Positions 1 through 64,000 of a DNA stretch of 64,000 nucleotides are shown piece after piece. Below the pieces are notes generated by a model. The model ran no database searches, was not told where the DNA came from, and saw only the letters and a list, made by a program, of their open reading frames with translations. The translations under genes and the position numbers were made by a program. Each line of letters starts with the position of its first letter. Position 1 is the first letter of the stretch. The stretch is from Halalkaliarchaeum sp. AArc-CO (GTDB taxonomy: Archaea; Halobacteriota; Halobacteria; Halobacteriales; Haloferacaceae). Where the stretch lies: positions 868,001 to 932,000 of the forward strand of contig NZ_CP087723.1 of assembly GCF_024972735.1 (NCBI RefSeq). Reading direction: 5' to 3'.

Positions 1-467
1 GTGGCCTCGCCGTCGACCACCGGATCGATGATCCGGTCCAGCTCGTCGGGATCCATCTGTCCGTCGCCGTCCATCACTGCCGTCACGTCCATCTCGTCCG
101 CCAGCGCGAGCGAATACCCCGTCTTGACAGCTGCTCCGGCTCCACGATTTCGCTCGTGTCTGACCGGAACAACGCGCTGTGCGGGTTCGCCGTCTCCCCC
201 GTCGGCGACTGGTCGTTCGCTCGCTCGTTCGCTCTCCCGTCGGGCGTACTTCTCACTCCCTTCTGTACCTTCTTCGGTGGCAATGCCCTCGAGGCCATTT
301 ATCCGACGGGCGTGTTCCCGGATCTCCTCCCAGGTTCCGTCAGTGGAGGCGTCGTCGACCACGTATATGCGATCGACGAACGAGGGCATCGTCTCTATCA
401 CCGATCCGACCAGTCCTTCCTCGTTGTAGGCTGGAACGACGACTCCGATTGAGTGTCCCGCGTACAT
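1..467 (-). CDS. Glycosyltransferase family 2 (partial, C-terminus off window)
   Basis: Reading from an ATG at 467 towards the window edge, the protein opens with a GT-A fold start (VVVPAYNEE), then VDDASTDGT and, about 125 residues in, MDGDGQMDP, which is the DxD-type nucleotide-sugar/metal site of dolichol-phosphate mannosyltransferase-like GT2 enzymes. The frame stays open to base 1, so only about 155 residues are present. Between the first nucleotide-binding strand and the RNRGAGAAVKTGYSLA helix there is a charged Arg/Glu-rich insertion of some 40 residues not usual in the family. Role: transfer of a sugar to a lipid or glycan acceptor at the membrane, probably for surface glycans given the neighbouring glycosyltransferases. 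Acceptor and donor cannot be read. Confidence 0.9.
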   Translation of the reverse strand, partial: MYAGHSIGVVVPAYNEEGLVGSVIETMPSFVDRIYVVDDASTDGTWEEIREHARRINGLEGIATEEGTEGSEKYARRESERASERPVADGGDGEPAQRVVPVRHERNRGAGAAVKTGYSLALADEMDVTAVMDGDGQMDPDELDRIIDPVVDGEA

Positions 468-1194
468 GATCACCACGAACCCATCGATACTGGTTCGCCG
501 TGGACTCCCGATTCCAGTTTGCTGCTCCTCTCACGTTTCGTGTCCACTATCGCAATCGCAGGCCGAACTCCCGTCGCGAATTCACGGTAAGTGGCGACGG
601 CTGGCCCCAACTGTTTTCGGTCGTCTCCGGTGTGTGTTCCCTTCATTGGATCCCTCCCTTCGATCTCTTCAGGTCGATCCTGCAACGAGACCGGGAAGTC
701 AGGTAATCCAATCGGTCACGCAGCCTTTGTTATAGACGCATTCACGGAGGATTGGTGACGTCGCTCGTCGAGCCAGAACGAATAAATCCGTATGTAGAAG
801 CGCTGCCAACTCCGAATTTTGGATGTGCGTCAATCTGATAGCTTTCGACACGGGTACTCGTCTCACTCTCCCGGCCAGATTGTGTAAAGTTCGCTATAAC
901 TGTCGGGACGAACGACTGGGTGTACTGGTCACTCGGCATCTTCTGTGCACCCGTGTTGAACGACGTCATTAAGTCGGCTGTAACTCGGCTGTCGGTGGCA
1001 GCATGCACGTCCATCCAACGGTGAAGCGACACGATATCCGCAGTTCCCGCTCGAGTTTTACTATTTGCAGTTTCTGGTCGGGTTGTTACGATACCCGAAC
1101 CGCTGCTCGGGACGCAGTTTTCGTGGACGTCGCCGCCATGCTCCAGTTGAGGAAACAGAGCGGAACTCCGGTGTGAAACTGTTCGGGTTGACAG
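468..1194. other. Gene-poor stretch between GT2 and PadR
   Basis: No recognisable gene. The reverse-strand frame directly after the PadR stop stays open for about 150 codons (see the entry at 742-1032); the rest shows only short, composition-driven frames. Base composition is lower in GC than the housekeeping part of the window. Confidence 0.5.
742..1032 (-). CDS. Hypothetical protein or gene remnant
   Basis: A GTG-started 96-codon frame whose amino acid sequence looks protein-like (mixed polar composition, Trp, Met, His spread evenly) rather than like an antisense shadow. The frame is open upstream without an ATG back to a TGA at about 1195, which is also the stop of the PadR gene, so the start is unknown and it could be the tail of a longer, damaged gene. 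Third codon positions are less GC-rich than in core genes of this window, as in the rest of the accessory region. No domain recognised. Confidence 0.25.
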   Translation of the reverse strand: MSLHRWMDVHAATDSRVTADLMTSFNTGAQKMPSDQYTQSFVPTVIANFTQSGRESETSTRVESYQIDAHPKFGVGSASTYGFIRSGSTSDVTNPP

Positions 1195-1479
1195 TCACAA
1201 ATCAACGTACTGATTTTCCCACGTGCGCCGTCGTTCGAGTTCGGCGATTCCCCGATCGGTTATCTCGTAGTAATTCGTTCGCCGGTCTTGCGTCCCCTTT
1301 TTGATGAGATCGTTCTTGACGAGGGTATCGAGGTTCGGATACAGTCGACCGTGTGTAATGTCTCCCAGTTCTCCTTCCAACTCCTTTTTTATCTGTTGCC
1401 CCGAGGGACGGTCTTGCCCCGCGATCACGTACAGCAGGTCCCGCTGAAATCCAGTGAGTTCGAAGAGAACGCGTGGCAT
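1195..1479 (-). CDS. PadR-family winged-helix transcriptional regulator
   Basis: 94 residues, the normal size for single-domain haloarchaeal PadR proteins. The HTH runs from about residue 8 (LTGFQRDLLYVIAG) through the recognition helix and wing (GRLYPNLDTLVKNDLIKKG, then DRRTNYYEITDRG). Family members are dimeric repressors released by small molecules or stress. Upstream of the start, between a TATA-like stretch (about 1515-1526) and the expected transcription start, lies the palindrome ACATT-GT-AATGT (1504-1515), a plausible autoregulatory operator. Regulated genes are not evident from the neighbours. Confidence 0.9.
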   Translation of the reverse strand: MPRVLFELTGFQRDLLYVIAGQDRPSGQQIKKELEGELGDITHGRLYPNLDTLVKNDLIKKGTQDRRTNYYEITDRGIAELERRRTWENQYVDL

Positions 1480-1503
1480 GTCAGAGTGAATTCTAACGCG
1501 TAG

Positions 1504-1526
1504 ACATTGTAATGTTATTTATAATG
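1504..1526 (-). promoter_or_regulatory. PadR gene promoter with palindromic operator candidate
   Basis: On the reverse strand an A/T-rich TATA-like element (1515-1526) is followed by the perfect palindrome ACATTGTAATGT (1504-1515), 25-36 nt before the PadR ATG. A palindrome placed between TATA box and start is the usual position for archaeal repressor operators. That PadR binds it is inferred. Confidence 0.45.
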
Positions 1527-1913
1527 TTGGAAGCGTCGACGTGCCGTGAACAGTCTCTCCGGTGGAAAATTTCCCTTCAACGACCGGGTCGGGATCCACA
1601 ACTCGTCGCGAAGAGCCGTATGGATCTGCAGTTGTTTTAAATATGCTTAATACGGCGTAAGATGGACTGTAACCGACCAAAACGGGAGTTTTTATTCCGG
1701 CCCATTCGACAAAATATTCGCGCCAGGTCGCGGTTTGCAGTCGCCTTCCACTCGGAATCAGCAGTCGATCGACCGAATAACCGCGCAGATACCCGGACTC
1801 CTGAGATATGATTTATTAATGAGTGAATAACGAATTAGTCATGATCAATATGTTTATTGGATGGGACCCCCGCATTTCGATTGCTGGTGTACCGGTCTTC
1901 GGAGGTTCGAGTC
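1527..1913. other. Intergenic, no gene seen
   Basis: A/T-rich spacer between the divergent PadR gene and the DUF7344-type gene. It includes several TATA-like stretches (for example near 1634-1648 and 1810-1820), but no frame worth calling. Confidence 0.5.
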
Positions 1914-2453
1914 ATGACGGAGCCGGGAGACGGTGACGTACTGGAAAAGGACGTGGTATTCGAGGTTCTGGCAAGTTCTCGAAGACGATTGCTCTTGTAT
2001 CACCTCCATCGACGCGGTGGGAAAGCGAACCTCGTTGATCTCGCGGCGGACGTCGCGGCTGCCGAAACCGACGGTCCCGTCGAGGAGGAGGTCGAAAAAC
2101 GGCACTACATTTCGTTGTACCAGACGCACGTCCCGAAACTCGAAGAGACCGGTTTCGTCGTGTACGACGAAGACGAGCGGGAGGTCGAATTGACGGATAA
2201 AGTCATCGAAATCTCAGCACTGGTGGGCAAAACATCGAATCGGGGTCACCGGTGGCCGTTCTACTACGCGGTAATCGCCACGGTTGGTCTGGTTTCAATG
2301 ATCCTCCCGCTTACAGGTGTCCCGATCGTCGAGCCGCCGGCCGTCGCCGGCGTCCTTTTCGGTCTCCTCGTCGTTTTGTCAGCAGTACACGTCGCCGCAA
2401 CCAGAGACACCGACACGGAGTACTCTTTTCTGGAGACTTTGGTCGACGAGTAA
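1914..2453 (+). CDS. DUF7344-type HTH protein with two C-terminal membrane helices
   Basis: Haloarchaeal winged-helix family (DUF7344). The N-terminal HTH contains VVFEVLASSRRRLLLYHL, then HYISLYQTHVPKLEETGFV and a beta wing (VVYDEDEREVEL). The C-terminal third has two hydrophobic helices (about residues 120-140 and 145-165), so the DNA-binding domain is probably membrane-tethered on the cytoplasmic side. The start at 1914 is chosen over an in-frame ATG 57 nt upstream because GGAGG at 1901-1905 sits 8 nt before it. It is convergent with, and paralogous to, the gene at 2522-3271. Targets unknown. Confidence 0.8.
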   Translation: MTEPGDGDVLEKDVVFEVLASSRRRLLLYHLHRRGGKANLVDLAADVAAAETDGPVEEEVEKRHYISLYQTHVPKLEETGFVVYDEDEREVELTDKVIEISALVGKTSNRGHRWPFYYAVIATVGLVSMILPLTGVPIVEPPAVAGVLFGLLVVLSAVHVAATRDTDTEYSFLETLVDE

Positions 2454-2531
2454 CCGGCCAGGAGCATATCGTAGTCGAGGAGTAGTCGGCCAGGAGAATA
2501 TCGTGGGAGACGAGAAGCCGGTCAGGAGTAC
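2454..2531. repeat. 32-bp degenerate tandem repeat, 2.4 copies, between convergent genes
   Basis: Units at 2454-2485, 2486-2517 and a partial one at 2518-2531 share CGGCCAGGAG followed by ATATCGT. The array begins right after the stop of the left DUF7344-type gene and runs into the last codons of the right one. Confidence 0.75.
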
Positions 2532-3271
2532 AGTTGGAGCAACGGAAGCCCCACGAGTCCGGCAGCGGCGAGTAGTGCCCATCCAACTGGGGGGACGACC
2601 GAAAGGGCGCCCACTCCCAGTGCGCCGGCAGTGACCAGCGCACTGACGCAGACTGCGGCCAGCACTGTTAGCTGTTCCCGGTGTATTTCCTCGGCGTCCC
2701 CGGTTTCTTCGGCCTCGTCGTCGCTCGTTTCCATGTACGGTAGCAATTGGGTCACCGAGTCCTGGAGTTCGATTGTCCCGCGGTGTTTGTCGTATTCGAC
2801 GACGCCGCTTTCGTCCATCTTCGGAAGGTGACACTGGTAGAGGCCGATGTACACGCGCTTTCTCTGGGCCGAGGAGAGTTCCTGGACCGAGATGTCGTTT
2901 TCGCGGGCGGCGATGTGTTCGGCGACTTCTGACAGGTTCGCGCTTCCGTCTTCATCGCGCAGGTAGTTGATTACGGTGCGACGTCGACTGTTTTTCAACA
3001 GATCGAACAGTTCGTCCTTCGTCAGGTCGGCTCCGTTCTGACGGGACTGTGATGTGATCTCCGTGGCATCGGGTGTACTTCCCTCGACGGCACCCTCTCC
3101 CTCCGGAGGGCCGCTCCCACGCGCTGTCTTTCCCCGTTCGGGTTCGCTTTCAGACTTCCCCGGGGGAGCCTCGCTTTCGGCTTTCGGTACGTCGGATTCC
3201 CGTGCGTTGGACGGCTGTTCATCGGACTTCGGTGGCACACTGTCTGCCGACCCCAGTTTACTCGCGAACAT
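2522..3271 (-). CDS. DUF7344-type HTH protein with acidic N-terminal extension and membrane tail
   Basis: Paralogue of the preceding gene, longer at the N-terminus. Residues 1-80 are a low-complexity Glu/Ser/Pro-rich acidic extension, then the winged helix (ELFDLLKNSRRRTVINYL, then RKRVYIGLYQCHLPKMDESG and VVEYDKHRGTIEL), then two membrane helices at the end (LTVLAAVCVSALVTAGAL and VGWALLAAAGLVGLPLL). The ATG at 3271 is preferred; another in-frame ATG lies at 3283. The strong match of the core to its convergent neighbour suggests local duplication. Function is unknown beyond a likely membrane-attached regulator. Confidence 0.8.
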   Translation of the reverse strand: MFASKLGSADSVPPKSDEQPSNARESDVPKAESEAPPGKSESEPERGKTARGSGPPEGEGAVEGSTPDATEITSQSRQNGADLTKDELFDLLKNSRRRTVINYLRDEDGSANLSEVAEHIAARENDISVQELSSAQRKRVYIGLYQCHLPKMDESGVVEYDKHRGTIELQDSVTQLLPYMETSDDEAEETGDAEEIHREQLTVLAAVCVSALVTAGALGVGALSVVPPVGWALLAAAGLVGLPLLQLYS

Positions 3272-3537
3272 GGAACATACCATTCAATCGTACTTCCAAA
3301 AGTAATAGTAATATAACCGGAACCGTTTCTCTCACTGAATTTGTTAATGCTTCGCAAACCTACGAGTAGTATAAGCTTACTTTTCATTCAACCTCAATCG
3401 TGTCCCGGGGTTTTTGAGTAAGGGTCAAATATATATCAGAATAATCGTCTCGAAACCCCCTCTCCGTCCGCATGAATTGGCTTTGCTCTACTGGGCCTCG
3501 TCCCGTTGCACGCGCGGGTCTCTCACCGGCACCGAAA
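3272..3537. other. A/T-rich intergenic region
   Basis: Low-GC stretch upstream of the DUF7344-type gene. A TATA-like element on the reverse strand (TTATATTAC, about 3307-3315) probably drives that gene. No gene seen. Confidence 0.5.
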
Positions 3538-4205
3538 TCAGACCGACTGTGCGGCCGGCCGCCCTTCCTCGTAGAGCGATTCCAGCGAGTTGCCTTCGAT
3601 GTCGAGCGGGTGGTCGACTTTCCCCCGCGCCTGGCGGACTCCAAACAGGCAAACACGAGCTCAGTCCCACGGAGTGCGTTCCCCGGCGATTATCGGTTCG
3701 GTGCCATCACCCAGCGACCCGATTGCGTGTTCGATCGCCCGGACGTAGTTCGGTTTGCTGGATCGAGTGCTCGCTACGCCCACGACGGTGTCGGTCAACT
3801 TCTGCAGCCCCGCCCTGGTCTTGGTCGAAATCGGACCGTACACCCGTTCGCCGTCGGTCTCGACCGTTCGCCATCCCCCCTCGGTTCGCACGCGCAACGG
3901 TGGACGGTCGTCGGGGCGGATTTCGATCTCTCCGTCAGTGTAAACGAGTCTGCGGAACGCGTCGACTGCCGTTCGCCGGTTCCCCTCCACGCTTGATGCC
4001 AGTCGCTCACACTGCTTACGTACTCCAAGTACTGCACGCCGTTTTCGTACTCCAAGTACTGCACGCCGTTTTCGTACTCTCAGTCGGCGATTGCCCGCGT
4101 GGAGTTGGGCGCTCCGAACCGCCGGTGATCCTCGCCTACGTATACGGCGGCGAGAGCCCATTTCCCAGGGTCACCATCGAGGAAGTACTCACAGGTTCCG
4201 AACGT
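3538..4205 (-). pseudogene. Gfo/Idh/MocA-family sugar dehydrogenase remnant, multiply frameshifted
   Basis: Family-like peptides can be joined only by changing frame. From upstream: YFLDGDPGKWALAAVYVGED, then a stop at about 4081 where a Trp would fit, then EYENGVQYLEY (twice, because a 28-bp stretch is tandemly duplicated at about 4015-4075), then TDGEIEIRPDDRPPLRVR, NYVRAIEHAIGSLGDGTEPI, then in another frame GTELVFACLESARRGG, and in a third frame KVDHPLDIEGNSLESLYEEG ending at TGA 3538-3540. This is the C-terminal half of a haloarchaeal Gfo/Idh/MocA oxidoreductase. The N-terminal Rossmann domain is gone. At least three frameshifts and one stop are seen. Such enzymes oxidise sugars or nucleotide sugars in glycan pathways. 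Confidence 0.85.
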
Positions 4206-4289
4206 GAGACATGAAGCCAGCTTTCACATAGGTGAGGGGGGAAGCCGGCTCGTAACGATCAGTGGGGCGGTGAACGGGGCCGGTCCCGG

Positions 4290-5438
4290 TCACGCGGACG
4301 TCATCCCCGACGCAGGCTGCATGTCGTCTCCGACGTCCAGTGTCGAATCCTCGAGGTACAGGGTACGGACTCGCTTTCCGATGCGATCCCAGTCGAGTTG
4401 CCGGACCGCCGCCCGGTTACGCCGTCCCATCGCTGCCAGAGCCTCCGGATCGTTTACCGCTCGAACTAATCCGGACCGAAGACCGTCGGGATCGGACGGG
4501 TCATAGAGGATCCCGCCGTCGGAACCGACCACGTCCGGAAGACAGCCCAGCTGCGGGGCGACGACCGCCCGTCCGAACGACATTCCGAGGACCGCACTGC
4601 CCGACGTGAGGATGGAATCGTACGGCAACACGATCGCGTCTGCGGCGCCCATGTACACCTGGACCTCTTCGTCGGAGACGTACTCGAAGACGGCTTCGAC
4701 CCGTTCGTCCGATTCACAGGCATGGCGAACGCGGTTTTCGATGGTCTCGTCCCACGGGTTTCCGACGATCAGTAGCCGCGCGTCCCCCTCGACTGTTCGG
4801 AACGTCTCTACGAGCTCCAGGACGTTCTTGTACGGTCGTATCAGGCCAAAATACAGCAGTACTGGGTCGTCCTGGGGAAGGTCGAGCCTCCGGCGAGCCT
4901 CGGTCTGTGTGATCTCGTCCCGGTAGGCGTTCTCGAAGTGGCCGTGGGGCACCACGCGGATCCGTTCGCCGACGTGTTCCGGAAGCCGATAGCAGTCACA
5001 GACAGTCCCGACAGCACTCTCGCAGTGGACGACGATCTGGTCCACGAGTCGTGCCAGGACGTGACTGCTCGCGAGTTCTGTTCGCACGGCGTGTCGCTCG
5101 TGGTTCGCGAGGTTGTGGACGGTCCAGACGAGCCGGATCCCGAGCGCCTTCAGTACGGCGAGTTCGACGAACAACCTGATAGCGAGCAGCACTGCAAACA
5201 GGGGACGCCCCCAGTGTTCCGCGATCAGAAACCGGTGGATCCAGTGGAGGTGAACCACGTCGGGAACGCCGTGTCGTCGAACCCCCGAGAGCAAGGGAAA
5301 CACCCCGGAGGCGTCCACCGGGAACACCCGAACGTCGTGCGCCTCCAGTGCGTCGATCAACTCGGACTGGTAGGGATTCGAGTCGGAGTAGTCGGGACTC
5401 ATCAATACCGTTAGTCGTTCTGAGCCGTGATCGGTCAT
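4290..5438 (-). CDS. Glycosyltransferase family 4 (GT-B)
   Basis: 382 residues, full length for a GT4 enzyme of the GumH/glucuronosyltransferase-like group. Seen: an N-terminal acceptor domain with VVHLHW and WTVHNLANHERH (about 103-114), the linker VVPHGHF, the start of the donor domain LLYFGLIRPYKN, and LPYDSILTSGSAVLGMSFGR near the nucleotide-sugar site. There is no signal peptide; a hydrophobic stretch at about 80-100 may associate with the membrane. Expected role: adding a hexose or hexuronic acid to a lipid-linked glycan or exopolysaccharide. The neighbouring Gfo/Idh remnant and GT2 genes support a glycan locus. Donor and acceptor are unknown. Confidence 0.92.
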   Translation of the reverse strand: MTDHGSERLTVLMSPDYSDSNPYQSELIDALEAHDVRVFPVDASGVFPLLSGVRRHGVPDVVHLHWIHRFLIAEHWGRPLFAVLLAIRLFVELAVLKALGIRLVWTVHNLANHERHAVRTELASSHVLARLVDQIVVHCESAVGTVCDCYRLPEHVGERIRVVPHGHFENAYRDEITQTEARRRLDLPQDDPVLLYFGLIRPYKNVLELVETFRTVEGDARLLIVGNPWDETIENRVRHACESDERVEAVFEYVSDEEVQVYMGAADAIVLPYDSILTSGSAVLGMSFGRAVVAPQLGCLPDVVGSDGGILYDPSDPDGLRSGLVRAVNDPEALAAMGRRNRAAVRQLDWDRIGKRVRTLYLEDSTLDVGDDMQPASGMTSA

Positions 5439-5765
5439 CGGTTCCTCTCCCCGTTCCCGATGGCAGACGGTGACTCAATGGCGACGTACGGGTGCGTCAG
5501 GAGATCGATACGAGTTCGTGAGAACTTCGTCGGTCCCCGAGTGTCATCACCGATAGCCGTCGTCGAGAAAACGGGACCAGGCCCGCATGGGACGCAGTTG
5601 CTGGCACACAAGCTGGTTTGATACGGCCCGGACCCTTCTGTAGTTTGGTTGTTATCGGTTAAAAAGGTAGCGCAGGAGGTCCCAGCCCGGTGGTCTTTGT
5701 GAGAGCGAGGTCGGCGTCTGATCGGAACACCCACGGCCGTATTTCGTCGGTTCGGCCGTCCCCGC
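5439..5765. other. Intergenic, no gene seen
   Basis: About 330 bp upstream of the GT4 gene and downstream of the 5766-6056 gene. It contains an A/T-rich patch (about 5640-5668, TTGTTATCGGTTAAAAAGG) but no supported frame or repeat. Confidence 0.5.
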
Positions 5766-6056
5766 TCACGACTGGTCATTCGAGGGTCCCGTCCCGTCCT
5801 CGTCGGTTTCGAACTGTTTCGTCTCATTTTCCTCCGGATCCTGGAACGCTTCCACGCCCGGGAGGGATTCGACTGCCTCGTTCGTTCCGACGGCCGTCGC
5901 CGCCGAGACAGCATCGCGGAATCTATCTCGGTTCGGATACTCCCGGACGGTCAACACGCGGTCACCTTCGAGCTCGAAGATCACCTCGAGAGTTCCGTCC
6001 GGATGTCGATACTCGTCGGCTTTCGACAGTTCCGCAGAGTGGTTGTTTTCGTTCAT
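5766..6056 (-). CDS. Small acidic haloarchaeal protein, unknown function
   Basis: 96 residues from the ATG at 6056 (another in-frame ATG is two codons upstream). The core DEYRHPDGTLEVIFELEGDR then VLTVREYPNRDRFRDAV reads like a compact alpha/beta domain, followed by a helix with GTNEAVESLPGVEAF and a disordered acidic tail. The composition and clean reading frame argue for a real gene. I do not recognise a named family with certainty. It stands alone, with no operon partner within 300 bp. Confidence 0.7.
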   Translation of the reverse strand: MNENNHSAELSKADEYRHPDGTLEVIFELEGDRVLTVREYPNRDRFRDAVSAATAVGTNEAVESLPGVEAFQDPEENETKQFETDEDGTGPSNDQS

Positions 6057-6062
6057 GTACAC

Positions 6063-6481
6063 TCTCCGTACTCGTATGTCGCCAACGAAGGCTCATTCGG
6101 GGGGTATCCGCGTCGGGAGGGCGATGTCGTCGCCGATCGGAGGTTCGAGGATCGCTCACCGCCGACGCGGAGCGTCGAATTCGACGGTCCTCTTGTCAGC
6201 GCTCGGGATTGGGTGCCATCGTAGACCTGGAGGGTGACGGCTCCGGTGAGCGCTCCTCGCGTCATCTCGACCATCGTTGTTCCCACAGCTGTCTCACTGC
6301 CCCTCCCAATTCGTCGGTTCTCGCCGGGGCTCTCGACAGCCTCCTGAGGCGGCGGTTGGGTGCTCCGTCGAGAGTCATACGTGACCTCAAGGCCAACCAT
6401 CGGTATTGTTATAGAGTAATTGATCGCGCAAATAGGCTGACGTCTGACGCAGGGAAGTCAATTCGATCCACTGTTCGGGAT
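6063..6481. other. Intergenic with weak reverse-strand ORF
   Basis: A reverse-strand frame (6053-6400, 115 codons) overlaps the start of the small gene at 6056. Its Arg/Ser/Thr-rich composition is atypical for an acidic haloarchaeal protein, so I do not call it. No repeat or RNA is evident. Confidence 0.4.
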
Positions 6482-7705
6482 TTATGATTCCAGGGACGAC
6501 GTCTGATCGGTCGCACGGAACACTTCACGCCCCCCGACGAACGCGTGATCGACTGTCGGTACGGGGTCCGGATCGACGACGAGCACGTCTGCACGTGCCC
6601 CTCCTTCGAGCCGCCCTCGGCGGAGGAACCCCACCACGTCGGCCGGGTTCTTTGTCACGCGTGCGACCCGTTCGTGCAACGGCTCTCCCGTTTCCACGAA
6701 CGGCGCCGCCAGCAACGACGGCGGGTGATAATCCGAACAGAGGACGTCCACCACCCCCTCACGGGCCGCTTCGCGAGCTTCGAGGTTGTCCCACAGGCTG
6801 CCGCCCCGGACGAGGTTCGGGGCTCCCATGACGGTGCACAGGCCGAGTTCTTTGGCCCTCCGTGCGGCGGCCATCGTCAGCGGGTATTCGCAGATGGTCG
6901 CCCCGCACTCTGCGGCGCGGTACACTTCCGCCGGCGTCTCGTCGTCGTGGGAGGCGATGGGGATGCCGTTCGCGTGGGCCTTTTCGACGATGCGTTCGAT
7001 CCGGTCGTTCACCACGTGTGCGGACATGGTGCTCCGTCGTTCGGCGAGCTGTTCGACGGCCTCCGAGGACAAGTCCCGGTCACCGACGTACCGACGCTGG
7101 AACTCTTCGACGTCGTCGAACTGTCCGCTCCCGGGGACGTGGTTCACGAGCGAGACCAGGTCGACGACGTTGTCCGTCAGGAACTCCGCGACGGCGGCGT
7201 GGCTCTTACAGCCGAGTTCACACCGGGCGTGAACGCGGTTGTTCCCGAGGAAACCGTCGGTTTCCTGGATCGTCCTCGTGAGTTCTCTGGCGAGATCGAG
7301 CGTCCGGTTCTCCTCGACGGCGTCCTCGAAGGAGATCGCGTGGAACTTCGTGGTCACGCCGGTGGCCACGTTCGCCCTGTCGGCCGACGAAAGCGCCAGC
7401 CGCTCGTCCACGTGCGCTCCAGAACGGGGGAAGAGGTGGTGTTCGATGTCGTCGCCGTGGAGGTCGACGATTCCCGGCATGACGATCCGGTCTGTCGCGT
7501 CGATCACCGTCGCGGCGTCGGATCCGATCGTGGTTCCCACCTCGCGGATCCGTCCCTCCTGCAACAGAATACAGCCGTCCTCGATTGACCCTTCCGGCGT
7601 GACGACCGTTCCGCCGCGGATCTCCGTTACACCGTGATCGGTTCGGAGACCTGTGTCGGTTCCGCCGTAGTTTCGACGTGCTATTCGATCGGAACTCATG
7701 TCCAC
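6482..7705 (-). CDS. phnM: PhnM-type amidohydrolase (alpha-D-ribose 1-methylphosphonate 5-triphosphate diphosphatase)
   Basis: 407 residues, close to the family length. The amidohydrolase signature after the N-terminal beta domain is IVDLHGDDIEHHLFPR, typical of PhnM (HxD-type metal site). Further metal/active-site segments are NHVPGSGQF, SHDDETPAEV, and CSDYHPPSLLAAPF near the C-terminus. PhnM releases pyrophosphate from the triphosphate intermediate of the C-P lyase pathway. No other phn gene (phnGHIJKL or phnCDE) lies nearby, so here it is an orphan; it may serve a distant C-P lyase locus or a different phosphate ester. The preceding Met at residue 3 is an alternative start. Confidence 0.88.
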   Translation of the reverse strand: MDMSSDRIARRNYGGTDTGLRTDHGVTEIRGGTVVTPEGSIEDGCILLQEGRIREVGTTIGSDAATVIDATDRIVMPGIVDLHGDDIEHHLFPRSGAHVDERLALSSADRANVATGVTTKFHAISFEDAVEENRTLDLARELTRTIQETDGFLGNNRVHARCELGCKSHAAVAEFLTDNVVDLVSLVNHVPGSGQFDDVEEFQRRYVGDRDLSSEAVEQLAERRSTMSAHVVNDRIERIVEKAHANGIPIASHDDETPAEVYRAAECGATICEYPLTMAAARRAKELGLCTVMGAPNLVRGGSLWDNLEAREAAREGVVDVLCSDYHPPSLLAAPFVETGEPLHERVARVTKNPADVVGFLRRGRLEGGARADVLVVDPDPVPTVDHAFVGGREVFRATDQTSSLES

Positions 7706-8377
7706 GAGGTTACCAGAGATCCCTGTTAGTTATGAGGCGTCCACCCGACGTTAAGCGGGTACAAAACAGGGACTGCGACGGCAGGGCCAGACTCTCAGAT
7801 TTTTCCGTAAGCTCGAACTCATAAGTATCGGTGACTTACTCGGTGCATTATTCCTCCGGATTATCGAAATGTTAAGTGCATTATGTAATATATTACCAAG
7901 ATACTGGCGCTGTCTCACTGATATGTACCGTAATCGATGGCCGCTGTTCAGACCCCAGACAACTCGCGCGTCGATTGCGGTACGAGCTCCCCAGCTCGAA
8001 GTCGACTGTCGTCGGAAGACGACCGTCCGTGACTCAACGGCGAGAGCGTCCCCCCAGCCCGCTCTCGTCATTACCGCGACTGAGACTATCCATTTTCCGA
8101 CCGGTTTCAGACTCGAATGACGAGCAGATCGAAACAGTTGTACGCGGTTTGAAATTTCATGGACTCGTTGCCGGAGATTATCCACCGCGTCTACGAGGCT
8201 GGATTCGGACGTAGCACTGCGATGCGGGACGAACTTCATAATGCCCTGAACGGTCAAAACATCCTGTCTTGGGCGGGCGTCCCCCCACGCTAGTGACGAA
8301 TAGACTACAGCGTGCGAGAACGGAATACACTGTTATGACACGATTAGTTAATTCGGACTGGCCGAAACAAACTGAGT
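7706..8377. other. Low-GC stretch with broken coding-like frames
   Basis: A/T-rich in parts (7800-7910). Three forward frames each show short protein-like segments that do not join without frame changes, ending in the 44-codon frame at 8159-8293. This resembles other decayed genes in the region, but no family is recognised. Confidence 0.4.
8159..8293 (+). pseudogene. Possible 3' remnant of an unidentified gene
   Basis: A 44-codon frame beginning ATG GAC TCG and reading SLPEIIHRVYEAGFGRSTAM then RDELHNALNGQNILSWAG. The composition is convincingly protein-like, but it is short, has an in-frame TGA just upstream, and the preceding coding-like text lies in other frames. It is more likely the tail of a decayed gene than an intact small protein. 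No family recognised. Confidence 0.3.
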
Positions 8378-8476
8378 ATGAGTAAAACCAAACTCATCGC
8401 CGTCGTACTGTTGGGGGCCGTCTCTGTCGTCCTGCTCCGCTCACGTATCGGACAGACAACCAGCGCGGACGAGTAG
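8378..8476 (+). CDS. Single-span membrane microprotein (32 aa)
   Basis: ATG at 8378, stop at 8474-8476. The peptide starts MSKTKLIAVVLLGAVSVVLL, one clear transmembrane helix after a basic start, then a short tail RSRIGQTTSADE. A TATA-like stretch (GATTAGTTAATT, about 8342-8353) lies about 28 nt before the ATG, the spacing expected for a leaderless haloarchaeal transcript. Likely a real small membrane protein; function unknown. It lies upstream of, and codirectional with, the GT2 gene at 8772, separated by about 300 bp. Confidence 0.6.
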   Translation: MSKTKLIAVVLLGAVSVVLLRSRIGQTTSADE

Positions 8477-8771
8477 CTATTCACCAGACGTCTTTGTATC
8501 GACTAACGTCGATAATCATCGTCGCCTTTGAAAAACTGATGCCCTCTCTGGGAGAAAACAGATTGTCAGGTGGTGGACCAGAGAGTCAACGCTCCTTCGT
8601 CCCATCCTCAGAAGGAGTCGCTGAGAGAACTCTTCAGTACCTGTTCGACGATTTCATTACGGCACCCTCTCATCTTACAGGATATTTTAAACTGGTTGGT
8701 TTACTCTCTTGTTGTTACAGCGATCTTAGTATATTCATTACCAAACAGCTCGCTGTCCTACAACTCCACGC

Positions 8772-9677
8772 ATGCCTCCGAAAATCTCAGTAATCATCGC
8801 CACGTATTATCGGAATAATCTACTATCGGAGGCCATTGAAAGCGTCGCCAACCAGGACTACGAACCCGTCGAACTCGTCGTCGTCGACGATTCGGGTGCG
8901 GAACATGCCCGCCCTGTATTGGAAGCGTACGAGAGTGTCGTGGATCGCCCGATATACCGGAGCAAAGAGGGGGATTGGGGAGCAGCATACACAACAGGAA
9001 TCGCGGCCTCGACGGGCGAGTACGTCCAGTTTCTCGATGACGACGACCTCCTTCTTGACGGGAAACTAACCAAGACGGCTGCAGTCCTCGGGGAGAACCC
9101 TGACGTCGGCGTCTCCTACTGTGGCGTTATCAAAGAAGACGAAAAATACTACCCGAATCCGGACGTGGCTGGCGATATACTGGAGCATACACTGCGATTC
9201 CAGGATTTTCCCCTGTGGACCGGGTCAATGCTCATGGAGCGTGACGTTCTCATCGATTGCCTGCCATTGGCTACGAATGCGGGCGATCCAGATCTGAAGA
9301 TCGAACTGGCAAAACGAACCGAGTTTGATTACGTCGACGAGTGTCTTGCCGTGTACCGGAGAGAAGCGAGTTCGAAGTGGGTTGGGCTGAAGAGGTTCGA
9401 GGAGGTGATGCGGGTCGTCCGAAACCAAAAGGAACTTTACGATCAGTATCCGGAGATCAGACGGTCCGTATTCGCCGACTGGTACGAGAAACAGGGAAAG
9501 GCCTACCTGAAACAGCGCCCGTGGTCACCGATGGCGACCCTGTGTTTCGCCAAATCCGCGTATTATGACGACGAAAACAGGCACATAAAGGCTATCGAGG
9601 CCGCGGCGTCCGTTTTCGGCCGCCTCGGATTGACCGCAGCGAGCCGTGTATACGCAGCCGCAAGGGGAACTCCGTAG
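8772..9677 (+). CDS. Glycosyltransferase family 2
   Basis: 301 residues. GT-A signature: ISVIIATYYRNNLLSEAIES at residues 5-24, VVVDDSG (about 36-42), and the DxD region VQFLDDDDLLLDGK (about 86-99). A C-terminal helical part includes WYEKQGKAYLKQRPW. No membrane helix, so a soluble or peripheral transferase using a nucleotide sugar. The neighbourhood (another GT2, a GT4 and sugar-modifying gene remnants) points to assembly of a surface glycan. Codon use is less GC-biased than in core genes, consistent with an accessory locus. Donor and acceptor unknown. Confidence 0.93.
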   Translation: MPPKISVIIATYYRNNLLSEAIESVANQDYEPVELVVVDDSGAEHARPVLEAYESVVDRPIYRSKEGDWGAAYTTGIAASTGEYVQFLDDDDLLLDGKLTKTAAVLGENPDVGVSYCGVIKEDEKYYPNPDVAGDILEHTLRFQDFPLWTGSMLMERDVLIDCLPLATNAGDPDLKIELAKRTEFDYVDECLAVYRREASSKWVGLKRFEEVMRVVRNQKELYDQYPEIRRSVFADWYEKQGKAYLKQRPWSPMATLCFAKSAYYDDENRHIKAIEAAASVFGRLGLTAASRVYAAARGTP

Positions 9678-9824
9678 CCACTCTCCCTGTCCATGATAAG
9701 ATTCGTGTCCTCGCGTGTCGAACCGAAGTAGAACGGCGGGCCCGGACACTGACCGTCGAAAGTACTCTCCAATCCACTGACGAGGGATCGAAGAGACGGA
9801 TTGTCGGTACTCGATTTTCGAGTC

Positions 9825-10826
9825 TTAGGGTGTGGGAAGATCGATTTCCAGCGTATGTTGTTCTCCGGATCCGAAAGTACCACTTGCTACCCCGAACTCC
9901 ACTTGTTCTTCGACATCGACATCGTCAGCATCTATTGGACATTCCCCATCCTTGGCAGCTTCTTCGACCTCTTTGACGTCGAACTCCTCGGTGAGATCAC
10001 GCGGGGGCCGAATGAAGACGGCCAGATGCAGGTCGAGCTCCTCATCGGAAACGACCTCAAATCTGACGCTGACATGGGTCGGGTTGTCCTCGTCGTCGAA
10101 GTCGAACTCTCTGTCGAGGAGATCGATTTTGTCCTCCTTCGGAAAAGTGCAGGACGGATTGAAGCTGACGCGATCCGAGTTCCCCACTGCAGCCATTAGG
10201 AAGTCTTCGGGTTCGTATTTCGGTACCTCGGGTGGGCTCAACCCGAGACCGAAGTCGACTTGCCAGTACACGGGTCCCTTACACTCGCCGTCGCTTATGG
10301 TGAGCAGTGCGTTCCGACCGCCGCCTGTCACATCGACAAAAGCATCCTCTACGGTTCCGCCATCGTTCTTGCATACCTCGATCTGATAGGCCCCATTCCC
10401 TCGCTGCACCCACTCATCGTACGTCTCGGTATCTCCATCCTCGTACGTCACCTCGAGTTCGTTGACCTCCTCGAACTCTTCTGGTCCTCCAGGCGTCAGT
10501 ACCCAATACCAGCATCCATCTTGCTCGGGACAGTCCTGTTCGGCGTGCTCACTTCCCTGTCCACCCCATTCGATCGTGCGGTCCTCGTCATCGCTTTGCG
10601 GCGGGCCTCTTTCGTCGTCCGGTGGACCGCCGGCGTGGTCGGGCGGCCTCCCGCCGTTGCCGTTCGGTGGACCACCGTTACCCGTCCCCTTAGGTGGGCC
10701 CCGGGCGGACGCCGATCCGGTACCGCCGATCCCGACTAGCGATATCCCTCCCAGCGTTCGCAACACTCTTCTTCTCGGGAATGCTCTCGATCCATGACCT
10801 TCTCCTTCGGTTTCTTCCCCCGTCAT
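9825..10826 (-). CDS. Secreted Tat-pathway protein, unknown function
   Basis: 333 residues from the ATG at 10826 (an ATG three codons upstream is possible). A twin-arginine signal (FPRRRVLRTLGGISLVGIGG then ASA) indicates folded export. Residues about 45-85 are a Gly/Pro/Asn/Asp low-complexity linker (repeats such as GGPP and NGNGG). The remainder is an acidic domain with several cysteines (CPEQDGCWYWVLTPGG, VCKNDGG, DGECKGPVYWQVDFG, SCTFP, GECP) that could form disulphides outside the cell. No family recognised. Its position beside glycan genes may be coincidental. Confidence 0.75.
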   Translation of the reverse strand: MTGEETEGEGHGSRAFPRRRVLRTLGGISLVGIGGTGSASARGPPKGTGNGGPPNGNGGRPPDHAGGPPDDERGPPQSDDEDRTIEWGGQGSEHAEQDCPEQDGCWYWVLTPGGPEEFEEVNELEVTYEDGDTETYDEWVQRGNGAYQIEVCKNDGGTVEDAFVDVTGGGRNALLTISDGECKGPVYWQVDFGLGLSPPEVPKYEPEDFLMAAVGNSDRVSFNPSCTFPKEDKIDLLDREFDFDDEDNPTHVSVRFEVVSDEELDLHLAVFIRPPRDLTEEFDVKEVEEAAKDGECPIDADDVDVEEQVEFGVASGTFGSGEQHTLEIDLPTP

Positions 10827-10917
10827 CGACCGCAATAACGGTCCGAACTTGCAATGTTATACACTAACTACTTGAAGCTTGAAGCCGTTGAAATCCTGTT
10901 CTTTGGCGAACGTAACC

Positions 10918-11215
10918 TTACTGCTCTTCGGGGATCGGATTCTCGACGTACTGGGGTGTGACATCGCGTTCGAGAGTGTCACACAACGTCTCGACGGCCG
11001 TATTGAAGCTGTGTTGTTCGCCTGTTCCCAGGTTGTAGATACCGTCAAGGTCGTGAGCCGCAGCGAGTTCGACTCCGCGAACGACGCCCCTCGACGTGGA
11101 CGAAGTCACGCGTCTGTGTCCCGTCCCCGTAGATCTCGGGCGAGTTCCCGTTTACTATCTTATCGGCAAACTGGGAGATGATAGAGATACGAGCGCATAC
11201 CCCCGCCTTCCCGTG
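10918..11215 (-). pseudogene. NAD-dependent epimerase/dehydratase remnant, frameshifted and truncated
   Basis: Two family-like segments in different frames: ISQFADKIVNGNSPEIYGDG then TQTRDFVHVE (about 11090-11175), and after a small deletion and frame change VVRGVELAAAHDLDGIYNLG then TGEQHSFNTAVETLCDTLE, ending NPIPEEQ at 10918. These are the middle part of a UDP-glucose-4-epimerase-like SDR, with the IYGDGxQxRDFVHV and YNLGTG motifs. The N-terminal Rossmann GxxGxxG part and the C-terminal end are missing. It would have made a nucleotide sugar for the glycan locus. Confidence 0.85.
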
Positions 11216-11220
11216 AGTGA

Positions 11221-11657
11221 CGAGTGTTCCGACGCTCTGTCGGAACCGAGGAGCGAACAGGCGGGGGTCAAGCGGACACTCAGGACACACAAACCACCGT
11301 ACTGTGCCGGGACTGGATGACCGACCAAACGTTTTTGTCGTGCCCCGGCGTACTGGAAACTGCTACGGAATCGGTGAGATGCCGGCCCCCAACAGACAAG
11401 GGGCGGTGACGAACGCGGTCTGTTCGTCACACGGCGATGACATCGATTCCGATGGGGCCTGCGTGACCGGGTCACAGCCCTACAGCGAGGGTGAAAACGA
11501 GAGTTTCGCCGGTATGCTGCCGGTTCCCTCTGAGTGCGGGTTGGAACCGGAATGCCGTGGTTCGGCACGGCAGTCATCCGGTGGCCAGATGCCACGGCCT
11601 TCAGGCCGTGGAGGAGGTCACAACACCGAGAACCATTAAGACCCAACAAGGGCTCTT
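11221..11657. other. Gene-less stretch holding a hairpin array
   Basis: A 140-codon forward frame crosses it (11217-11639), but it has no recognisable domain and is interrupted conceptually by strong inverted repeats. The main content is the array of stem-loops at 11406-11611, reported separately, and the promoter of the next gene. Confidence 0.5.
11406..11611 (+). mobile_element. Hairpin array resembling an IS200/IS605 right end or solo omega-RNA
   Basis: Perfect inverted repeats in order: GTGACGAAC/GTTCGTCAC (11406-11414 with 11422-11430), GTGACC-G-GGTCAC (11463-11475), CCGGTTCC/GGAACCGG (11520-11527 with 11543-11550), TGCCGTG/CACGGCA (11553-11559 with 11566-11572), and CCACGGCC-TTCA-GGCCGTGG (11592-11611). 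The last hairpin, followed by AGGAGGTCA, looks like the right-end hairpin of haloarchaeal IS200/IS605 (IS1341-type) elements, where the overlapping omega-RNA ends. No tnpA or tnpB is seen, so this may be a remnant, a MITE or a solo guide RNA. Orientation is inferred from that likeness. Confidence 0.45.
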
Positions 11658-12359
11658 ATGGGCATGTCCCTAACGGTGGGGGAGGTCCGCCATCTGGAGG
11701 AGATAGCCATTGACTTGCCGATCGATGAGATCCTGGACCGGCCGCCGTTTCCGACGTGGATGGACTCGCGGCATGCAGCGGGGAAACTGCGGGATGCGGT
11801 CGCCGAGGTGCGACCGGCGGTCCTTGCGGAGATCGAACCGCGTGGAATGTACCGAATCCTCGAGACCGACGACTCCGGCATCGCTGCCTACGAGCCGCCG
11901 GAACTCTTGCTGGATGCAGAATACGTCTGTAGCGTGGTCGTAACCGTGGGCGAGCTGTCGGACGAGGAAGACGAGGCGCCGCAACTCTTCGAGGGGTTCG
12001 TTCGCGACGCCGTCGAAAACGTGGCGTTGACTGTCATCACGGAAACCGTGGGCGACGAGATCCGGGACGTCGCCGAGAAAAACGGCTGGAACACCACGCG
12101 GCTGTTCACGCCCGGGGACGGCGGCTACGACTGGCCGCTCTCGAACCGCCGGTACGTGTTCGAAACGCTCCCGACGGATGAGATCGGGGTCTCGCTACTG
12201 GACAACGGCCTGAACGTCCCGAACAAGACGATCAGCGGTGTCGTCGGTATGGGCTCCAGCGTGACCCAGGTGCCGGGATTTCACTCCTGTCTCGGGTGTC
12301 CGATCCTGCAGGAGTGTGACTACGCGGATACATCGGATCTCGCGCCCGTGACAAACTGA
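11658..12359 (+). CDS. Corrinoid-type protein resembling the methionine synthase activation domain
   Basis: 233 residues. The C-terminal half carries the pattern of the B12-dependent methionine synthase activation-domain fold: PGDGGYDWPLSNRRYVFETL, IGVSLLDNGLNVPNKTISGV then VGMGSSV, and a terminal CLGCPILQECDY cysteine cluster common in corrinoid-activating relatives. The N-terminal part has IDEILDRPPFPTWMD. There is no B12-binding or catalytic MetH module, so this is the stand-alone type whose partner is unknown. A TATA-like ATTAAG at 11634-11639 suits a leaderless start at 11658 (ATG at 11664 is an alternative). It converges on an isochorismatase-family gene 18 bp away. Confidence 0.65.
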   Translation: MGMSLTVGEVRHLEEIAIDLPIDEILDRPPFPTWMDSRHAAGKLRDAVAEVRPAVLAEIEPRGMYRILETDDSGIAAYEPPELLLDAEYVCSVVVTVGELSDEEDEAPQLFEGFVRDAVENVALTVITETVGDEIRDVAEKNGWNTTRLFTPGDGGYDWPLSNRRYVFETLPTDEIGVSLLDNGLNVPNKTISGVVGMGSSVTQVPGFHSCLGCPILQECDYADTSDLAPVTN

Positions 12360-12377
12360 CACGCTCCCTATACCGCG

Positions 12378-13052
12378 TCAATTCTTCTTCTGGAGCCGGT
12401 CCGTGACCGCTAAAAGCGGTGTGACGTCGGCATACTTCATCTCCATGTCGAACAGCGACACCTCGTGTGAGACCACCGATCGGTCCGCCACGCACTCCGG
12501 CGGCACGATCATCCGGAAGTTGCTGGAGTGGCCGTCAACCACGGTCGCCCGGACGCAGCCACTCGTCGACATCCCGCAAATGATCAGGGTGTCGATCCCG
12601 TAGTGGTGCAGGTAGTTCGACAGGTGCGTGTCGAAGAAGGCACTCGCACGGGGTTTTTCGAACACCTGTTCGCTCTCCTGCGGTTCAACTTCGGGGGGGA
12701 TCTCGTCGAGTTTCTCTACCCACTGTCGATGCTCCTCGTCCGGCGTTCCCTCGACGGATCGTATCGTTGGCTTCCGATACTCCCGGGGATACGTGCCGGC
12801 GGGTGTCGGAACCGCGTACACGACCGGAACGTCGACGTCCCGCGCCGTCGCCAGGAGCTCCGCGGTCGACTCCACGCACGGCTGGCTGACTTCCGGTCGT
12901 TCTTCGATGAACGCAAGCGTCAGATCCACGACGAGGACGGCGGGCGAATCACCCCATGCGGCGGTCCGCGAAGTTTCCCCCTCCGTCTCGAAGTACTCGA
13001 GGTCCGAATCCGGGATCACGTCCGGGACGTAGTACGCGCCGTTCCTGTTCAT
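12378..13052 (-). CDS. Isochorismatase-family cysteine hydrolase (N-carbamoylsarcosine amidase-like)
   Basis: 224 residues. The family's Asp-Lys-Cys catalytic triad is intact: D43 in VLVVDLTLAF, K133 in FEKPRASAFF, and C166 in GMSTSGCVRAT. A 30-residue N-terminal extension (VPDVIPDSDLEYFE) and the sequence around TSGC resemble the N-carbamoylsarcosine amidase branch more than nicotinamidases, but the substrate cannot be fixed from sequence. Soluble and cytoplasmic. It overlaps nothing; a small gap separates it from the DUF4203-like membrane gene whose stop lies at 13066. Confidence 0.85.
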   Translation of the reverse strand: MNRNGAYYVPDVIPDSDLEYFETEGETSRTAAWGDSPAVLVVDLTLAFIEERPEVSQPCVESTAELLATARDVDVPVVYAVPTPAGTYPREYRKPTIRSVEGTPDEEHRQWVEKLDEIPPEVEPQESEQVFEKPRASAFFDTHLSNYLHHYGIDTLIICGMSTSGCVRATVVDGHSSNFRMIVPPECVADRSVVSHEVSLFDMEMKYADVTPLLAVTDRLQKKN

Positions 13053-13065
13053 CCAACCGGCTCCG

Positions 13066-13716
13066 TTACGATCCGCTCTTGTCTTCTCCCGCTGTCCACC
13101 GTCGCGCGCCCGGGACGATCCCGACGAGTTTGGTCACGTATCCGAACCGGAACAGCCCGACCTGGAACAGCACCCCCAGAACGAACACCGCCAAAAACAG
13201 CGGCGAGAGCATGTCGAAGATCAACGGCTCGATCGACAGCGTCTCCTGGGCGGCCTGGAACTCGGCGAGCGTCAGCGACCGGGTCGCGAACGCCGAGCCG
13301 ATGAAGCCGCTTGTGAACACCAGCGTCAGCTTGGTCGCGACCAGGCCGAACAGCGCGCCGACCACGAGGCCGACGACGGTGACCGCTGCGGTTTCCCACG
13401 TCCCGGCGACGTAGATCGGCGCCACGGCGAACCGGGCGATGAACGCGCCGACGATTCCCCCGATCCCCATCACTGCAAACGAGAGACCCGCGTACGCGAG
13501 GAACGCCCCGACCAAACCGACGACGACCACGATTCCCGCGGTCGCGACCAGACCCTCGGCTCCGACGACACCGAGCAGCGACGGTGCGAAGACGTACCCG
13601 GTTCCCGCGCCGACGAGGAAACCGGCGAGCGTGACGGCGTACACCGAAAGCGCCGCCCCGACGAACGCGAGCAACAGCCCTGCGAGGACGAGTCCGACGT
13701 CGACTGGGGTGACCAT
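13066..13716 (-). CDS. DUF4203-like polytopic membrane protein
   Basis: 216 residues with about seven hydrophobic helices rich in Gly/Ala/Val (for example LVLAGLLLAFVGAALSVYAV, GLVATAGIVVVVGLVGAFLA, and VGALFGLVATKLTLVFTSG). The glycine-zipper spacing resembles the TMEM198/DUF4203 group. The C-terminus is basic and cytoplasmic (ARRWTAGEDKSGS). No catalytic motif. It lies just upstream of the isochorismatase-family gene on the same strand, so cotranscription is possible. Function unknown. Confidence 0.75.
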   Translation of the reverse strand: MVTPVDVGLVLAGLLLAFVGAALSVYAVTLAGFLVGAGTGYVFAPSLLGVVGAEGLVATAGIVVVVGLVGAFLAYAGLSFAVMGIGGIVGAFIARFAVAPIYVAGTWETAAVTVVGLVVGALFGLVATKLTLVFTSGFIGSAFATRSLTLAEFQAAQETLSIEPLIFDMLSPLFLAVFVLGVLFQVGLFRFGYVTKLVGIVPGARRWTAGEDKSGS

Positions 13717-13800
13717 ACGGAGGTGTTCTTTCGGGATCCTATAAAAGTCGACGGACGGCCACTGCTTGCTTGCTGTGACGCCCGCGACGGACGTCTCCGA

Positions 13801-14103
13801 TCACCGCGGGCGTCCGTATTTGGCGGCCTTGATGTCGAGATACCGGCTGTAGGATCCGACCGCGAGCGCGAGCCCGACGATCGCGATCACGAACCCGACG
13901 ATGCTGCTCATCCCGATCGAGAACATCCCGACGAGAAACCCGATCAGGAAGGTGAACACTCCGACTGTTGCGAGCACGATCGACAGCACTCCCGACGGCT
14001 GGACCTCCTCGCAGTGTGGGCACGTTTTGGTGCCTCGCGAGATCGGCTCGCCGCAGGCGAAACAGCGACGTCGCGCCCGTGGCTCGCGGTTGTCACGGGG
14101 CAT
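13801..14103 (-). CDS. Zinc-ribbon membrane protein
   Basis: 100 residues. An N-terminal zinc ribbon (CFACGEPISRGTKTCPHCEE, four cysteines) is followed by two transmembrane helices (VLSIVLATVGVFTFLIGFLV and IVGFVIAIVGLALAVGSY) and a short basic tail. Such small ribbon-plus-two-helix proteins are common and uncharacterised in haloarchaea. It follows grpE on the same strand after 24 bp, so it may share its transcript. Confidence 0.8.
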   Translation of the reverse strand: MPRDNREPRARRRCFACGEPISRGTKTCPHCEEVQPSGVLSIVLATVGVFTFLIGFLVGMFSIGMSSIVGFVIAIVGLALAVGSYSRYLDIKAAKYGRPR

Positions 14104-14127
14104 AATTGGCGGGAGTTCGGTCCCCTC

Positions 14128-14934
14128 TTAGCTCTCCCTGTCTCCGTCTGTGTCTTCGGTTTCGTCGGTCGCCCGGGACTCGCTTCCGTCGACGTGTTCC
14201 CGGTCGGCATGCCGCTCGGGGTCCGCGCCGTCGGCGCCCTCCCGCTCGGCGTGCCGCTCGTCGCCGTCCGAGTTGTCGACTTCTTCCTCGGTTTCCGCGC
14301 CGTTGCTCACGGTCACCTGGGCCGCGCGAAGCACTTTCTCTCCCATCTCGTACCCCGGCTGGTACAGTTCGGCGATCGTGTCTTCGGGCGCTCCAGAGTC
14401 GACTTTCAACATCACTTCGTGACGTTGGGGATCGACCTCCTCGCCGGGTTCCGGATCGATTACGTCGACGTTTTCCTCCTCGAGCACGTCGTCGAACTGC
14501 TCCAGCGTGGATTCGACGCCGGGACGGATGTCTGCCTCCTCCTCCTGCTCGAGGGCTCGCATCAGGTTGTCTCGAACCGGAAGGAGTCGTTCGACCAGCT
14601 CTTCGGTCGCCCGTTCCCGGAGCTGGTCGCGTTTCTTCTCCTGTCGTTTCTTGAAGTTCTGGAAGTCGGCCTGTTTGCGCTTCAGCCGGCTCACCAAGTC
14701 CTCGACTTCCTTGGATCTCTCCTCGAGTTCCTCCTCGAGCGTTTCGACTCTCCCTTCCAGCTCGCTGAGCCGATCTTCGACGGCCTCGGCCAGTTCCTCG
14801 TCGTGTGTGGCGACCCGTTCGACGAACTCAGTCTCGCGGTCGACGACGTCTCCGTCAGCCGACGTCGACTCGGCTGCCTCCGACGTCGACTCGGTGTCGG
14901 TCTCCCGGGTGTCGTCGCCGGCTTGCTCGGTCAT
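14128..14934 (-). CDS. grpE: GrpE nucleotide exchange factor
   Basis: 268 residues; longer than bacterial GrpE because of acidic disordered ends (Glu/Asp/Ser/Thr-rich residues 1-45 and a 50-residue acidic tail). The long coiled coil spans about residues 45-100 (VEDRLSELEGRVETLEEELE), then QADFQNFKKRQEKKRDQL, and the beta domain has the family pattern EVMLKVDSGAPEDTIAELYQ then PGYEMGEKVLRAAQVTVSNG. It exchanges nucleotide on DnaK. dnaK and dnaJ are not adjacent; a separate J-domain protein lies at 16926-17435. Confidence 0.96.
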   Translation of the reverse strand: MTEQAGDDTRETDTESTSEAAESTSADGDVVDRETEFVERVATHDEELAEAVEDRLSELEGRVETLEEELEERSKEVEDLVSRLKRKQADFQNFKKRQEKKRDQLRERATEELVERLLPVRDNLMRALEQEEEADIRPGVESTLEQFDDVLEEENVDVIDPEPGEEVDPQRHEVMLKVDSGAPEDTIAELYQPGYEMGEKVLRAAQVTVSNGAETEEEVDNSDGDERHAEREGADGADPERHADREHVDGSESRATDETEDTDGDRES

Positions 14935-15013
14935 GTTCGAAGGATACGCACGCCCCGGCTTAAGAGTTCAGAAACCGCCGACCTATTTCACGGGCAGCGA
15001 CGAACTACGCGGC

Positions 15014-16882
15014 ATGACCGCACCGAACCGAAACGCGCTGTGGGCGGCAGCGATCGTCGAGGAGCTGGTTGCCGCGGGGGTCGACACCGCCTGTGTCACG
15101 CCGGGAAGCCGATCCACGCCGCTGGCCGTCGCGTTCGCGAACCACGACGACGTTCACGTCTTCTCTCACCTCGACGAGCGCTCGTCGGCGTTTTTCGCTC
15201 TGGGCCGGGCGCGGCGTACCGGTCGGGTGACGCCGCTCGTGTGCACGTCGGGGACTGCGGCGGCGAACTACCATCCGGCGGTGCTCGAGGCGGATCGCGC
15301 CCGCGTGCCGTTGCTCGCGCTCACTGCCGACCGGCCGCCGGAACTGCGCGACTCCGGAGCGAACCAGACAGTCGACCAGGAGAAGCTCTACGGCAACGCG
15401 GCCCGGTACTACAAGGACCTCCCGGAACCGGAAGCCGCCCCGAGAAAGCTCAGATCGCTCCGTACGACTGTCGCCCGTGCCCTCTCGGCGGCGGAGGGGA
15501 CGCCTGCCGGACCGGTTCACCTGAACGTGCCGTTCGCGAAACCGCTTGAACCGACTCCGGTCGACGGCGACGTGCCCGCGGATCTGGAGCCCGTGGCCGC
15601 AGAAGGGCGACGAGCCTCCACGTCGACGGTCGAACCGTTTGTCGATCGAACCGCCGGGACGCCGGAACTCGACGAGCGATCGCTCCGGGCGGTGGCACAG
15701 AACCTCGAGGCGGAACGGGGGCTCATCGTCGCGGGGCCGGCCGATCCCCCTGGATTCGATCGGGAATCGATCGTCGCACTCTCGCACGCGACCGGCTATC
15801 CGATACTCGCAGATCCGCTCTCCGGACTTCGGTTCGGCGGCCACGTGAGGGTAGCGCCGGTGATTTCGGGGTACGACGGCTACCTGACCGCCGACTCGGA
15901 GGATGCACTGGCCAGCCCGGCCGACGAGTGGCCGGCGCCGGACGTCGTACTCCGACTCGGGGCGTCTCCGACGTCGAAATCGCTCCGGAAGTATCTCGCC
16001 CGGTCGGGAGCCGACCAGTTCGTCGTCGACCCCGCCGGTGGCTGGCGGGAGGCGGAGTTTTCCGCGACGGATCTCGTCGTCGCCGATCCGTCCCGTCTGT
16101 GCGCTCGACTCGCCGAGTTGCTCCAGGGCCGATCCGCCGGGAAAGAGGAGTGGCGTAGACGCTGGGAGACGGCGGACAGGATCCACTTCGAGACGGCCCA
16201 CCAGTGGATCGTTGACGGGGACGAACGGGACGGGACGGAGGGACAAGCCCTCTACGAGGGTTGGGTGCTGTCCGACGTCGTCGATCTCGCGCCCGACCCC
16301 GCGACGGTGTTCGTGTCCAACTCCATGCCGATCCGCGACGCCGACCGCTTTGCGGCCGCCGACTCGAGCGCCGTGACGATGCTCGGAAATCGTGGGGCGT
16401 CGGGCATCGACGGGATCGTCTCGACGGCGCTGGGGGCGGGCAGCGGAACGACCGACGATCTGGTCTGTGTGCTCGGTGATCTGGCCTTTTACCACGACAT
16501 GAACGGGCTGTTGGCGCTCGCGCGGTGCGAGGTCGAAGCGACGTTTGTACTCGTCAACAACGACGGCGGCGGGATCTTCCACAAGCTCCCCATCGAGCGG
16601 TTCGATCCGCCGTTCACCCGGCAGTTCAAAACCCCACACGGCCTCGATTTCGAGCCGAGCGAGGGGCTGTACGGCGTCTCGTTTGCCCGCGTCGACGCGA
16701 GACCCGAAAGCGACCTCGAGTCTCCTCGGGAGACGTTTCGGGAGTGCCTCTCGGCGGCGATCGCCGCCGAGGGATCACACGTCGTCGAACTTCGGACGGA
16801 CGCGAAAGCGGGTCATCGCGCGCGGGAGGCTCTCGAGGGGGCTGTACGCGAACGGGTCGTGAAAGAAACCCAGACCGGCTAG
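15014..16882 (+). CDS. menD: 2-succinyl-5-enolpyruvyl-6-hydroxy-3-cyclohexene-1-carboxylate synthase (MenD)
   Basis: 622 residues, ThDP enzyme of menaquinone biosynthesis that joins 2-oxoglutarate to isochorismate. N-terminal PYR domain: TPGSRSTPLAVAFA and the activating Glu in FSHLDERSSAFFALG. Central domain: VVDPAGGWREAEF. C-terminal PP domain: FVSNSMPIRDADRF, GDLAFYHDMNGLL and VNNDGGGIFHKLP (ThDP/Mg site). The start at 15014 gives MTAPNRNALW; the frame is open further upstream only because it runs antisense to grpE. It diverges from grpE with a 79-bp gap holding both promoters (CTTAAGAG at about 14960). No other men gene is nearby. Confidence 0.97.
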   Translation: MTAPNRNALWAAAIVEELVAAGVDTACVTPGSRSTPLAVAFANHDDVHVFSHLDERSSAFFALGRARRTGRVTPLVCTSGTAAANYHPAVLEADRARVPLLALTADRPPELRDSGANQTVDQEKLYGNAARYYKDLPEPEAAPRKLRSLRTTVARALSAAEGTPAGPVHLNVPFAKPLEPTPVDGDVPADLEPVAAEGRRASTSTVEPFVDRTAGTPELDERSLRAVAQNLEAERGLIVAGPADPPGFDRESIVALSHATGYPILADPLSGLRFGGHVRVAPVISGYDGYLTADSEDALASPADEWPAPDVVLRLGASPTSKSLRKYLARSGADQFVVDPAGGWREAEFSATDLVVADPSRLCARLAELLQGRSAGKEEWRRRWETADRIHFETAHQWIVDGDERDGTEGQALYEGWVLSDVVDLAPDPATVFVSNSMPIRDADRFAAADSSAVTMLGNRGASGIDGIVSTALGAGSGTTDDLVCVLGDLAFYHDMNGLLALARCEVEATFVLVNNDGGGIFHKLPIERFDPPFTRQFKTPHGLDFEPSEGLYGVSFARVDARPESDLESPRETFRECLSAAIAAEGSHVVELRTDAKAGHRAREALEGAVRERVVKETQTG

Positions 16883-16925
16883 CTCGGCCCTCGTACGGAG
16901 TCGCCGACACCACTCTTCACGAACG

Positions 16926-17435
16926 TCACTCTTCACGAAGCCGTTCGTACGCGCGATTGACGCGCTTGAACTCCTCCCGGCTGCCGGAGTCGGTGTCGGG
17001 GTGAGATTCCTTTACTCGACGCCGATAGGCACGCCGTATCGCGTCGGCCGACGCGTCCGGTTCGATCTCGAGCGTCTGGAATGCCTCGCGTTTCGAGAAA
17101 CGGTTCCCCCTCTGCGTCCCCGATCCCGCCCCCGTTCCGTTCGACTGGTAGGCGCGCCTCCGGTTGCGTTCTGCACGTCGATCTCGTTCGCCCCGTTGCC
17201 CGCGGGTCTCCTCCGGGCCTTCGGGTCCGAAACGCACACCTCCGACTGTTGACGCCCGAGCCTGATCGAAGGAGAGACGACCCGTTGCGTGTTGCCACAT
17301 CACGTACGTCGCGCCCCCGAACGGCACCGACAGAAGGAAAAAGAACGGGGAAACGACGACGGCGACCACGAGCATGAACGCAGTCATCCCACCCATGACT
17401 GCTGCGAGTCCGACGACGATCGCCTCTCGGTGCAC
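16926..17435 (-). CDS. Membrane protein with C-terminal J domain
   Basis: 169 residues from a GTG at 17435 (start inferred: the frame continues upstream, but that part overlaps the divergent zinc-finger gene at 17545 and lacks family-like sequence). Two hydrophobic helices near the N-terminus (AIVVGLAAVMGGMTAFMLVV and FFFLLSVPFGGATYVMW), a basic Arg-rich linker, and a C-terminal J domain (EAFQTLEIEPDASADAIRRA, then the HPD tripeptide in KESHPDTDSGSREEFKRVN). It probably recruits an Hsp70 to the membrane; the client is unknown. Confidence 0.85.
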   Translation of the reverse strand: MHREAIVVGLAAVMGGMTAFMLVVAVVVSPFFFLLSVPFGGATYVMWQHATGRLSFDQARASTVGGVRFGPEGPEETRGQRGERDRRAERNRRRAYQSNGTGAGSGTQRGNRFSKREAFQTLEIEPDASADAIRRAYRRRVKESHPDTDSGSREEFKRVNRAYERLREE

Positions 17436-17544
17436 AGGGTTCGTTGGGGGCGGACGCCCGTAAGGTTCTCGGGCGGATTTCGGCGAGGCGAACTGTTGGC
17501 ACCCGACCCGAACGTATACGATTCCCGCCGACGTACGCCGATAC

Positions 17545-17688
17545 ATGAGCGTCAGCGGCGTCTGTCAGATCTGTGAATCCCGTCCCGGGCGTCACACCTG
17601 CCGGCTCTGCGGGCAATTCGTCTGTGAAGAACACTTCCGGACGATGGAGGCGATCTGTACTGACTGCGCTGCGGGCGCGACCCAGTGA
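17545..17688 (+). CDS. Small zinc-finger protein (47 aa, HIT/B-box-like)
   Basis: ATG 17545 to TGA 17686-17688. The peptide has CQIC, CRLC, CEEHF and CTDC arranged as two knuckles (C-x2-C, x8, C-x2-C, x4, C-x2-H, x8, C-x2-C), like HIT-type or B-box zinc fingers that mediate protein contacts. Small zinc-finger proteins of this kind are abundant in haloarchaea. It is divergent from the J-domain gene and convergent with pyrF, 7 bp away. Confidence 0.8.
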   Translation: MSVSGVCQICESRPGRHTCRLCGQFVCEEHFRTMEAICTDCAAGATQ

Positions 17689-17695
17689 AGTCGGG

Positions 17696-18541
17696 CTACC
17701 GGTACCGGTTCAGTTCTTTTTTGAGCCGTTTCGCGGCGTCGCCGGCCGCGTTCACGTACCGGTCGAGTTCGGCATCGGTGACGTCCGCTCCCGTCGCGCC
17801 GACGGCGTCCTCGCCGGCGAAGATGATCCCGCGCGAGGAATTCACCAGGCCGACGTCCACCCCATCGCGATCGATTAGCCCGTGTTCGACTGCAGCCTCC
17901 GCGTCCCCTCCCTGGGCGCCGATTCCCGGAACCAGAAACGGCAGGTCCGGGACCTCGTTCCGGAGCGTCTCCAGTTCCTCGGGGGCGGTCGCGCCGACGA
18001 CGAGTCCGACGTTGTCGCCCTCGTTCCAGAGATCAGCGAGAGCGGCGACCCGGCGATACACCGGCTCCCCGGTTTCGAGTTCGAGATCCTGGAGATCCGC
18101 GCCGCCGGGATTGGAGGTCCGACACAGCACGAACACCCCACTGTCGTGGCGGTCCAGGAACGGCTGCAACGAGTCCCGACCGAGATACGGGTTGACGGTT
18201 ATCGCGTCGACCCACTCCAGCACCTCGGCGTATTGGCGCGTCGTGTTTCCGATGTCCGCCCGTTTCGCGTCCAGGAGCACCGGAACCCCCTTTCCGTGGG
18301 CGTACGCGACCGTCTCCTCGAGCGCCCGCCAGCCGTCCGGGCCCTCGTAAAAGGCGGCGTTCGGCTTGTAGCAGGCGGCGTGTTCGTGGGTCGCATCGAC
18401 GATCCGTCGGTTGAACGCGAACCGCGGGAGGTCTCGATCGGCGACTGCTCCCGGAAGCCTGTGCGGATCCGGATCCAGCCCCACCGACACGACGCTGTCG
18501 ATCATCCGGATGCGATCCCGGAGATCCTCGAAGAAGTTCAT
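17696..18541 (-). CDS. pyrF: Orotidine 5'-phosphate decarboxylase
   Basis: 281 residues, the longer archaeal/mycobacterial-type (type 2) PyrF. Catalytic Lys93 and Asp residues lie in VPVLLDAKRADIGNTTRQYA. The substrate phosphate loop region VVGATAPEELETLRNEV and FLVPGIGAQGGDAEAAVEHG are in place. It decarboxylates OMP to UMP in the cytoplasm. Start at 18541 (MNFFEDLRDRIRM), which matches the family N-terminus; the open frame extends another 45 codons upstream without family sequence. Confidence 0.97.
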   Translation of the reverse strand: MNFFEDLRDRIRMIDSVVSVGLDPDPHRLPGAVADRDLPRFAFNRRIVDATHEHAACYKPNAAFYEGPDGWRALEETVAYAHGKGVPVLLDAKRADIGNTTRQYAEVLEWVDAITVNPYLGRDSLQPFLDRHDSGVFVLCRTSNPGGADLQDLELETGEPVYRRVAALADLWNEGDNVGLVVGATAPEELETLRNEVPDLPFLVPGIGAQGGDAEAAVEHGLIDRDGVDVGLVNSSRGIIFAGEDAVGATGADVTDAELDRYVNAAGDAAKRLKKELNRYR

Positions 18542-18663
18542 ACGGTCTCCTCGACAGCGATCCCTAAATAGGCCCGCGATTCGACGGGGCACTGCCGCCC
18601 GGTTCTCCCTCTGTGAGAGTCCCCCACAAAGTTGAAGTAGCGGTGTGGTATATCGTAACATGT

Positions 18664-18849
18664 ATGGCCTCTGCACCGAGTGCCGACGACGAGCTGTTCG
18701 ACGAATTCCTTTCGGACCGCGGCCACGAAATGGCGGAGACGCGATGGGAATATTCGTATAACAAAAAGCAGTGCCCGGAGTGCGGCGGTCTCAACGACGA
18801 ATCGTCGACGGAGTGCTCGGTATGCGGCTGGCATCCGGGTGCGGCCTGA
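18664..18849 (+). CDS. HVO_0416-family zinc finger protein
   Basis: 61 residues. Acidic N-terminal helix (DDELFDEFLSDRGHEM), an aromatic W-E-Y segment, then a zinc ribbon CPECGGLNDESSTECSVCGW (two C-x2-C knuckles). This matches the haloarchaeal HVO_0416 zinc-finger family, as I recognise it. Start at 18664 (MASAPSADDEL); in-frame sequence upstream is not conserved-looking. Role unknown; proteins of this class are thought to act through protein or nucleic-acid binding. Confidence 0.85.
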   Translation: MASAPSADDELFDEFLSDRGHEMAETRWEYSYNKKQCPECGGLNDESSTECSVCGWHPGAA

Positions 18850-19166
18850 CAGGACGAACGGACGCGATCGTTTTCGACGCGACTGATTTTTTCGGCTACT
18901 GTCCCCGACAGTGTCGGCTCGGTATCCAAAATTGCTGCCGCCCCCGGCAAACTTAAGTTGTCCCCGCTATCAGTACCTCGTGACGCTTCGCTTGGAGGGC
19001 CGAAGCGTCAGCGGGGACCATTCAGGGCGGCGCGTGCCCGCGTCGACCGTTTTCCGGTCACGCGGGTTCGTTTCTATCCCCTTTTGAATTCGTCTCGCCG
19101 GTTACCCACTGCTCCGTGTTCGGACTTCCTTCGTGGCGCCGACGAGCAGCGCTCGGCAATGGAGAG
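18850..19166. other. Gene-less stretch between zinc-finger gene and tRNA-Leu
   Basis: No protein frame supported. It holds strong nested inverted repeats at 18960-19018 and 19037-19066, listed as a possible structured RNA. Confidence 0.6.
18960..19086 (+). ncRNA. Candidate structured RNA (two strong stem-loops)
   Basis: Outer stem GTCCCCGCT (18960-18968) with AGCGGGGAC (19010-19018), inner stem GACGCTTCG (18982-18990) with CGAAGCGTC (19001-19009), giving a coaxial hairpin with a one-sided 13-nt bulge. A second hairpin pairs CCCGCGT-C-GACCG (19037-19049) with CGGTC-ACGCGGG (19055-19066), followed by T-rich sequence to 19086 that could terminate transcription. CTTAAGTTG (18952-18960) could be a TATA box, placing a start near 18980. 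Strand is a guess. No known RNA family recognised. Confidence 0.35.
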
Positions 19167-19251
19167 TGCGGGGGAAGGGATTCGAACCCTCGAACTCCTT
19201 CGAGAGCGGATCTTAAGTCCGCCGCCTTTGGCCAGGCTCGGCCACCCCCGC
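19167..19251 (-). tRNA. tRNA-Leu (anticodon UAA)
   Basis: 85 nt on the reverse strand. Acceptor stem GCGGGGG (19251-19245) pairs with CCCCCGC (19174-19168), discriminator A at 19167. D arm GGCCGAGCCTGGCC, anticodon loop CTTAAGA within GCGGACTTAAGATCCGC, a long variable arm (TCTCGAAGGAGTTCGAG region) as in class II tRNAs, and the T arm GGGTTCGAATCCC. CCA is not encoded. No intron. Confidence 0.97.
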
Positions 19252-19328
19252 CCGTCCGACGGTTCGTCCTCGACTGAAAAGGGCCTTCCGGATCGGGTGG
19301 CCGAATCATCCTACCCGACTGTTCCGAC

Positions 19329-19571
19329 GAGAGCGGTTCGAACGGCCGAAGAAATGAGAGCGGTTCGAACGGCCGAAGAAATGAGAGCGGTTCGAACGGC
19401 CGAAGAAATGAGAGCGGTTCGAACGGCCGAAGAAATGAGAGCGGTTCGAACGGCCGAAGAAATGAGAGCGGTTCGAACGGCCGAAGAAATGAGAGCGGTT
19501 CGAACGGCCGAAGAAATGAGAGCGGTTCGAACGGCCGAAGAAATGAGAGCGGTTCGAACGGCCGAAGAATT
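19329..19571. repeat. 27-bp minisatellite, nine near-perfect tandem copies
   Basis: The unit GAGAGCGGTTCGAACGGCCG followed by AAGAAAT repeats nine times with no spacer; only the final copy ends differently (AATT). Each unit holds two 6-bp palindromes, TTCGAA and CGGCCG. It ends 51 nt before the dpp promoter TATA region. Near identity of copies implies recent expansion or active homogenisation. Confidence 0.97.
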
Positions 19572-19623
19572 GACACGGAAACGGGTTGATCTTCCGAAAC
19601 CTGTAATCGATAGATTACACGAA

Positions 19624-19639
19624 ACGAAATACTTATATA
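19624..19639 (+). promoter_or_regulatory. Promoter of the peptide ABC transporter operon
   Basis: A purine-rich BRE-like ACGAAA (19624-19629) precedes TTATATA (19633-19639). Transcription would start near 19663, leaving a leader of about 20 nt before ATG 19682. The minisatellite lies directly upstream. Confidence 0.6.
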
Positions 19640-19681
19640 GGTAAACTTGGAATAGCTGCTTGGTACCGCATACCATCAACC

Positions 19682-21334
19682 ATGAGTGATAAATTGTCCC
19701 ATATCAAGGACCTGTCCCGGCGCGACGTAATGAAGTACGTCGGCGCGGGCGGGGCAGTCGGCTTGGCCGGCTGTCTCGGCGACGAACCGGCTGACGACAA
19801 CGGGGAAGACCCCGGCGAGAACGGCAACGGAACGGAACCGGGTGAGGAGCTTCCGGACCAGGAGCTGTATTTCGCACAGGTCAAAGGCCCTCTCGACCTC
19901 GATCCGATCGTCGCGAACGACGTTCCATCCGTCCAGATCATCGGGCAGCTATATGACGGGTTATACGAGTACGATCTCGGCGTGGGGATCGATCCGAAAA
20001 TCGCGAGCGATCAACCCACGGTCGAACGCGACGGAACTCGATTTATCGTTCCGATCCGCGACGACGCGGAGTTCCAGAACGGCGATCCGGTGACTGCCGA
20101 AGACGTCATCCACACGGTCCGGGCTCCCTACGAGGAGGAGACCGAAAACGCCGCGGAAGTCGATATGGTGGAAAGCGCGGAAGTCATCGACGAAACCACC
20201 GTCCAGTTCGACCTGGAGTTCCCGTATGGTGCCTTCGAAACGACGCTGGTGCGATACGTCGTAAACGAGAGTGTACGGACAGAGGATCGCGAGGCCTACA
20301 ACGTCGACCCCGTCGGCTCCGGACCGTTCCAGCTTGTCGACTGGGACCAGGAAGACTTCGCCACGGTCGAGCGCTGGGACGACTACTGGGACGGTGACCG
20401 GATCGGCTACCCAAATCTCGCACGTATCGAGTTCGATCCCATCGAGGAGCAGACGACCCGCGTCACCAGTCTCCAGACGGGCGACAACGACATCATCGAG
20501 ACGATCCCGCCGCAGTTGTACGAAACCGTTCGCGGCATCGAAGACGCCACGATCGACGAGGAGCCGGGGGTCGGATACTTCTACCTCGCGTTCAACTGTG
20601 GTGAAGGCCCGACTGCGGATCCGGTCGTCCGCGAGGCGGTCGACTACGTGTTCTCGATGGATCAGGCGATCGAGAACTTCGTCGAACCGGCCGGGGTTCG
20701 CCAGGTGAGTCCGTATCCGCTGTCGATTTCCGAGGAGTGGGACTTCCCGATCGACGAGTGGGGAGACATCGAACACGACCGGGACCTCGATGCGGCAGAG
20801 GACCTGTTCGAGCAAGCCGGCGTCGACTGGGATTACGACTGGCGGATCATCGTCCCGCCGGACGACATGCGCGAACAGATCGGCGTCTCGATCGGCGACG
20901 GCCTGCAGAACGTCGGTTTCGACAACGTCGAAGTGCAGCGTCTCGACTGGGGGACGTTCACCGAGGCGTACCAGAGCGGCGACGAGGACGACTTCAACAT
21001 GTACACCCTCGGCTGGTCCGGCAGTCCGGACCCCGACGCGTTCGCGTACCATTTGCTGTCCCAGGAAGTCGAAGGTGTCACCAACGGAACGTTCCACGAC
21101 TACGACGAGGCCTCCGACAAGATCACAGAGGCCCGGCGGTCGGCCGACCGCGAGGAACGCCGCCAGCTGTACATCGAGGCGACGACCGAACTCCTCGAGG
21201 AACGCGTCCACCTACCGGCGTACAACCTGCAAAACTCCTACGGCATCAGCGGACGCGTCGACGACTATCACGCGCACCCGATCTCCAGCGTCACCCGGGT
21301 GTTCAGCGAGCACAACAACGTCTCGGTCGAGTGA
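19682..21334 (+). CDS. Peptide/oligosaccharide ABC transporter substrate-binding lipoprotein (SBP family 5)
   Basis: 550 residues. A Tat signal with lipobox (RR at 13-14 in SRRDVMKYVGAGGAVGLAG, then Cys31) marks it as a lipid-anchored extracellular protein, followed by an acidic flexible linker. The body has the family-5 layout: FAQVKGPLDLDPIVANDVPS, YDGLYEYD, FRNGD-like FQNGDPVTAEDV, and DPVGSGPFQLVDWDQ. Substrates of the family are di/oligopeptides, but haloarchaeal members also take sugars, so specificity is open. First gene of a five-gene operon (19682-25997). Confidence 0.93.
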   Translation: MSDKLSHIKDLSRRDVMKYVGAGGAVGLAGCLGDEPADDNGEDPGENGNGTEPGEELPDQELYFAQVKGPLDLDPIVANDVPSVQIIGQLYDGLYEYDLGVGIDPKIASDQPTVERDGTRFIVPIRDDAEFQNGDPVTAEDVIHTVRAPYEEETENAAEVDMVESAEVIDETTVQFDLEFPYGAFETTLVRYVVNESVRTEDREAYNVDPVGSGPFQLVDWDQEDFATVERWDDYWDGDRIGYPNLARIEFDPIEEQTTRVTSLQTGDNDIIETIPPQLYETVRGIEDATIDEEPGVGYFYLAFNCGEGPTADPVVREAVDYVFSMDQAIENFVEPAGVRQVSPYPLSISEEWDFPIDEWGDIEHDRDLDAAEDLFEQAGVDWDYDWRIIVPPDDMREQIGVSIGDGLQNVGFDNVEVQRLDWGTFTEAYQSGDEDDFNMYTLGWSGSPDPDAFAYHLLSQEVEGVTNGTFHDYDEASDKITEARRSADREERRQLYIEATTELLEERVHLPAYNLQNSYGISGRVDDYHAHPISSVTRVFSEHNNVSVE

Positions 21335-21442
21335 TGTAACGGCCGGGGCTTCCCGAAGAGTATTTAGCCTTGCGTTTGCGAGGTTTTCCAAGTTGCGACT
21401 GCGAGTACGAGCCATGACCTCAGTTCACACCGGTGATCTTCC

Positions 21443-22438
21443 GTGAGCCTGCTGCGTTACACGATCTGGCGGTTCGCGCAGGCGGTCCCTGTGTTGATCG
21501 GAATCATCACGATAACGTTCTTCCTGGCGAACCAGATTCCGGGTGATCCGATCTCGATCATGCTTGGGCCGTCACCCGCCCAGGAACGCGTCGAGCTCAT
21601 CCAGGCCAAATACGGGCTGGATCGGCCGCTCCACGAACGCTATCTCACGTACCTTCAGGGCGTGATGATGGGCGATCTGGGATACAGTCTCTACTACGAT
21701 CGTCCGGTCCTCGAGATGATCATGCTTCGCCTGCCCGTGACGCTGTACCTCACGATCTCGGCGTTCGCGTTCGCGATCGCCACGGCGATCCCGCTGGGGG
21801 TCATCTCGGCGAAGCGGCGGAACAAGCCCACCGATCACGTCGCTCGGATCGTCTCGCTGATCGGCGTGTCGACGCCGTCGTTCTGGATCGGCCTGATGTT
21901 GATCATCGTCTTCGCGTTCCACCTCGGGTGGTTCCCGGCACGCGGCCTCCCATTGCCGTGGGAGGCGCCCGGGGACGTGAGGGGAGCCGAGACGCAGATC
22001 GACGTGATCACGACGTCGCTGTATCACCTGATCATGCCGATGATCGCGCTGGGGACGCTCCAGATGGCCCAGATCACGCGCATCGAGCGGTCGTCGATGG
22101 TCGAATCGCTGCAGGGCGAGTACGTCAAACTCGCCCGGGCCTACGGCGTCTCCGAGACGACGATCGTCCGGAAACACGCGTTCCAGGTCGCACAGCTTCC
22201 CGTGATCACGATCGTCGGGCTCGGCCTCTCGACGGCGCTCGGTGGCTCGGTGCTGATCGAGACCGTCTTCGAGATCCAGGGGATGGGCCGGCTGATCATT
22301 ACGGCGATCAACAACCTGGATTACGAGCTCATCATGGGCACGACGTTCATGTTCGGGTTCGCGTTCGTGATCGGCGTCATCATCACTGACATCGCGTACG
22401 CGTACATCGACCCGCGGGTTACCTACGGTGACGAATAA
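21443..22438 (+). CDS. ABC transporter permease (DppB/OppB type)
   Basis: 331 residues, six predicted membrane helices. Family N-terminus LLRYTIWRFAQAVPVLIGII, then GLDRPLHERYLTYLQGVMMG and DLGYSL. The cytoplasmic coupling loop is EYVKLARAYGVSETTIVRKH (EAA motif), followed by GGSVLIETVFEIQGMGRLI. Forms the membrane channel with the next gene. A gene gap of about 108 nt after the binding protein contains no other frame. The stop falls in a 17-bp triplicated junction with the next gene. Confidence 0.95.
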   Translation: MSLLRYTIWRFAQAVPVLIGIITITFFLANQIPGDPISIMLGPSPAQERVELIQAKYGLDRPLHERYLTYLQGVMMGDLGYSLYYDRPVLEMIMLRLPVTLYLTISAFAFAIATAIPLGVISAKRRNKPTDHVARIVSLIGVSTPSFWIGLMLIIVFAFHLGWFPARGLPLPWEAPGDVRGAETQIDVITTSLYHLIMPMIALGTLQMAQITRIERSSMVESLQGEYVKLARAYGVSETTIVRKHAFQVAQLPVITIVGLGLSTALGGSVLIETVFEIQGMGRLIITAINNLDYELIMGTTFMFGFAFVIGVIITDIAYAYIDPRVTYGDE

Positions 22439-22477
22439 TGGAGGGGGACGAATAATGGAGGGTGACGACTGATGGCA
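22427..22477 (+). repeat. 17-bp triplicated junction between the two permease genes
   Basis: Three consecutive copies: GGTGACGAATAATGGAG (22427-22443), GGGGACGAATAATGGAG (22444-22460) and GGTGACGACTGATGGCA (22461-22477). The first contains the upstream stop codon, the second supplies a GGAGG ribosome-binding site, and the third holds the downstream ATG (22472). Confidence 0.85.
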
Positions 22478-23458
22478 ACTGGAACCGAATCTCAAACCGA
22501 CGAGTTCTCCCCCGGGGAGGACTCCGAGGGCGGCGTCGGCGAAGTCGAAGCTCGCGTCGGCCTCAAATACACGCTCAAACAGGTCAAACGCGACACGACC
22601 GCCCGAATCGGCATCTTCGTGGTCGGCTTCGTCACGATCGTTGCGCTCTACGCTTCGATCGACTACTTCGTCTTCGATTACGCGATCGCCGATTCCGTCT
22701 GGTACCACCCCGCCCGCGACCCCGACGAGGTAAACCGACTGTTGCCGCCGCTCGGTATGGAAAACCAGTTCGGCGAGGGGGTGCTCGAACATCCGATGGG
22801 AACCGACCACCGGGGGCGGGACATCCTCATTCGGCTCATCTACGGCACCCGGATTGCGATCACGGTCGGCTTCATGGCCACCGCGATCGGGCTGGTCGGC
22901 GGGACGCTCATCGGGGCGGTGTCGGGCTACTACGGCGGCTGGGTCGACGACATCCTCCAGCGGGTCACGGAGACGATCTACGCCATCCCGTTCCTGGTGC
23001 TCGTGATCGCGTTCATGGTCGCGTTCGGCCGCAACCTGACGTTCGCGATGGTCGGCGTCGGGATCACCGCGATCCCGATCTTCAACCGGCTCATTCGGTC
23101 GCGGGTCGTCTCGATCCGCGAGGAGGACTACATCGAGGCCGCGAGAGCGGCGGGGGTAAAGGATCGCAACATCATCCTCAGACACATCATTCCCAACAGC
23201 TTCGCGCCGGTGCTGGTGCAAGCGACGCTCCAGATCGGGGTGAGTATCTTGATCGTCGCCGGCCTGTCGTTCCTCGGGTTCGGCGCGCAGCCGCCGACCC
23301 CGTCGTGGGGACAGATGCTCTCGGAGTCGCGCCACTACATGCTGCCGGCGCCCACGTTCAGTCTCTGGCCGGGGCTGGCGATTCTGATCACGGTGATCGG
23401 ATTCAACATCCTCGGCGACGGTCTGCAGGACGCGCTGGATCCACGAATCAACAACTGA
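22472..23458 (+). CDS. ABC transporter permease (DppC/OppC type)
   Basis: 328 residues, about six helices. A cytoplasmic acidic N-terminus (residues 1-30) is longer than in bacterial DppC. Family features: HPMGTDHRGRDILIRLIYGT (about 108-127), GGTLIGAVSGYYGGWVDDIL, and the EAA loop DYIEAARAAGVKDRNIILRH. Ends NILGDGLQDALDPRINN, the usual C-terminus. A ribosome-binding site GGAGGG lies 9-10 nt upstream of ATG 22472. Confidence 0.95.
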   Translation: MATGTESQTDEFSPGEDSEGGVGEVEARVGLKYTLKQVKRDTTARIGIFVVGFVTIVALYASIDYFVFDYAIADSVWYHPARDPDEVNRLLPPLGMENQFGEGVLEHPMGTDHRGRDILIRLIYGTRIAITVGFMATAIGLVGGTLIGAVSGYYGGWVDDILQRVTETIYAIPFLVLVIAFMVAFGRNLTFAMVGVGITAIPIFNRLIRSRVVSIREEDYIEAARAAGVKDRNIILRHIIPNSFAPVLVQATLQIGVSILIVAGLSFLGFGAQPPTPSWGQMLSESRHYMLPAPTFSLWPGLAILITVIGFNILGDGLQDALDPRINN

Positions 23459-23467
23459 GATCGATAT

Positions 23468-24592
23468 ATGTCCGAACCACTACTCAGCGTCGAAAACCTC
23501 AAGACCCAGTTTTTCACCGAAGAAGGAACCGTTCGGGCGGTCGACGGCATCTCCTTTGACGTCCACGAGGGGGAGATCGTCGGACTCGTGGGGGAGTCGG
23601 GCGCGGGCAAAAGCGTCGCGACCTCCAGTCTCCTCAGGCTCGTCGAGAGCCCCGGAGAGATCGTCGACGGCGAGGTCACGTTCAAGGGCCGGACGCTGAT
23701 CGGCTTCGAGGAGGGCCCCGACGGCGAGCTCAGTCCCCGCGATGAGATGCTCTCGAACGAACAGATGCGCAAGGAGATCCGGGGCCGGGAGATCGCGATC
23801 ATCTTCCAGGACCCAATGGAGTCGTTGAACCCGGTGTTCACCGTCGGCGGGCAGCTTCGCGAGTTCATCGAGCTGAACCGGGATCTCGACAAAAAAGCGG
23901 CCAAACAGGAGGCCATCGACATGCTCCGGGAGGTGGGCATTCCCGATCCGGTGGCCCGATACGACGAGTATCCACACCAGTTCTCCGGGGGGATGCGCCA
24001 GCGCGTACTGATCGCGATGGCGCTCGCCTGCCAGCCGGACCTGATCATCGCCGACGAGCCGACGACCGCACTCGACGTCACGGTCGAGGGGCAGATCCTG
24101 GATCTCGTCGAGGACCTCCAGGAGAAGTACAGCACCGCGTTCATCTGGGTAACCCACGACATGAGCGTCATCGCCGAGATCGCCGACCGCGTGAACGTGA
24201 TGTATCTCGGCGAGATCATCGAACAGGCGGACGTCGACGAGATGTTCTACGAGACGATGCACCCGTACACGGTGGCGCTTTTGAACTCGATGCCCCGCCC
24301 GGACGAGACCGTCGACGAGCTCGACCCCATCAAGGGCGTGATGCCGGAGGCGATCAATCCGCCGTCCGGCTGTCGGTTCCACCCGCGCTGTCCGGAAGCC
24401 CGCGAGGTGTGTACGGAGGTGCATCCCGAACCGCGGGACCTCGGAGCGTCGGCCGAGCGTCACAACGTCGCCTGCGTGAAGTACGACGCCTTCGACGTCG
24501 GGTACGAGGAGAGCCGACCACTGAACACGGAGGCAACCGGCGGGTTCAGCGCCGGCTTTGCCGGCCGACAGGAGGGCGAGGCCAATGAGTGA
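23468..24592 (+). CDS. ABC transporter ATP-binding protein (DppD/OppD type)
   Basis: 374 residues. Walker [12 protein letters not shown]-loop [12 protein letters not shown], signature FSGGMRQRV, Walker [13 protein letters not shown] and H-loop WVTHDMS. The oligopeptide/dipeptide C-terminal region has the iron-sulphur-type cysteines of the family ([15 protein letters not shown], later NVACVKYD). Ten nt after the permease stop. Its own stop overlaps the next start (ATGAGTGA), so translation is probably coupled. Confidence 0.96.
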
Positions 24593-25997
24593 CGCCGACG
24601 CCGGCTTCGACTTCGAGGACGATTCCCTGTCGACGCCCGGCGTCGACAGGGAAGTCGACGAGGGCGAGCCGCTGGTCAGGGTCGAGGGCCTGAAGAAATA
24701 CTTCAGCGACACCGACAGCCTGTTCGGGAACGTCACCGTCGACGACGAGTTCCCGTACCTCCGACGTGAGGATCGACAGGTGAAAGCCGTCGACGACGTC
24801 TCCTTCGACATCAAGAAAGGCGAGACGCTGGGGCTGGTCGGCGAGTCGGGCTGCGGGAAGTCGACGCTCGCCCGGACGGTGTTGCGCCTGTTGAAACCCA
24901 CGGACGGTAGCGTCTACTTCAAAGGTGAGGACCTGGCGACGCTGTCGGGGGAGCCGCTCCGGACGCGGCGCAAGGAGATGCAGATGATCTTCCAGGACCC
25001 CCAGTCGTCGCTCGACCCCCGGATGAAGGTCGGGCCGATCGTCGAGGAGCCGATGAAGGCCCACGGGATGCTCGACGAGGAGGGACGGGAAGCCCGCGCG
25101 AGGGAGCTGCTCGAGAAAGTCGGTCTCGATCCCCAGCACTACAACCGCTATCCGCACGCCTTTTCCGGGGGCCAGCGCCAGCGGGTCAACCTCGCGCGGG
25201 CGCTGTCGGTGAACCCGGACTTCATCGTCTGTGACGAGCCCGTCTCCGCGCTGGACGTCTCGATCCAGGCGCAGGTGCTCAACACGATGGAGCAGCTCCA
25301 GGAGGAGTTCGACCTCACGTACCTGTTCATCGCCCACGACCTTTCTGTCATCCGGTACATATCGGATCGAGTCGCGGTGATGTATCTCGGGAAGCTCGTG
25401 GAACTGGCGGACAAAGAGGAGCTGTACGAGAACCCACAACACCCGTACACGAAGGCGCTGCTCGACTCGATTCCGGTGCCGGATCCGCGGTCGGAGGGCA
25501 AGCGCGGAGTGTTGAAAGGCGACGTGCCGTCGCCACTGGATCCGCCGTCGGGCTGTCGGTTCCGGACCCGGTGTCCGAAGCTGATCCAGCCCGACGGATT
25601 CGACATGTCGGACGGCGAGTGGGAGGACGTCCGGGAGTTCACGCGGGCAGTAGACCGGCGAACCTTCGACGTCACCGACGGCTCCCGGATCCGGGAGGAG
25701 TACTTCGAGGACGGCGTGCCGGACGGCGACGCCGGCGGAATCGTCGAGGAGGCGTTCCAGCATCTCTCGGCGGAAGAGTGGGTGGAGGCCGGGACGCTTC
25801 TCATCGACTCCTTTGCCGAGCAGAGCATCTGTGCCCGCGAGGAGCCGGCCTACGAGGTCGAAACGGAGTACGGCACGTCGCGTCACTACGCCGCGTGTCA
25901 CCTCCATCAGGAGGACGGAACGGACGTCAGCGACGAGGTTCTGGGTGGCTCAGCCGAGGAAGATACCGGCGTTGGAATCCTCGGTTCTGACGACTGA
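24585..25997 (+). CDS. ABC transporter ATP-binding protein (DppF/OppF type)
   Basis: 470 residues, unusually long for the family. Walker [13 protein letters not shown]-loop [12 protein letters not shown], signature FSGGQRQRV, Walker [14 protein letters not shown]-loop FIAHDLSVI. The OPT C-terminal cluster is split: [11 protein letters not shown], then an insertion of about 100 acidic residues, then [11 protein letters not shown] and HYAACHLH. Start at 24585 overlaps the DppD stop; GGAGGG lies 9 nt upstream. Last gene of the operon; partner of the preceding ATPase. Confidence 0.95.
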
Positions 25998-26039
25998 CGA
26001 CTTTCGTCGGAAATCGAAGATTTCCGAGCTCGATCCGGC

Positions 26040-27278
26040 TCACGCCGGATCGAACAACTCCTCGCCGTCGACCATATGCTCTTCTACGGCGTTCATGTCC
26101 AGCGTCACGCCGAGTCCCGGCTCTTCGGGCACCGTGATGGAGCCGCCCTCGATAACCGTCTCCTCGACGAGGTCATCCCACCAGTCGAGCTCGTAACTGT
26201 GGAACTCCACGGCAAGCGAGTTCGGCACCGCCGTGGCGACGTGAGCTGCTGCCATCGTCGCCACCGGCGAGGCGACGTTGTGCATCGCCACCGGAACGTA
26301 GTACTGGTTTGCGACGTCGGCGATCTTCCGTGTTTCGCGCATCCCGCCGACCTTCGGTAGGTCCGGGGCGACGATGTCGACCGCGCCGTTCTCGATGAGG
26401 CGGCGCTCCTCGGTGACCCGATAGCGGTTCTCGCCGACCGCGATCGGCGTGGTCGTCGACTTGGTGACTTCTTCCTGTACCTGAAGGTTCTCCGGCGGGA
26501 CAGGGTCCTCGAGCCACCAGACGTCGTACTCCTCGATTTCGGCCGCGAGCCGCTTTGCCGACCCGCCCGAGAACGTCCAGTGACAGTCGAACGCGACGTC
26601 GGCCCGATCCTTCACCCGCTCGGTAACTTTCTCGACGATCTCTGCCTTGTGGCGGATCTCGCCCGGCCGGAGGTGCCGGTTCGCCCGGTCCTTCTCGAAG
26701 CCCGAGGGGACATCGAGGTCGAACTTCAACGCGTCGTAGCCGAGCTCCTCGACGACCCGTTCTGCCTCGTCGGCACACGCCTCGGGGTCTGCCTCCTCCT
26801 CTGTGTGACAGTCGTTGTACACCCGGACCTCGTCGCGATACTTCCCGCCGAGCAGCTGATAGGCCGGAAGCTCGAGGATCTTCCCCGCGAGGTCGTGCAA
26901 CGCCACCTCGATGCCGGAGATGGCGGTGACGGTGACGCCCTCGACGGATCCCTCCCCGGACATCTTCTGGATCAGGTGCTCGTAGAGCCGATCGATGTCC
27001 AGGGGGTTTTCCCCAACGACGAACGGCTTCATCCGTTCGATGAGTTCGGGCACGCCCGCCCCCCAGTACGCCTCGCCAGTCCCGACGATCCCCGCGTCGG
27101 TGTACACCCGCACGAGTGTCCACGGGAAGTTGCCGTCCACCATCGTCGTTTGAACGTCCGTGATCTCGACGTCGCGTCCCCCGCCCCGTTCGGCGGTCAC
27201 ATCCATCGTCTCCGCCGAGAGCTCCCGCATCGTGTACTCCGCGTTCGGATCGTGTAGCTCCGCGTAGTCTCTGCTCAT
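26040..27278 (-). CDS. Sugar-acid dehydratase, enolase superfamily (D-gluconate/D-xylonate dehydratase-like)
   Basis: 412 residues, the size of the haloarchaeal gluconate and xylonate dehydratases. Start at 27278 (MSRDYAELHDPNAEYTM). Capping domain: GEAYWGAGVPELIERMKPFV. Barrel: LKFDLDVPSGFEKDR, metal ligands in AFDCHWTFSGGSAKR, WWLEDPVPPENL and PIAVGENRYR, and the catalytic His in VPVAMHNVASPV. It dehydrates an aldonate to its 2-keto-3-deoxy acid, as in the semiphosphorylated Entner-Doudoroff or pentose pathways. Gluconate seems likeliest to me, but this is inference. It converges on the ABC operon, so the transporter might carry a sugar, also inference. Confidence 0.85.
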   Translation of the reverse strand: MSRDYAELHDPNAEYTMRELSAETMDVTAERGGGRDVEITDVQTTMVDGNFPWTLVRVYTDAGIVGTGEAYWGAGVPELIERMKPFVVGENPLDIDRLYEHLIQKMSGEGSVEGVTVTAISGIEVALHDLAGKILELPAYQLLGGKYRDEVRVYNDCHTEEEADPEACADEAERVVEELGYDALKFDLDVPSGFEKDRANRHLRPGEIRHKAEIVEKVTERVKDRADVAFDCHWTFSGGSAKRLAAEIEEYDVWWLEDPVPPENLQVQEEVTKSTTTPIAVGENRYRVTEERRLIENGAVDIVAPDLPKVGGMRETRKIADVANQYYVPVAMHNVASPVATMAAAHVATAVPNSLAVEFHSYELDWWDDLVEETVIEGGSITVPEEPGLGVTLDMNAVEEHMVDGEELFDPA

Positions 27279-27342
27279 GGGGAGTTCATTCACTCGTGAG
27301 CGTGTAAACCTTTGGTAACACTCCCCTACCCGTCTAGCGCGG

Positions 27343-28098
27343 TCAGATAAACGCCCGGGTAACGGCGACGTACTGGATCGCGAACAAGACCGCGTTGTAC
27401 AGTCCGTGTGCGAGGCCCGGGACAACGATGTTGCCCGTCCGCTCGTACAGGTAGCCGAGGACGATTCCGAGCACGGTAGCGACTACTGCGTACACGAGTT
27501 GTTGTCCGATCGTTCCCTGGACGGCCCACACGTGAACGAGGCCGAAAAACGCCGCCGCCAGTACGATCGCGGGCCATGCGGACACCGCCCGCCGGAGCAG
27601 CCCTTGCACCACTCCGCGGAACAGTAGCTCCTCGACTGGGCCGACCACGAGGATCGACACCAGGATCATGTACAGGAAGAACTGCGGGTTCTCCCTTCCG
27701 ATGAGGACCACCTGGTTTTCACCCGCCTCGAGCCCGAACTCCGAAAGAACGAACCCGAAGGCGAACTGGACGATCAGCAACACGACGATGCCGACGCCGA
27801 TCAGTCCCCAGCCGAACCGCGTCGGGAGACGATACGAAATCAGTTCCCGATCGTCGGTGATCGCGACGTAGCCGACGATCCCGACGCCGAATCCCACGAA
27901 CTGCAACACCGTCAACGCGAGGTGGTAGCCGATCGTCTCCGGTTCGACGATCCCGCCGGAAATCAGGACACCGATCCCCCCGCCCGCGACCGCGACCGCA
28001 CCCGCGAACGCGGCCAACACGACGGCGACAGCCTGCGTGAGCCGGTAGAGTGCGGGGCCGAACGTCCCGACACCTTCGGACTCGGGCGATTCGCTCAT
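27343..28098 (-). CDS. CPBP-family intramembrane glutamic/metalloprotease
   Basis: 251 residues, seven or eight hydrophobic helices. The CPBP (Rce1-like) motifs are all present: VEELLFRG (Glu156-Glu157, Arg161), FFGLVHVW (His189) and GLAHGLYNA near the C-terminus. Homologues process prenylated proteins or bacteriocin-type peptides; in haloarchaea the substrate is unknown. No peptide-precursor gene sits beside it. It starts 55 nt from the end of pgi on the same strand. Confidence 0.92.
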   Translation of the reverse strand: MSESPESEGVGTFGPALYRLTQAVAVVLAAFAGAVAVAGGGIGVLISGGIVEPETIGYHLALTVLQFVGFGVGIVGYVAITDDRELISYRLPTRFGWGLIGVGIVVLLIVQFAFGFVLSEFGLEAGENQVVLIGRENPQFFLYMILVSILVVGPVEELLFRGVVQGLLRRAVSAWPAIVLAAAFFGLVHVWAVQGTIGQQLVYAVVATVLGIVLGYLYERTGNIVVPGLAHGLYNAVLFAIQYVAVTRAFI

Positions 28099-28153
28099 CG
28101 GTCAGCCTACGCGTCGGCGTCCCAAAGGAGCGTCGATCAGTTCCCGTCGACGA

Positions 28154-29458
28154 TCAGTTTCCGTCGACGATCAACGTCTCCTTGTCCCGTACCGCCTCGG
28201 CTTCCGGGAAGTCCCCGCCACCGAGCAGCCCTCTGGCGGCACGTTTCCCCCACTCGACGGCCGGCTGGACGAACGTGTCCACCGAGGCGAGTTCACCGTG
28301 CAACACACAGGCAGCCTCCATTGCGTACAGCAGTTCCCCGAGGGAGCGTTCGTCCACGCGATCGATCTCGATCCGCACGGAGGGACGATCGGCTGCCGCC
28401 AGGCTCGCTTCCGTCGCCTCGAACTCTGCGTCGAGTAGCTCCCCCAGCGTCGATCCACCGAGATACGACAACCCTTCGAGATCCGTCTCGGGGATGTCGC
28501 GGTCCGGGCGGTCGGTCGGCCGAACGAGCGTCACCAGTTTGTCCCGTGGACCGGCCCGATACAACTGGAGCTGTGAGTGTTGGTCGGTCGCGCCCAGTGC
28601 GCGTGCAGGTGTCTGGCCGAGCCCGTCTTTCCCGAGGCTTTCGGCCCACAACTGTGCGAACCACTCTGCGAACGTCTCCAGCGACTCCGCGTACGGCATC
28701 ACGGCGTTGACGGCGGCGCCCCGCTGGGCGAGCGCGTACGTCACCGCGCCGTAGGCGTAGGCGGGCGTCTCGAACAGCGATCCGGCACCGGCTCGGTCCA
28801 ACCGGTCGGCGGCCCTCGAGCCGCCCTCCAGGATCGCCTCGAGATCGTGGCCCTGTATCGCTGCACACGCCAGTCCCACCGGCGAGAGCACAGCGAAGCG
28901 GCCCGGGACGCCCTCCGGGACCTCGAGGGCGGGCAGATCGTGTTTCTCAGCGAGCTCGCGCAGGTTGCCAGACGGCCCGGTCGTCACGAACGTTCGATCG
29001 GTCCAGTCCACCGACGCCCGTTGCATCGCGTCCCTGACGACCAGAAAGTTCGCGAGTGTTTCGGCGGTCGTCCCCGACTTCGAGACGACGTTGAGCACGG
29101 TCTCATCGAGCGGCAGCGACGACAGCAGGCGACGGACGTGGACCGGATCCACGTTATCGAGGAAGTAGGCGTCGACCTCGCTTTCCAGCGCAGCCGAAAA
29201 CGTCGCCGCCCCCAGAGCGCTACCACCGATCCCCACGGTCACGACGGCACTCGGCTGCCCGAACGGAGCCACGGTGTCTTCGATCTCCGTCGGGTCGCAC
29301 CGCTCGGGGAGGTTCAACGCAGCGAATCCGTGGTCGTCGCTCTCCCGCCCGGCTTGAATTCGCTCGTGGGCGCGTTCGACCCGACGATCGAGCCGTTCCA
29401 GGCCGTCCCTGGAGACTCCAGGCGAGGTTTCGAGCGCGTTCCCGATGTCGACGTTCAT
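28154..29458 (-). CDS. pgi: Glucose-6-phosphate isomerase
   Basis: 434 residues, the shorter archaeal/firmicute-like PGI. Sugar isomerase features: VGIGGSALGAATFSAAL, NVVSKSGTTAETLANFLVVR (phosphate-binding SKSGTT), catalytic region VPEGVPGRFAVLSPVGL and QLWAESLGKDGLGQTPARAL. It interconverts glucose-6-P and fructose-6-P, in haloarchaea mainly for gluconeogenesis and sugar-nucleotide supply. A reverse-strand CTTAAG about 28 nt before ATG 29458 suggests a leaderless transcript. Confidence 0.96.
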   Translation of the reverse strand: MNVDIGNALETSPGVSRDGLERLDRRVERAHERIQAGRESDDHGFAALNLPERCDPTEIEDTVAPFGQPSAVVTVGIGGSALGAATFSAALESEVDAYFLDNVDPVHVRRLLSSLPLDETVLNVVSKSGTTAETLANFLVVRDAMQRASVDWTDRTFVTTGPSGNLRELAEKHDLPALEVPEGVPGRFAVLSPVGLACAAIQGHDLEAILEGGSRAADRLDRAGAGSLFETPAYAYGAVTYALAQRGAAVNAVMPYAESLETFAEWFAQLWAESLGKDGLGQTPARALGATDQHSQLQLYRAGPRDKLVTLVRPTDRPDRDIPETDLEGLSYLGGSTLGELLDAEFEATEASLAAADRPSVRIEIDRVDERSLGELLYAMEAACVLHGELASVDTFVQPAVEWGKRAARGLLGGGDFPEAEAVRDKETLIVDGN

Positions 29459-29533
29459 GGCTCATTCGGTGCGTCGTCGCCACTTAAGTTGTCTCGTCTC
29501 CGCTCCGCTCACTCGCGGGACCGGCCGACGAAT

Positions 29534-29556
29534 ATAAGGGACCTTATTTGATAAGG
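29534..29556. promoter_or_regulatory. Three-half-site operator candidate
   Basis: ATAAGG (29534-29539), GA, CCTTAT (29542-29547), TTG, ATAAGG (29551-29556): two overlapping perfect inverted repeats sharing the middle half-site. It lies between the divergent pgi gene and the small gene at 29618, 28-50 nt upstream of the latter's TATA box. The binding protein is unknown. Confidence 0.5.
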
Positions 29557-29583
29557 AATGTAATAGCCAATCCCCCCGGTGAG

Positions 29584-29591
29584 TTTATATA
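29584..29591 (+). promoter_or_regulatory. TATA box of the small gene at 29618
   Basis: TTTATATA about 30 nt before ATG 29618; the expected start point leaves almost no leader. Confidence 0.6.
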
Positions 29592-29617
29592 TTACGTCCG
29601 TGCTATGAACGTGCACA

Positions 29618-29725
29618 ATGGCAAACAACGCAACGATGCGGGACGTGAGTCACACGGCGCCGACCGGCGTGTCCGCCGGCGGGGTCTGGGAACGAGGCGG
29701 AGAAGCGGCCGAAAAATCGGAGTAG
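29618..29725 (+). CDS. Microprotein, 35 aa, unknown function
   Basis: ATG 29618 to TAG 29723-29725, reading MANNATMRDVSHTAPTGVSA then GGVWERGGEAAEKSE. No membrane segment; hydrophilic, one Trp, Gly-rich middle. The evidence for expression is the well-placed TATA box (TTTATATA) and the three-half-site palindrome upstream; the protein sequence alone would not be enough. The overlapping longer frame (29548-29763) is Arg-rich and unlike haloarchaeal proteins. Confidence 0.45.
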   Translation: MANNATMRDVSHTAPTGVSAGGVWERGGEAAEKSE

Positions 29726-29858
29726 ACGTTTTTCCCGGACTGTCGGACGGCCACGTGAGATAGCGACTGCGACGGGCGACGTCTGCGACCGAAGGGGGTA
29801 GTTTTCTTCGAGTGCTCTTCCCGAATTATAAGTCGACGGCTTCCGACGGGTAGTTCAC

Positions 29859-30836
29859 ATGATCGAGGTCGCGGGGTTGCACAAGACGTACGCCGGCTTT
29901 CCGGCGGTCGTCGACGCCACTTTCGAAGTCGAACCCGGCGAAGTGTTCGGAATCGTCGGCCCGAACGGCGCGGGAAAGACGACGACGTTGAAGATGCTCG
30001 CCGGGCTGGTGGAACCGACTGCGGGGACGGCGACGGTTGCCGGATACGACGCCGCGGATCCGGCGATGCGCAGGCTGCTCGGCTATCTTCCCGAGGAGTC
30101 GCCGCTGTACGAGGACATGACGCCCCGCTCGTATCTCCGGTTCTTCGCGGATCTATACGGCGTCGAACGGGGGGTCGCCGACGAACGGATCGCCGATTCG
30201 CTCGACCGGCTCGAACTGGAGTACCGGGATCGCCGCATCGGCGACATGTCGAAGGGGATGAAACGGAAGGTGGCGATCACCCGGTCGCTCGTCAACGACC
30301 CGGACGTTCTCCTGTACGACGAACCCGCCTCGGGGCTGGATCCGCTCACCACGAACTACGTCCTCGAGTTCACCCGAGATCTCAGGGATCGCGGGAAGAC
30401 GGTCGTTTTCTCGGCTCACAACCTGTATCACGTCGAGTCGGTGTGTGACCGGGTGGTCATCATGAACGAAGGGGAGATCGTCGCCAGGGGAACCGTCCCC
30501 GAGATTCGCGCCGAACACGGAGAGACCCGATATTACGTGTTCACCGACGTGCCGGTCGAGGGGGCCGAACCCGTCGCCGGTGGTGCGGCCGACGGTGCCG
30601 AACCGATCGACCGGTGGGAAATCGACCAGGGTACTGCTGGGGAATCGGAACGGACGAACCGACGGTTCCGGGTGGTCTGTGCGGACATGGACGGCGTCGA
30701 GTCGGTTCGCAAGCGGGCAGCAGACGCGGGTGGTTCGGTGCTGGACATCAGAACACGGGAGTCCAGCCTCGAGGACGTCTTCCTCGAACTGGCCGATCGA
30801 TCCGTCGACGGAGAGCGCGCGGGGGCGGCGAAGTGA
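29859..30836 (+). CDS. ABC-2 type transporter ATP-binding protein
   Basis: 325 residues. Walker A GPNGAGKTTT, Q-loop LGYLPEESPLYEDMT, signature MSKGMKRKV, Walker B LLYDEPASGLDP, H-loop FSAHNLYHV, the layout of NatA/CcmA-like ABC-2 exporters. A C-terminal extension of about 80 residues (from TDVPVEGAEP on) is acidic and ends with the usual ABC-2 tail SLEDVFLELADRS. A TATA-like AATTATAAGT at about 29823-29832 precedes it. Its stop overlaps the GTG start of the next gene, so the three genes to 33839 form one operon. Confidence 0.94.
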   Translation: MIEVAGLHKTYAGFPAVVDATFEVEPGEVFGIVGPNGAGKTTTLKMLAGLVEPTAGTATVAGYDAADPAMRRLLGYLPEESPLYEDMTPRSYLRFFADLYGVERGVADERIADSLDRLELEYRDRRIGDMSKGMKRKVAITRSLVNDPDVLLYDEPASGLDPLTTNYVLEFTRDLRDRGKTVVFSAHNLYHVESVCDRVVIMNEGEIVARGTVPEIRAEHGETRYYVFTDVPVEGAEPVAGGAADGAEPIDRWEIDQGTAGESERTNRRFRVVCADMDGVESVRKRAADAGGSVLDIRTRESSLEDVFLELADRSVDGERAGAAK

Positions 30837-32779
30837 GCCGGGAGAACGGAGCAGACACCGGCGAGCGAACTGCCGCAGCCGGGAGGGACGGTCCCGGACG
30901 CCTCGCTGCAGTCTGCCGGATCGCCCGCTGGGAGCTCTCGACCGCGACGGGAGCGGTGGATCGACGGACCGTCGTGGTCGGCGTTCTGGCGATCCTTCTG
31001 GTCGGTGGAGTCGTCGGCGCTGCGGTACTTTCGGGGGTCGGCGGAGTGACCCCGGACGGTGACATCTACCGGGTCGCCGTCGACGAGGACGACCCGTACG
31101 CACCGGTTGTCGAGTCCGACGACAGGCTCGCGGTACGCCCGCCGGACGCGACCCTCGGGGTCGAGGCCGATGTCCACGTGGAGAGTCACGTTCCGTCGAC
31201 CGACGAGGGGGCGGCAGACGACATCGCGGTCGACGGCTGGGTGAGCGTCACCGCCGTCGAGACTGAAAAGGGGGCGGCCGCCGCCCAGACGCTTCGTGCC
31301 GCCACCGAGTCGTACAACGACCGCCTGATGGCAGCCGAATCGAACCAGTCTGCGGCGTTCCCGGTCGACGTGACGCTCCGGTATGAACCGCGTGGCGGAT
31401 TCGAACCTGCAGGCGACGATCCGACCGACGATTCGATCGACGATCCCGACGACGTGGCGACAGACCACGACGCCCTCGAGGGTGACGAGGAGCCGTCCGA
31501 CGCCGAACGCGAGGGTGACGATCCCACGCTTCCAGCGGGTGACGCCGACGCCGACGACGGGGGGCTCGCAGTGCCCCAGCTCGGCGGCTCCGGCGGACTG
31601 TTCGGGGGCTCGACGGCCGGTTCACCCGCCGAAATCACTCCTCCGTTCCCCTTCTCGTCGTTGATCCTCGCGTTCCTGTTTCTGATCCCGATGAACTTCC
31701 TCGTCCAGGCGTACGGGAGTTCGATACTCGGCGAACGAGTGAACCGGCGCGGGGAGCTACTGCTGGTCGCGCCCGTAGAGCCGCTTTCCATCGTGGCGGG
31801 CAAGACGCTCCCGTATCTCGCCGGCGCGATCGGCGTCACTGCACTCATCGCGCTGTTCGTCGGTGGGGGGATCGTTTCGGTGCTCGCGATCGTCCCCGTC
31901 GCGCTCGCGTTCCTGGCTGCGACGTTCCTGGGGGCGCTTTTCGCCAGGTCGTTCAAGGAGCTCACGTTCGTCACCGTCACCGTCTCGGTGTTTTTCACGA
32001 CGTACGTCTTCGTCCCGGCCATCTTCATCAACGTCACGCCGATCGCGCTGATCTCCCCGCTTTCGCTTGTCGTGCTCGACCTCCAGGGAGAGGCGGTCGG
32101 GGTCGGCGAGTACCTGTTCGCGACCGGCCCGCTGTATCTCGTCTCGGCGGTCTGCTTCTGGCTCGGGGCCGGCGTCTACCGCGAGGAGGACCTGTTCTCC
32201 CAGAAGCCGCTGCCGGCGAAGGCGCTCGACGCCCTCGCCGTCCGCGTGTCCGGGCCGCGGTCGGTGGCCCTCCTGACTGCCGTCTTCATCCCGTTCGTCT
32301 TCGTCGCCGAACTGCTCGCGGTGGCGGTGCTTTTCGCGCTTCCCATCGCCGTGTCGATTCCCCTGCTGCTTGTCGTAATCGCGCTGATCGAAGAGGTCGC
32401 AAAGAGCGTCCACGTGTACGCCGGCTTCGTCGACGACCGCCTGGAAGTGTCGGTTCCGTCGGCACTCGCGGTCGGGGCGGCCTCGGGGATCGGGTTCTTC
32501 CTGGCGGAGAAAGGCACCGTCGTGGTTCAGCTGGTGGGACTCCCCGAGCTCTCACTCGGCCGGGCGGCGTTCGGCCCCGCTGGTGTGGCCGGAACCGGGC
32601 AGCTCCCCTGGACGGTCCTGCTCGCGTTACTTCTGGCGCCGCTCGGGTTACACGTCGTCACCGCCGTCATCTCCGCGCTCGGAGCACACCGAAACCGACG
32701 GCTGTACGCGGTCGCACTCGCGATCGCGACGCTCGTTCACGCCGGATACAACTTCGGGGTGGTGACCTTCTATGCGTGA
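30833..32779 (+). CDS. ABC-2 permease fused to a PrsW-like intramembrane protease domain
   Basis: 648 residues from the GTG at 30833, which overlaps the ATPase stop (AAGTGAG). N-terminal helix and a large external domain (about 65-240, with an acidic Asp/Glu linker), then ABC-2 membrane helices (about 265-430; ILGERVNRRGELLLVAPVEP). The C-terminal part (about 480-648) has PrsW-type (M82) hallmarks: LIEEVAKSVHVYAGF (about 518), GFFLAEKG, LHVVTAVISALG and VHAGYNFGVV. PrsW proteases cut membrane regulators; ABC-2 proteins export. The fusion suggests proteolysis tied to export. ABC-2 assignment is firm; protease activity is inferred from motifs. Confidence 0.8.
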   Translation: MSRENGADTGERTAAAGRDGPGRLAAVCRIARWELSTATGAVDRRTVVVGVLAILLVGGVVGAAVLSGVGGVTPDGDIYRVAVDEDDPYAPVVESDDRLAVRPPDATLGVEADVHVESHVPSTDEGAADDIAVDGWVSVTAVETEKGAAAAQTLRAATESYNDRLMAAESNQSAAFPVDVTLRYEPRGGFEPAGDDPTDDSIDDPDDVATDHDALEGDEEPSDAEREGDDPTLPAGDADADDGGLAVPQLGGSGGLFGGSTAGSPAEITPPFPFSSLILAFLFLIPMNFLVQAYGSSILGERVNRRGELLLVAPVEPLSIVAGKTLPYLAGAIGVTALIALFVGGGIVSVLAIVPVALAFLAATFLGALFARSFKELTFVTVTVSVFFTTYVFVPAIFINVTPIALISPLSLVVLDLQGEAVGVGEYLFATGPLYLVSAVCFWLGAGVYREEDLFSQKPLPAKALDALAVRVSGPRSVALLTAVFIPFVFVAELLAVAVLFALPIAVSIPLLLVVIALIEEVAKSVHVYAGFVDDRLEVSVPSALAVGAASGIGFFLAEKGTVVVQLVGLPELSLGRAAFGPAGVAGTGQLPWTVLLALLLAPLGLHVVTAVISALGAHRNRRLYAVALAIATLVHAGYNFGVVTFYA

Positions 32780-33839
32780 CCGAGACTCCGGGACGGAGCC
32801 CTCGCCACGTCTGCGGATCGCCGGCCGGGAGCTTTCGGTGCTCCGCAGGGAGAAGACGATCGTGCTGGCGCTCGTGATCCAGCTTTTCATCGCGGCGTTC
32901 TCCTCGTTTCTGGTCGTCGGGCTGGTGTCGCTGTACGATCCCTCTAGCCTCGACGGCTACGAGGTCGAGGTGGCGGTTTCCGGCGAGACGGTCGACGAGC
33001 TCGTCGCCGCCGCCGATCGGGTCGACGGAGTCTCCGCGACGCGATACGACGACTGGGAGACGGCCCGAGGAACCTTCGACGCGGGGGCGGCAGACGCCGC
33101 CGTCAGGGGCGAACGCCGGGACGGGAGAATCGAGGTGACCGCCGTCGCCCCCGACGGCAGCGTCGAGTCGACGGTGGTCGTCGCCCAGCTGCAGCAGGCG
33201 CTTCGCGCGCTCGAACGCGACGAACGCGGGCGAAACGCCGCGTGGCTCGACAGCCGGCCGCTTCCGCTTCCGGAGCGACCGGGCGGCAGTCCATACTACG
33301 GGTTCACCTACACGGTGCTGGTGCCGATCCTGCTGTTCCTGCCGGTGTTTATCAGCGGCTCGCTGATCGTCGACTCAGTCACCGAGGAACTCGATCGGGG
33401 GACGCTCGAACTGCTTCGAGTCGCGCCGGTGACGACCGCAGAGATCGTCGACGGCAAGAGCCTCGCCGCCGTCGGGCTCGCGCCTGCACAGGCGGCGCTG
33501 TGGCTCCTGCTGCTCTGGCTGAACGGGGTTCCGGTCGCCAATCCCGGCACGCTTTTGCTCCTCGTTGCGGCGTTTGCGACGGCGGTGGTGACGATGGGGA
33601 TCGCGATCGCGACCCTCGCGCCGCGTCGACGGGACGCACAGTTCCTCTACTCTGTTGGGGTCCTCGCGCTGTTTGCGGGGTCGACGCTGCTTCCCGGCAA
33701 TCCGATCAACGCCGCCGCTCTGCTCGCGGTCGGCAGCGCGACGGCGACCACGACCGCTACAGTCGTTGTCTACGCGACCCTCGCGGCGGCGGGCTATCTC
33801 GCGGTGCGAACAGCGATCGCCCGGCACGGCTTCGAGTGA
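32772..33839 (+). CDS. ABC-2 type permease
   Basis: 355 residues. One N-terminal helix (IVLALVIQLFIAAFSSFLVV), an external domain of about 120 residues (EVEVAVSGETVDELVAAADR), then five or six helices including VLVPILLFLPVFISGSLIVD, and the ABC-2 core ELDRGTLELLRVAPVTTAEI with VDGKSLA. Overlaps the preceding gene by 8 nt (ATGCGTGA), so the two permeases are probably made together and pair with the ATPase at 29859. Substrate unknown; NatB-like sodium efflux or export of a lipid/peptide are options. Confidence 0.88.
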   Translation: MRDRDSGTEPSPRLRIAGRELSVLRREKTIVLALVIQLFIAAFSSFLVVGLVSLYDPSSLDGYEVEVAVSGETVDELVAAADRVDGVSATRYDDWETARGTFDAGAADAAVRGERRDGRIEVTAVAPDGSVESTVVVAQLQQALRALERDERGRNAAWLDSRPLPLPERPGGSPYYGFTYTVLVPILLFLPVFISGSLIVDSVTEELDRGTLELLRVAPVTTAEIVDGKSLAAVGLAPAQAALWLLLLWLNGVPVANPGTLLLLVAAFATAVVTMGIAIATLAPRRRDAQFLYSVGVLALFAGSTLLPGNPINAAALLAVGSATATTTATVVVYATLAAAGYLAVRTAIARHGFE

Positions 33840-33852
33840 TCGAACGTGCCGA

Positions 33853-34641
33853 TCAATTCGCCTCGAACGCGCCGAGACTCGACTGTCGTTCCCGACGACT
33901 CCGTTCTGGGACGACCTCGTGACCCACCAGGTCGCGGAGATCGACGGCGTAGGTCGACGCCCCGCGGTCCAGCACGAGTAGCCGCCCTTTCGTCCCCCGG
34001 ACGGTTCCCGTGAGCATCGTCTCGGCGACCGGACGTCGGTCGAGTTCCAGGCCGTAGTCGAACGCGAACGTCTCGTGGGGGTCGAACGCCGAACAGAGTT
34101 GGTTCCACGCCCCCAGGTCGACGTCGCGTCCCAGCCCCCGTCGCTTTCGAGCGACGCGGACGCTGTCGGTCACCGGAACCGGGAGATCGTCCCTGGCAGC
34201 GATCTCGGCTTCGATCTCTCGGGCGATCCGGCCGTCGGATACGGTCCGGACGTGAGCCGCCTGGTCGGCTCCCTGCTCTCGCAGGCGGGTCTCCAGCCGC
34301 CACAGGCGGGTGACCCCTACCTTGAACCGGTCGGGCGCGAACGCCGCCAGGTAGACCGCGTGCTCCTCGTGGCAGTCCATCTCGTCTTTCAGACACGTCC
34401 CGGTACACCGCGCACACACCCAGGTGTCGGCGTGGTCGCGACAGTAGGGCGCCTCCTCGGCGTCACAGGCGAGGTGCTCGCCGTCGTGAACGGTCCCAGC
34501 ACACCGCCTGGCGCCCAGCGTGTACGACAGTTCCGCCCCCGGGGCGATCGAGTCGAACTCGACCTCGCTGCCGTCGCCGTCGCTGAAAAGCAGTCCGGCA
34601 CCCCCTTCTCCCGCGTCCGTCGCGTAGCCGACGATCTGCAC
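33853..34641 (-). CDS. DUF2797 family protein
   Basis: 262 residues, whole-length match in pattern to DUF2797. Cysteine cluster for zinc in the first half (RCAGTVHDGEHLACDAEEAP, YCRDHADTWVCARCTGTC), then HAVYLAAFAPDRFKVGVTR and REQGADQAAHV, which resemble the GIY-YIG-like core noted for the family. A C-terminal beta-rich part contains GTVRGTKGRLLVLDRGA. Cytoplasmic. The family is uncharacterised. It is convergent with the ABC operon and separated from the aminotransferase gene by about 75 bp. Confidence 0.85.
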   Translation of the reverse strand: MQIVGYATDAGEGGAGLLFSDGDGSEVEFDSIAPGAELSYTLGARRCAGTVHDGEHLACDAEEAPYCRDHADTWVCARCTGTCLKDEMDCHEEHAVYLAAFAPDRFKVGVTRLWRLETRLREQGADQAAHVRTVSDGRIAREIEAEIAARDDLPVPVTDSVRVARKRRGLGRDVDLGAWNQLCSAFDPHETFAFDYGLELDRRPVAETMLTGTVRGTKGRLLVLDRGASTYAVDLRDLVGHEVVPERSRRERQSSLGAFEAN

Positions 34642-34715
34642 GCGATCGGGTTAGCAACGCCCGAATAAAAACGACGCGACGCAGAGTCGACGTGGGGCCC
34701 GAATCGTCGTCCGAT

Positions 34716-35918
34716 CTAGCCGTCGTAGCCTTGCGCTTCGAGTGCTTCCTCCAGGGCAGCCAGTAGGAACTCGACGTTCCGTCGCTTCGCGGAGTACCCC
34801 ATGCAGCCGATCCGCCAGATGTCGCCCTCGAGGGCACCCAGCCCGGACGCGATCTCGAGGTCGTGTTCCTCCAGAAGGTAGTCGATGACAGCGCCGTCGT
34901 CGACGCCGTCGGGCACCTCGACGGCGTTGAGGCTCGGGAGCCAGTACTCCTCTTCGGCGTGGAGCTCGAGGCCGAGATCTTCGAGGCCCGACTTGAGTAC
35001 GCCGGCGATCTCGCGGTGACGCTCCCAGCGGTTCTCGATACCCTCCTCGGCGACGAGCCGGAGCGCTTCCCGGATGGAGTAGACGTTCGTGATCGGGGCG
35101 GTGTGGTGGTAGGCGCGCTCTTCGCCCCAGTAACCCTCCAGAAGCGAGAGGTCGAGATACCACGACCGGGAGGGTTCCTCGCGGCCGAGCACTTTCTCCA
35201 TCGCCCGGTCGTTGAGCGTGAGCGGGCTCGCACCAGGCGGACACGAGAGACACTTCTGAGGCCCCGAGTACGCCACGTCGACGTCCCACTCGTCGACCCG
35301 GAGCTCGACGCCGCCAAGCGAGGTAACGGTGTCTGCGATCACGTACGCGTCGTGTTCGTGGGCGATGCTGGTGAGCTCCGGGACGTCGGGCTGGAGCACG
35401 CCGGTGCTGGTTTCGGCGTGGACGAATCCGAACACGTCCGGCTGGTGGGCGTCGAACGCCGCAGCGACGTCGTCGGGATCGAGCGGCTCGCCCCACGGGG
35501 CGTCGACCTCGACGACCTCCCCGCCGGCCCGTCGGGCCATCTCCGCCATCCGCCCCCCGAAGTAGCCGTTCGTCGGGACCAGAACCGTGTCGCCCGGCTC
35601 GACCATGTTTCCGATCGCCGTCTCCATCGACGCCGAACCCGTCCCGGACACCGGAATCGTCCACTGGTTGTCCGTCCGGAAGGTGTACCGGAGTAACTCC
35701 TGTACCTCGTTCATCATCTCGACGAACGAGGGATCGAGATGACCCACAAGCGGCGTACTCATCGCCCGCAGCACCCGCGGATGGACGTCGCTGGGACCCG
35801 GTCCCATCAGCGTCCGGTCCGGCGGGAGGAGCTCCCCGACCTCGGGCGGATCGTCGGACGCCCGGACCGCGTTCCCCGCTCTCTCGCGAGTCTCTGGACT
35901 AGTGGTGGCTTGGTCCAT
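34716..35918 (-). CDS. Class V aminotransferase (alanine/serine-glyoxylate or serine-pyruvate type)
   Basis: 400 residues from ATG 35918 (MDQATTSPETRERAGN). Fold-type I PLP enzyme: LMGPGPSDVHPRVLRAM at the start, VPVSGTGSASMETAIGN (phosphate-binding turn), DTVTSLGGVELRVDEW (PLP Asp), and the Schiff-base Lys in YSGPQKCLSCPPG. The C-terminal WRIGCMGYSAKR is typical of alanine-glyoxylate and serine-pyruvate aminotransferases. Likely consumes glyoxylate or makes glycine/serine. The malate synthase gene directly upstream on the same strand (92 nt apart) also uses glyoxylate, which favours the glyoxylate activity. Confidence 0.9.
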   Translation of the reverse strand: MDQATTSPETRERAGNAVRASDDPPEVGELLPPDRTLMGPGPSDVHPRVLRAMSTPLVGHLDPSFVEMMNEVQELLRYTFRTDNQWTIPVSGTGSASMETAIGNMVEPGDTVLVPTNGYFGGRMAEMARRAGGEVVEVDAPWGEPLDPDDVAAAFDAHQPDVFGFVHAETSTGVLQPDVPELTSIAHEHDAYVIADTVTSLGGVELRVDEWDVDVAYSGPQKCLSCPPGASPLTLNDRAMEKVLGREEPSRSWYLDLSLLEGYWGEERAYHHTAPITNVYSIREALRLVAEEGIENRWERHREIAGVLKSGLEDLGLELHAEEEYWLPSLNAVEVPDGVDDGAVIDYLLEEHDLEIASGLGALEGDIWRIGCMGYSAKRRNVEFLLAALEEALEAQGYDG

Positions 35919-36009
35919 ATTCGCATGATCACGAACGACGGGTATAAAATCGACGATCACCGCCGCCGGTTGCCGGCGGTCGGTTTCGGGCGGCAAACAG
36001 AAGGGCTCG

Positions 36010-37317
36010 TCAGTTTCCGACGTCCATCGCCCGTTCGACGACTCCCTCGCCGTACATCTCTGCGAGTTCTTCGTGCTGGTCGGGACGGCTCTCGTAGACG
36101 TCCTGGAACAGGCTGATCGGGACCATCAACGCCTGGTAGGTCGCCTCGTCCCACATCCGGTCACGTTCGACGTCGATTTCCACCCCGTCGATCCGCAGCG
36201 TCGCCGCCTGGGTCATCGCGATCGCGCCCCGGCCGGCCTCCTTGGCCGCCTCGAACTCCTCCATGGAGTCGACGATGTCGCCCATGCTCGGGACGTACGA
36301 CACCAGGTCCAGCAACTCCTCGCGGACGCCCTCGGCGTCGAGTTCGAGCTGGTCGGTTCCGACGGTGAGCACGTAGCCGTCGTCGGCCTCCTCGAGTTCG
36401 ATCCGATCGCCACGGTACACCTGAACACCCTCCTCGTCTTCCAGCTTCACTTCTCGATCGCCGGCTTCGATCAGCCAGTAGCCCTTCTCGGGGGGGAGCG
36501 GTCCCTTGTTCGCCTCGACGACCTGCGTAGGCGTGAGCGACCAGATGCCGAGCAGCCCCTTCGACTGGTTGTCGGTCATGCGCGCGTGGTAGCCCTCGAT
36601 GTCACGGATGTCGTCGTACGGACCGTCGACCGAGATGAGCCCCGCCGCGCTCGCCGCGCTCGCGGTGTTGTGCCGAATCTCGTCCCAGGACGGCAGCGAG
36701 CCCGTCGGCGTGATCGCACGCATGTCCTTCGTGTAGTCGACCTCACCGATGACCAGCATGAACAGTCGCTGTAAATTGTTCGTTGGCTTGCCCATCTCGT
36801 CGCGGAGTTTCGTCATCGCCTGTTCTGCCGCCCCGCTTTCGACGATCACCGACATCGCGAGGCTCCCCTCCTCGAGCCCGTACTCGTGTTCGAGGATCGT
36901 GAAGAACTCGTCGGCCTTCTTCCAGTCGTCGATGTCGCCGACTTCCGGGATCACGAAGCCGTCGAGGTGATCGATCGCACCCTTCTCGGGGTCGGCGATC
37001 GTCAACATCTGCTGGAACCCCTCGTAACGCGTTTCGGGGTCGTCGCGGTGCCAGACCACCCGAGGGTGGATCTCGCCCGGGAACTCTGCGCCCCCCTCGG
37101 CGACGACTTCGGCGATGTTTTCGGCCCCCTCCCCGCGCATGGACGGGGCCGTGGCGTCTTCGTTGTCTGGCACCCACACGTCCGGGGCCTGCATTCCGCG
37201 CAGTCCGATCGCACCGCGCAGCTTTTTGGCGGAGTCTTCCTGTCCCTGTTCTGCGGTCGGGGTCGTGAAGAACGTCCGGACGAACGCCCGGTCGTGCAAA
37301 CGTCTGTCGACTCTCAT
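36010..37317 (-). CDS. aceB: Malate synthase, haloarchaeal type
   Basis: 435 residues, matching the halophilic type H malate synthase (about 433), which belongs to the CitE-like rather than the A/G class. Seen: DVWVPDNEDATAPSMRGEGA, PRVVWHRDDPETRYEGFQQM, AMSVIVESGAAEQAM and HARMTDNQSKGLLGIWSL. Condenses acetyl-CoA and glyoxylate to malate. Start at 37317 (MRVDRRLHDRAFVRTFF). Isocitrate lyase is not adjacent; with a CitE-like lyase and a MaoC hydratase in the same window, glyoxylate may come from the methylaspartate cycle (inference). Confidence 0.94.
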   Translation of the reverse strand: MRVDRRLHDRAFVRTFFTTPTAEQGQEDSAKKLRGAIGLRGMQAPDVWVPDNEDATAPSMRGEGAENIAEVVAEGGAEFPGEIHPRVVWHRDDPETRYEGFQQMLTIADPEKGAIDHLDGFVIPEVGDIDDWKKADEFFTILEHEYGLEEGSLAMSVIVESGAAEQAMTKLRDEMGKPTNNLQRLFMLVIGEVDYTKDMRAITPTGSLPSWDEIRHNTASAASAAGLISVDGPYDDIRDIEGYHARMTDNQSKGLLGIWSLTPTQVVEANKGPLPPEKGYWLIEAGDREVKLEDEEGVQVYRGDRIELEEADDGYVLTVGTDQLELDAEGVREELLDLVSYVPSMGDIVDSMEEFEAAKEAGRGAIAMTQAATLRIDGVEIDVERDRMWDEATYQALMVPISLFQDVYESRPDQHEELAEMYGEGVVERAMDVGN

Positions 37318-37574
37318 ATATCCGATTAGCCGGTCCAACACCCCAGCGTTTCCCCTTCCGGTAGTGTTTGCGACGGTAACAGTTCACACTGTTTGCTCCG
37401 GGGGCGATGGTCTCCCGAGGTTCCCGCGCCGCGGAGGAAACGCCTATGTCGAACCGCTCGATGACCCGCCCGCTTTAAAACTCCGAACAGTTTCGCGTCC
37501 GTCGCCGGGGCTATTTTCATTTCGCTGGAACGCCCAGTGGGTATTTGCGGTCTGGTACACATAGACAGGACAGA

Positions 37575-37862
37575 ATGTCCCGCCCCGGCCCCGAGGAACT
37601 GACCGACGCCGATCGGCGCGTGCTGAGCTTCCTGCACACCAACGGCGCGGAGTTTCCCGCGCTCATCGCGAGCAACACGGGGCTGTACGTGACACTCGCA
37701 GAGCGTCGCTGTGCCTTCCTCGAGGAGGCCGGCTACATCGAATCCGTCGACGAGGCCACGGTGTATCGACTGACGGAGCACGGCATCGACTATCTCGAGT
37801 CGAAGGGCGAAGGGTGGGACCGAACGTTCCCGGGAGCGGACAGTAACCGCGCCTCGGACTGA
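37575..37862 (+). CDS. PhiH1-repressor-like winged-helix protein
   Basis: 95 residues from ATG 37575. Winged-helix core: LTDADRRVLSFLHTNGAEFP, ALIASNTGLYVTLAERRCAF, LEEAGYIESVDEATVYRLTE. This is the haloarchaeal family that includes the phiH1 phage repressor-like regulators. No other domain. It diverges from malate synthase, with about 255 bp of intergenic DNA, so it could regulate that gene; this is inference only. Confidence 0.82.
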   Translation: MSRPGPEELTDADRRVLSFLHTNGAEFPALIASNTGLYVTLAERRCAFLEEAGYIESVDEATVYRLTEHGIDYLESKGEGWDRTFPGADSNRASD

Positions 37863-37927
37863 CTGCTCCGCTTTCTGCCGAAGCTTCCGGGTGCGAGCAG
37901 CCGGCCCAGTCGTCGCTGGAACGTTGC

Positions 37928-38902
37928 CTACTCGTGACCGCTGACCGGCACCGGTTCGTATGGCTCTTCCAGATACTCAACGTCGCTTTTGCGCAGGTCG
38001 ATCTCCAGCGCCTCGACGGCGTCCTCCAGGTGCTCGATCGACGTCGTCCCGACGATCGGCGCGTCGACGACGTCCTTGCTGAACAGCCACGCCAGCGCGA
38101 TCTGGGCCATCTTCACGCCGTTCTCCGCGGCGAGTTCTTCGACCCGTTCGTTGATCTCCCGGCCGCCGCCCTCCCGGTACGGGTGTTCGTACATGTGCTC
38201 TTCGGCCTCCCCGCGCCGGGTCGCGTCGATCTCTTCGTGGGGTCGGGCCAGATATCCACGGGCGAGCGGTGACCAGGGGATCACGCCGATCCCCTCCCGC
38301 TCACACAGTGGCAGCATCTCGCGTTCCTCCTCGCGGTACACGAGGTTGTAGTGGTTCTGCATCGTGAGGAACCGGTCGAGACCGAGTCGATCACTCGCGT
38401 GGAGATATTCAGCAAACTCGTGGGCCCACATCGACGAGGCGCCCAGATACCGGACCTTCCCACGGCGGACCGCGTCGTCGAGCGCCCGTAGCGTCTCTGC
38501 CGGCGGCGTGTCGCCGTCCCGTCGGTGGATCTGGTAGAGGTCGACCGTCTCCATACCGAGGCGGTCCAGCGACGCCTCGAGTTCCTGCTCGATCGCCTTC
38601 CGGGAAAGGCCTCCCGAGTTCGGGTCGTCCTCGTCCATCTGGAAGTAGCCCTTCGTCGCGACGACGGCCTCCTCGCGGTGCCCCTCCAGTGCCTTCCCGA
38701 GCACACGCTCGGATTCGCCGTTCGAGTACATGTTCGCGGTGTCGAAGAAGTTCACCCCCAGTTCGAGTGCGCGTTCGACCAGTTCGATTCCCTCCGCTTC
38801 CTCGAGGACCCACTCGCGCCAGTTGGGGTCGCCGAAGCTCATACAGCCGAGACAGATCTTCGAGACGGTCATTCCGGTGTCTCCCAGCGTCGTGTACTCC
38901 AT
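37928..38902 (-). CDS. Aldo/keto reductase
   Basis: 324 residues, TIM-barrel NADPH oxidoreductase. Catalytic tetrad visible: Asp in NFFDTANMYSNGESERVLG (with Tyr in NMYSNG), Lys in EEAVVATKGYFQMDED, His in VDLYQIHRRDGDTPPAE. NADP-binding C-terminus PIVGTTSIEHLEDAVEAL. It resembles the YghZ/Tas-like group that reduces sugar and methylglyoxal-type carbonyls. The start MEYTTLGDTGMTVSKICLG is the family N-terminus. Confidence 0.93.
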   Translation of the reverse strand: MEYTTLGDTGMTVSKICLGCMSFGDPNWREWVLEEAEGIELVERALELGVNFFDTANMYSNGESERVLGKALEGHREEAVVATKGYFQMDEDDPNSGGLSRKAIEQELEASLDRLGMETVDLYQIHRRDGDTPPAETLRALDDAVRRGKVRYLGASSMWAHEFAEYLHASDRLGLDRFLTMQNHYNLVYREEEREMLPLCEREGIGVIPWSPLARGYLARPHEEIDATRRGEAEEHMYEHPYREGGGREINERVEELAAENGVKMAQIALAWLFSKDVVDAPIVGTTSIEHLEDAVEALEIDLRKSDVEYLEEPYEPVPVSGHE

Positions 38903-38994
38903 GGGCCTACAACCGTCCGGCTACTCAAAAAGGTGGCTCGAATCCGGCCCGACACCTGCCGATCTTTTAAGGGCTCGCCGGGGGTGTCGAAACC

Positions 38995-41466
38995 ATGGAT
39001 AGCCGTGACACACCGATTGGAAACCGGTCGATCTCGCTCTCCCGACGCGACCTCGTCTCGGCAATCCTCGCCGGCGGCCTCGCGGGCGGCGTCCTCTCGC
39101 CGGTGTCGGGATATCTCCGTGGCTTCGCTCCGCTGTCGGGCACCGTCTGGGGAGCCGCGGGGGACGATCGGATCCGGAGCCTGTCGTCGCCGTACGGGGC
39201 GGCGACGGTCCGGTTCGACGAGGAAGGTGTTCCTCACGTCGATGCCGGCTCGGAACCGGCCGCCTACTACGCTGTCGGGTACACGCAGGCCGCCGATCGG
39301 CTGTTCCAGTTGGACCTCCAGCGGCGGGTGATGCGCGGCCGACTGTCGGAGGTCGTCGGTCCCGACACGCTCGAATCCGACAAGTTCAACGTCCGGATGG
39401 GATACCTCGACGCGGCGCGGGCCAACTGGACACGACTTCGGGACGAGCCCGTCGGCGAGGCAGTCGCCGCCTTCGCCGACGGCGTCAACGCCCGGATCGA
39501 CGACGGTCCGCTCCCGATGGAGTTCGGACTGCTGGATTACGAACCGGATCCGTGGACGCCAGTCGACACGATGCTGATGGAAAAGCAGATTTCCTGGGGG
39601 CTTACGGGCTCGTTCAGGACACTCCGGCTGGCGCTGCTCGAAGACCAGTTCGGTCCCGACGTCGTCGAAGAGCTGTACCCGTCTCGGATCCCCCACGACG
39701 CGCCGATCCTGCGGGCGGAGGGCGGTTCGTCTCCGGGCCGGACTGTCGTCTCCCGGAGCGCCGATGCAACTACCGTCGGGCGCTCCAGTGGTGCCCTCTC
39801 GGGACTCTCGATCGGGGAAGTCTCCCGTCTCTCGCGGTTCGAGTCGCCACCCGGAGTCGGCTCCAACTCCTGGGTCGTCTCCGGCGACCACACCGACTCG
39901 GGTCAGCCGATCGTCGCGAACGATCCCCACCTCGATCTGTCGGTGCCACCGCTGTGGTACGAACAGCACGTCGAAACGCCCGACGCGAGTGTTCGTGGCG
40001 TAACGTTCCCCGGGGTCCCGTTCGTGATCATCGGCGCCAACCACGCCGGGGCGTGGGGATTTACCAACGCCGGCGCTGACGTCATCGACTTTTATACGTA
40101 CGAGGTCGACGACGACGGCGACCGGTACCGCTACCGCGGGGTGTGGCGGGAGTTCGACCGGAAGAGACGGCAGATTCCGGTCGACGGCGACCAGGACCGG
40201 ACGATCGAAGTGAAGCGAACCGTTCACGGACCCATGATCGACCGCGAGGGGCGATCTGTCGCAGTCGCCTGGACGGGCCTGGCCGCGACCCGGACGACCA
40301 TGGCCGTCTTCGAGTACGCCCGAAGCGACGGGCTCGAGGAGTTCCTCGAGGCCACTCGACGGTTCGATCTCCCGACGCAGTGTCTCGTCTACGCCGATCG
40401 GGACGGTCGGACCCTCTTTCAGGTCACCGGGAAGGTTCCGATCCGCCGGACAGACGGCGAACCGGTCCGGGGTGACCGGGTGTTCGACGGCTCCGCCGGC
40501 GAGGGCGAGTGGGACGGCTTCGAGCCGTACGGCCAGCCGACGTGGGACGGGTTCGTCCCTTTCGAGGAGATGCCCGCCGAGATCGATCCGCCCTACCTCG
40601 GCACCGCAAACCAGCGGGTGATCGACGACGACCGGTATCCCCACTACTTCGCGGCGTCGTACGCCGACGGCTACCGCGGCCGCCGCGTGTGGGACCTACT
40701 GGACGAACGCGTCGAGGGGGGTCCACCCGTGGACCGCGAGTTCCTCCGATCGATGCAGTTGGACGTCCGGGACTACCGGTTCGATGACGCCGACTTCCTG
40801 GTGCCGGCGCTGACCGACGCCGAAGCGCCGGACCGACTGGAAAACGTCGGGGAGACGCTGTTCGAGTGGGACGGGCGGATGGACCGCGACTCGCGGGGGG
40901 CACTGTTGTTCGCGGCGTGGGTCGACGCCTACCGCGAAGTCGTCTTCGAGCCCCTGTTTTCCGACCTGGACCTCGGGGAAGCGTACTACCCGGGCGACTG
41001 GACTCTTTTGAACGCCGGGCCGGAATCGACGCTCTTCGAGGAGCGGGAACGGGCGGAACTCGCGCGGTCGGCGATGGAGCGCGCACTCGAGGGGATCGAC
41101 GGCGACAGTCCCCGGTTCGAGGGTGCCGACCGCTACGGCGAGGCGACCCACACGGGGGTCATGACACACCCGTTCGGGATCGACGCGCTCGGGTACCCCA
41201 GCCACGAGACCGACGGCTCGCCCCGGACCCTGATGAACTTCAGGCCCGGGAGGCCTGCCGGCAGCAGCTGGCGGATGATCTGCGAGCCGGGCGGTGACTG
41301 CGAGGCGATCCTCCCGGGCGGCAATTCGGGGAACTACTTTTCACCCCACTACGACGACCAGCTCCGCCGGTGGGCCGACGGGGAGTACAAGCCAATGAAT
41401 CGGGAGCTGCAGGGGACGCTGCGGTTCCGGTTTATAAGCGACGCCGGCGGGGGCGACGACGAATGA
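38995..41466 (+). CDS. Penicillin acylase family protein, Tat-exported
   Basis: 823 residues. N-terminal Tat-type signal (LSRRDLVSAILAGGLAGGVL). The alpha-chain-like region has TVRFDEEGVPHVDAGSEPAA and YYAVGYTQAADRLFQLDLQR. The nucleophile, which becomes the N-terminal Ser of the beta chain after autocleavage, is Ser290 in PPGVGSNSWVVSGDHTDSG, followed by PIVANDPHLDLSVPPLWYEQ and the oxyanion region. The C-terminus GGNSGNYFSPHYDDQLRRWA is typical. Members hydrolyse penicillins or N-acyl homoserine lactones; the physiological substrate here is unknown. It overlaps the next gene's start (ATGA). Confidence 0.93.
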   Translation: MDSRDTPIGNRSISLSRRDLVSAILAGGLAGGVLSPVSGYLRGFAPLSGTVWGAAGDDRIRSLSSPYGAATVRFDEEGVPHVDAGSEPAAYYAVGYTQAADRLFQLDLQRRVMRGRLSEVVGPDTLESDKFNVRMGYLDAARANWTRLRDEPVGEAVAAFADGVNARIDDGPLPMEFGLLDYEPDPWTPVDTMLMEKQISWGLTGSFRTLRLALLEDQFGPDVVEELYPSRIPHDAPILRAEGGSSPGRTVVSRSADATTVGRSSGALSGLSIGEVSRLSRFESPPGVGSNSWVVSGDHTDSGQPIVANDPHLDLSVPPLWYEQHVETPDASVRGVTFPGVPFVIIGANHAGAWGFTNAGADVIDFYTYEVDDDGDRYRYRGVWREFDRKRRQIPVDGDQDRTIEVKRTVHGPMIDREGRSVAVAWTGLAATRTTMAVFEYARSDGLEEFLEATRRFDLPTQCLVYADRDGRTLFQVTGKVPIRRTDGEPVRGDRVFDGSAGEGEWDGFEPYGQPTWDGFVPFEEMPAEIDPPYLGTANQRVIDDDRYPHYFAASYADGYRGRRVWDLLDERVEGGPPVDREFLRSMQLDVRDYRFDDADFLVPALTDAEAPDRLENVGETLFEWDGRMDRDSRGALLFAAWVDAYREVVFEPLFSDLDLGEAYYPGDWTLLNAGPESTLFEERERAELARSAMERALEGIDGDSPRFEGADRYGEATHTGVMTHPFGIDALGYPSHETDGSPRTLMNFRPGRPAGSSWRMICEPGGDCEAILPGGNSGNYFSPHYDDQLRRWADGEYKPMNRELQGTLRFRFISDAGGGDDE

Positions 41467-41780
41467 CTCAACGCGAGCGGCGGATCCTGCGTTGGCTGCT
41501 GTGGATCACAGCAGCGGTGGCCGGCGTCGGGCTCGCGAGCGTCCACTGGATCGGGATCGTGATCGGCGGGGCGTTCGTCGGGCTGCTCGCGAGAACGGTC
41601 CCGCGGGGGGTGCTGGCGGGCGCAACGTTCGGGGCGGTGGTCTGGCTGGTCTTCGCCGGGACGATGGCCGTCGACGGGGCGTTGGGGCGGTTCCTTGCGA
41701 CAGGAGGGTTCGTTGCGCTCAGCGCCGGGGTCGCGGTCGGATTGGGGGCGTTCGGCGGGCTGGCCCGTGGACTACGCTGA
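41463..41780 (+). CDS. Small polytopic membrane protein
   Basis: 105 residues, start ATG 41463 overlapping the acylase stop (GAATGACTC). Basic N-terminus (MTQRERRILRWLLW) and three to four helices of Gly/Ala/Val (AVAGVGLASVHWIGIVIGGA, FVGLLARTVPRGVLAGATFG, FLATGGFVALSAGVAVGLGA). No family recognised. The overlap implies translational coupling with the acylase, perhaps as a membrane partner (inference). Confidence 0.75.
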   Translation: MTQRERRILRWLLWITAAVAGVGLASVHWIGIVIGGAFVGLLARTVPRGVLAGATFGAVVWLVFAGTMAVDGALGRFLATGGFVALSAGVAVGLGAFGGLARGLR

Positions 41781-41833
41781 CGGGTACGGAAGCTCGGGCC
41801 GTCGCTTCCTCGTCGCGCGTCGGTACGGAAAAA

Positions 41834-42025
41834 TCAGGATGCGGCCTGGCCCGCCTTCTTGCGGGTGATGTAGCCGGCGATCCGGTTGCGGACGCCCTTC
41901 GACTCGACGTTGGTGAGCTGGTCGACGCTGTCTTTGTTCGTCTCGAAGTCGGTGTTGAAGGCGTTCGGATACGTCTCGAGCAGTCGATTCCCGAGCTGTT
42001 TGATGTACTTGGGTTTGATGGCCAT
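41834..42025 (-). CDS. rps17e: 30S ribosomal protein S17e
   Basis: 63 residues, complete archaeal-type S17e: MAIKPKYIKQLGNRLLETYP then NAFNTDFETNKDSVDQLTNV and RNRIAGYITRKKAG. A small helical protein of the small subunit present only in archaea and eukaryotes. A reverse-strand TTTTAG element about 27 nt before ATG 42025 supports a leaderless message. Confidence 0.98.
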   Translation of the reverse strand: MAIKPKYIKQLGNRLLETYPNAFNTDFETNKDSVDQLTNVESKGVRNRIAGYITRKKAGQAAS

Positions 42026-42119
42026 GTCCCAGGATACCCGGGAGAACCACTAAAAGCGTTCGTTCCACGACGGACAGCAGATCTCGTGGACCGCAGCGTC
42101 GACGAGGTTCGACACCGGA

Positions 42120-42686
42120 TCAGTAGAACGGCAGGTTCTCCCGGTCGGCAGGTTTGGCGACGACCTCGAGCACGCGCAAGTCGTAGAAATCTCGGCTGTT
42201 CGCAGAACGGATCAAAAAGATCGTATCGGCCCCGCTGCCGGTGCCGGCGATCGAGAGCACGGGACGGTCGACGTTGACGAGCCCGGCATCACACGCCATG
42301 AGAACACATTCGACTGCAACCTTGCTCCCCTGTCCGAAGAGCCGGAGCACGTTCGCGATGACACTCTGTACCGCGTGGCCGTCCCGTTTCGCGACAGCAG
42401 CGCCGACGTTGCTGAATACCATTGGGCCGACAAATATCTCTCCCCCGGCCGATTCGATCGCTTCCACGTGCTCGTCGTGGAGTTCCTGTTCGTTCGGCTC
42501 GCGGTAGCCAGTCGAATGCCCCACGACCGCGAGGTTCCGATCGGCCGCGTCGAACACGTCCGCGGCCATCGCTCCCGTTTCGCCCGTCGTCGAGGCGACG
42601 ACGACGTCGTCGATTCCGTGTTCGACGGCGTACTCCTTGGCCGCCTCGAGGACCTGTTCGGTCCCCATGTCGTCAGTACGTATCAT
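42120..42686 (-). CDS. Pyruvate kinase C-domain-like protein
   Basis: 188 residues from ATG 42686 (MIRTDDMGTEQVLEAAKEYA); an ATG at 42668 is possible. The fold is the stand-alone pyruvate kinase alpha/beta C-terminal domain: DDVVVASTTGETGAMAADVF, GEIFVGPMVFSNVGAAVAKR, AGTGSGADTIFLIRSANSRD. No pyruvate kinase catalytic barrel. Function unknown; archaeal homologues are conserved. It lies between S17e and a TrxR-like gene, all on the reverse strand. Confidence 0.85.
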   Translation of the reverse strand: MIRTDDMGTEQVLEAAKEYAVEHGIDDVVVASTTGETGAMAADVFDAADRNLAVVGHSTGYREPNEQELHDEHVEAIESAGGEIFVGPMVFSNVGAAVAKRDGHAVQSVIANVLRLFGQGSKVAVECVLMACDAGLVNVDRPVLSIAGTGSGADTIFLIRSANSRDFYDLRVLEVVAKPADRENLPFY

Positions 42687-42762
42687 CGAGTTTAAACAAC
42701 AACTGCAGGAGAGGTAATAATACCGATCGTCGGCGCACATTCCGAAGAACTCGATCGTCGAC

Positions 42763-43821
42763 TCAGTTCTCGAAAAACTCCGCAGCCGCCCCGCGAAGCC
42801 GATCCGAGACCGCGGGCACCTCGCGGTCGTCGACGGGACCGTCGCGTTCGATCTCCGCGATCGACTTCGGAAACGTCCGCAACTCCTTGTGGATCGCGAT
42901 CCCCGCGTTCGCCCCCTCGCCCATCGCGACCGGAACCTGGTTGTGGCCGGGCGTGACGTCCCCGACCGCGTAGACGCCGTCGACGCTGGTCCGGCCGTGG
43001 TCGTCGACGGCCACCGCGCCGTCGTCGGTCCGGTCGAGGCCGAGCTGGTCGAGGAGCTCGTTCCGGTAGTTCGAACCGTACATCGGGAACCCGCCCCTGT
43101 ATTCGCGGAACGTCCCGTCTTCGAACTCGAACCCCGCGAGCCAGCCGTCCTCGCGCTTCTCGAGTCCGACCACGTCCTCCCGGATCACGTCGACTGGATG
43201 CGCCTCGAGCTGCCTGTCGGTCTCTTCGCTCCACTCGGGATCGTCGCCGCGGGTGAGCAGGTCGACCTCGTCGGTGTAGTTGAGCATGATCATCGCGACG
43301 TGGGCGGCCGCCTCGCCGGTTCCCATCACGTACACCGGCTCGTCGACGAACATGTACGCGTCACAGTGCAGACAGTAGTGTAGCCCTCGGCCGGTTCTGG
43401 GAAGCGGCGGCTCCGGACGTTCGTCGCTGAATCCCACGGCGATCACCACCCGATCGGCCGTGTAGGTCACGTTGCCGGTTTCGAGCCGGAACCCGCCGTT
43501 ATCGGGTTCGATCGACTCGACGTACTTCCGGTGATAGTCGGCGCCGTACTCCTGAATCTGCTCGCGTGCCGTCGCCAGGAGCTCGTTGCCGGACGTCTCC
43601 TCGGGAACGCCGATCACATTGTGCGTCTCGAGCATCATCGCCGCGCGACCGCCACCGCGGTCGAGCACGACAGTGTCGTGACCCAGCCGGGTCGTGTACA
43701 GCGCGGTCGACAGTCCCGCCGGGCCGCCCCCGACGACAGCGACCTCGTACTGCTCGTCGACGTCGTGTTCCTCGCGACCGTCCGTCCGATCGCTGACTCC
43801 ATCGCCCTCCGTCGGTTCCAT
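42763..43821 (-). CDS. Thioredoxin-reductase-like NAD(P)/FAD oxidoreductase
   Basis: 352 residues. FAD-binding VAVVGGGPAGLSTALYTTRL, the second Rossmann fold PVYVMGTGEAAAHVAMIM, and the C-terminal FAD motif TSVDGVYAVGDVTPGHNQVP. The redox pair is C-L-H-C in GLHYCLHCDAYMF rather than the common C-A-T-C, placing it in a TrxR-like side branch. An acidic N-terminal extension of about 25 residues precedes the FAD domain. It likely reduces a thioredoxin or another disulphide partner; electron donor not determinable. Confidence 0.88.
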   Translation of the reverse strand: MEPTEGDGVSDRTDGREEHDVDEQYEVAVVGGGPAGLSTALYTTRLGHDTVVLDRGGGRAAMMLETHNVIGVPEETSGNELLATAREQIQEYGADYHRKYVESIEPDNGGFRLETGNVTYTADRVVIAVGFSDERPEPPLPRTGRGLHYCLHCDAYMFVDEPVYVMGTGEAAAHVAMIMLNYTDEVDLLTRGDDPEWSEETDRQLEAHPVDVIREDVVGLEKREDGWLAGFEFEDGTFREYRGGFPMYGSNYRNELLDQLGLDRTDDGAVAVDDHGRTSVDGVYAVGDVTPGHNQVPVAMGEGANAGIAIHKELRTFPKSIAEIERDGPVDDREVPAVSDRLRGAAAEFFEN

Positions 43822-43885
43822 AGGTCAGTTAGTCGTCGGAGGGGGATAATTCCACAGATTCGCCCGCGTCGGTCCGTTGTCGCCG

Positions 43886-44563
43886 TCACTCCGGTCGGAC
43901 GACCCCGTAGCAGTTGCCACTGGAGAGTTCGAACGACACAATCCGGAGCGGGCTCGCCTCGAGGTCGGCGCGGAACTCCTCGGGATCGTAGATGTGATAG
44001 AACCGCGGCACCGTCTCGCCGTCGGGTAGCGTCCAGTCGACGGTGGTGTCGAACCCCGTTTCTCGGTCGAACCGGTCGTGGGAAGTGCTCCAGGCGCTCA
44101 CGAGCGCGGTTCCGTCCCCCGAAAGCACTCGAGCGAGCTCCGCGAGGCTACGGATCCGCCGATCGCGTGGCGACAGGTGATGCAGCGTCGCGACGTACAC
44201 GCCGACGTCGACGGTCCCGTCGGCGATCGGAAGGCGCCCGGCGTCGCCCTGGAGGAACGTCGACGCCCCGTCGAATCCCCGGTCGGTCGCCCGCTCGTGC
44301 GCCTCCTCGAGCAGCCCCCGACTCACGTCGATCCCCACCGCGAGATCGACGTAGTCGGCGAGCGGTTCGGTGTGTCGTCCGTTTCCACAGCCGACGTCGA
44401 GTCCGATCTTCCGACCGGTGTCGTCCGCCGAGCCGACCCCGCCGGTTTCTCCGCCGGCGTGTTCCTCCAGAAACGCCGTTACCTCCGGCCACGGATACTC
44501 CCGGGTCGACGAGAAGTGCGAGGCGATCCGATCGTACGTCTCCTGCAGCGAGCGCTCGGACAT
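43886..44563 (-). CDS. Class I SAM methyltransferase, Trm9-like
   Basis: 225 residues. Motif I GLDVGCGNGRHTEPL, motif II region VGIDVSRGLLEEAHERA, GDAGRLPIADGTVDVGVYVA then TLHHLSP. The start LQETYDRIASHFSSTREYPW and the end FELSSGNCYGVVRPE fit the Trm9/ALKBH8 family, which methylates carboxymethyl-uridine at tRNA position 34. The protein lies 3 nt after the PilC-like gene, so it is probably translated from the same message. The tRNA role is inferred from the family. Confidence 0.8.
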   Translation of the reverse strand: MSERSLQETYDRIASHFSSTREYPWPEVTAFLEEHAGGETGGVGSADDTGRKIGLDVGCGNGRHTEPLADYVDLAVGIDVSRGLLEEAHERATDRGFDGASTFLQGDAGRLPIADGTVDVGVYVATLHHLSPRDRRIRSLAELARVLSGDGTALVSAWSTSHDRFDRETGFDTTVDWTLPDGETVPRFYHIYDPEEFRADLEASPLRIVSFELSSGNCYGVVRPE

Positions 44564-44566
44564 CGG

Positions 44567-46711
44567 TCAGAAGACGACCACCGCGAAAATCAGGTAGCCG
44601 GCCACGAGAAGCACGACCGCGTGTTTCGCGCCGCTTTGAATCGTTCCCTCGCCGAGCTGTCCGGCGATCAGCCCCGAAAACACCGCCTGGATCATCGTGG
44701 CGTGAAACAGCAGTTCCTCGTAGGCGCCCACGTCGACTTGGGTGATCGTGTCGACGAATCCGACGGTCGCCCCCGCGGTCGCCTCGGGGAGATCGGGATC
44801 GAACTGGGCCCCCTCGACGGCGGGGACGAACGCGACAGTGAGCGCGACAACGATCCCCAGGAAAACGAGAAACGAGATGTAAATGACGATGAGGTAGGTC
44901 AACATCACTTGTCTGCGCTCCCGACGGAGACGACGGGTCGCGCGGGCCTCGTCGGCGGCGATCGTCAAGACGGGGGCGACGTCGCCGCTCGCGTGGACCG
45001 CATTCGTGATCAACGCGACCGCCCGAGAGACCATCGGCGAGTTAACCCGATCTTCGAGCCGGTACAGGGCGGTTTCGACGTCGGCCCCCCACTGGATGTC
45101 CCGCCAGGTGCGCTGCAGTTCCGCGGTGAGTTCATCGAGATCTGATTCCGAGACGCGCTGGAGACTCCGGACCACGCTCATCCCGGCGTCGTTGACGCTG
45201 GCGAATCGGTCGAGGAAATCCGGAACCGCTCGTTCGATCGCCCGTCGCTTCCGGGCTTTCAGTTCGTAGACTGCGGCGTACGCTCCCAGCGCAAACACCG
45301 TCGCCTCCACGAGGGCCCGATCGGTCGCGGACAGCACCGAGACGGGATCGGTGACCGGCGTCGGTTCCGCAGTCGCAAGCACCCACAGCACCCCCAAGGG
45401 AGCCGTCAGGATGAACGTCGCCGAGGGCATCCGGTAGGCGGTCTCGAGCGGATGTTTCACTCGCTCGAGCAGCCGAGAGTACCGGTCGTAGGCTGCGAGC
45501 CGTTCGAGAGCGTCCGTTTGTGTTGGCGCGGCGGTTCCGCCGTCGGATCGCACGTTTGGAGACGTCTCGACGTTCGGGATCCGGGCGATCGCGTCCGCTC
45601 CGGACACGTCGACGGCCTGCCGACGTGCGACGTCCAGCCGGCGTCGATCGGGGGCGTCCGCACCGCCTGGAGGCTGTAGCGACTCGGTGGCGTTGCCGAC
45701 GTACGCGATGAATGCGACGCTCCCCAGCGGGACGCCGAGATACACGACGAGCCGCAGGATCGGCAGCGTGTCGCTCAACACGAGTCCGACTACGACCAGG
45801 ATCGTCACCAGAAACAGCGGCCCGGCCACGAGCGTCGTCACGTACGCCTCGGCGAACGTCGACAGCAGTTCGAGATACTGTTCCTGCTGGGCTTTCGCCT
45901 CCTCCTGAAACCGCTCGTACTGGTCCGCGAGATACGTCGAGAGGCTCTGACCCGATTCGAGGATCGACGCGAGGTTCTCCGCGAACTCCGCCATGTTCTC
46001 GCTGGGGGTCCGTCGGGCCGTATCGCGGAGGGCAGTCAACGCGTCGGTACTGAACGTCTCCATCTCGCGAACCGCGACGGACAGTTCCCGTGCGGCCTCG
46101 CCGTACACCCGTTCGTTCCTGGCGAGCGTTGCGAGAACGATCGGAAACGCCATCCCGGACCGCGACAGCGCGTACACGAACGCGACGGTGCGGGGTAGCG
46201 TCACGTCGATTCGTTTCCCCCGCGCGTCCGCTAGCTGTTCGAGGAGCTTCCACCGAAGGTAGTAGGTCCCTACCGCGAGGACGGTCCCGACCGTCGCCCC
46301 GGAGAACGCCAAAAGGAGGAACAGCTCGCCTACCCCGACTGCAGAGAGGCGCGCGATCGGCGACAGAAACGTCAGGGCGGGCGGTAGCGCCGCACTGAGC
46401 GCCTCTTCGGAGATCGCGAGTTCCGAGAGGACGTAGCCGGCCAGATACACCCCGAGAACGCTCCCGGAGGCGGCGAGGACGGCGCTGTACAGCAGCGTTT
46501 TCGAGGCGTACACGCGGTGTGTTTCCCCGGCGTGAGCGGCCCGGAGCCGGCCGCGTTGTCGTTCGGTTTCTGCACCGGCGTCGGCGACGTACTCCCCGAA
46601 CGCCGAAAGCGCGAGGCGGGTGACCAGGAGGTCGAGCCGCCGGTCGAACCGGGAAACTACGAGGGCGACGGGGAACGCGAGCACCACCGCAAGGGGGAGG
46701 AGATACCACAT
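44567..46711 (-). CDS. Type II/IV pilus-type membrane platform protein (PilC/TadC family, two GspF modules)
   Basis: 714 residues. The start ATG 46711 overlaps the PilB stop (TGATG). Two T2SSF/GspF-like repeats: one around ESGQSLSTYLADQYERFQEE with AYVTTLVAGPLFLVTILVVV, the other around RVSESDLDELTAELQRTWRD with FVNDAGMSVVRSL-like ASVNDAGMSVVRSLQ, MLTYLIVIYISFLVFLGIVV. About nine membrane helices. It anchors the pilus assembly ATPase and pilin polymerisation. Together with the preceding ATPase it forms a haloarchaeal adhesion-pilus or T2S-like pair; no pilin gene is next to it. Confidence 0.93.
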   Translation of the reverse strand: MWYLLPLAVVLAFPVALVVSRFDRRLDLLVTRLALSAFGEYVADAGAETERQRGRLRAAHAGETHRVYASKTLLYSAVLAASGSVLGVYLAGYVLSELAISEEALSAALPPALTFLSPIARLSAVGVGELFLLLAFSGATVGTVLAVGTYYLRWKLLEQLADARGKRIDVTLPRTVAFVYALSRSGMAFPIVLATLARNERVYGEAARELSVAVREMETFSTDALTALRDTARRTPSENMAEFAENLASILESGQSLSTYLADQYERFQEEAKAQQEQYLELLSTFAEAYVTTLVAGPLFLVTILVVVGLVLSDTLPILRLVVYLGVPLGSVAFIAYVGNATESLQPPGGADAPDRRRLDVARRQAVDVSGADAIARIPNVETSPNVRSDGGTAAPTQTDALERLAAYDRYSRLLERVKHPLETAYRMPSATFILTAPLGVLWVLATAEPTPVTDPVSVLSATDRALVEATVFALGAYAAVYELKARKRRAIERAVPDFLDRFASVNDAGMSVVRSLQRVSESDLDELTAELQRTWRDIQWGADVETALYRLEDRVNSPMVSRAVALITNAVHASGDVAPVLTIAADEARATRRLRRERRQVMLTYLIVIYISFLVFLGIVVALTVAFVPAVEGAQFDPDLPEATAGATVGFVDTITQVDVGAYEELLFHATMIQAVFSGLIAGQLGEGTIQSGAKHAVVLLVAGYLIFAVVVF

Positions 46712-48351
46712 CAGCCGACCTCGGCGCCGGCGGTCACCTCGTCGCCGGCCGCCTCTATCTCGGCTTCGAGCCGTCGCATCGTCCGTTCGGGATCCGCGTA
46801 ATATTCGTTTACGAGCGCCGTAAAGCGTCGGTAGCCGGTGACGCCGAGCTCTTGGAGCCGCCGGAGGAACGTCTCGCGTCGTCGAAGCTCCGAGAGCAGT
46901 TCGGACCGATTCCACGCCCGTTCGGCCTGAATCTCCGAAAGCAGCGAGGAATCGTTTCTGGAGAAGGTGTCCGATTCGGGGTTCCAGTCGAACGCCGAAG
47001 CGTAATCCAGCTCCCCGGTTCGCTGGTCGACACCGCGTATCTCCCCGACGATCTTCGCTCGACGGAGGCGCTCGTCGTCGAACCTGACCAGCCGCTGGAC
47101 GACGACCATGTCCAGCGACTGCACCATCGCCCGGGGGACGTTGATCGGCTCGTTCTCCAGCCGGTTTATCACGGTTCGAATCGAGTCGGCGTGGATCGTC
47201 GAGAACGTCGTGTGGCCGGTGTTCATCGCCTGAAACAGGGTCACGGCCTCCTCCCCGCGGACCTCGCCGACGATGATGTACTCCGGGCGATGCCGGAGTG
47301 CAGACCGGAGCAGGTCGTACATGTCGAGGTCGGCTCCCTCCTGGAGCCGTTCGCGGGTGACAGACGAGAGCCAGTTGTCGTGATACAGCGACAGCTCCCG
47401 GGTGTCCTCGATCGTCAGCACCTTCGACCGCGGCGGAACGAACATCGAGACGGCGTTCATCGAGGTGGTCTTCCCCGAGGCGGTGCCACCGGCGAAGATC
47501 AGCGACTTGTTGTGTTCGATACACAGCCAGAAGTACGCCATCTGCTCGACGTTGTACGTCCCGTAGTTCACGAGGTCGATCGGCGTGAACGGCTCCTCGG
47601 CGTACTGCCGGATCGTGAACGCCGACCCCCGGGGGGTGACCTCCTCGCCGTACGCCAGCTCCGCTCGCGAGCCGTCCGGCAGCGTCGTCTCGACGATCGG
47701 CTCCCCGACGCTTATGTGCTTGCCGGACTGCTGGGCGAGCCTGACGACGTAGTTGTCCAGCTCCCTGCGGGGAAACGAGACGTTCGTTTCGATGTCGGTG
47801 TACTCCGCGTGGTAGACGAAGATCGGGAGACCGTACCCGTCACAGGAGATGTCCTCGATCCGGGGATCGTTCAACAGTGGATCGACCTTCCCGAACCCCT
47901 GAAAGTCGCGGAGCAGGTAGTACACGAGGCTGTGAAACGTCGCCATGTCGGGCTCCAGACCGTACTGTTCGAGGAGCGACTCCAGTTCGGCCTCCAGCGT
48001 CGATTCGTCGACCGGGTCGACGTCATCCCGGAACAACAGCGGATCCCGGATGTCTTCGACGACGCGGCCGAGCAGCGTCCGTTGGAATTCGTCGAGATCT
48101 GGCTCGACGGCGTGGTACCGGTGTTCGTTTTCGGTCTCGTCGTAGGTGATGACGACGTAGGCGTACGGGGCGTTCACCCAGTAGCGGTCGACTTCCCGTT
48201 CACCCGGGGGCGGAGTAAACGTCGCTAGCGTGCCGTCAGTGGACGGACGGAACGGTCGCACGTCCAGGTCCGTGCCCCGAAACAGCTCCCAGACGTGTTT
48301 CACGCGTCGCGTTAGTCCATCGATCCCCCCGGAAGAGCGCTCGCCTGACAT
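46711..48351 (-). CDS. Type II/IV secretion system ATPase (PilB/TadA/GspE family)
   Basis: 546 residues from ATG 48351 (MSGERSSGGIDG). N-terminal domain with YWVNAPYAYVVITYDETENE, then PLLNDPRIEDISCDGYGLPI. ATPase core: Walker A IFAGGTASGKTTSMNAVSMF, Asp box LTIEDTRELSL, Walker B EYIIVGEVRGEEA and His box FSTIHADSIRTVINRL. Powers pilin assembly or substrate secretion at the membrane. Overlaps the PilC-like gene. It diverges from the pseudo-rSAM gene at 48531. Confidence 0.96.
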   Translation of the reverse strand: MSGERSSGGIDGLTRRVKHVWELFRGTDLDVRPFRPSTDGTLATFTPPPGEREVDRYWVNAPYAYVVITYDETENEHRYHAVEPDLDEFQRTLLGRVVEDIRDPLLFRDDVDPVDESTLEAELESLLEQYGLEPDMATFHSLVYYLLRDFQGFGKVDPLLNDPRIEDISCDGYGLPIFVYHAEYTDIETNVSFPRRELDNYVVRLAQQSGKHISVGEPIVETTLPDGSRAELAYGEEVTPRGSAFTIRQYAEEPFTPIDLVNYGTYNVEQMAYFWLCIEHNKSLIFAGGTASGKTTSMNAVSMFVPPRSKVLTIEDTRELSLYHDNWLSSVTRERLQEGADLDMYDLLRSALRHRPEYIIVGEVRGEEAVTLFQAMNTGHTTFSTIHADSIRTVINRLENEPINVPRAMVQSLDMVVVQRLVRFDDERLRRAKIVGEIRGVDQRTGELDYASAFDWNPESDTFSRNDSSLLSEIQAERAWNRSELLSELRRRETFLRRLQELGVTGYRRFTALVNEYYADPERTMRRLEAEIEAAGDEVTAGAEVG

Positions 48352-48530
48352 TTCGGTTGGATGTGACAACGGGAGGAGGGGACTTAAAAAGTCGCGTGTC
48401 TCGATCCTCCGGATTCGCGGTCCGGTTTCCGTGTCACGGGTTTTTTCATTCGGCTGGAACACGCGTCGAACTATATTCGTACGGGCGGTTAACGTTCGGT
48501 AGCGCCGACCGCGTCGGTCGACCCACGAGC

Positions 48531-49577
48531 ATGAACCCGAGATCTATCGCCACCGACGAAAGACCACTCGTCGTGACCTGGGAGTGTACGCGAGTAGGGG
48601 AGCTCGGCATCGCGAACTGCCGGGGAGACGCGGCCGACGAGCCACATCCCGAGGAACTAACGACCGAAGAGGCAACACAGCTGCTGGAGCGACTCCGGGA
48701 GTTCGGGGAGGGGTTGCTCGTCGTCTTTTCCGGCGGGAATCCGCTCGAACGGGACGACATCTTCGAGCTGATCGAATACGGAAGCGAGATCGGGCTCACT
48801 GTCGCACTCGACGCCTCCACGTCGGGCAGGCTCTCCCGGGACTGCCTCGAGCGCCTCTCGGACGCCGGGCTCTATCGTCTCGCCGTCGGACTCGAGGGCG
48901 CAACGGCCGAGGTACACGACGAAATCCGCGGCTCGAAGGGGAGCTTCGAGGCGGCCCTCGGCACACTCGAGGCCGCACGCGAGGTGGGTTTGCCGACGGG
49001 GATAAACACCGTCGTGAGTCGCGAGACGTTCGAGGATCTGCCGGCGATTCGCGACAGGATCGAGGAGCTGGGTATCGTTTTGTGGAACCTGTTTTTCGTG
49101 ATCCCCGCCGACGATTGCAGGCTCGAGAGTGTCGACCCCTCGGCTGCGGACGCGATCATGCGCTGGCTCCACGAGGCGTCGAACGTCTCCTCGTTCGACG
49201 TTCGGACGATCGAGGCCCCCCAGTACCGTCGGGTCGCCATCCAGCGCGGGGAGGTCGTCACTGGGGTCCGCGACCAGTTCGGAACCTACGCCGGGGACGG
49301 GATCGTCCACGTCGATCACGTGGGTAACGTCCAGCCCTCGGAGTTCTTCCGGAAACCCGTGGACAACGTTCGAGAGCGTTCGATCGTGGAGACGTACCGT
49401 GAGGCTCCCCTGTTCCGGAAGCTCAGGGACCGGAGCAACCTCGAAGGCCGGTGTGGGGCCTGTCCGTATCGGGATATCTGTGGGGGGAGTCGAGCGCGCG
49501 CGTACGCGGAAACCGGGAACCCGTTCGCGACCGACAAACTCTGTCCGTTCGAGCCGCCGGGGTTCGGAGAGAACTAG
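48531..49577 (+). CDS. Pseudo-radical-SAM/SPASM protein
   Basis: 348 residues from ATG 48531. The fold and C-terminal SPASM cluster (GRCGACPYRDICGGSRARAY, then KLCPFEPPG) match haloarchaeal radical SAM/SPASM proteins of the haem/PQQ-type group. At the radical SAM site the text is WECTRVGELGIANCRG: aligned to the usual W-E-x-T-R-A-C-x-L-x-C-x-x-C, the first Cys is Gly and the second is Ile; only the third remains. So the SAM-binding [4Fe-4S] cluster should not form. This fits the described class of halophilic pseudo-rSAM proteins (TIGR04347, from memory). Function unknown. Confidence 0.88.
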   Translation: MNPRSIATDERPLVVTWECTRVGELGIANCRGDAADEPHPEELTTEEATQLLERLREFGEGLLVVFSGGNPLERDDIFELIEYGSEIGLTVALDASTSGRLSRDCLERLSDAGLYRLAVGLEGATAEVHDEIRGSKGSFEAALGTLEAAREVGLPTGINTVVSRETFEDLPAIRDRIEELGIVLWNLFFVIPADDCRLESVDPSAADAIMRWLHEASNVSSFDVRTIEAPQYRRVAIQRGEVVTGVRDQFGTYAGDGIVHVDHVGNVQPSEFFRKPVDNVRERSIVETYREAPLFRKLRDRSNLEGRCGACPYRDICGGSRARAYAETGNPFATDKLCPFEPPGFGEN

Positions 49578-49607
49578 TCGCCGCAACCGCGGAACCGCCC
49601 GGGTTTG

Positions 49608-50639
49608 CTACCTGATCTCGACGTGTTCCGATTCCTCGTTGAGCGCGAGGTTCGCCGCGATCTCGGCGTTGCGCATCGCGTACTGGGCGGTCTGCTGGAG
49701 GCTCACCAGTACCTCCCGGACGTGGAGCAACTCCTGGTTGGACAGTTCGGGAAGGTCGTCGAGGATTTCTCGCTCGCGGTCGGCGAGCCCCCGAAACAGT
49801 TCCCGACACTCGATCGTGAGATCGTAGTCGCGTTCCACGACCGACCGGACGGCGAGGCGCGTGAGATCGTCGACGCCGTCCGTGAACTCGCGGATCTGTC
49901 GCATCGTCCCGCTGTCGATGTCGAGAGTGTGTCCGTCGATCTCCAGTACGATGTCGGCGATGTCCTCCGCGTTGTCCGCGGTGAGTTCGAGGTTCTTCGC
50001 GACCGAACGGTAGCCGATCAGGGGGAACCCCGAGTCCAGCCCCACCGCACGACAGAGGTTGGGGTTCTGGTAGGCGGTGAAGATCAGACGCAACATGAGC
50101 ACGAAGATCTTGTTCGCCTGTCGCTCGCGATTGAGCGCGCGCTGTGCGAGGTCCGGATTGCCGTGTGCAAGCGCCTTCACCGCCTCGCCGCGCATCGTCG
50201 AGCCGGTGTTTTCCAGGCGCTCGAGGAGGTTGTCCAGGGTGAAGTCCTCGGGATCGACCGAACACCTGATGGCGATGCTTTCGGGAGTTTCCTCGATGAC
50301 GCCGAGCCCCATCAGCTGGGTTTCGGCCTTGTATACGGCGTTGATGTGGTCGCTTTCGAGTGCCCCCTCCGATTGGCGGACGTGGATCACCCGCCGGCCG
50401 AGTACGTACTGGGCGACGATCGCCCGCTCTAGCGCGTCCGCGTCGAGTGCGTCAGCGTGAATCGTCGCCTCCGACTCCTCGGTGCTCGTCGACTGTGGCA
50501 GCACTGTCAACGTTCCCTTGCCGCCGATCCGGATCGACACCTCGTCCCCCTTGTCGACGCCGTGTTCCTTGGTCCACTCTGCCGGCAGGGTCATCGCGAG
50601 CGTCGATGGACCGAGCCGTTGCACCTTCCTCGTTTCCAT
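49608..50639 (-). CDS. phoU: AbrB-PhoU phosphate uptake regulator
   Basis: 343 residues. N-terminal SpoVT/AbrB DNA-binding domain: METRKVQRLGPSTLAMTLPA then EWTKEHGVDKGDEVSIRIGG. Two PhoU helical-bundle repeats follow (about 110-215 and 225-330), for example EDIADIVLEIDGHTLDIDSG and LLHVREVLVSLQQTAQYAMR. Haloarchaeal AbrB-PhoU proteins regulate phosphate transporter genes; no pst genes are next to it here. Reverse-strand TTAA about 25 nt before ATG 50639 suggests a leaderless promoter. Confidence 0.93.
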   Translation of the reverse strand: METRKVQRLGPSTLAMTLPAEWTKEHGVDKGDEVSIRIGGKGTLTVLPQSTSTEESEATIHADALDADALERAIVAQYVLGRRVIHVRQSEGALESDHINAVYKAETQLMGLGVIEETPESIAIRCSVDPEDFTLDNLLERLENTGSTMRGEAVKALAHGNPDLAQRALNRERQANKIFVLMLRLIFTAYQNPNLCRAVGLDSGFPLIGYRSVAKNLELTADNAEDIADIVLEIDGHTLDIDSGTMRQIREFTDGVDDLTRLAVRSVVERDYDLTIECRELFRGLADREREILDDLPELSNQELLHVREVLVSLQQTAQYAMRNAEIAANLALNEESEHVEIR

Positions 50640-50653
50640 GTTCGCCGTAGGCT

Positions 50654-50681
50654 ACATACGTCCTTAATCTTGTCTGTATGT
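50654..50681 (-). promoter_or_regulatory. Promoter with flanking inverted repeat upstream of phoU
   Basis: ACATAC (50654-50659) and GTATGT (50676-50681) flank a TATA-like ATTAAGG on the reverse strand. The spacing to ATG 50639 suits a leaderless transcript. The repeat may be an operator, perhaps for autoregulation by the AbrB domain (inference). Confidence 0.4.
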
Positions 50682-50817
50682 TCATTAATGACGATGTTCC
50701 GTATAGAAAGGTATCCCCCCGAGCGGAGGAATATAAAAGGTAATGTGTAGAGTTTGATCGGTATATGTGCACGACCGGTCTTATCGAGGGGTCCGTTGCG
50801 ATCTTCCTCGAGCGCAC

Positions 50818-51918
50818 TCAGACTATTTTCATCATTCGCGTCTCGTAGGCGCCCACGCGAACCCGGATCCACCCGCGGAGCGACGCGTCGAGTTCGGGGT
50901 CGTCGGTGTCGACCCGGAGTACACGCAGGTCATCGAGCTTCCGGCGGGAAGCGACGACCTCGAGGTCGCTTTGCCGGATCACCGCGGGCGATAGCTGTGG
51001 ATTGCCACGGCCGAGGACGAACCCCTGGCCGCCGATCGGGGTGACGACCACGACGTTCCGCTCTCCGAGGCAGTCCAGGATCTCGTCTTCGGTGGCGTCG
51101 CGGGCGAGCACCTCGCCGTCCCGCCAGACGTCGACCCCCAGCGGCGATCCCTCGAAGCCCAGCTCCTCTTTGATCGCTCCCAGGGTCGATCCCGGTCCGA
51201 GCACGTAGGTGACGCCCTCTCTGACGTCGGCGGCGAACCCTTCCGCGAGCGACTCGACGGTACCGCCGCCGAGCTGTTTCGACGACTGGAGGTCCTCGGC
51301 GACCGGGACGCGGGCGATCGCCCGCAGCTCCGGGTTCACCTCGCCCTCGCGGTACTCGTCTTCGTCGATGTCCATCACCTCCCGGCGTTCTGTGCGCTCG
51401 AAGGAGACTGCGACCGCGGCGGCATCCTCCGGGGAGACCGCAAACACCGAGGAGTACACTTTCACGCCCGCCGGAACGCCCAGCATCGGCGTGTCGGTCC
51501 CCTCGAGGGCTTCGGCGACGTCGGCGGCGGTGCCGTCGCCACCGACGAACAACACCAGATCCACGCCCCCTTTTAGAAACGCCTCGACCGCCCGTCGAGT
51601 ATCCTCGGCGGAGGTTTCCGACTGGGCGTACGCGTCGTCTGCCGCCGGTGTGTCGCCGAACGCGACTGACGGTTCAGCTACCACGTCGGGATCGAGGCCC
51701 GCCTCTCGAACGAGGGACTCGCCCATCGGGTCCGCGACGGTCGACACCCGGACGTCGGGATCGAGTTGGGCGAGCCGTGACAGCGCGCGGCGCGCCCGGT
51801 TCGGCGCCCGTGGCTCTGCGCCCCGGTCGCGCGCCTCCTGTACCTTTCCATCGGTGCCTTTCAGTCCGACCCGACCGCCCATCCCCGCGATTGGGTTTAC
51901 GACGACGCCGACGTGCAT
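50818..51918 (-). CDS. ATP-NAD kinase family protein
   Basis: 366 residues. Diacylglycerol/NAD kinase fold: VVVNPIAGMGGRVGLKGTDG at the start, the nucleotide motif VLFVGGDGTAADVAEALE, and the substrate motif MLGVPAGVKVYSSVFAVSPE; the C-terminal half has TYVLGPGSTLGAIKEELG and VVVTPIGGQGFVLGRGNPQL. This is the archaeal/AcoX-like branch with GGDGT intact, distinct from canonical PpnK; phosphorylation of NAD is plausible but not certain. It starts 1 nt after the phosphoribosyltransferase stop (TGAGATG). Confidence 0.88.
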   Translation of the reverse strand: MHVGVVVNPIAGMGGRVGLKGTDGKVQEARDRGAEPRAPNRARRALSRLAQLDPDVRVSTVADPMGESLVREAGLDPDVVAEPSVAFGDTPAADDAYAQSETSAEDTRRAVEAFLKGGVDLVLFVGGDGTAADVAEALEGTDTPMLGVPAGVKVYSSVFAVSPEDAAAVAVSFERTERREVMDIDEDEYREGEVNPELRAIARVPVAEDLQSSKQLGGGTVESLAEGFAADVREGVTYVLGPGSTLGAIKEELGFEGSPLGVDVWRDGEVLARDATEDEILDCLGERNVVVVTPIGGQGFVLGRGNPQLSPAVIRQSDLEVVASRRKLDDLRVLRVDTDDPELDASLRGWIRVRVGAYETRMMKIV

Positions 51919-51919
51919 C

Positions 51920-52639
51920 TCAGTCGGTCAGCCGCCAGCGCGGGTCGTTCCCGTCGTCCTCGAGTGTCCCTGTGACTCGTTCGACGACACCGCGCCGCTC
52001 CATCTCCGCGAGCACCTCGTCGAGCCGGTCCGGCTGAGCGATCTCCATCTCGATCCGGTCGACTTCGTGATACGCCGAGAGGTAGTGTCTGATCGCCTCC
52101 CGATCGAAGGTGTCCTCCTCGGCTTTCTCCATCACGCCGGAGATGAGGTCGATCATATCCTCGATGAAGTTCCACGGGTAGACGATCCAGGTCCACTCCT
52201 CGAGCTGCTCGCCGACGAAATCCGGCTCGAACTCGCTGGTCTGAAGCAGCTGGAGGGTCGCGGTTTTGACCTCACCGGGGTTGCGCTCGTTGACGTACTC
52301 GTGGGCGCGTTTTATCGACCCGCCGGTGTCGGCGATGTCGTCGATGATGAGCACGTCCTTCCCTTCGACGCTTCCCTCGGGCATGGGATACCGGACCTGC
52401 GGTTCGTCGGCCTTCTCGGCGGTGCCGACGTAGTGTTCCATCTTGAGGCTGGCGAGGTCGTCCAGCCCGAGAAAGTCACACAGACACCGACCCGCGAACC
52501 ACCCGCCACGCGCGAGCGCGACGATGACGTCCGGCTCGAACTGGTCCTCCGTGACCTGTTCAGAGACGCTCCGACAGAGCCCGTAGATGTACTCCCAGTT
52601 GGTGACGGTGCAGCTGAACTCCTCCGGGAGGTCGCTCAT
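51920..52639 (-). CDS. Phosphoribosyltransferase (purine PRTase-like)
   Basis: 239 residues from ATG 52639. PRPP motif VLIIDDIADTGGSIKRA, preceded by VIVALARGGWFAGRCLCDFL and the flexible-loop region. About 80 extra C-terminal residues (EVDRIEMEIAQPDRLDEVLA) form a winged-helix-like tail absent from small PRTases. Related to haloarchaeal xanthine/hypoxanthine PRTase-like proteins; the base is unknown. Middle gene of the aIF5B, PRTase, NAD-kinase-like reverse-strand operon. Confidence 0.88.
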   Translation of the reverse strand: MSDLPEEFSCTVTNWEYIYGLCRSVSEQVTEDQFEPDVIVALARGGWFAGRCLCDFLGLDDLASLKMEHYVGTAEKADEPQVRYPMPEGSVEGKDVLIIDDIADTGGSIKRAHEYVNERNPGEVKTATLQLLQTSEFEPDFVGEQLEEWTWIVYPWNFIEDMIDLISGVMEKAEEDTFDREAIRHYLSAYHEVDRIEMEIAQPDRLDEVLAEMERRGVVERVTGTLEDDGNDPRWRLTD

Positions 52640-52686
52640 ACGCACGAGAATGGACCGGGCGCGCACATAAGGGTTGTCAGAGCGGA

Positions 52687-54501
52687 TCATTTCCCCCAGA
52701 AGGGGTCCCGGCTCCGCTGTTTGTCGAGGTAGCCCTGCAGCGCTTCCAGTTCGTCGGCCGGGATCTCGTCTGCGAGCTCCTGTTCGAGGATCTTCGCGTG
52801 TTTCTCCGGCAGCTCCGTCCACAGCTCGTCGCCCTCCTCGATCTGCCGGCCGACGGTCGGACCGTCGATCGCGACGCTGACCCTGGTGCCCGCTCGGGCC
52901 TCGGAGATGTCTTCGCCCTGTTCTTGAATCCCCGAGAGCTGCCCCACCCGCCTGGGCTCGTTGTTCTCGAAGGCGACGACGTGGCGGTTGTTCTGGAGCG
53001 TCCCCGTGAGCACTTCGACGCCGACTACCGCGGGATCGGACTGCCGGAATACGTGATCCTCGAGGATTCGGAACCGGCATGGCCGAACGATCTTCTCGAG
53101 AATCGTCTCCTGCTGGGCCCGTTCGCGCTTTGCGACGAACGCCTCGTAATCCTCGACGAGCTGATAGATGACGTCGTCGACGAACACCTCCACGTCGGAC
53201 TCCTCGAGTTCGTCTTCGGCGTTCCCGAGGACGTCGACGTTGAAGCCGAGGATCGCCCGGTAGGTCGCCTCGTTTGCGGTGCCGGCGACCGCGACGTCCC
53301 GGGGTGCGACGTCGCCGACCTCCGCCCGGAGGATCGGGATCTCTGCCTCGCGGAGCGCGTCGGCCATCGCCTCGAGGCTCCCCAGTGTGTCGGCCTTGAC
53401 GACGACCCCGTCCTCCTCGGTTTCGACCTCGAGTTCCGCAAGCTCCGCGCGCACCTCCCCGATGACTTCCTCGACGGGGCGGTTCCGGACGACCATGACG
53501 GGCGCACCTGCCATGGCGTCATCGAGCTCCGGCGCGGCGATCTTCACGCCGGCGGCCGCCTCGACGGAGTCGACGCGTTCGAATCGGTTTTCGGTGCGGA
53601 TCTCCGCCAGTGGCCGTGGCTGCAACAGCGCCCGGATCTCGGTGACGATCGGCTCGTCCATCCCGCCGACGACGATCGTATCGCCCTCTCGGATCACTCC
53701 GTCGTAGACGACGACGTCGATGGTCGCTCCGAAGCCGCGCTCCTCTTTCACTTCGAGCACTGTTCCGACGCCGGCGCCCGAGACGTCGACTTCCATCTCC
53801 CCGCGCATGTAGCGCTGGGAGAGGCCCATGAGCACTGCGAGCAGGTCTGACACTCCCTCGCCGGTCATCGCCGACACCGGAACGACGCCGATGTTGCGCT
53901 GGAACTCCTGGACGCGCCAGTACAGGTCCGCCGAGAAGCCGGCCGACGAGAGATCCCCGATGATGTCGTACAGTCCCTCGTCGAGCGTCGACCGGACGCG
54001 GTCGGACTGGGAGTCGTAGCTCGCCTTGATCGGCGCGCCCTCTCTGGGGTTCCATCCCGGGATCGTGTCCACCTTGTTCGCGGCGACGACGAACGGCGTT
54101 CCCGTCCGCTGGATGATGTCGATCGCCTCCTCGGTCTGGGGCTGGAAGCCGTCGTTCACATCGACGACGAGGATCGCGATGTCGGCCAGCGCTCCCCCGC
54201 GTGCCCGCAGCGTCGAAAACGAGTGGTGCCCCGGCGTGTCGATGAACAGAAGCCCCGGCAGATCGAAGTCGTCCGGGTCGACGAGTTCGCCGGCCATCGA
54301 GGAGATCGTCTCCAGTGGAACCGCCGTCGCACCGATGTGCTGGGTGATCGCCCCCGACTCCCCTTCGCTTACGGCCGAGCCGCGTATCTTGTCGAGCAAG
54401 CTGGTCTTCCCGTGGTCGACGTGGCCGAGGACGGCGACGATGGGCGTCCGCAGCCTGGCCGCGTCCTCCGTCCCGGCGTCAGTGGATGTGTCGTTCGACA
54501 T
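52687..54501 (-). CDS. infB: Translation initiation factor aIF5B
   Basis: 604 residues, archaeal/eukaryotic IF5B (bacterial IF2 homologue). G1 VLGHVDHGKTSLLDKIRG, G2/switch with GAITQHIGATAVP, G3 LLFIDTPGHHSFSTLRARGG, G4 VVAANKVDTI. Domain II (GTVLEVKEERGFGATIDVVV), domain III and the C-terminal domain IV follow, ending with RSRDPFWGK. It joins ribosomal subunits in a GTP-dependent step. Diverges from the PRC-barrel gene; first gene of the reverse-strand operon. Confidence 0.97.
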   Translation of the reverse strand: MSNDTSTDAGTEDAARLRTPIVAVLGHVDHGKTSLLDKIRGSAVSEGESGAITQHIGATAVPLETISSMAGELVDPDDFDLPGLLFIDTPGHHSFSTLRARGGALADIAILVVDVNDGFQPQTEEAIDIIQRTGTPFVVAANKVDTIPGWNPREGAPIKASYDSQSDRVRSTLDEGLYDIIGDLSSAGFSADLYWRVQEFQRNIGVVPVSAMTGEGVSDLLAVLMGLSQRYMRGEMEVDVSGAGVGTVLEVKEERGFGATIDVVVYDGVIREGDTIVVGGMDEPIVTEIRALLQPRPLAEIRTENRFERVDSVEAAAGVKIAAPELDDAMAGAPVMVVRNRPVEEVIGEVRAELAELEVETEEDGVVVKADTLGSLEAMADALREAEIPILRAEVGDVAPRDVAVAGTANEATYRAILGFNVDVLGNAEDELEESDVEVFVDDVIYQLVEDYEAFVAKRERAQQETILEKIVRPCRFRILEDHVFRQSDPAVVGVEVLTGTLQNNRHVVAFENNEPRRVGQLSGIQEQGEDISEARAGTRVSVAIDGPTVGRQIEEGDELWTELPEKHAKILEQELADEIPADELEALQGYLDKQRSRDPFWGK

Positions 54502-54674
54502 GGGTCCCCCGAAAACTCCTTGGTCGATACAGTCGGGGACGGGAGTTAAGCCTTTCAGAACTGTCCTCTCTGTCTCCTCTCGGTCTCCTGTCTCACCTAT
54601 CTCCGTCGGACGGCCGGCGCGCGACCGTCGGACGCCCCGTGGCGTTTATATCGTTCCAGTCTGTCGTTGGAAGC

Positions 54675-54920
54675 ATGGCAGACATACTCGCTGAGAACCT
54701 CTCGGGGAAAGCCGTCATGGGGACCGACGGCACCGAGTTGGGAGACCTGTACAACATCACGATGGACCTGAAGTCCGGGCGCCTCGAACATCTCCTCGTG
54801 TCGCCCCACGAGCAGCTCGACGTCCGGCAGGTGTCGTTCGACACCGACGATCGGGGACGTCTACGGGTCCCGGTCTCTGCAGTGCAGGCGGTCAAAGACT
54901 ACATCGTCGTTCAACGGTAG
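54675..54920 (+). CDS. PRC-barrel domain protein
   Basis: 81 residues: a single PRC-barrel (MADILAENLSGKAVMGTDGT then ELGDLYNITMDLKSGRLEHL and VPVSAVQAVKDYIVVQR). In bacteria this domain is found in RimM (16S processing). Here it ends directly before the NOB1 gene (TAG then ATG), which acts in 16S 3'-end maturation, so a ribosome-assembly role is likely. TTTATA at 54645-54650 lies about 27 nt upstream of ATG 54675, a leaderless layout. Confidence 0.92.
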   Translation: MADILAENLSGKAVMGTDGTELGDLYNITMDLKSGRLEHLLVSPHEQLDVRQVSFDTDDRGRLRVPVSAVQAVKDYIVVQR

Positions 54921-55379
54921 ATGCACGTTCTCGACACGTCCGCGTTCATCCACGAGTATCACACCGACGAGCAGACGGCATCGATCCCGCTCGTCCAGGA
55001 GGAGCTCGAGGGCGAACACGCCTTCAGGTTCGACGCGATGGAGGGTGCGGGAATGCACATCCACATCCCGGCGGAAGGAACCGTCGAGAAGGTCTCGCGG
55101 GCCGCACGCGAGACCGGCGACGCCGACGAGCTGTCGGAGACCGACACCCGCCTGCTCGCGACCGCCTTCGAGCTCGACGGAACGCTGGTCACGGACGACT
55201 ACGCGATGCAAAACGTCGCCGAGAAGCTCGGAATCGCCGTCCACGTGATCGCACGCGACGGGATCACCGAACAGCGCGACTGGCTGTTTCAGTGCGCCGG
55301 CTGCGGGCGAGAGTTCGACGACAACCACGACCGGTGTCCGATTTGCGGGAGCGATCTCACTCGGAAGAATCCGGCCTGA
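54921..55379 (+). CDS. nob1: NOB1 family endonuclease (PIN domain + zinc ribbon)
   Basis: 152 residues. PIN active-site Asp in VLDTSAFIH (D5), Glu in VQEELEGEH, and acidic residues in LSETDTRLLATAFE and LVTDDYAMQNVAEKLGI. C-terminal zinc ribbon CAGCGREFDDNHDRCPICGS. Archaeal NOB1 cleaves the 3' end of 16S rRNA precursor at site D. No gap from the PRC-barrel gene; together they form a small ribosome-maturation operon divergent from aIF5B. Confidence 0.95.
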   Translation: MHVLDTSAFIHEYHTDEQTASIPLVQEELEGEHAFRFDAMEGAGMHIHIPAEGTVEKVSRAARETGDADELSETDTRLLATAFELDGTLVTDDYAMQNVAEKLGIAVHVIARDGITEQRDWLFQCAGCGREFDDNHDRCPICGSDLTRKNPA

Positions 55380-55423
55380 TCCGCCGGCGTTCCCTCCGTC
55401 CCTGTTTTCCGCGTCGAGTTCTG

Positions 55424-56680
55424 TTACGGCCAGTTTCCGGCCTGATCGTAGGCGTTCGCGACCCGCTGGATCGCCACGACGTAGGCGGCCGATCTGAGGT
55501 TCGGCAACTCGAGTGTTTCGTAGGTTTCGATCAGGTCGTCGAACGCGTCACAGATGATCCGTTCGAGCTCCTCGTTGACCCGCTGTTCGGTCCAGTAGAA
55601 CCGCTGTCGGTTTTGAACCCACTCGAAGTACGACACCGTCACACCGCCGGCGTTCGCGAAGATGTCCGGCAGCACGTACACGTCCCGATCTTCGAGCACT
55701 TCGTCGGCGTCCGGCGTCAGCGGGCCGTTTGCGGCCTCCGCGACGACGTCGGCCTGTAGTTCCCGCGCGAGGTCGGCGTCGACGGCGTTTTCCAGCGCCG
55801 CCGGAACCAGCAGGTCGACGTCTAGCGCGAGCAACTCTTCGTTCGTCAATTCCTCGGTAGCTTCGGGATGGCCGACGACGCTCCCGTTTTCGCTTTTGAA
55901 TGCCTTCACTTCCCGGGCGTCGAACCCGTCCGGATTGTAGATCCCCCCCGAGGAGTCGGACATCGCGACGATCTTCGCCCCGAGGTCGTCGAGCAGGTAT
56001 GCCGTCACGGAACCGGCGTTTCCGTACCCCTGGACGGCGACCGTCGCCCCCTCGATCTCCCGATCGAGGTAGTCGAACATCTCCCGGGCGGCGAGCATCG
56101 TCGACCGGCCGGTCGCCTCGACGCGACCTTCCGATCCGCCGGAATCCAGCGCCTTCCCGGTGATCACGCCGGGAGCGGTCGTGTTCTCGAGCTTCTCGTA
56201 GGTGTCTTTGATCCAGTTCATCTCTCGCTGTCCGGTGTTTACGTCCGGTGCGGGAATGTCGGCGTCCTCGCCGATGAGGGGTCGAAGTTCCAACGCGAAC
56301 GACCGGGTGATCCGTTCGAGCTCCTGTTCGCTGTAGTCGCTCGGATCGATCGGGATCCCGCCCTTTCCGCCGCCGTAGGGGATGTCGACGACCGCACACT
56401 TGTACACCATCCACCCCGACAGCGCCTTCACCTCGTCCATGTCGACGTCCGGGTGGTACCTGATACCGCCCTTGTACGGCCCCCGGTCGCCGTTGAACTG
56501 CGACCGGTAGGCGCGTACTGTCTCGAGGGACCCGTCGTCGCGCTCGATGGTGAGGTTGGTCTCCAGTACCCGTTCGGGGTTTTTGAGCCGTTCGATCACC
56601 CCCGGATCGACGTCGAGATGTGCCGCAGCGTCGTCGATCTGCTCTTGGAGACTCTCGAACGGATTGGCCTGGTCAGACAT
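55424..56680 (-). CDS. gdhB: Glutamate dehydrogenase (GdhB-type)
   Basis: 418 residues. Substrate and catalytic Lys region: [20 protein letters not shown], then [20 protein letters not shown]. Rossmann NAD(P) motif [40 protein letters not shown] and [20 protein letters not shown] are conserved. It interconverts glutamate and 2-oxoglutarate plus ammonia. In haloarchaea the enzyme also provides glutamate for the methylaspartate cycle; the next gene is a CitE-like lyase, 47 nt apart on the same strand. Confidence 0.96.
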
Positions 56681-56727
56681 ATCTCACGGACTACTGTGTT
56701 AGCTGTTAACTGTACCGATTGCCCGAG

Positions 56728-57639
56728 TTACTGCGCGTTTTTCGAATCCGAACCGAACCCGATTCCGGCACCCCGGGCGCGTTCTCGTATGCGTTCGGCC
56801 CTGAGGATCAGCGGTCGATCGATCATCTCACCGTCGACTTCGAAGACCCCCCGCCCGTCCCGGTCGGCACGTTCGCGCGCTTCCAACACGCGGCGGGCCC
56901 ACGCTAGTTCCGACTCGTCGGGCGTGTACGCTCCGTTGATGACGTCTACCTGTGCGGGATGGATCGCGAGCTTCCCGTCGTAGCCGAGCTGGCGGGCGAA
57001 CGCCACCTCCTCGCGCAGTCCGTCTTCGTCCTCGAAGTCGGTGTACACGGTGTCGATCGCGTCGATCCCGCCGGCTGACGCCGCCAGAACGACGTGCTGG
57101 CGGGCGTACAACACTTCCTGGCCCGCTTTTGTCCGGGTGGCGCCGACGTCGGCGGCGAGATCCTCCGCGCCGAAGATCAACGCCTCGATTCCGTCGACGT
57201 TCGCGATTCCCTCGGCTGCGAGCACGCCGGCGGCCGTCTCGACCAGTGCGAGCACTGGCACGTCGAATCCGCGTGCGCGTGCCAGCTCGACACGGTGCAT
57301 TGCGGTTTTTTTCGAGTCGACCTTCGGCACCACCAGCGCATCCAGGCGAAGCCCCTCCTCGTGGTTTTCTCGATCGCGTTTCGGATCGTCGACGTCGCCG
57401 AGCAGGGCGTCGAGATCCGCGGCCGGTTCCGCCGCAGTGAGCCGAACGCACACCTCCGCGTCGGGGTCGAATGCTTCGTCGGTCAGGATCTCGCGCACTG
57501 CCGTGCGCGCTTCGTCCTTGCGGTCGGGGACGACGGCGTCCTCGAGGTCGAACACGACGGTGTCTGCACCCGTTTCGGGGGCTTTCCGCATGAGATCCGG
57601 CCGGTCACCGGGCGAAAAGAGTACGCTTCGTCTGACCAT
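56728..57639 (-). CDS. CitE-like acyl-CoA lyase (HpcH/HpaI family; methylmalyl/citramalyl/malyl-CoA lyase-like)
   Basis: 303 residues from ATG 57639 (MVRRSVLFSPGDRPDLMRKA). TIM barrel with TVVFDLEDAVVPDRKDEAR (Mg Asp/Glu), ALVETAAGVLAAEGIANVDG, LIFGAEDLAADVG, and C-terminal KLAIHPAQVDVINGAYTP. Related haloarchaeal proteins cleave beta-methylmalyl-CoA to glyoxylate and propionyl-CoA in the methylaspartate cycle; citramalyl-CoA or malyl-CoA are alternatives. It lies upstream of gdhB on the same strand. Confidence 0.9.
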   Translation of the reverse strand: MVRRSVLFSPGDRPDLMRKAPETGADTVVFDLEDAVVPDRKDEARTAVREILTDEAFDPDAEVCVRLTAAEPAADLDALLGDVDDPKRDRENHEEGLRLDALVVPKVDSKKTAMHRVELARARGFDVPVLALVETAAGVLAAEGIANVDGIEALIFGAEDLAADVGATRTKAGQEVLYARQHVVLAASAGGIDAIDTVYTDFEDEDGLREEVAFARQLGYDGKLAIHPAQVDVINGAYTPDESELAWARRVLEARERADRDGRGVFEVDGEMIDRPLILRAERIRERARGAGIGFGSDSKNAQ

Positions 57640-57742
57640 ACGCTGCGGTTGCTCGTCGCGGTGAAAAACCCCCACGCTCGGTTCGCCCCGCAGTATCGAG
57701 GGCATACTCACTTCCATTCGGCGGCCGTATTTCCGAGGGACA

Positions 57743-58672
57743 ATGACCGACGTTCGTCCGCCTGCTGTCGCGGGGCAGTTTTATCGGGGCGATCCGGATC
57801 CCCTCGTGGAACAGATCGAGGCGTGTTTCCTGGACGAATACGGCCCGGGCACGGTCCCCGATACGGGACAGGCGACTGACCGACGGGCGGAGACCGCCGA
57901 CCGACGGGCGGAGACCGCCGACCGACAGCCGGACAAGCCGAATGCGGATCGGGGGGACCTCCTCGGACTCGTGGTCCCGCACGCCGGCTATCAGTACTCG
58001 GGTCCGATTGCGGCACACAGCTACGCTGCCCTCGCGCGCTCGCGAACGCCGGAGACCGCTGTGATCCTCGGGCCGAACCACCGACAGGCCGGTGCCGAGA
58101 TCGCGCTCGCTTCTCACGACGCCTGGGAGACTCCCCTCGGGAGGCTTTCTGTCGACGAGCCGCTCCGTGAGAAACTCCTCGAAACAGACGCGGCGATCGA
58201 AATCGACGACCGCGCCCATCGGGTCGAACACGCAGTCGAGGTCCAGCTGCCGTTTCTCCAGCATCTCGAAGCTACTCCCCGGTTCCTTCCGGTCGCGGTC
58301 GCAACGAAGGATCGCTCGCGCTGTGAGTACCTCGGCGAAGCGATCGCCCGGGCCATCGACGCCACCGGACGCGATGCCGTGGTGATCGCCTCGACGGATC
58401 TCACCCACTACGAGCCGACCGAGGCGGCGACCGCCGCCGACGACCCCGTCCTCGACCTGCTCGTCGATCTGAACCCGGCCGGGCTGCTCGATCACGTCGA
58501 ACGGACCGGTCACACGATGTGCGGCCCCGGGGCGACCGCGGCGACGCTTTTCGCCGCAATTCGGCTCGGTGCGGCGTCCGGAACGGTCTACGCCTACGCG
58601 ACCAGCGGCGACACCGCTGGCGCCGGTGGAAGAACCGTCGGCTATACGGCCGTCGGCATCGACGACGACTGA
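57743..58672 (+). CDS. AmmeMemoRadiSam system protein B (MEMO family)
   Basis: 309 residues. MEMO histidines: GLVVPHAGYQYSGPIAAHSY, ILGPNHRQAGAEIAL, RVEHAVEVQLPFLQHLEA, STDLTHYEPTEAATAAD; CGPGATAATLFAAIRLG near the end. Related to dioxygenases but without proven activity. Residues about 45-66 are a 7-residue repeat (TDRRAET-ADRRAET-ADR) encoded by a 21-bp tandem repeat at about 57876-57932. It converges with the radical SAM partner gene; the third component (AMMECR1) is not in the window. Confidence 0.93.
   Translation: MTDVRPPAVAGQFYRGDPDPLVEQIEACFLDEYGPGTVPDTGQATDRRAETADRRAETADRQPDKPNADRGDLLGLVVPHAGYQYSGPIAAHSYAALARSRTPETAVILGPNHRQAGAEIALASHDAWETPLGRLSVDEPLREKLLETDAAIEIDDRAHRVEHAVEVQLPFLQHLEATPRFLPVAVATKDRSRCEYLGEAIARAIDATGRDAVVIASTDLTHYEPTEAATAADDPVLDLLVDLNPAGLLDHVERTGHTMCGPGATAATLFAAIRLGAASGTVYAYATSGDTAGAGGRTVGYTAVGIDDD
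57876..57932 (+). repeat. 21-bp tandem repeat inside the MEMO gene
   Basis: About 2.7 copies of CTGACCGACGGGCGGAGACCG-type sequence; in frame, it inserts a charged loop (DRRAETA) into the protein. Confidence 0.8.
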
Positions 58673-58699
58673 CCGGTCCCCGCTCGCCACGACGCGCGA

Positions 58700-59770
58700 T
58701 CAGAACCCCAACTGTCGCCTGCGTCCCTCGGAGTCGCCCCCGCCTGCCCACTCGATTCCGGCGACGTCGATCGATCGGCCACACGACGGACAGTTTCCGT
58801 CCTCCAGGTCGTACGAGCGGATTTCGAATCCCTGTCGTTTGATCACACAGGTTCCACAGTCCGGACAGTAGGTGCTTTCGGATTCGTGTCCCGGAACGTT
58901 GCCACAGTACACGTACTCCAGCCCTTCATCGCGGGCGACGTCCAAAAGCGACTCCAGCGTTTCTATTGGCGTCGGCGGGACGTCCTGCATTCGATAGGCG
59001 GGACGGAACCTCGAGAAGTGGACCGGCGTTTCCGGTCCGAGCTCCTCCCTGATCCAGGCCATCCGCCCCCGGACGGTTTCGGGATCGTCGTTCTCTCCGG
59101 GTATCACGAGGTTCGTGATCTCGACGTGGACGCCCCCGTCGGCGAGTGTTTTCGCGGCCTCGTAGATCGGTTTCGGATCCGGAACGCCACACCGCCGTCG
59201 ATAGAACTCGGTGTCGCCTTTGACGTCGATGTTGATCGCGTCGAGTTCCGAGGCGAGTTGTCTCGCGGTCTCTTCGGTCATGTAGCCGTTCGAGACGAAC
59301 ACGTTACACGCGTCCTCGTCGGTCGCTTGCATCGTATCGAGGGCGTATTCCAGGAAGATGGTCGGCTCGGTGTACGTATAGGCGATCCCTTCGCAGGATC
59401 GATCGACGGCGGCGTTCACCAGCTCTGAGGGTGGGAGCGACTGTTCTGGAACGTCGTCGTGTTCGATCGCAATCTGATAGTTCTGACAGAAGTCACACTC
59501 GAAGTTGCAGCCGCGTGCGGCCACCGACAGCACGCGGGCGCCCGGCGCGAAGTGAAACAGCGGCTTCTTTTCGATCGGGTCGATCGCGGTCGAGACCGCC
59601 TTGCCGTAGGTGAGCAGTTCGAACCGCCCGCCGTCGTTGTATCGAACGCGACAGACGCCCCGCTCGCCCGGAGCGACGAGACAGCGCCGGGGACAGACCG
59701 CACACCGGACGCGGTCGTCCTGGAGCCGTTCGTAGCGTTCGACCTCGCGTCCACGCGCGCTCGGTGACAT
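58700..59770 (-). CDS. AmmeMemoRadiSam system radical SAM enzyme
   Basis: 356 residues from ATG 59770 (MSPSARGREVERYERL). N-terminal cysteine pair CAVCPRRCLVAPGERGVCRV; radical SAM cluster C-x3-C-x2-C in ARGCNFECDFCQNYQIA; AYTYTEPTIFLEYAL and NIDVKGDTEFYRR are typical of PflA-like relatives. The C-terminus adds two zinc-ribbon-like cysteine sets (YCPDCGTCVIK and GNCPSCGRSI). Substrate unknown; genes of this family occur with MEMO and AMMECR1, two of which are here, convergent. Confidence 0.94.
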   Translation of the reverse strand: MSPSARGREVERYERLQDDRVRCAVCPRRCLVAPGERGVCRVRYNDGGRFELLTYGKAVSTAIDPIEKKPLFHFAPGARVLSVAARGCNFECDFCQNYQIAIEHDDVPEQSLPPSELVNAAVDRSCEGIAYTYTEPTIFLEYALDTMQATDEDACNVFVSNGYMTEETARQLASELDAINIDVKGDTEFYRRRCGVPDPKPIYEAAKTLADGGVHVEITNLVIPGENDDPETVRGRMAWIREELGPETPVHFSRFRPAYRMQDVPPTPIETLESLLDVARDEGLEYVYCGNVPGHESESTYCPDCGTCVIKRQGFEIRSYDLEDGNCPSCGRSIDVAGIEWAGGGDSEGRRRQLGF

Positions 59771-59895
59771 ACTTCTTCTCGAAGGAGCTTCGTGTTCTCT
59801 CCAAAAAACCGTATCTCCGATTCCCACACCGGGGGAAGTGTGCGAACCAACCATCGACGCGAACCCATAAGTACGACCGCGGCGACGGGAGCGGT

Positions 59896-60390
59896 ATGTC
59901 CGGGCTCTACTACGGGGAGTTCACGGTCGGCGAGACGATCGAACACGGGAAGCGACGGACGATCAGCGAAGCCGACAACCAGCGTTTTTGCGACATGACG
60001 ATGAACCAGCAACCGCTCCACCTCGATGCCGACTTCGCGGCGGACACCCAGTTCGGCGAGCGCCTCGTCAACGGCATTTACACGATGGCACTCGCCGTCG
60101 GTCTATCGATACCCGACACCACCGATGGGACGATCGTCGCGAACCTCTCGTACGACGACGTCGAACATCCGGCGCCCGTCTTCCACGGCGACACGATCTA
60201 TGCGCAATCCACCGTGACCGACAAACGCGAGACGAGTGACGGAACTCGCGGTGTCGTCACGATGCACGTCGAGGCGTTCAAAGTCGAAGACGAGGACGAA
60301 GGGGGCGACGAAGAGGACGGCGAGGACACGCTCGTCTGTTCGTTCGATCGGACGGTGCTGTCGCTGAAACGGGACGCAGAGTCGGTGTAG
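59896..60390 (+). CDS. MaoC-family hydratase (mesaconyl-CoA hydratase-like)
   Basis: 164 residues. Hot-dog fold: GEFTVGETIEHGKRRTISEA, then the hydratase loop MTMNQQPLHLDADFAADTQF (with the catalytic Asp/His-type positions of the family), LVNGIYTMALAVGLSIPDTT, GDTIYAQSTVTDKRETSDG. A 15-residue acidic insertion (DEDEGGDEEDGED) precedes the last strand. Mesaconyl-CoA hydratase of the methylaspartate cycle belongs to this family and is a reasonable guess, since a CitE-like lyase lies 2.3 kb away; other enoyl-CoA substrates remain possible. Confidence 0.82.
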   Translation: MSGLYYGEFTVGETIEHGKRRTISEADNQRFCDMTMNQQPLHLDADFAADTQFGERLVNGIYTMALAVGLSIPDTTDGTIVANLSYDDVEHPAPVFHGDTIYAQSTVTDKRETSDGTRGVVTMHVEAFKVEDEDEGGDEEDGEDTLVCSFDRTVLSLKRDAESV

Positions 60391-60403
60391 TCGACGGCAG
60401 GGC

Positions 60404-60928
60404 TCACACGACGTCGTAGTCGACGTTCGGACGCTCCACGTCGACTCCACACGCCTGTAATGCGTCGACGGCGCGGGTTGCGGGTCCGGGCGGGGTCCGA
60501 TCGTGGGGATCATCGGCCGTCTCGACTGCCCGAACAGTCCAGTCGCCGTCGACGACCACGGCCGCCCGGCGTGGGACGTCCCCGTGACTCTCCCACTCCT
60601 CGGTCAGCAGTTCGTACCGGTCGGAAACTCCGCCGTGGAACTCCGAGACGATCGGGAACGAGAACCCGTAGCGGTCGGCGTACGTGTACGCCGCATACAG
60701 GCTGTCGGCCGTGAGGCCGACTGTCGCAATTCGTTCGTGGTCCGGCCACCCCGCCCGCTCGACGGCGAGCCACTCGGCGGTCGGCTCCGGGACGAACGTA
60801 CAGGGGGCAAAAAGTAGCACTACAGCGTCGTGACGATCGATCAGTTCGAACAGCGCGAGTTCGACCGTGCGATCGCCGTCGACTGCGGGAGCGATAAAAT
60901 CTGGTGCCGTCTGTCCCTGTGAGACCAT
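60404..60928 (-). CDS. Redoxin-domain protein lacking the usual peroxidatic cysteine
   Basis: 174 residues from ATG 60928 (MVSQGQTAPDFIAPAVDGDR). AhpC/TSA thioredoxin fold: VVLLFAPCTFVPEPTAEWLA, ATVGLTADSLYAAYTYADRY, FPIVSEFHGGVSDRYELL, RRAAVVVDGDWTVRAVETAD. Peroxiredoxins have P-x-x-x-T/S-x-x-C (often FTPVCT); here the segment reads VPEPT, so the catalytic Cys position is Pro, and the only nearby Cys is in APCTF five residues earlier. A second Cys is in the C-terminal ACGVDVE. Peroxidase activity is therefore doubtful. Confidence 0.8.
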   Translation of the reverse strand: MVSQGQTAPDFIAPAVDGDRTVELALFELIDRHDAVVLLFAPCTFVPEPTAEWLAVERAGWPDHERIATVGLTADSLYAAYTYADRYGFSFPIVSEFHGGVSDRYELLTEEWESHGDVPRRAAVVVDGDWTVRAVETADDPHDRTPPGPATRAVDALQACGVDVERPNVDYDVV

Positions 60929-61091
60929 CGGTTTCTGGCGGAGGATTCGACGCCGAGTCCCATTAATCCCCGAGCCGTCGGGGGTCCTGATGGGACCCGC
61001 TTTGCGACCCGCCGTCTCGCGGTTTGATTTTTGGCCTCCCCGCACCAGTAATACGGTGCGCTTTTTACCTCCTAGTACAATACTGTAGACA

Positions 61092-62948
61092 GTGAGTTCA
61101 GCTGTCCTCGCCGTCACTGCGCTCGTTCTCGCCCTCGGTGTCGCCGGACAGCTCCTCTCGATGAAACTCCGGGTTCCGAGCGTCCTGTTTCACATTCTTT
61201 CGGGGGTGCTGATCGGGCCGCACGTCCTGGGGCTGGTCTCCCTGGAGACGTTCGGCGATGGCCTGTTCGTCATCGTCGGCGTCGGCGTGGCAGTGATCGT
61301 GTTCGAGGGAGCGTTCGAACTCAGACGCGAGCGCCTGCAGCGAGCGCCGCAGGCCATCCTCGGGATGGTGTCGATTGGGGCGGTCGTGATGTTTCTCGGC
61401 ACCGCGGCGGTTATCCACTACCTGATCGGGCCGGGATGGGAGGTCGCGCTGTTGATCGGGGCGTTGATGATCGCCACGGGACCGACGGTGATCACCCCGA
61501 TCCTCGAGGTGGTCACGGTCCGCGAACAGGTCGCGTCGGTCCTGGAGGCCGAGGGGATCATAAACGACGTCACCGCCGCGGTGCTCGCAGTGGTCGTCTT
61601 CGAACTGCTCGTCGTGGGCAGCGGCTCCTACGGGTCGGTGTTCCTCGGGTTCCTCGAACGCATCGGGGTCGGGGTCGCCGCCGGGCTGGCCGTCGCTGCC
61701 GTCGTCTACTACGCGCTGACGCAGCTGGACATCTCTCCCGACTCGGCCCCGCACGTCACCCGGCTGATCGTCTTCGCCGGGATCGTGGGGACGTACGCGA
61801 TCGCCGACACCGTCGCCGCCGAAGCCGGTGTCGCAGCCGCCGCGACCGCCGGGATCGTGCTGGGGAACGTGGAGCTTCCCCATCGGGATGCCATCGAGTC
61901 CTTCGAGCGCGACATCAGGGCCATCGTGCTGTCGTTTATCTTCATCGTCCTCGCGGCACTTCTGAACTTCGGTGACATCGCCCAGCTGGGGCTTGCCGGC
62001 GTCCTCGTCGTCGTTCTCGTGGCGCTCGTGGTGCGCCCGGGCGTGGTGTTTCTCTCGGTCAGATCCTGGCGCTTCACCCGCGAAGAGAAGCTGTTTCTCA
62101 GTCTCGTCGGCCCTCGGGGGATCATTCCGGCGTCGGTCGCGACCGTGTTCGCGATCCAGCTACAGGACGCAGGACAAAGCGAGGTGGCCCAGGCGCTCGT
62201 CGGGGTCGTCTTTCTCATCATTTTCGCTACTGTCGTGCTCCAGGCCGGGTTGGCACGACAGATCGCAGACAGGCTCGGCGTGATACCAATGAAAGTGATC
62301 ATCGCAGGCGGCGGCCGGGTGGGTCGCACGCTCGCACGACAGCTCGAACAGCGCGGCGAAAACGTCGTCATCGTGGACGTCGACCGGGACGTCGTCCGGG
62401 AGGTACGGGAACTGGGGTTTACCGCACACGAGGGTGACGCAACCGAATCCGATGTCCTCAGAGGCATGGGAATCGACGACGCGAAGATCGTCGTCGCCGC
62501 AACGGGAGACGACAACGACAACCTGCTGGTGTCACAGCTCGCGCGGTCGAAGTTCGACGTCGATCGGGTGTACGCCAGGGTCAATCAGCCCGAGAACGTC
62601 GACGCGTTCGACTCCCTCGACGTGACCGCGATCGACGCATCCCTGGCTACGGCGTGGTCGATCGACAACGAGATAGAGCGACCGGCAATGGCCCACTGGA
62701 TGAACGAACTCGGAGAGGGCCACGACGTCGTCGAGATCGAGGTGACCGCAGAAGACCTCGCCGGCAAGACGATCCGTGAGGTGAACGAGGCGATCCCCTC
62801 GGGCTGTATCGTCGCAGTTATCGGCAGGGGAGACGACACGCACGTTCCCGACGCCGACGAGGTGGTCGAGTACGGCGACCACGTGACGTTCCTCGGGGAC
62901 GCCGAAGCCGTCCGGGAGGCGGCACGACGGTTCCACCCTCACTCCTGA
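61092..62948 (+). CDS. CPA-type cation:proton antiporter with TrkA-N/TrkA-C domains
   Basis: 618 residues, GTG start 61092. Twelve or so membrane helices (residues 1-395): FHILSGVLIGPHVLGLV, ALLIGALMIATGPTVITPIL, the acidic pair in VLEAEGIINDVTAAVLAVVV, VGPRGIIPASVATVFAI. The usual T-D-P of CPA1 reads T-G-P here. Then an RCK/TrkA-N domain (MKVIIAGGGRVGRTLARQLE, then NVVIVDVDRD) and a TrkA-C domain (EIEVTAEDLAGKTIREVNEA). It likely exchanges Na+ or K+ for H+ under nucleotide control, important for a halophile. Confidence 0.93.
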   Translation: MSSAVLAVTALVLALGVAGQLLSMKLRVPSVLFHILSGVLIGPHVLGLVSLETFGDGLFVIVGVGVAVIVFEGAFELRRERLQRAPQAILGMVSIGAVVMFLGTAAVIHYLIGPGWEVALLIGALMIATGPTVITPILEVVTVREQVASVLEAEGIINDVTAAVLAVVVFELLVVGSGSYGSVFLGFLERIGVGVAAGLAVAAVVYYALTQLDISPDSAPHVTRLIVFAGIVGTYAIADTVAAEAGVAAAATAGIVLGNVELPHRDAIESFERDIRAIVLSFIFIVLAALLNFGDIAQLGLAGVLVVVLVALVVRPGVVFLSVRSWRFTREEKLFLSLVGPRGIIPASVATVFAIQLQDAGQSEVAQALVGVVFLIIFATVVLQAGLARQIADRLGVIPMKVIIAGGGRVGRTLARQLEQRGENVVIVDVDRDVVREVRELGFTAHEGDATESDVLRGMGIDDAKIVVAATGDDNDNLLVSQLARSKFDVDRVYARVNQPENVDAFDSLDVTAIDASLATAWSIDNEIERPAMAHWMNELGEGHDVVEIEVTAEDLAGKTIREVNEAIPSGCIVAVIGRGDDTHVPDADEVVEYGDHVTFLGDAEAVREAARRFHPHS

Positions 62949-62963
62949 AATAGTCTTTCGTCG

Positions 62964-63401
62964 TCACTGTGTCCGGTTTCCGCTCCCCAGCCGGCGGTGT
63001 TCGACTTTCAGACAGCGATCCTGAACGACGCGGACGCCGGCCTCCTCCGCGCGGCGTACCGCGTCGTCGTGCTGTATTCCGAGCTGGAGCCAAAGTATCC
63101 CCGCGTCGCCTCGTGTCTCGCGGCGCTCCAGTAGTTCCTCGACGATTCTCGGAACCTCATCGCTCGGGCGGAACACCTCGACCAGATCGACTTCTTCGGA
63201 CACCGCCGACAGCGAGTCGAACGTCGCCTCGCCGAGGATCTCGTCTGCGAACGGATTGACCGGAAAAATCCGATATCCCTGTGACTGGAGATATCGCGGT
63301 ACGTCGTGGGCGGCTTTCCCCGGCGTCGTCGAACAGCCGACGACGGCGATAGTGTCGACGGAAAGCAACTCCCGCAACTCGGCGTCTGTTTCGATCGGCA
63401 T
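62964..63401 (-). CDS. CoA-binding domain protein (YccU-like)
   Basis: 145 residues. Rossmann-type CoA-binding domain: TIAVVGCSTTPGKAAHDVPR, YLQSQGYRIFPVNPFADEIL, VDLVEVFRPSDEVPRIVEEL, ILWLQLGIQHDDAVRRAEEA and RVVQDRCLKVEHRRLG, which is the whole-length pattern of YccU-family proteins. No ligase domain is attached. Function unknown. It is convergent with the antiporter and 16 nt apart. Confidence 0.92.
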   Translation of the reverse strand: MPIETDAELRELLSVDTIAVVGCSTTPGKAAHDVPRYLQSQGYRIFPVNPFADEILGEATFDSLSAVSEEVDLVEVFRPSDEVPRIVEELLERRETRGDAGILWLQLGIQHDDAVRRAEEAGVRVVQDRCLKVEHRRLGSGNRTQ

Positions 63402-63442
63402 ACACTATCTGCAGTCCTGCAGGTTGAAAGTGTGCTCGTCGG

Positions 63443-64000
63443 TCATTCACCGAGCCGGATCGTCGGCTCGGCGTCCTCCGAGGTTTCGACGATCCCGTCG
63501 AACAACTGTGTGAGAGTGTTCCGTTCCCGGTCGTCGTGAGCCGTCGAGTCCATGCAAAACAGGCCGAGGCCGCCGACACTCTGGATCCGTCCGGTGAAGA
63601 CATGGAGGAAGCGGAACACCGTCTGGAGGTCCGAATACATCAAAAGTGTCGAAAGCGAGTGGAGCATGATGCGGTTCCGCTGGATCCCTCGGTCGTGGTA
63701 GAACGCCTGGAGGAACTCCGAGAGCTTGATGCCGATTCCGGTCATGTCGACCGGCGACGACGTGTACTTGATCCGGTCGTCGTCGCGCATGTCGCCGACA
63801 CCCTGCTGACGGGTGACACAGTCGACGACTGCGACGGGGCGTCCCTCGTACTCGGTTCGCTTCGCGTAATCACCGAGGACGCGGTCGGCACTGTCCTTCG
63901 TCGTCACCACGATCGCGCCGTCCCCCCGTTCGGTCCCGTCAGCGAGCAGATCAAGCGCGAGCGACCGCTTTCCGGTCAGCGACGGCCCCGTGATCAGGAG
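63443..64000 (-). CDS. RecA-superfamily ATPase (DUF7504/RadA-like; partial, N-terminus off window)
   Basis: C-terminal about 185 residues ending at 63443; the frame is open to base 64000. Near the edge is Walker A LLITGPSLTGKRSLALDLLA, then IVVTTKDSADRVLGDYAK, VAVVDCVTRQQGVGD, LLHSL-like IMLHSLSTLLMYSDLQTVFR and FLHVFTGRIQSVGGLGLFCM. The layout is that of haloarchaeal KaiC/RecA-like proteins used in signalling (HTR-like) rather than recombination. An internal ATG at 63910 would give only 155 residues and cut off the Walker A motif. Confidence 0.85.
   Translation of the reverse strand, partial: LLITGPSLTGKRSLALDLLADGTERGDGAIVVTTKDSADRVLGDYAKRTEYEGRPVAVVDCVTRQQGVGDMRDDDRIKYTSSPVDMTGIGIKLSEFLQAFYHDRGIQRNRIMLHSLSTLLMYSDLQTVFRFLHVFTGRIQSVGGLGLFCMDSTAHDDRERNTLTQLFDGIVETSEDAEPTIRLGE

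Follow-up and report, generated by a model that had tools for sequence, protein, structure and literature searches.

PATEs were described in 2011 in Haloquadratum walsbyi. Both PATEs and core-deleted IS605 elements are reported to be common in Haloquadratum; HqIRS71 includes the coding region for the C-terminus of TnpB, and 52-bp versions consisting of the ends only exist and may be mobile (PMC3119063). In ISDra2, TnpB together with an RNA from the right end is reported to cut beside TTGAT, the insertion target, at the excision joint (PMC8612924). The sotRNAs of H. salinarum are described as forming a pseudoknot in which a terminal motif (TEM) pairs with an upstream stretch (PMC12558985). For a PATE in the virus HRTV-DL1, high transcription is reported along some 300 bp at one of its ends (PMC10544981), and the HgcC4 and HgcC5 RNAs of T. 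kodakarensis are transcribed and located apart from transposases (PMC4247193).

We analysed a 64,000-nt window of the genome of Halalkaliarchaeum sp. AArc-CO (NZ_CP087723.1, positions 868,001–932,000, forward strand), and all positions given below refer to this window. BLAST of 10950–11680 against 170 genomes of the family resolved three blocks: an epimerase flank reaching to 11182, a left segment that starts at 11179 and measures about 100 bp, and a right segment at 11361–11620. The block limits against relatives delimit a non-autonomous IS200/IS605 element with a body of 439 bp (11183–11621, plus strand). Its left end (11183–11278, plus strand), also defined by BLAST, carries a subterminal hairpin (11200–11208/11259–11267) and an inserted stem region. 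Its right end is the terminal AGGAGGTCAC (11612–11621, plus strand), the last base of which closes the element. The right ends of relatives have GGAGGAGGTCA followed by A or C in common, and their flanks diverge beyond it. Related elements with both ends measure 346–496 bp with TGAT counted (n = 52). The body holds no TnpA or TnpB gene, as the first-pass annotation had stated. The extent given there, 11406–11611, is too narrow, since the left end follows TGAT at 11183 and the right end lies at 11621. The guide, which had been started near 11612, would for the same reason begin at 11622, and the flanking DNA placed 3' of the right end (11622–11639, plus strand) would supply it as AACACCGAGAACCATTAA.

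The element lies directly 3' of TGAT (11179–11182, plus strand), the target site and expected TAM, which is located by epimerase homology and reading frame. To its left is a truncated sugar epimerase gene (10930–11182, minus strand), recognised by homology to intact epimerases, with the element at its inner end. The farthest matches to intact epimerases, in four genomes (G165, G044, G164 and G167), stop at 11182, the last base of TGAT; the match in G074 is one base shorter, and the other listed ones end earlier, many of them at 11173–11180. These alignment ends come from BLAST with the full query, as the epimerase-only query ended at 11182 by construction. On the minus strand, TGAT continues the reading frame of the epimerase (..IISQF..), which is why we take it as target DNA and 11183–11621 as the body. 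The equivalent bases in epimerase homologues are TGAT in one (L232), GGAT in three, and TGAC and CGGT in others. The insertion site in the window is thus placed by homology and not from an empty site.

Related elements point to the same target. TGAT precedes all 52 copies counted, a figure owed partly to the search pattern, and the base before it is variable (C in 17, G in 16, A in 13 and T in 6). The empty-site analysis covered 22 elements, and L067 alone had a recognisable host gene with a homologue, giving one confirmed case in 22. When its flanks are joined through TGAT, the reading frame of the L067 host gene can be aligned to a Salinibaculum protein (32.6%) with no gap where the two sides meet. 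By sequence comparison, insertion occurs 3' of a fixed short target without target duplication. Copies at unrelated sites have different flanks, and a copy on a Halobellus ramosii plasmid (90.5%) stands in another context. Two genomes (L006 and L012) have a solo insertion in common, with right flanks nearly alike; a few insertions are thus inherited or jointly transferred. At the window site, the missing N-terminal half of the epimerase is absent from the right side of the element. Simple insertion does not explain this absence, and a rearrangement beside the element must have occurred, because the N-terminal half is not found there. The ORF directly after the element (11658–12359, plus strand, 233 residues) has no Pfam or NCBIfam match, and its earlier label as a corrinoid-type gene is unsupported. 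The surrounding genes include a family 2 glycosyltransferase (8772–9677, plus strand) and an isochorismatase-domain protein (12378–13052, minus strand).

The smaller contig of the same genome carries an intact ISH12-like tnpA-tnpB element (G000:C1:146186–148130; L039 2187–4130). Its TnpA matches the NCBIfam IS200 transposase model NF033573 at 160.5 bits, above the cut-off, and Pfam Y1_Tnp at 6e-38; its TnpB matches the NCBIfam guided_TnpB model NF040570 at 127.9 bits, again above the cut-off, and Pfam Cas12f1-like_TNB at 1.7e-17. The left end of the window element is 97% identical to the left end of this element (G000:C1:146184–146285). The right ends were compared through a covariance model, R1, of 157 positions built from 19 solo right ends. 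R1 scores 147.5 bits in the window, 59.7 bits (E 1e-13) over its full length at the right end of the own-genome tnpA-tnpB element, and 33.1 bits at the annotated ISH12 right end. By these comparisons the window element has its ends in common with an IS200/IS605 element, as a PATE does, on the left by 97% identity and on the right through R1. The matches to both autonomous elements support the initial proposal of a solo IS200/IS605 right end, or omega-RNA, without TnpB. The covariance-model search suggested there recovers both right ends, and the many other copies and right-end matches dispose of the chance that the locus has neither relatives nor a counterpart among IS right ends.

R1 matches are widespread among haloarchaea. 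They occur at E 0.001 in 125 of 167 genomes of the family, with 52 matches above 77 bits in 34 of the 167, and at E 1e-17 in 67 of the 392 order-level genomes searched, which fall into 36 of 96 genera. A 19-base core pattern recovers 64 stretches from a collection of 84,980 species; going by title, 60 are haloarchaeal or from haloarchaeal MAGs (one titled 'uncultured archaeon') and four are bacterial. R1 matches 59 of the 64 at 66 bits or above and a Haloquadratum MAG (L172) at 27 bits; the four bacterial stretches have no R1 match at E 1e-4. One solo element (L190) is present in Haloquadratum walsbyi J07HQW2. When the right block alone is used as a BLASTN query against its own genome, the sole match is itself. 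A compact solo element used as query has no match in the phage collection, where the window query matched ISH12 left ends alone.

The strongest R1 matches form a lineage without an adjoining TnpB. Among the 47 family matches above 77 bits that were fetched, five of the 52 being left out, there is no case of a TnpB whose end lies 200 nt or less from the 3' end of the RNA, and six carry a TnpB farther off, within 2 kb upstream. In one of the 47 (L074) just 30 nt lie upstream, so the absence of TnpB there says little; L112 is a truncated copy behind the end of an unrelated element. R1 matches of 55–66 bits have an adjoining TnpB in 21 of 24 cases, a few of these being gene fragments. No adjoining tnpB gene was found at the 40 fetched matches from other families, of which L162 has a 35-residue C-terminal remnant. 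Four of the 83 model matches were omitted, namely L077, which is the same place as L107, and weak second matches in L080, L105 and L114. The tree has a branch with 100/99 support between the 47 solo rows and the TnpB-linked ones, of which 20 out of 22 fall on the far side. Of the two exceptions, L095 has only a TnpB fragment and branches basally on the solo side, and L086b falls within that side on a long branch whose placement is uncertain. Because R1 derives from solo elements, its top score class is biased towards them; a TnpB-linked close relative would nevertheless have reached equally high scores, and the fetched matches include none. The window and its close lineage are not linked to a tnpB gene, and because none adjoins it we file the RNA as an orphan omega-RNA-like RNA, apart from standard omega-RNAs. 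Decay is evident in some of the solo copies. In one genome (G094), four diverged GC-rich solo copies (L107, L108, L109 and L113) have altered right ends and are perhaps decaying or fixed in place.

The right block, roughly two thirds of the element, corresponds to a predicted orphan omega-RNA of about 261 nt (11361–11621, plus strand) that ends at the right end of the element and is defined by covariation among 45 relatives. Pairwise identity, averaged over the 52 elements in which both ends are present, is 83% in 11179–11210, falls to 47% in the spacer (11279–11360), and stands at 81% in 11361–11450 and 85% in 11451–11550; it is 61% in a variable hairpin (11551–11577) and 80% at the right end. 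All five inverted repeats first noticed at 11406–11611 were recovered by a repeat search: 11406–11414/11422–11430 (9 bp), 11463–11468/11470–11475 (6 bp), 11520–11527/11543–11550 (8 bp), 11550–11559/11566–11575 (90% complementary over 10, with a perfect 7 bp inside) and 11592–11600/11603–11611 (9 bp, 2-nt loop). One of the five pairings calls for correction. The 6-bp repeat is probably not a conserved pairing, because its left arm, GTGACC (11463–11468, plus strand), pairs by covariation with the 3' terminus (11616–11621) in relatives to form helix 8. The plus strand of 11400–11640 folds at -111.8 kcal/mol (z -3.46), with none of 200 shuffles as low. Folding alone cannot assign the strand, because the minus strand also folds well (z -3.06; two of 200 shuffles as low). 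Chance hairpins are ruled out by the plus-strand fold together with covariation.

For the covariation analysis, a 90% identity filter reduced 70 elements to 46, and the omission of L115 left 45. Changes on both sides are seen in 39 of 81 base pairs. They amount to 225 cells, compared with a shuffled mean of 80 and at most 71 in the slid control, and the covariation score is 0.236 compared with at most 0.080 in slid controls; the shuffles ignore relatedness, and the slid control allows for it but is lenient towards a structure that comes out of the very alignment being scored. With the two right-end hairpins removed, 32 of 66 pairs and 142 cells remain (52 shuffled, at most 61 slid). A first, smaller alignment agrees, with both-side changes in 22 of 72 pairs. 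The right-end hairpin CCACGGCC-TTCA-GGCCGTGG (helix 17; 11592–11611, plus strand) has five of nine pairs changed on both sides. In helix 8, 97% of cells are paired. Its outermost pair, which links 11463 to the element's final base, is a G-C in the window; over 44 rows it is U-A in 39, G-C in three and unpaired in two. The alignment thus predicts a conserved fold of the type made by a tnpB 3' end and right end, as in omega-RNAs, with a terminal motif that is predicted to pair with an upstream stretch. Compensatory changes are seen in predicted helices that a transposase should not need.

Within the predicted RNA, a remnant of the tnpB 3' coding end (DDIDSDGACVTGSQPYS; 11436–11486, plus strand), no longer part of a gene, was identified by comparing its reading with the TnpB C-termini GDDSAEDGASLTGPQDSQ of L039 and GDDISRDGSACD of ISH12. 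A protein-coding role was rejected, as frame and length are not kept between copies. Length modulo 3 is 0 in 28 relatives, 2 in 14 and 1 in three, and the TnpB frame is open in 28 of 45, which has little meaning at such G+C. Six rows (L040, L140, L152, L165, L166 and L200) carry a hairpin-rich insert of about 55 bases at one position, between GATGGGG and CCT, and two TnpB-linked matches (L123 and L097) are longer by about this amount. This insert is possibly a small mobile repeat, comparable to the SMR-A elements for which insertion into PATEs is reported.

Upstream of the conserved block, the consensus of 34 non-redundant spacers, less than 70% alike, contains a BRE/TATA-like promoter motif, which in the window reads CCAAACGTTTTTG (11325–11337, plus strand). 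TTT within an 8-base window peaks at 68% of spacer rows, compared with a mean shuffle maximum of 21%, and CRNAA within 10 bases at 50%, compared with 8% (n = 34 in both cases); none of 500 shuffles gave peaks as high. The T-run peak lies 27–30 bases ahead of the conserved block, at about -30 to -27, with CRNAA just upstream. The archaeal TATA box sits at such a spacing from the start of transcription. With the window motif at 11325–11337, a start near 11361 is expected. The consensus suggests a promoter for the RNA that points along the RNA strand. The spacers have a second T-rich peak near -45.

We read the element as a PATE with a promoter of its own for an orphan omega-RNA, mobilised by TnpA and working with TnpB in trans at its excision scar, and we put the probability of this reading at about 0.6. 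Sequence comparison establishes insertion 3' of TGAT, both ends, RNA homology to TnpB right ends, a conserved structure and a TnpB-less lineage. The element and its predicted RNA structure are well supported; action in trans we infer to be likely, by analogy with described systems. The element would have lost tnpA and tnpB while retaining the transposase-recognised ends and the guide-RNA segment. A promoter at about 11325–11337 would drive a transcript from about 11361 through the scaffold to 11621 and into the flank, and this transcript would be an omega-RNA with the 3' flank as its guide. The Y1 TnpA of a related element, for example the one on the smaller contig, would excise the element and move it as single-stranded DNA. 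TnpB made elsewhere would bind the orphan RNA and cut TGAT joined to AACACCGAGAACCATT, which is the excision scar. This target would exist only after excision, because the occupied site has no TGAT next to the guide. Repair from a sister copy would then restore the element, which would be a guide-RNA-only parasite of the TnpA and TnpB of other elements. A second genomic target for the guide was rejected, as 11622–11639 finds only its own site in its own genome with up to three mismatches.

The own-genome tnpA-tnpB element is the likely source of both proteins in trans. An L039-like TnpB is present in 87 of 164 family genomes at a threshold of E 1e-60. It occurs in 25 of 34 solo-bearing genomes and in 62 of 130 others (p 0.011), a comparison in which overall IS load is a confounder and the genomes sampled differ slightly; the remaining 9 of the 34 have none at that threshold. 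The solo RNAs are clearly distinct from TnpB-linked RNAs, so that recognition by an L039-type TnpB cannot be taken as given.

Alternatively, the element might have arisen by deletion and be passive: TnpA would move this PATE in trans, and its RNA-like part would be a leftover without a present role. The decay of some solo copies fits such an origin, as do the PATEs and core-deleted IS605 elements reported to be common in Haloquadratum, end-only versions of 52 bp included (PMC3119063). We consider it unlikely, since about 190 nt beyond the end hairpins are kept at 81–85% identity against 47% in the spacer, and compensating pair changes occur there in a lineage with no adjoining TnpB. The conservation might also serve DNA hairpins used by TnpA and not an RNA. 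IS200/IS605 ends are indeed recognised as hairpins (PMC7290912), and compensation is strong in the right-end hairpin, helix 17. It persists, however, without the two right-end hairpins and spans a 5' domain that lies about 170–260 nt away from the end, and the promoter-like motif has the orientation of the RNA strand; a purely DNA-level role is therefore very improbable.

A host-recruited regulatory RNA, in which the solo omega-RNA would guide a dead or living TnpB-like protein, or another RNA-binding protein, to host sites, would fit the element's own promoter-like motif. Such a role would also suit the few flanks common to different genomes (the L006/L012 pair, and one repeated guide among 52) and the transcription of HgcC4 and HgcC5 apart from transposases reported in T. 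kodakarensis (PMC4247193). Flanks, and hence guides, nevertheless differ almost everywhere, the window guide has no second genomic site with up to three mismatches, and most copies retain intact mobile ends. We regard recruitment by the host as improbable, less so than the hairpin explanation but more so than passive descent.

Returning to the orphan omega-RNA working in trans, a wider claim can be put forward tentatively, at somewhat less than even odds: that these elements are a guide-RNA-only selfish lineage of orphan omega-RNAs, each with a promoter but none with a TnpB of its own, which has diversified across an archaeal order. Resident elements would supply the TnpB, to which the lineage lends guides, and the TnpA, to which it lends ends; the host's TnpB might thereby come to guard many insertion sites at once. 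Lists of PATEs, as relatives of transposons that code for no protein, go back to 2011, and strong transcription of a virus-borne PATE has been reported without a known reason. If PATEs are orphan guide RNAs of TnpB, this would give them a function and explain why far more than the ends is retained. A cell's TnpB may then carry many guides originating elsewhere, and whether guide RNAs alone can be selfish elements using a nuclease in trans becomes testable.

PATEs and haloarchaeal omega-RNAs are both known; the open-licence literature searched yielded no description of PATEs as a diversifying TnpB-less guide-RNA lineage and no paper recognisable as joining PATEs to TnpB guide RNAs. Stand-alone IscB omega-RNAs, with the guide RNA apart from its nuclease, are reportedly included in the 2021 OMEGA paper; they are alike in having a separate guide RNA and differ in nuclease family. 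A known Rfam family at threshold was rejected. The nearest, HgcC (RF00062), aligns over its full length and has the 3' GGAGGAGGUCA in common, but scores 29 bits against a gathering score of 50. ISH12 of phage phiH (MK002701) has the same left-end architecture, with 86% left-end identity, and resembles the right-end RNA weakly; it is autonomous with tnpA and tnpB, whereas the window element encodes neither Y1 TnpA nor TnpB.

The HRTV-DL1 PATE resembles the window element in being solo, with an ISH12-type right end and strong transcription, but its reads are reported as antisense to ORF3, opposite to the predicted RNA strand (PMC10544981). Its match to R1 is more distant (20.9 bits, E 3e-6 in 1.1 kb); it ends in the ISH12 motif, the predicted RNA strand ending in ..GAGGATGTCAC. 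The kit named for HRTV-DL1 has a directional form that reads the complementary strand, and the read direction may agree with the prediction if the library was of this kind. Described TnpB omega-RNAs or reRNAs are alike in overlapping both the tnpB 3' end and the right end, in the right-end hairpin and in the pairing of the terminal motif (PMC8612924, PMC12558985). They are also alike in a guide 3' of the element and a TAM equal to the insertion target, TTGAT there and TGAT here (PMC8612924). The window RNA differs in having no attached tnpB and an apparent promoter of its own. The PATEs of Haloquadratum walsbyi are likewise transposase-free, with near-terminal palindromes resembling IS605 ends, and are presented without a guide RNA in the account drawn on here (PMC3119063); the element in the window, by contrast, contains a predicted covarying RNA and belongs to an order-wide lineage without adjoining TnpB.

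Follow-up and report, generated by a model that had tools for sequence, protein, structure and literature searches.

An archaeal ABC-2 exporter operon, spread across the Halobacteriota, in which one permease is fused to a predicted PrsW-type intramembrane protease domain

The window, a stretch of 64,000 nucleotides from Halalkaliarchaeum sp. AArc-CO, contains at positions 29859-33839 an operon of three overlapping plus-strand genes that encode an ABC ATPase, an ABC-2 permease fused to a predicted intramembrane protease domain, and a second ABC-2 permease. Assignment of the fused C-terminal domain to the PrsW type is supported by its motifs, by the scores of orthologues against PF13367, by a profile match, and by a predicted fold of the APH-1/Rce1 class. 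Fusions of ABC permeases to CPBP proteases are known; here the fused protease is of the PrsW type. Invariance of the catalytic residues across the Halobacteriota suggests an ancient machine that would cut in the membrane and then pump the product out. In the explanation we prefer, to which we give about an even chance, the products of the operon form a heteromeric ABC-2 exporter whose first permease bears an active PrsW-type glutamic intramembrane protease, with cleavage coupled to export.

The first gene (29859..30836, plus strand) encodes a DrrA/NatA-like ATPase of 325 aa that matches PF00005 at 102 bits and has its motifs intact, namely Walker A (GPNGAGKT at 34), the signature (MSKG at 130), Walker B (VLLYDEP at 150) and the H-loop (SAH at 185). 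The fusion gene (30833..32779, plus strand, 648 aa) begins with a GTG codon that overlaps the ATPase stop, the two genes sharing 4 bases. It overlaps by 8 bases the gene for the second ABC-2 permease (32772..33839, plus strand), a protein of 355 aa that matches PF12698 at 72.4 bits. A TATA-like sequence, ttataag, lies about 30 bases 5' of the first ATG of the operon, a position that would fit a leaderless haloarchaeal transcript. A CPBP gene (27343-28098, minus strand; PF02517, 79 bits) is located 1.76 kb upstream of the operon, with a phosphoglucose isomerase-like gene between them. The sequence-only reading had drawn attention to this CPBP gene, about 1.8 kb before the operon; it is indeed present, but on the opposite strand, and no CPBP gene occurs within 5 kb in any of 80 relatives examined. 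The gene is incidental to the operon.

The ABC-2 permease part of the fusion protein (30899..32194, plus strand; residues about 23-454) was delimited by an AlphaFold2 model, VIA-align and PF12698. The model, built from 63 haloarchaeal sequences and as a monomer only, has pLDDT >90 across most of both membrane parts. It orders the permease part as the first TM helices, an extracytoplasmic domain (about 70-185), an acidic disordered linker (186-268), and the remaining TM helices. PF12698 (ABC2_membrane_3) scores the window protein at 26.1 bits, below its cut-off of 31.6, and matches 46 of the 63 fusion members at E<=1 by hmmscan; taken alone, the window protein yields no Pfam match but this ABC-2 one. 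When residues 23-469 of the model are compared with solved structures by VIA-align, they resemble ABCA1 (Z 16.1, 3.8 A, 229 residues) and NosY (Z 14.9). Permease fold, cognate ATPase and second permease occur together, as expected of an ABC-2 exporter; the permease fold is also compatible with exporters of lipids or drugs.

The C-terminal domain (32255..32776, plus strand; residues 475-648) is predicted to have five TM helices and carries four motifs, all on the plus strand: EEVAK, with E520, E521 and K524 (residues 520-524; 32390..32404); FFLAEK, with F555, E559 and K560 (32495..32512); H607 in the penultimate helix (32651..32653); and H636-A-G-Y-N640, an HxxxN motif in the last helix (32738..32752). 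The AlphaFold2 model places EExxK in helix 505-533, H607 in helix 593-620, and H636/N640 in helix 622-647. This layout matches the PrsW signature, in which EExxK is accompanied by a second His on helix five and by HxxxD on the final helix (PMC4602095), and not the EExxxR of CPBP proteins. Neither PF13367 nor the NCBIfam models return a match to the window fusion protein itself. Over 60 related genomes, however, PF13367 scores 20 orthologous fusion loci above its curated cut-off and 2 slightly under; the 20 reach 23.5-33.2 bits, aligned in the C-terminal region over profile positions about 11-176 of 196. With its speed filters on, hmmscan finds PF13367 at E<=1 in just 3 of the 63 sequences at full length and in 8 of 21 trimmed to the domain, so that the fused-domain family lies close to what searches with single sequences can detect. 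In a profile-profile comparison by hhalign, 29 fusion domains matched 20 canonical PrsW proteins from haloarchaea with prob 96% and E 4.6e-9, and all motifs are paired (EE..K with EE..K, F...EK with F...EN, middle His with middle His, and HxxYN with HxxYN). A broader fusion-domain profile gave prob 93% and E 3.1e-7. Membership in CPBP is ruled out by hhalign (prob 0.7% and 1.3% against CPBP proteins, the product of the window's own CPBP gene included), and CPBP/Rce1 (PF02517) by the occurrence of EExxK in place of EExxxR and by a match to a single member of 21, at E 0.81. The sequence-only reading had proposed, from the same motifs, that the second gene joins an ABC-2 permease to an M82/PrsW domain, and had named profile comparison as the check. 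Orthologue scores and hhalign both bear this out, and a tail of ABC-2 or otherwise unknown helices with unconserved motifs does not describe the family.

Like the PrsW family (MEROPS M82, PF13367), the fused domain has EExxK, FxxxE, a penultimate-helix His and a last-helix HxxxN/D, together with a profile match and a common superfamily fold. It differs in being joined to an ABC-2 permease, in being divergent enough to fall close to or under the Pfam cut-off, and in having five predicted TM helices, whereas one family survey gives about eight for most PrsW members (PMC3482391). Because the catalytic core is complete though the helices are only five, we use the term 'PrsW-type' and do not consider the domain a typical member. 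The residue after E559 is an invariant Lys in the fusion, as against Asn in canonical haloarchaeal PrsW. Other PrsW fusions given in that survey involve toxins, PilZ and DUF2324, and the word 'permease' does not occur in the text searched. HVO_0408 of Haloferax is, like the fused domain, a haloarchaeal PrsW, described as a PrsW-like protease with no mention of an ABC transporter (PMC9263693), and the genome of the window encodes a separate canonical PrsW at G000:C2:2211430-2212023. The bacterial ABC permease/CPBP fusions (NCBIfam NF041647), which the sequence-only reading had rightly cited as known, likewise carry an intramembrane glutamic protease at the C-terminus of an ABC permease chain, but the protease here is of the PrsW type and not CPBP. 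NF041647 identifies 0 of 197 genomes of the phylum above its cut-off (curated, full-length, 435 bits) and has no match to the window fusion protein at E<=1. A description of a PrsW-ABC fusion was not found in the open-access literature, which is weak evidence that the fusion is undescribed.

Conservation of the putative catalytic residues is pronounced. E520, E521, K524, F555, E559, H607 and H636 are invariant in 30 of 30 Halobacteriales orthologues. In an alignment of 47 sequences from 16 families of Halobacteriota, which extends to classes other than Halobacteria and in which identity over the domain falls to 24-36%, all of these are again invariant except F555 (46 of 47, Y once), and residue 640 is N or D. 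The sole invariant columns of the 174-residue domain in this set are E520, E521, K524, E559, K560, P603, H607 and H636; six of these eight lie on the seven pre-set motif columns (hypergeometric p = 5e-9, a guide value that ignores relatedness). Because the motif residues are invariant while the surrounding domain diverges, they are not attributable to chance, and as far as computation goes the invariant set is the strongest argument that the protease may be active. The motifs are kept at 80 of 80 GTDB loci examined. Locus L086 fails the motif spacing test through an insertion between two motifs, the motifs themselves being kept.

The fusion occurs in 42 of 60 genomes sampled from the order and in 148 of 295 Halobacteriota genomes, methanogens included, so that the survey across archaea suggested at the outset, run here within the Halobacteriota, reveals a phylum-wide family rather than a local oddity. 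Relatives are encoded by 271 GTDB r220 stretches. Haloferax species with the operon include H. mucosum, H. larsenii and H. marinum. Of the 40 carriers outside the haloarchaea that were read closely, 19 possess methyl-coenzyme M reductase. A tblastn search of plasmids found the fusion in Haladaptatus only. In the gene tree, families stay together and the Halobacteria form one clade; because the tree follows family lines, the fusion is probably ancestral to the Halobacteriota. The gene tree is as would be expected if descent from the phylum ancestor had been mostly vertical. Since about half of the sampled genomes of the phylum are without the fusion, it does not serve a core function. Of 80 haloarchaeal loci, 78 have the ATPase next to the fusion and 79 have the second permease next to it, in agreement with the three-gene archaeal operon first recognized in the window. 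In the 40 non-haloarchaeal loci, the second permease is downstream of the fusion in 39-40, and the ATPase is mostly upstream on the opposite strand (34/40). The pair of fusion and second permease is therefore the unit that was fixed earliest. Neither across the 80 haloarchaeal loci nor across the 40 others was a conserved fourth gene or substrate gene found. The top neighbour cluster, seen at 22 haloarchaeal loci, reads by eye as an antisense frame of an ABC ATPase gene.

If cleavage is coupled to export, the protease core (E520/E521, H607, H636 and E559) would cut a membrane-embedded substrate, for which a signal-peptide remnant, a lipoprotein or sorting-tag stub, and a small membrane peptide are candidates. 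The freed hydrophobic fragment would slip laterally into the neighbouring ABC-2 cavity, to be extruded by ATP hydrolysis either as waste or as a secreted peptide, while the covalent link between protease and permease would stop the fragment from straying from the pump. Such a polypeptide would merge into one chain the division of labour of Eep/RasP and EcsAB/PptAB in Firmicutes. There, the production of secreted linear peptides from lipoprotein leaders requires both Eep, a membrane protease, and the ABC transporter EcsAB (PMC7157817), and loss of Ecs blocks intramembrane proteolysis by RasP, a 'cleaning function' having been proposed for Ecs (PMC2996298). Both arrangements, as proposed here, put an intramembrane protease and an ABC exporter in one peptide pathway, but the Firmicutes systems use separate proteins and an S2P-type metalloprotease, whereas the archaeal one would use a single chain and a glutamic-type protease. 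Peptidase-containing ABC transporters of the C39 type also have protease and exporter in one chain; unlike the fusion, their protease is a soluble, N-terminal Cys protease, carried on a different type of ABC exporter. We infer proteolysis, the class of substrate and the coupling of protease to export; coupled cleavage and export is favoured because the catalytic set is invariant and because Eep/EcsAB provides a precedent.

Alternatively, the protease might regulate the transporter or a partner, such as its own subunits, a sensor or an anti-regulator, while the pump exports an unrelated lipid, ion or drug. This would suit a permease fold whose closest matches are lipid and efflux ABC proteins, the lack of a conserved peptide gene near the operon, and the cleavage of an anti-sigma factor by PrsW of B. 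subtilis (PMC4602095). We nevertheless think it unlikely, as the surroundings of the operon likewise hold no conserved gene for a regulator, and regulation alone does not require a covalent fusion throughout the phylum.

Modelled alone with AlphaFold2, the protease domain has pLDDT 88.9 and five TM helices. VIA-align relates it to APH-1 of gamma-secretase (Z 10.8, 4.6 A, 161 residues), to chains of the multipass translocon/BOS complex (Z 10), and to Rce1 (4cad, Z 4.8), values near 10 being suggestive for a helical bundle and not proof of fold kinship. The nearest solved folds are APH-1 and the 7tm3/9c7u chains, none of which is known to be a protease, and they would accord with a non-catalytic scaffold that, like APH-1 in gamma-secretase, stabilises the transporter or receives lipids. 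We consider such a role quite improbable, because EE..K/E/H/H stays invariant in all 47 sequences despite the divergence of the domain, and retention of both Glu and both His would not be expected of a scaffold. Foldseek by itself returned nothing significant for the models, and a PDB sequence search returned no relative. As APH-1, PrsW and CPBP are remote homologues (PMC6588880; PMC4602095), the fold result agrees with that from sequence. Pure membrane housekeeping, in which leftover signal peptides or transmembrane stubs are removed and no messenger is secreted, would recall the role proposed for Ecs (PMC2996298) and accords with a broad but patchy distribution that includes no partner gene, but is quite improbable as a separate explanation, being inseparable by sequence from coupled cleavage and export, of which it is the housekeeping form.

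Coupled cleavage and export can be extended, tentatively, to a phylum-wide archaeal 'cut and export' polypeptide, inherited from the ancestor of the Halobacteriota, that would cleave transmembrane peptides at a PrsW-type site and pass the product to its own ABC-2 pore, giving rise to secreted peptides that may be signals; in this full form we regard it as somewhat unlikely. Bacterial intramembrane proteases and ABC exporters jointly handle peptides, yet as separate proteins. The covalent PrsW-exporter fusion makes coupling between cutting and pumping directly testable, by comparison of a Glu-to-Ala with a Walker-B mutant, and points to possible secreted peptides in the archaea, whose peptide export pathways are, to our knowledge, poorly known. 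The assignment also corrects the annotation 'ABC transporter permease subunit', carried by one public record from Haladaptatus (WP_227356692.1), which hides the protease.

Among 40 loci outside Halobacteria that carry the fusion (L142-L181), the ATPase gene is mostly divergent from the fusion gene, rather than first in the operon. Gene order has therefore been reshuffled across lineages, with the fusion itself unbroken throughout. Halorussus salinisoli carries two fusion copies in one genome, L079 (SZNP01000001.1) and L088; neither an ATPase nor a second permease was found adjoining the L079 copy.

The AlphaFold2 model of the fusion's protease domain (m14f1a3749344, window 32255-32776) has APH-1 as its best structural match, followed in the structure comparison by two chains from the multipass translocon/BOS complex of eukaryotes, 7tm3_6 and 9c7u_C (Z about 10), hinting that the protease domain and a translocon subunit may have a common fold. 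In addition to the fusion, the window's genome encodes a canonical, stand-alone PrsW (G000:C2:2211430-2212023, 145 bits to PF13367).

The stand-alone CPBP/Rce1-like protease gene at window 27343-28098 (minus strand) has no counterpart close to the exporter operon among 80 relatives. About 3.9 kb ahead of the exporter operon lies an Opp/Dpp-type peptide importer operon (window 19682-25997, plus strand), comprising a binding protein, two permeases and two ATPases. Peptide signalling in Firmicutes combines export with Opp import, a layout that this window may resemble in having both an exporter operon and an Opp-type importer.
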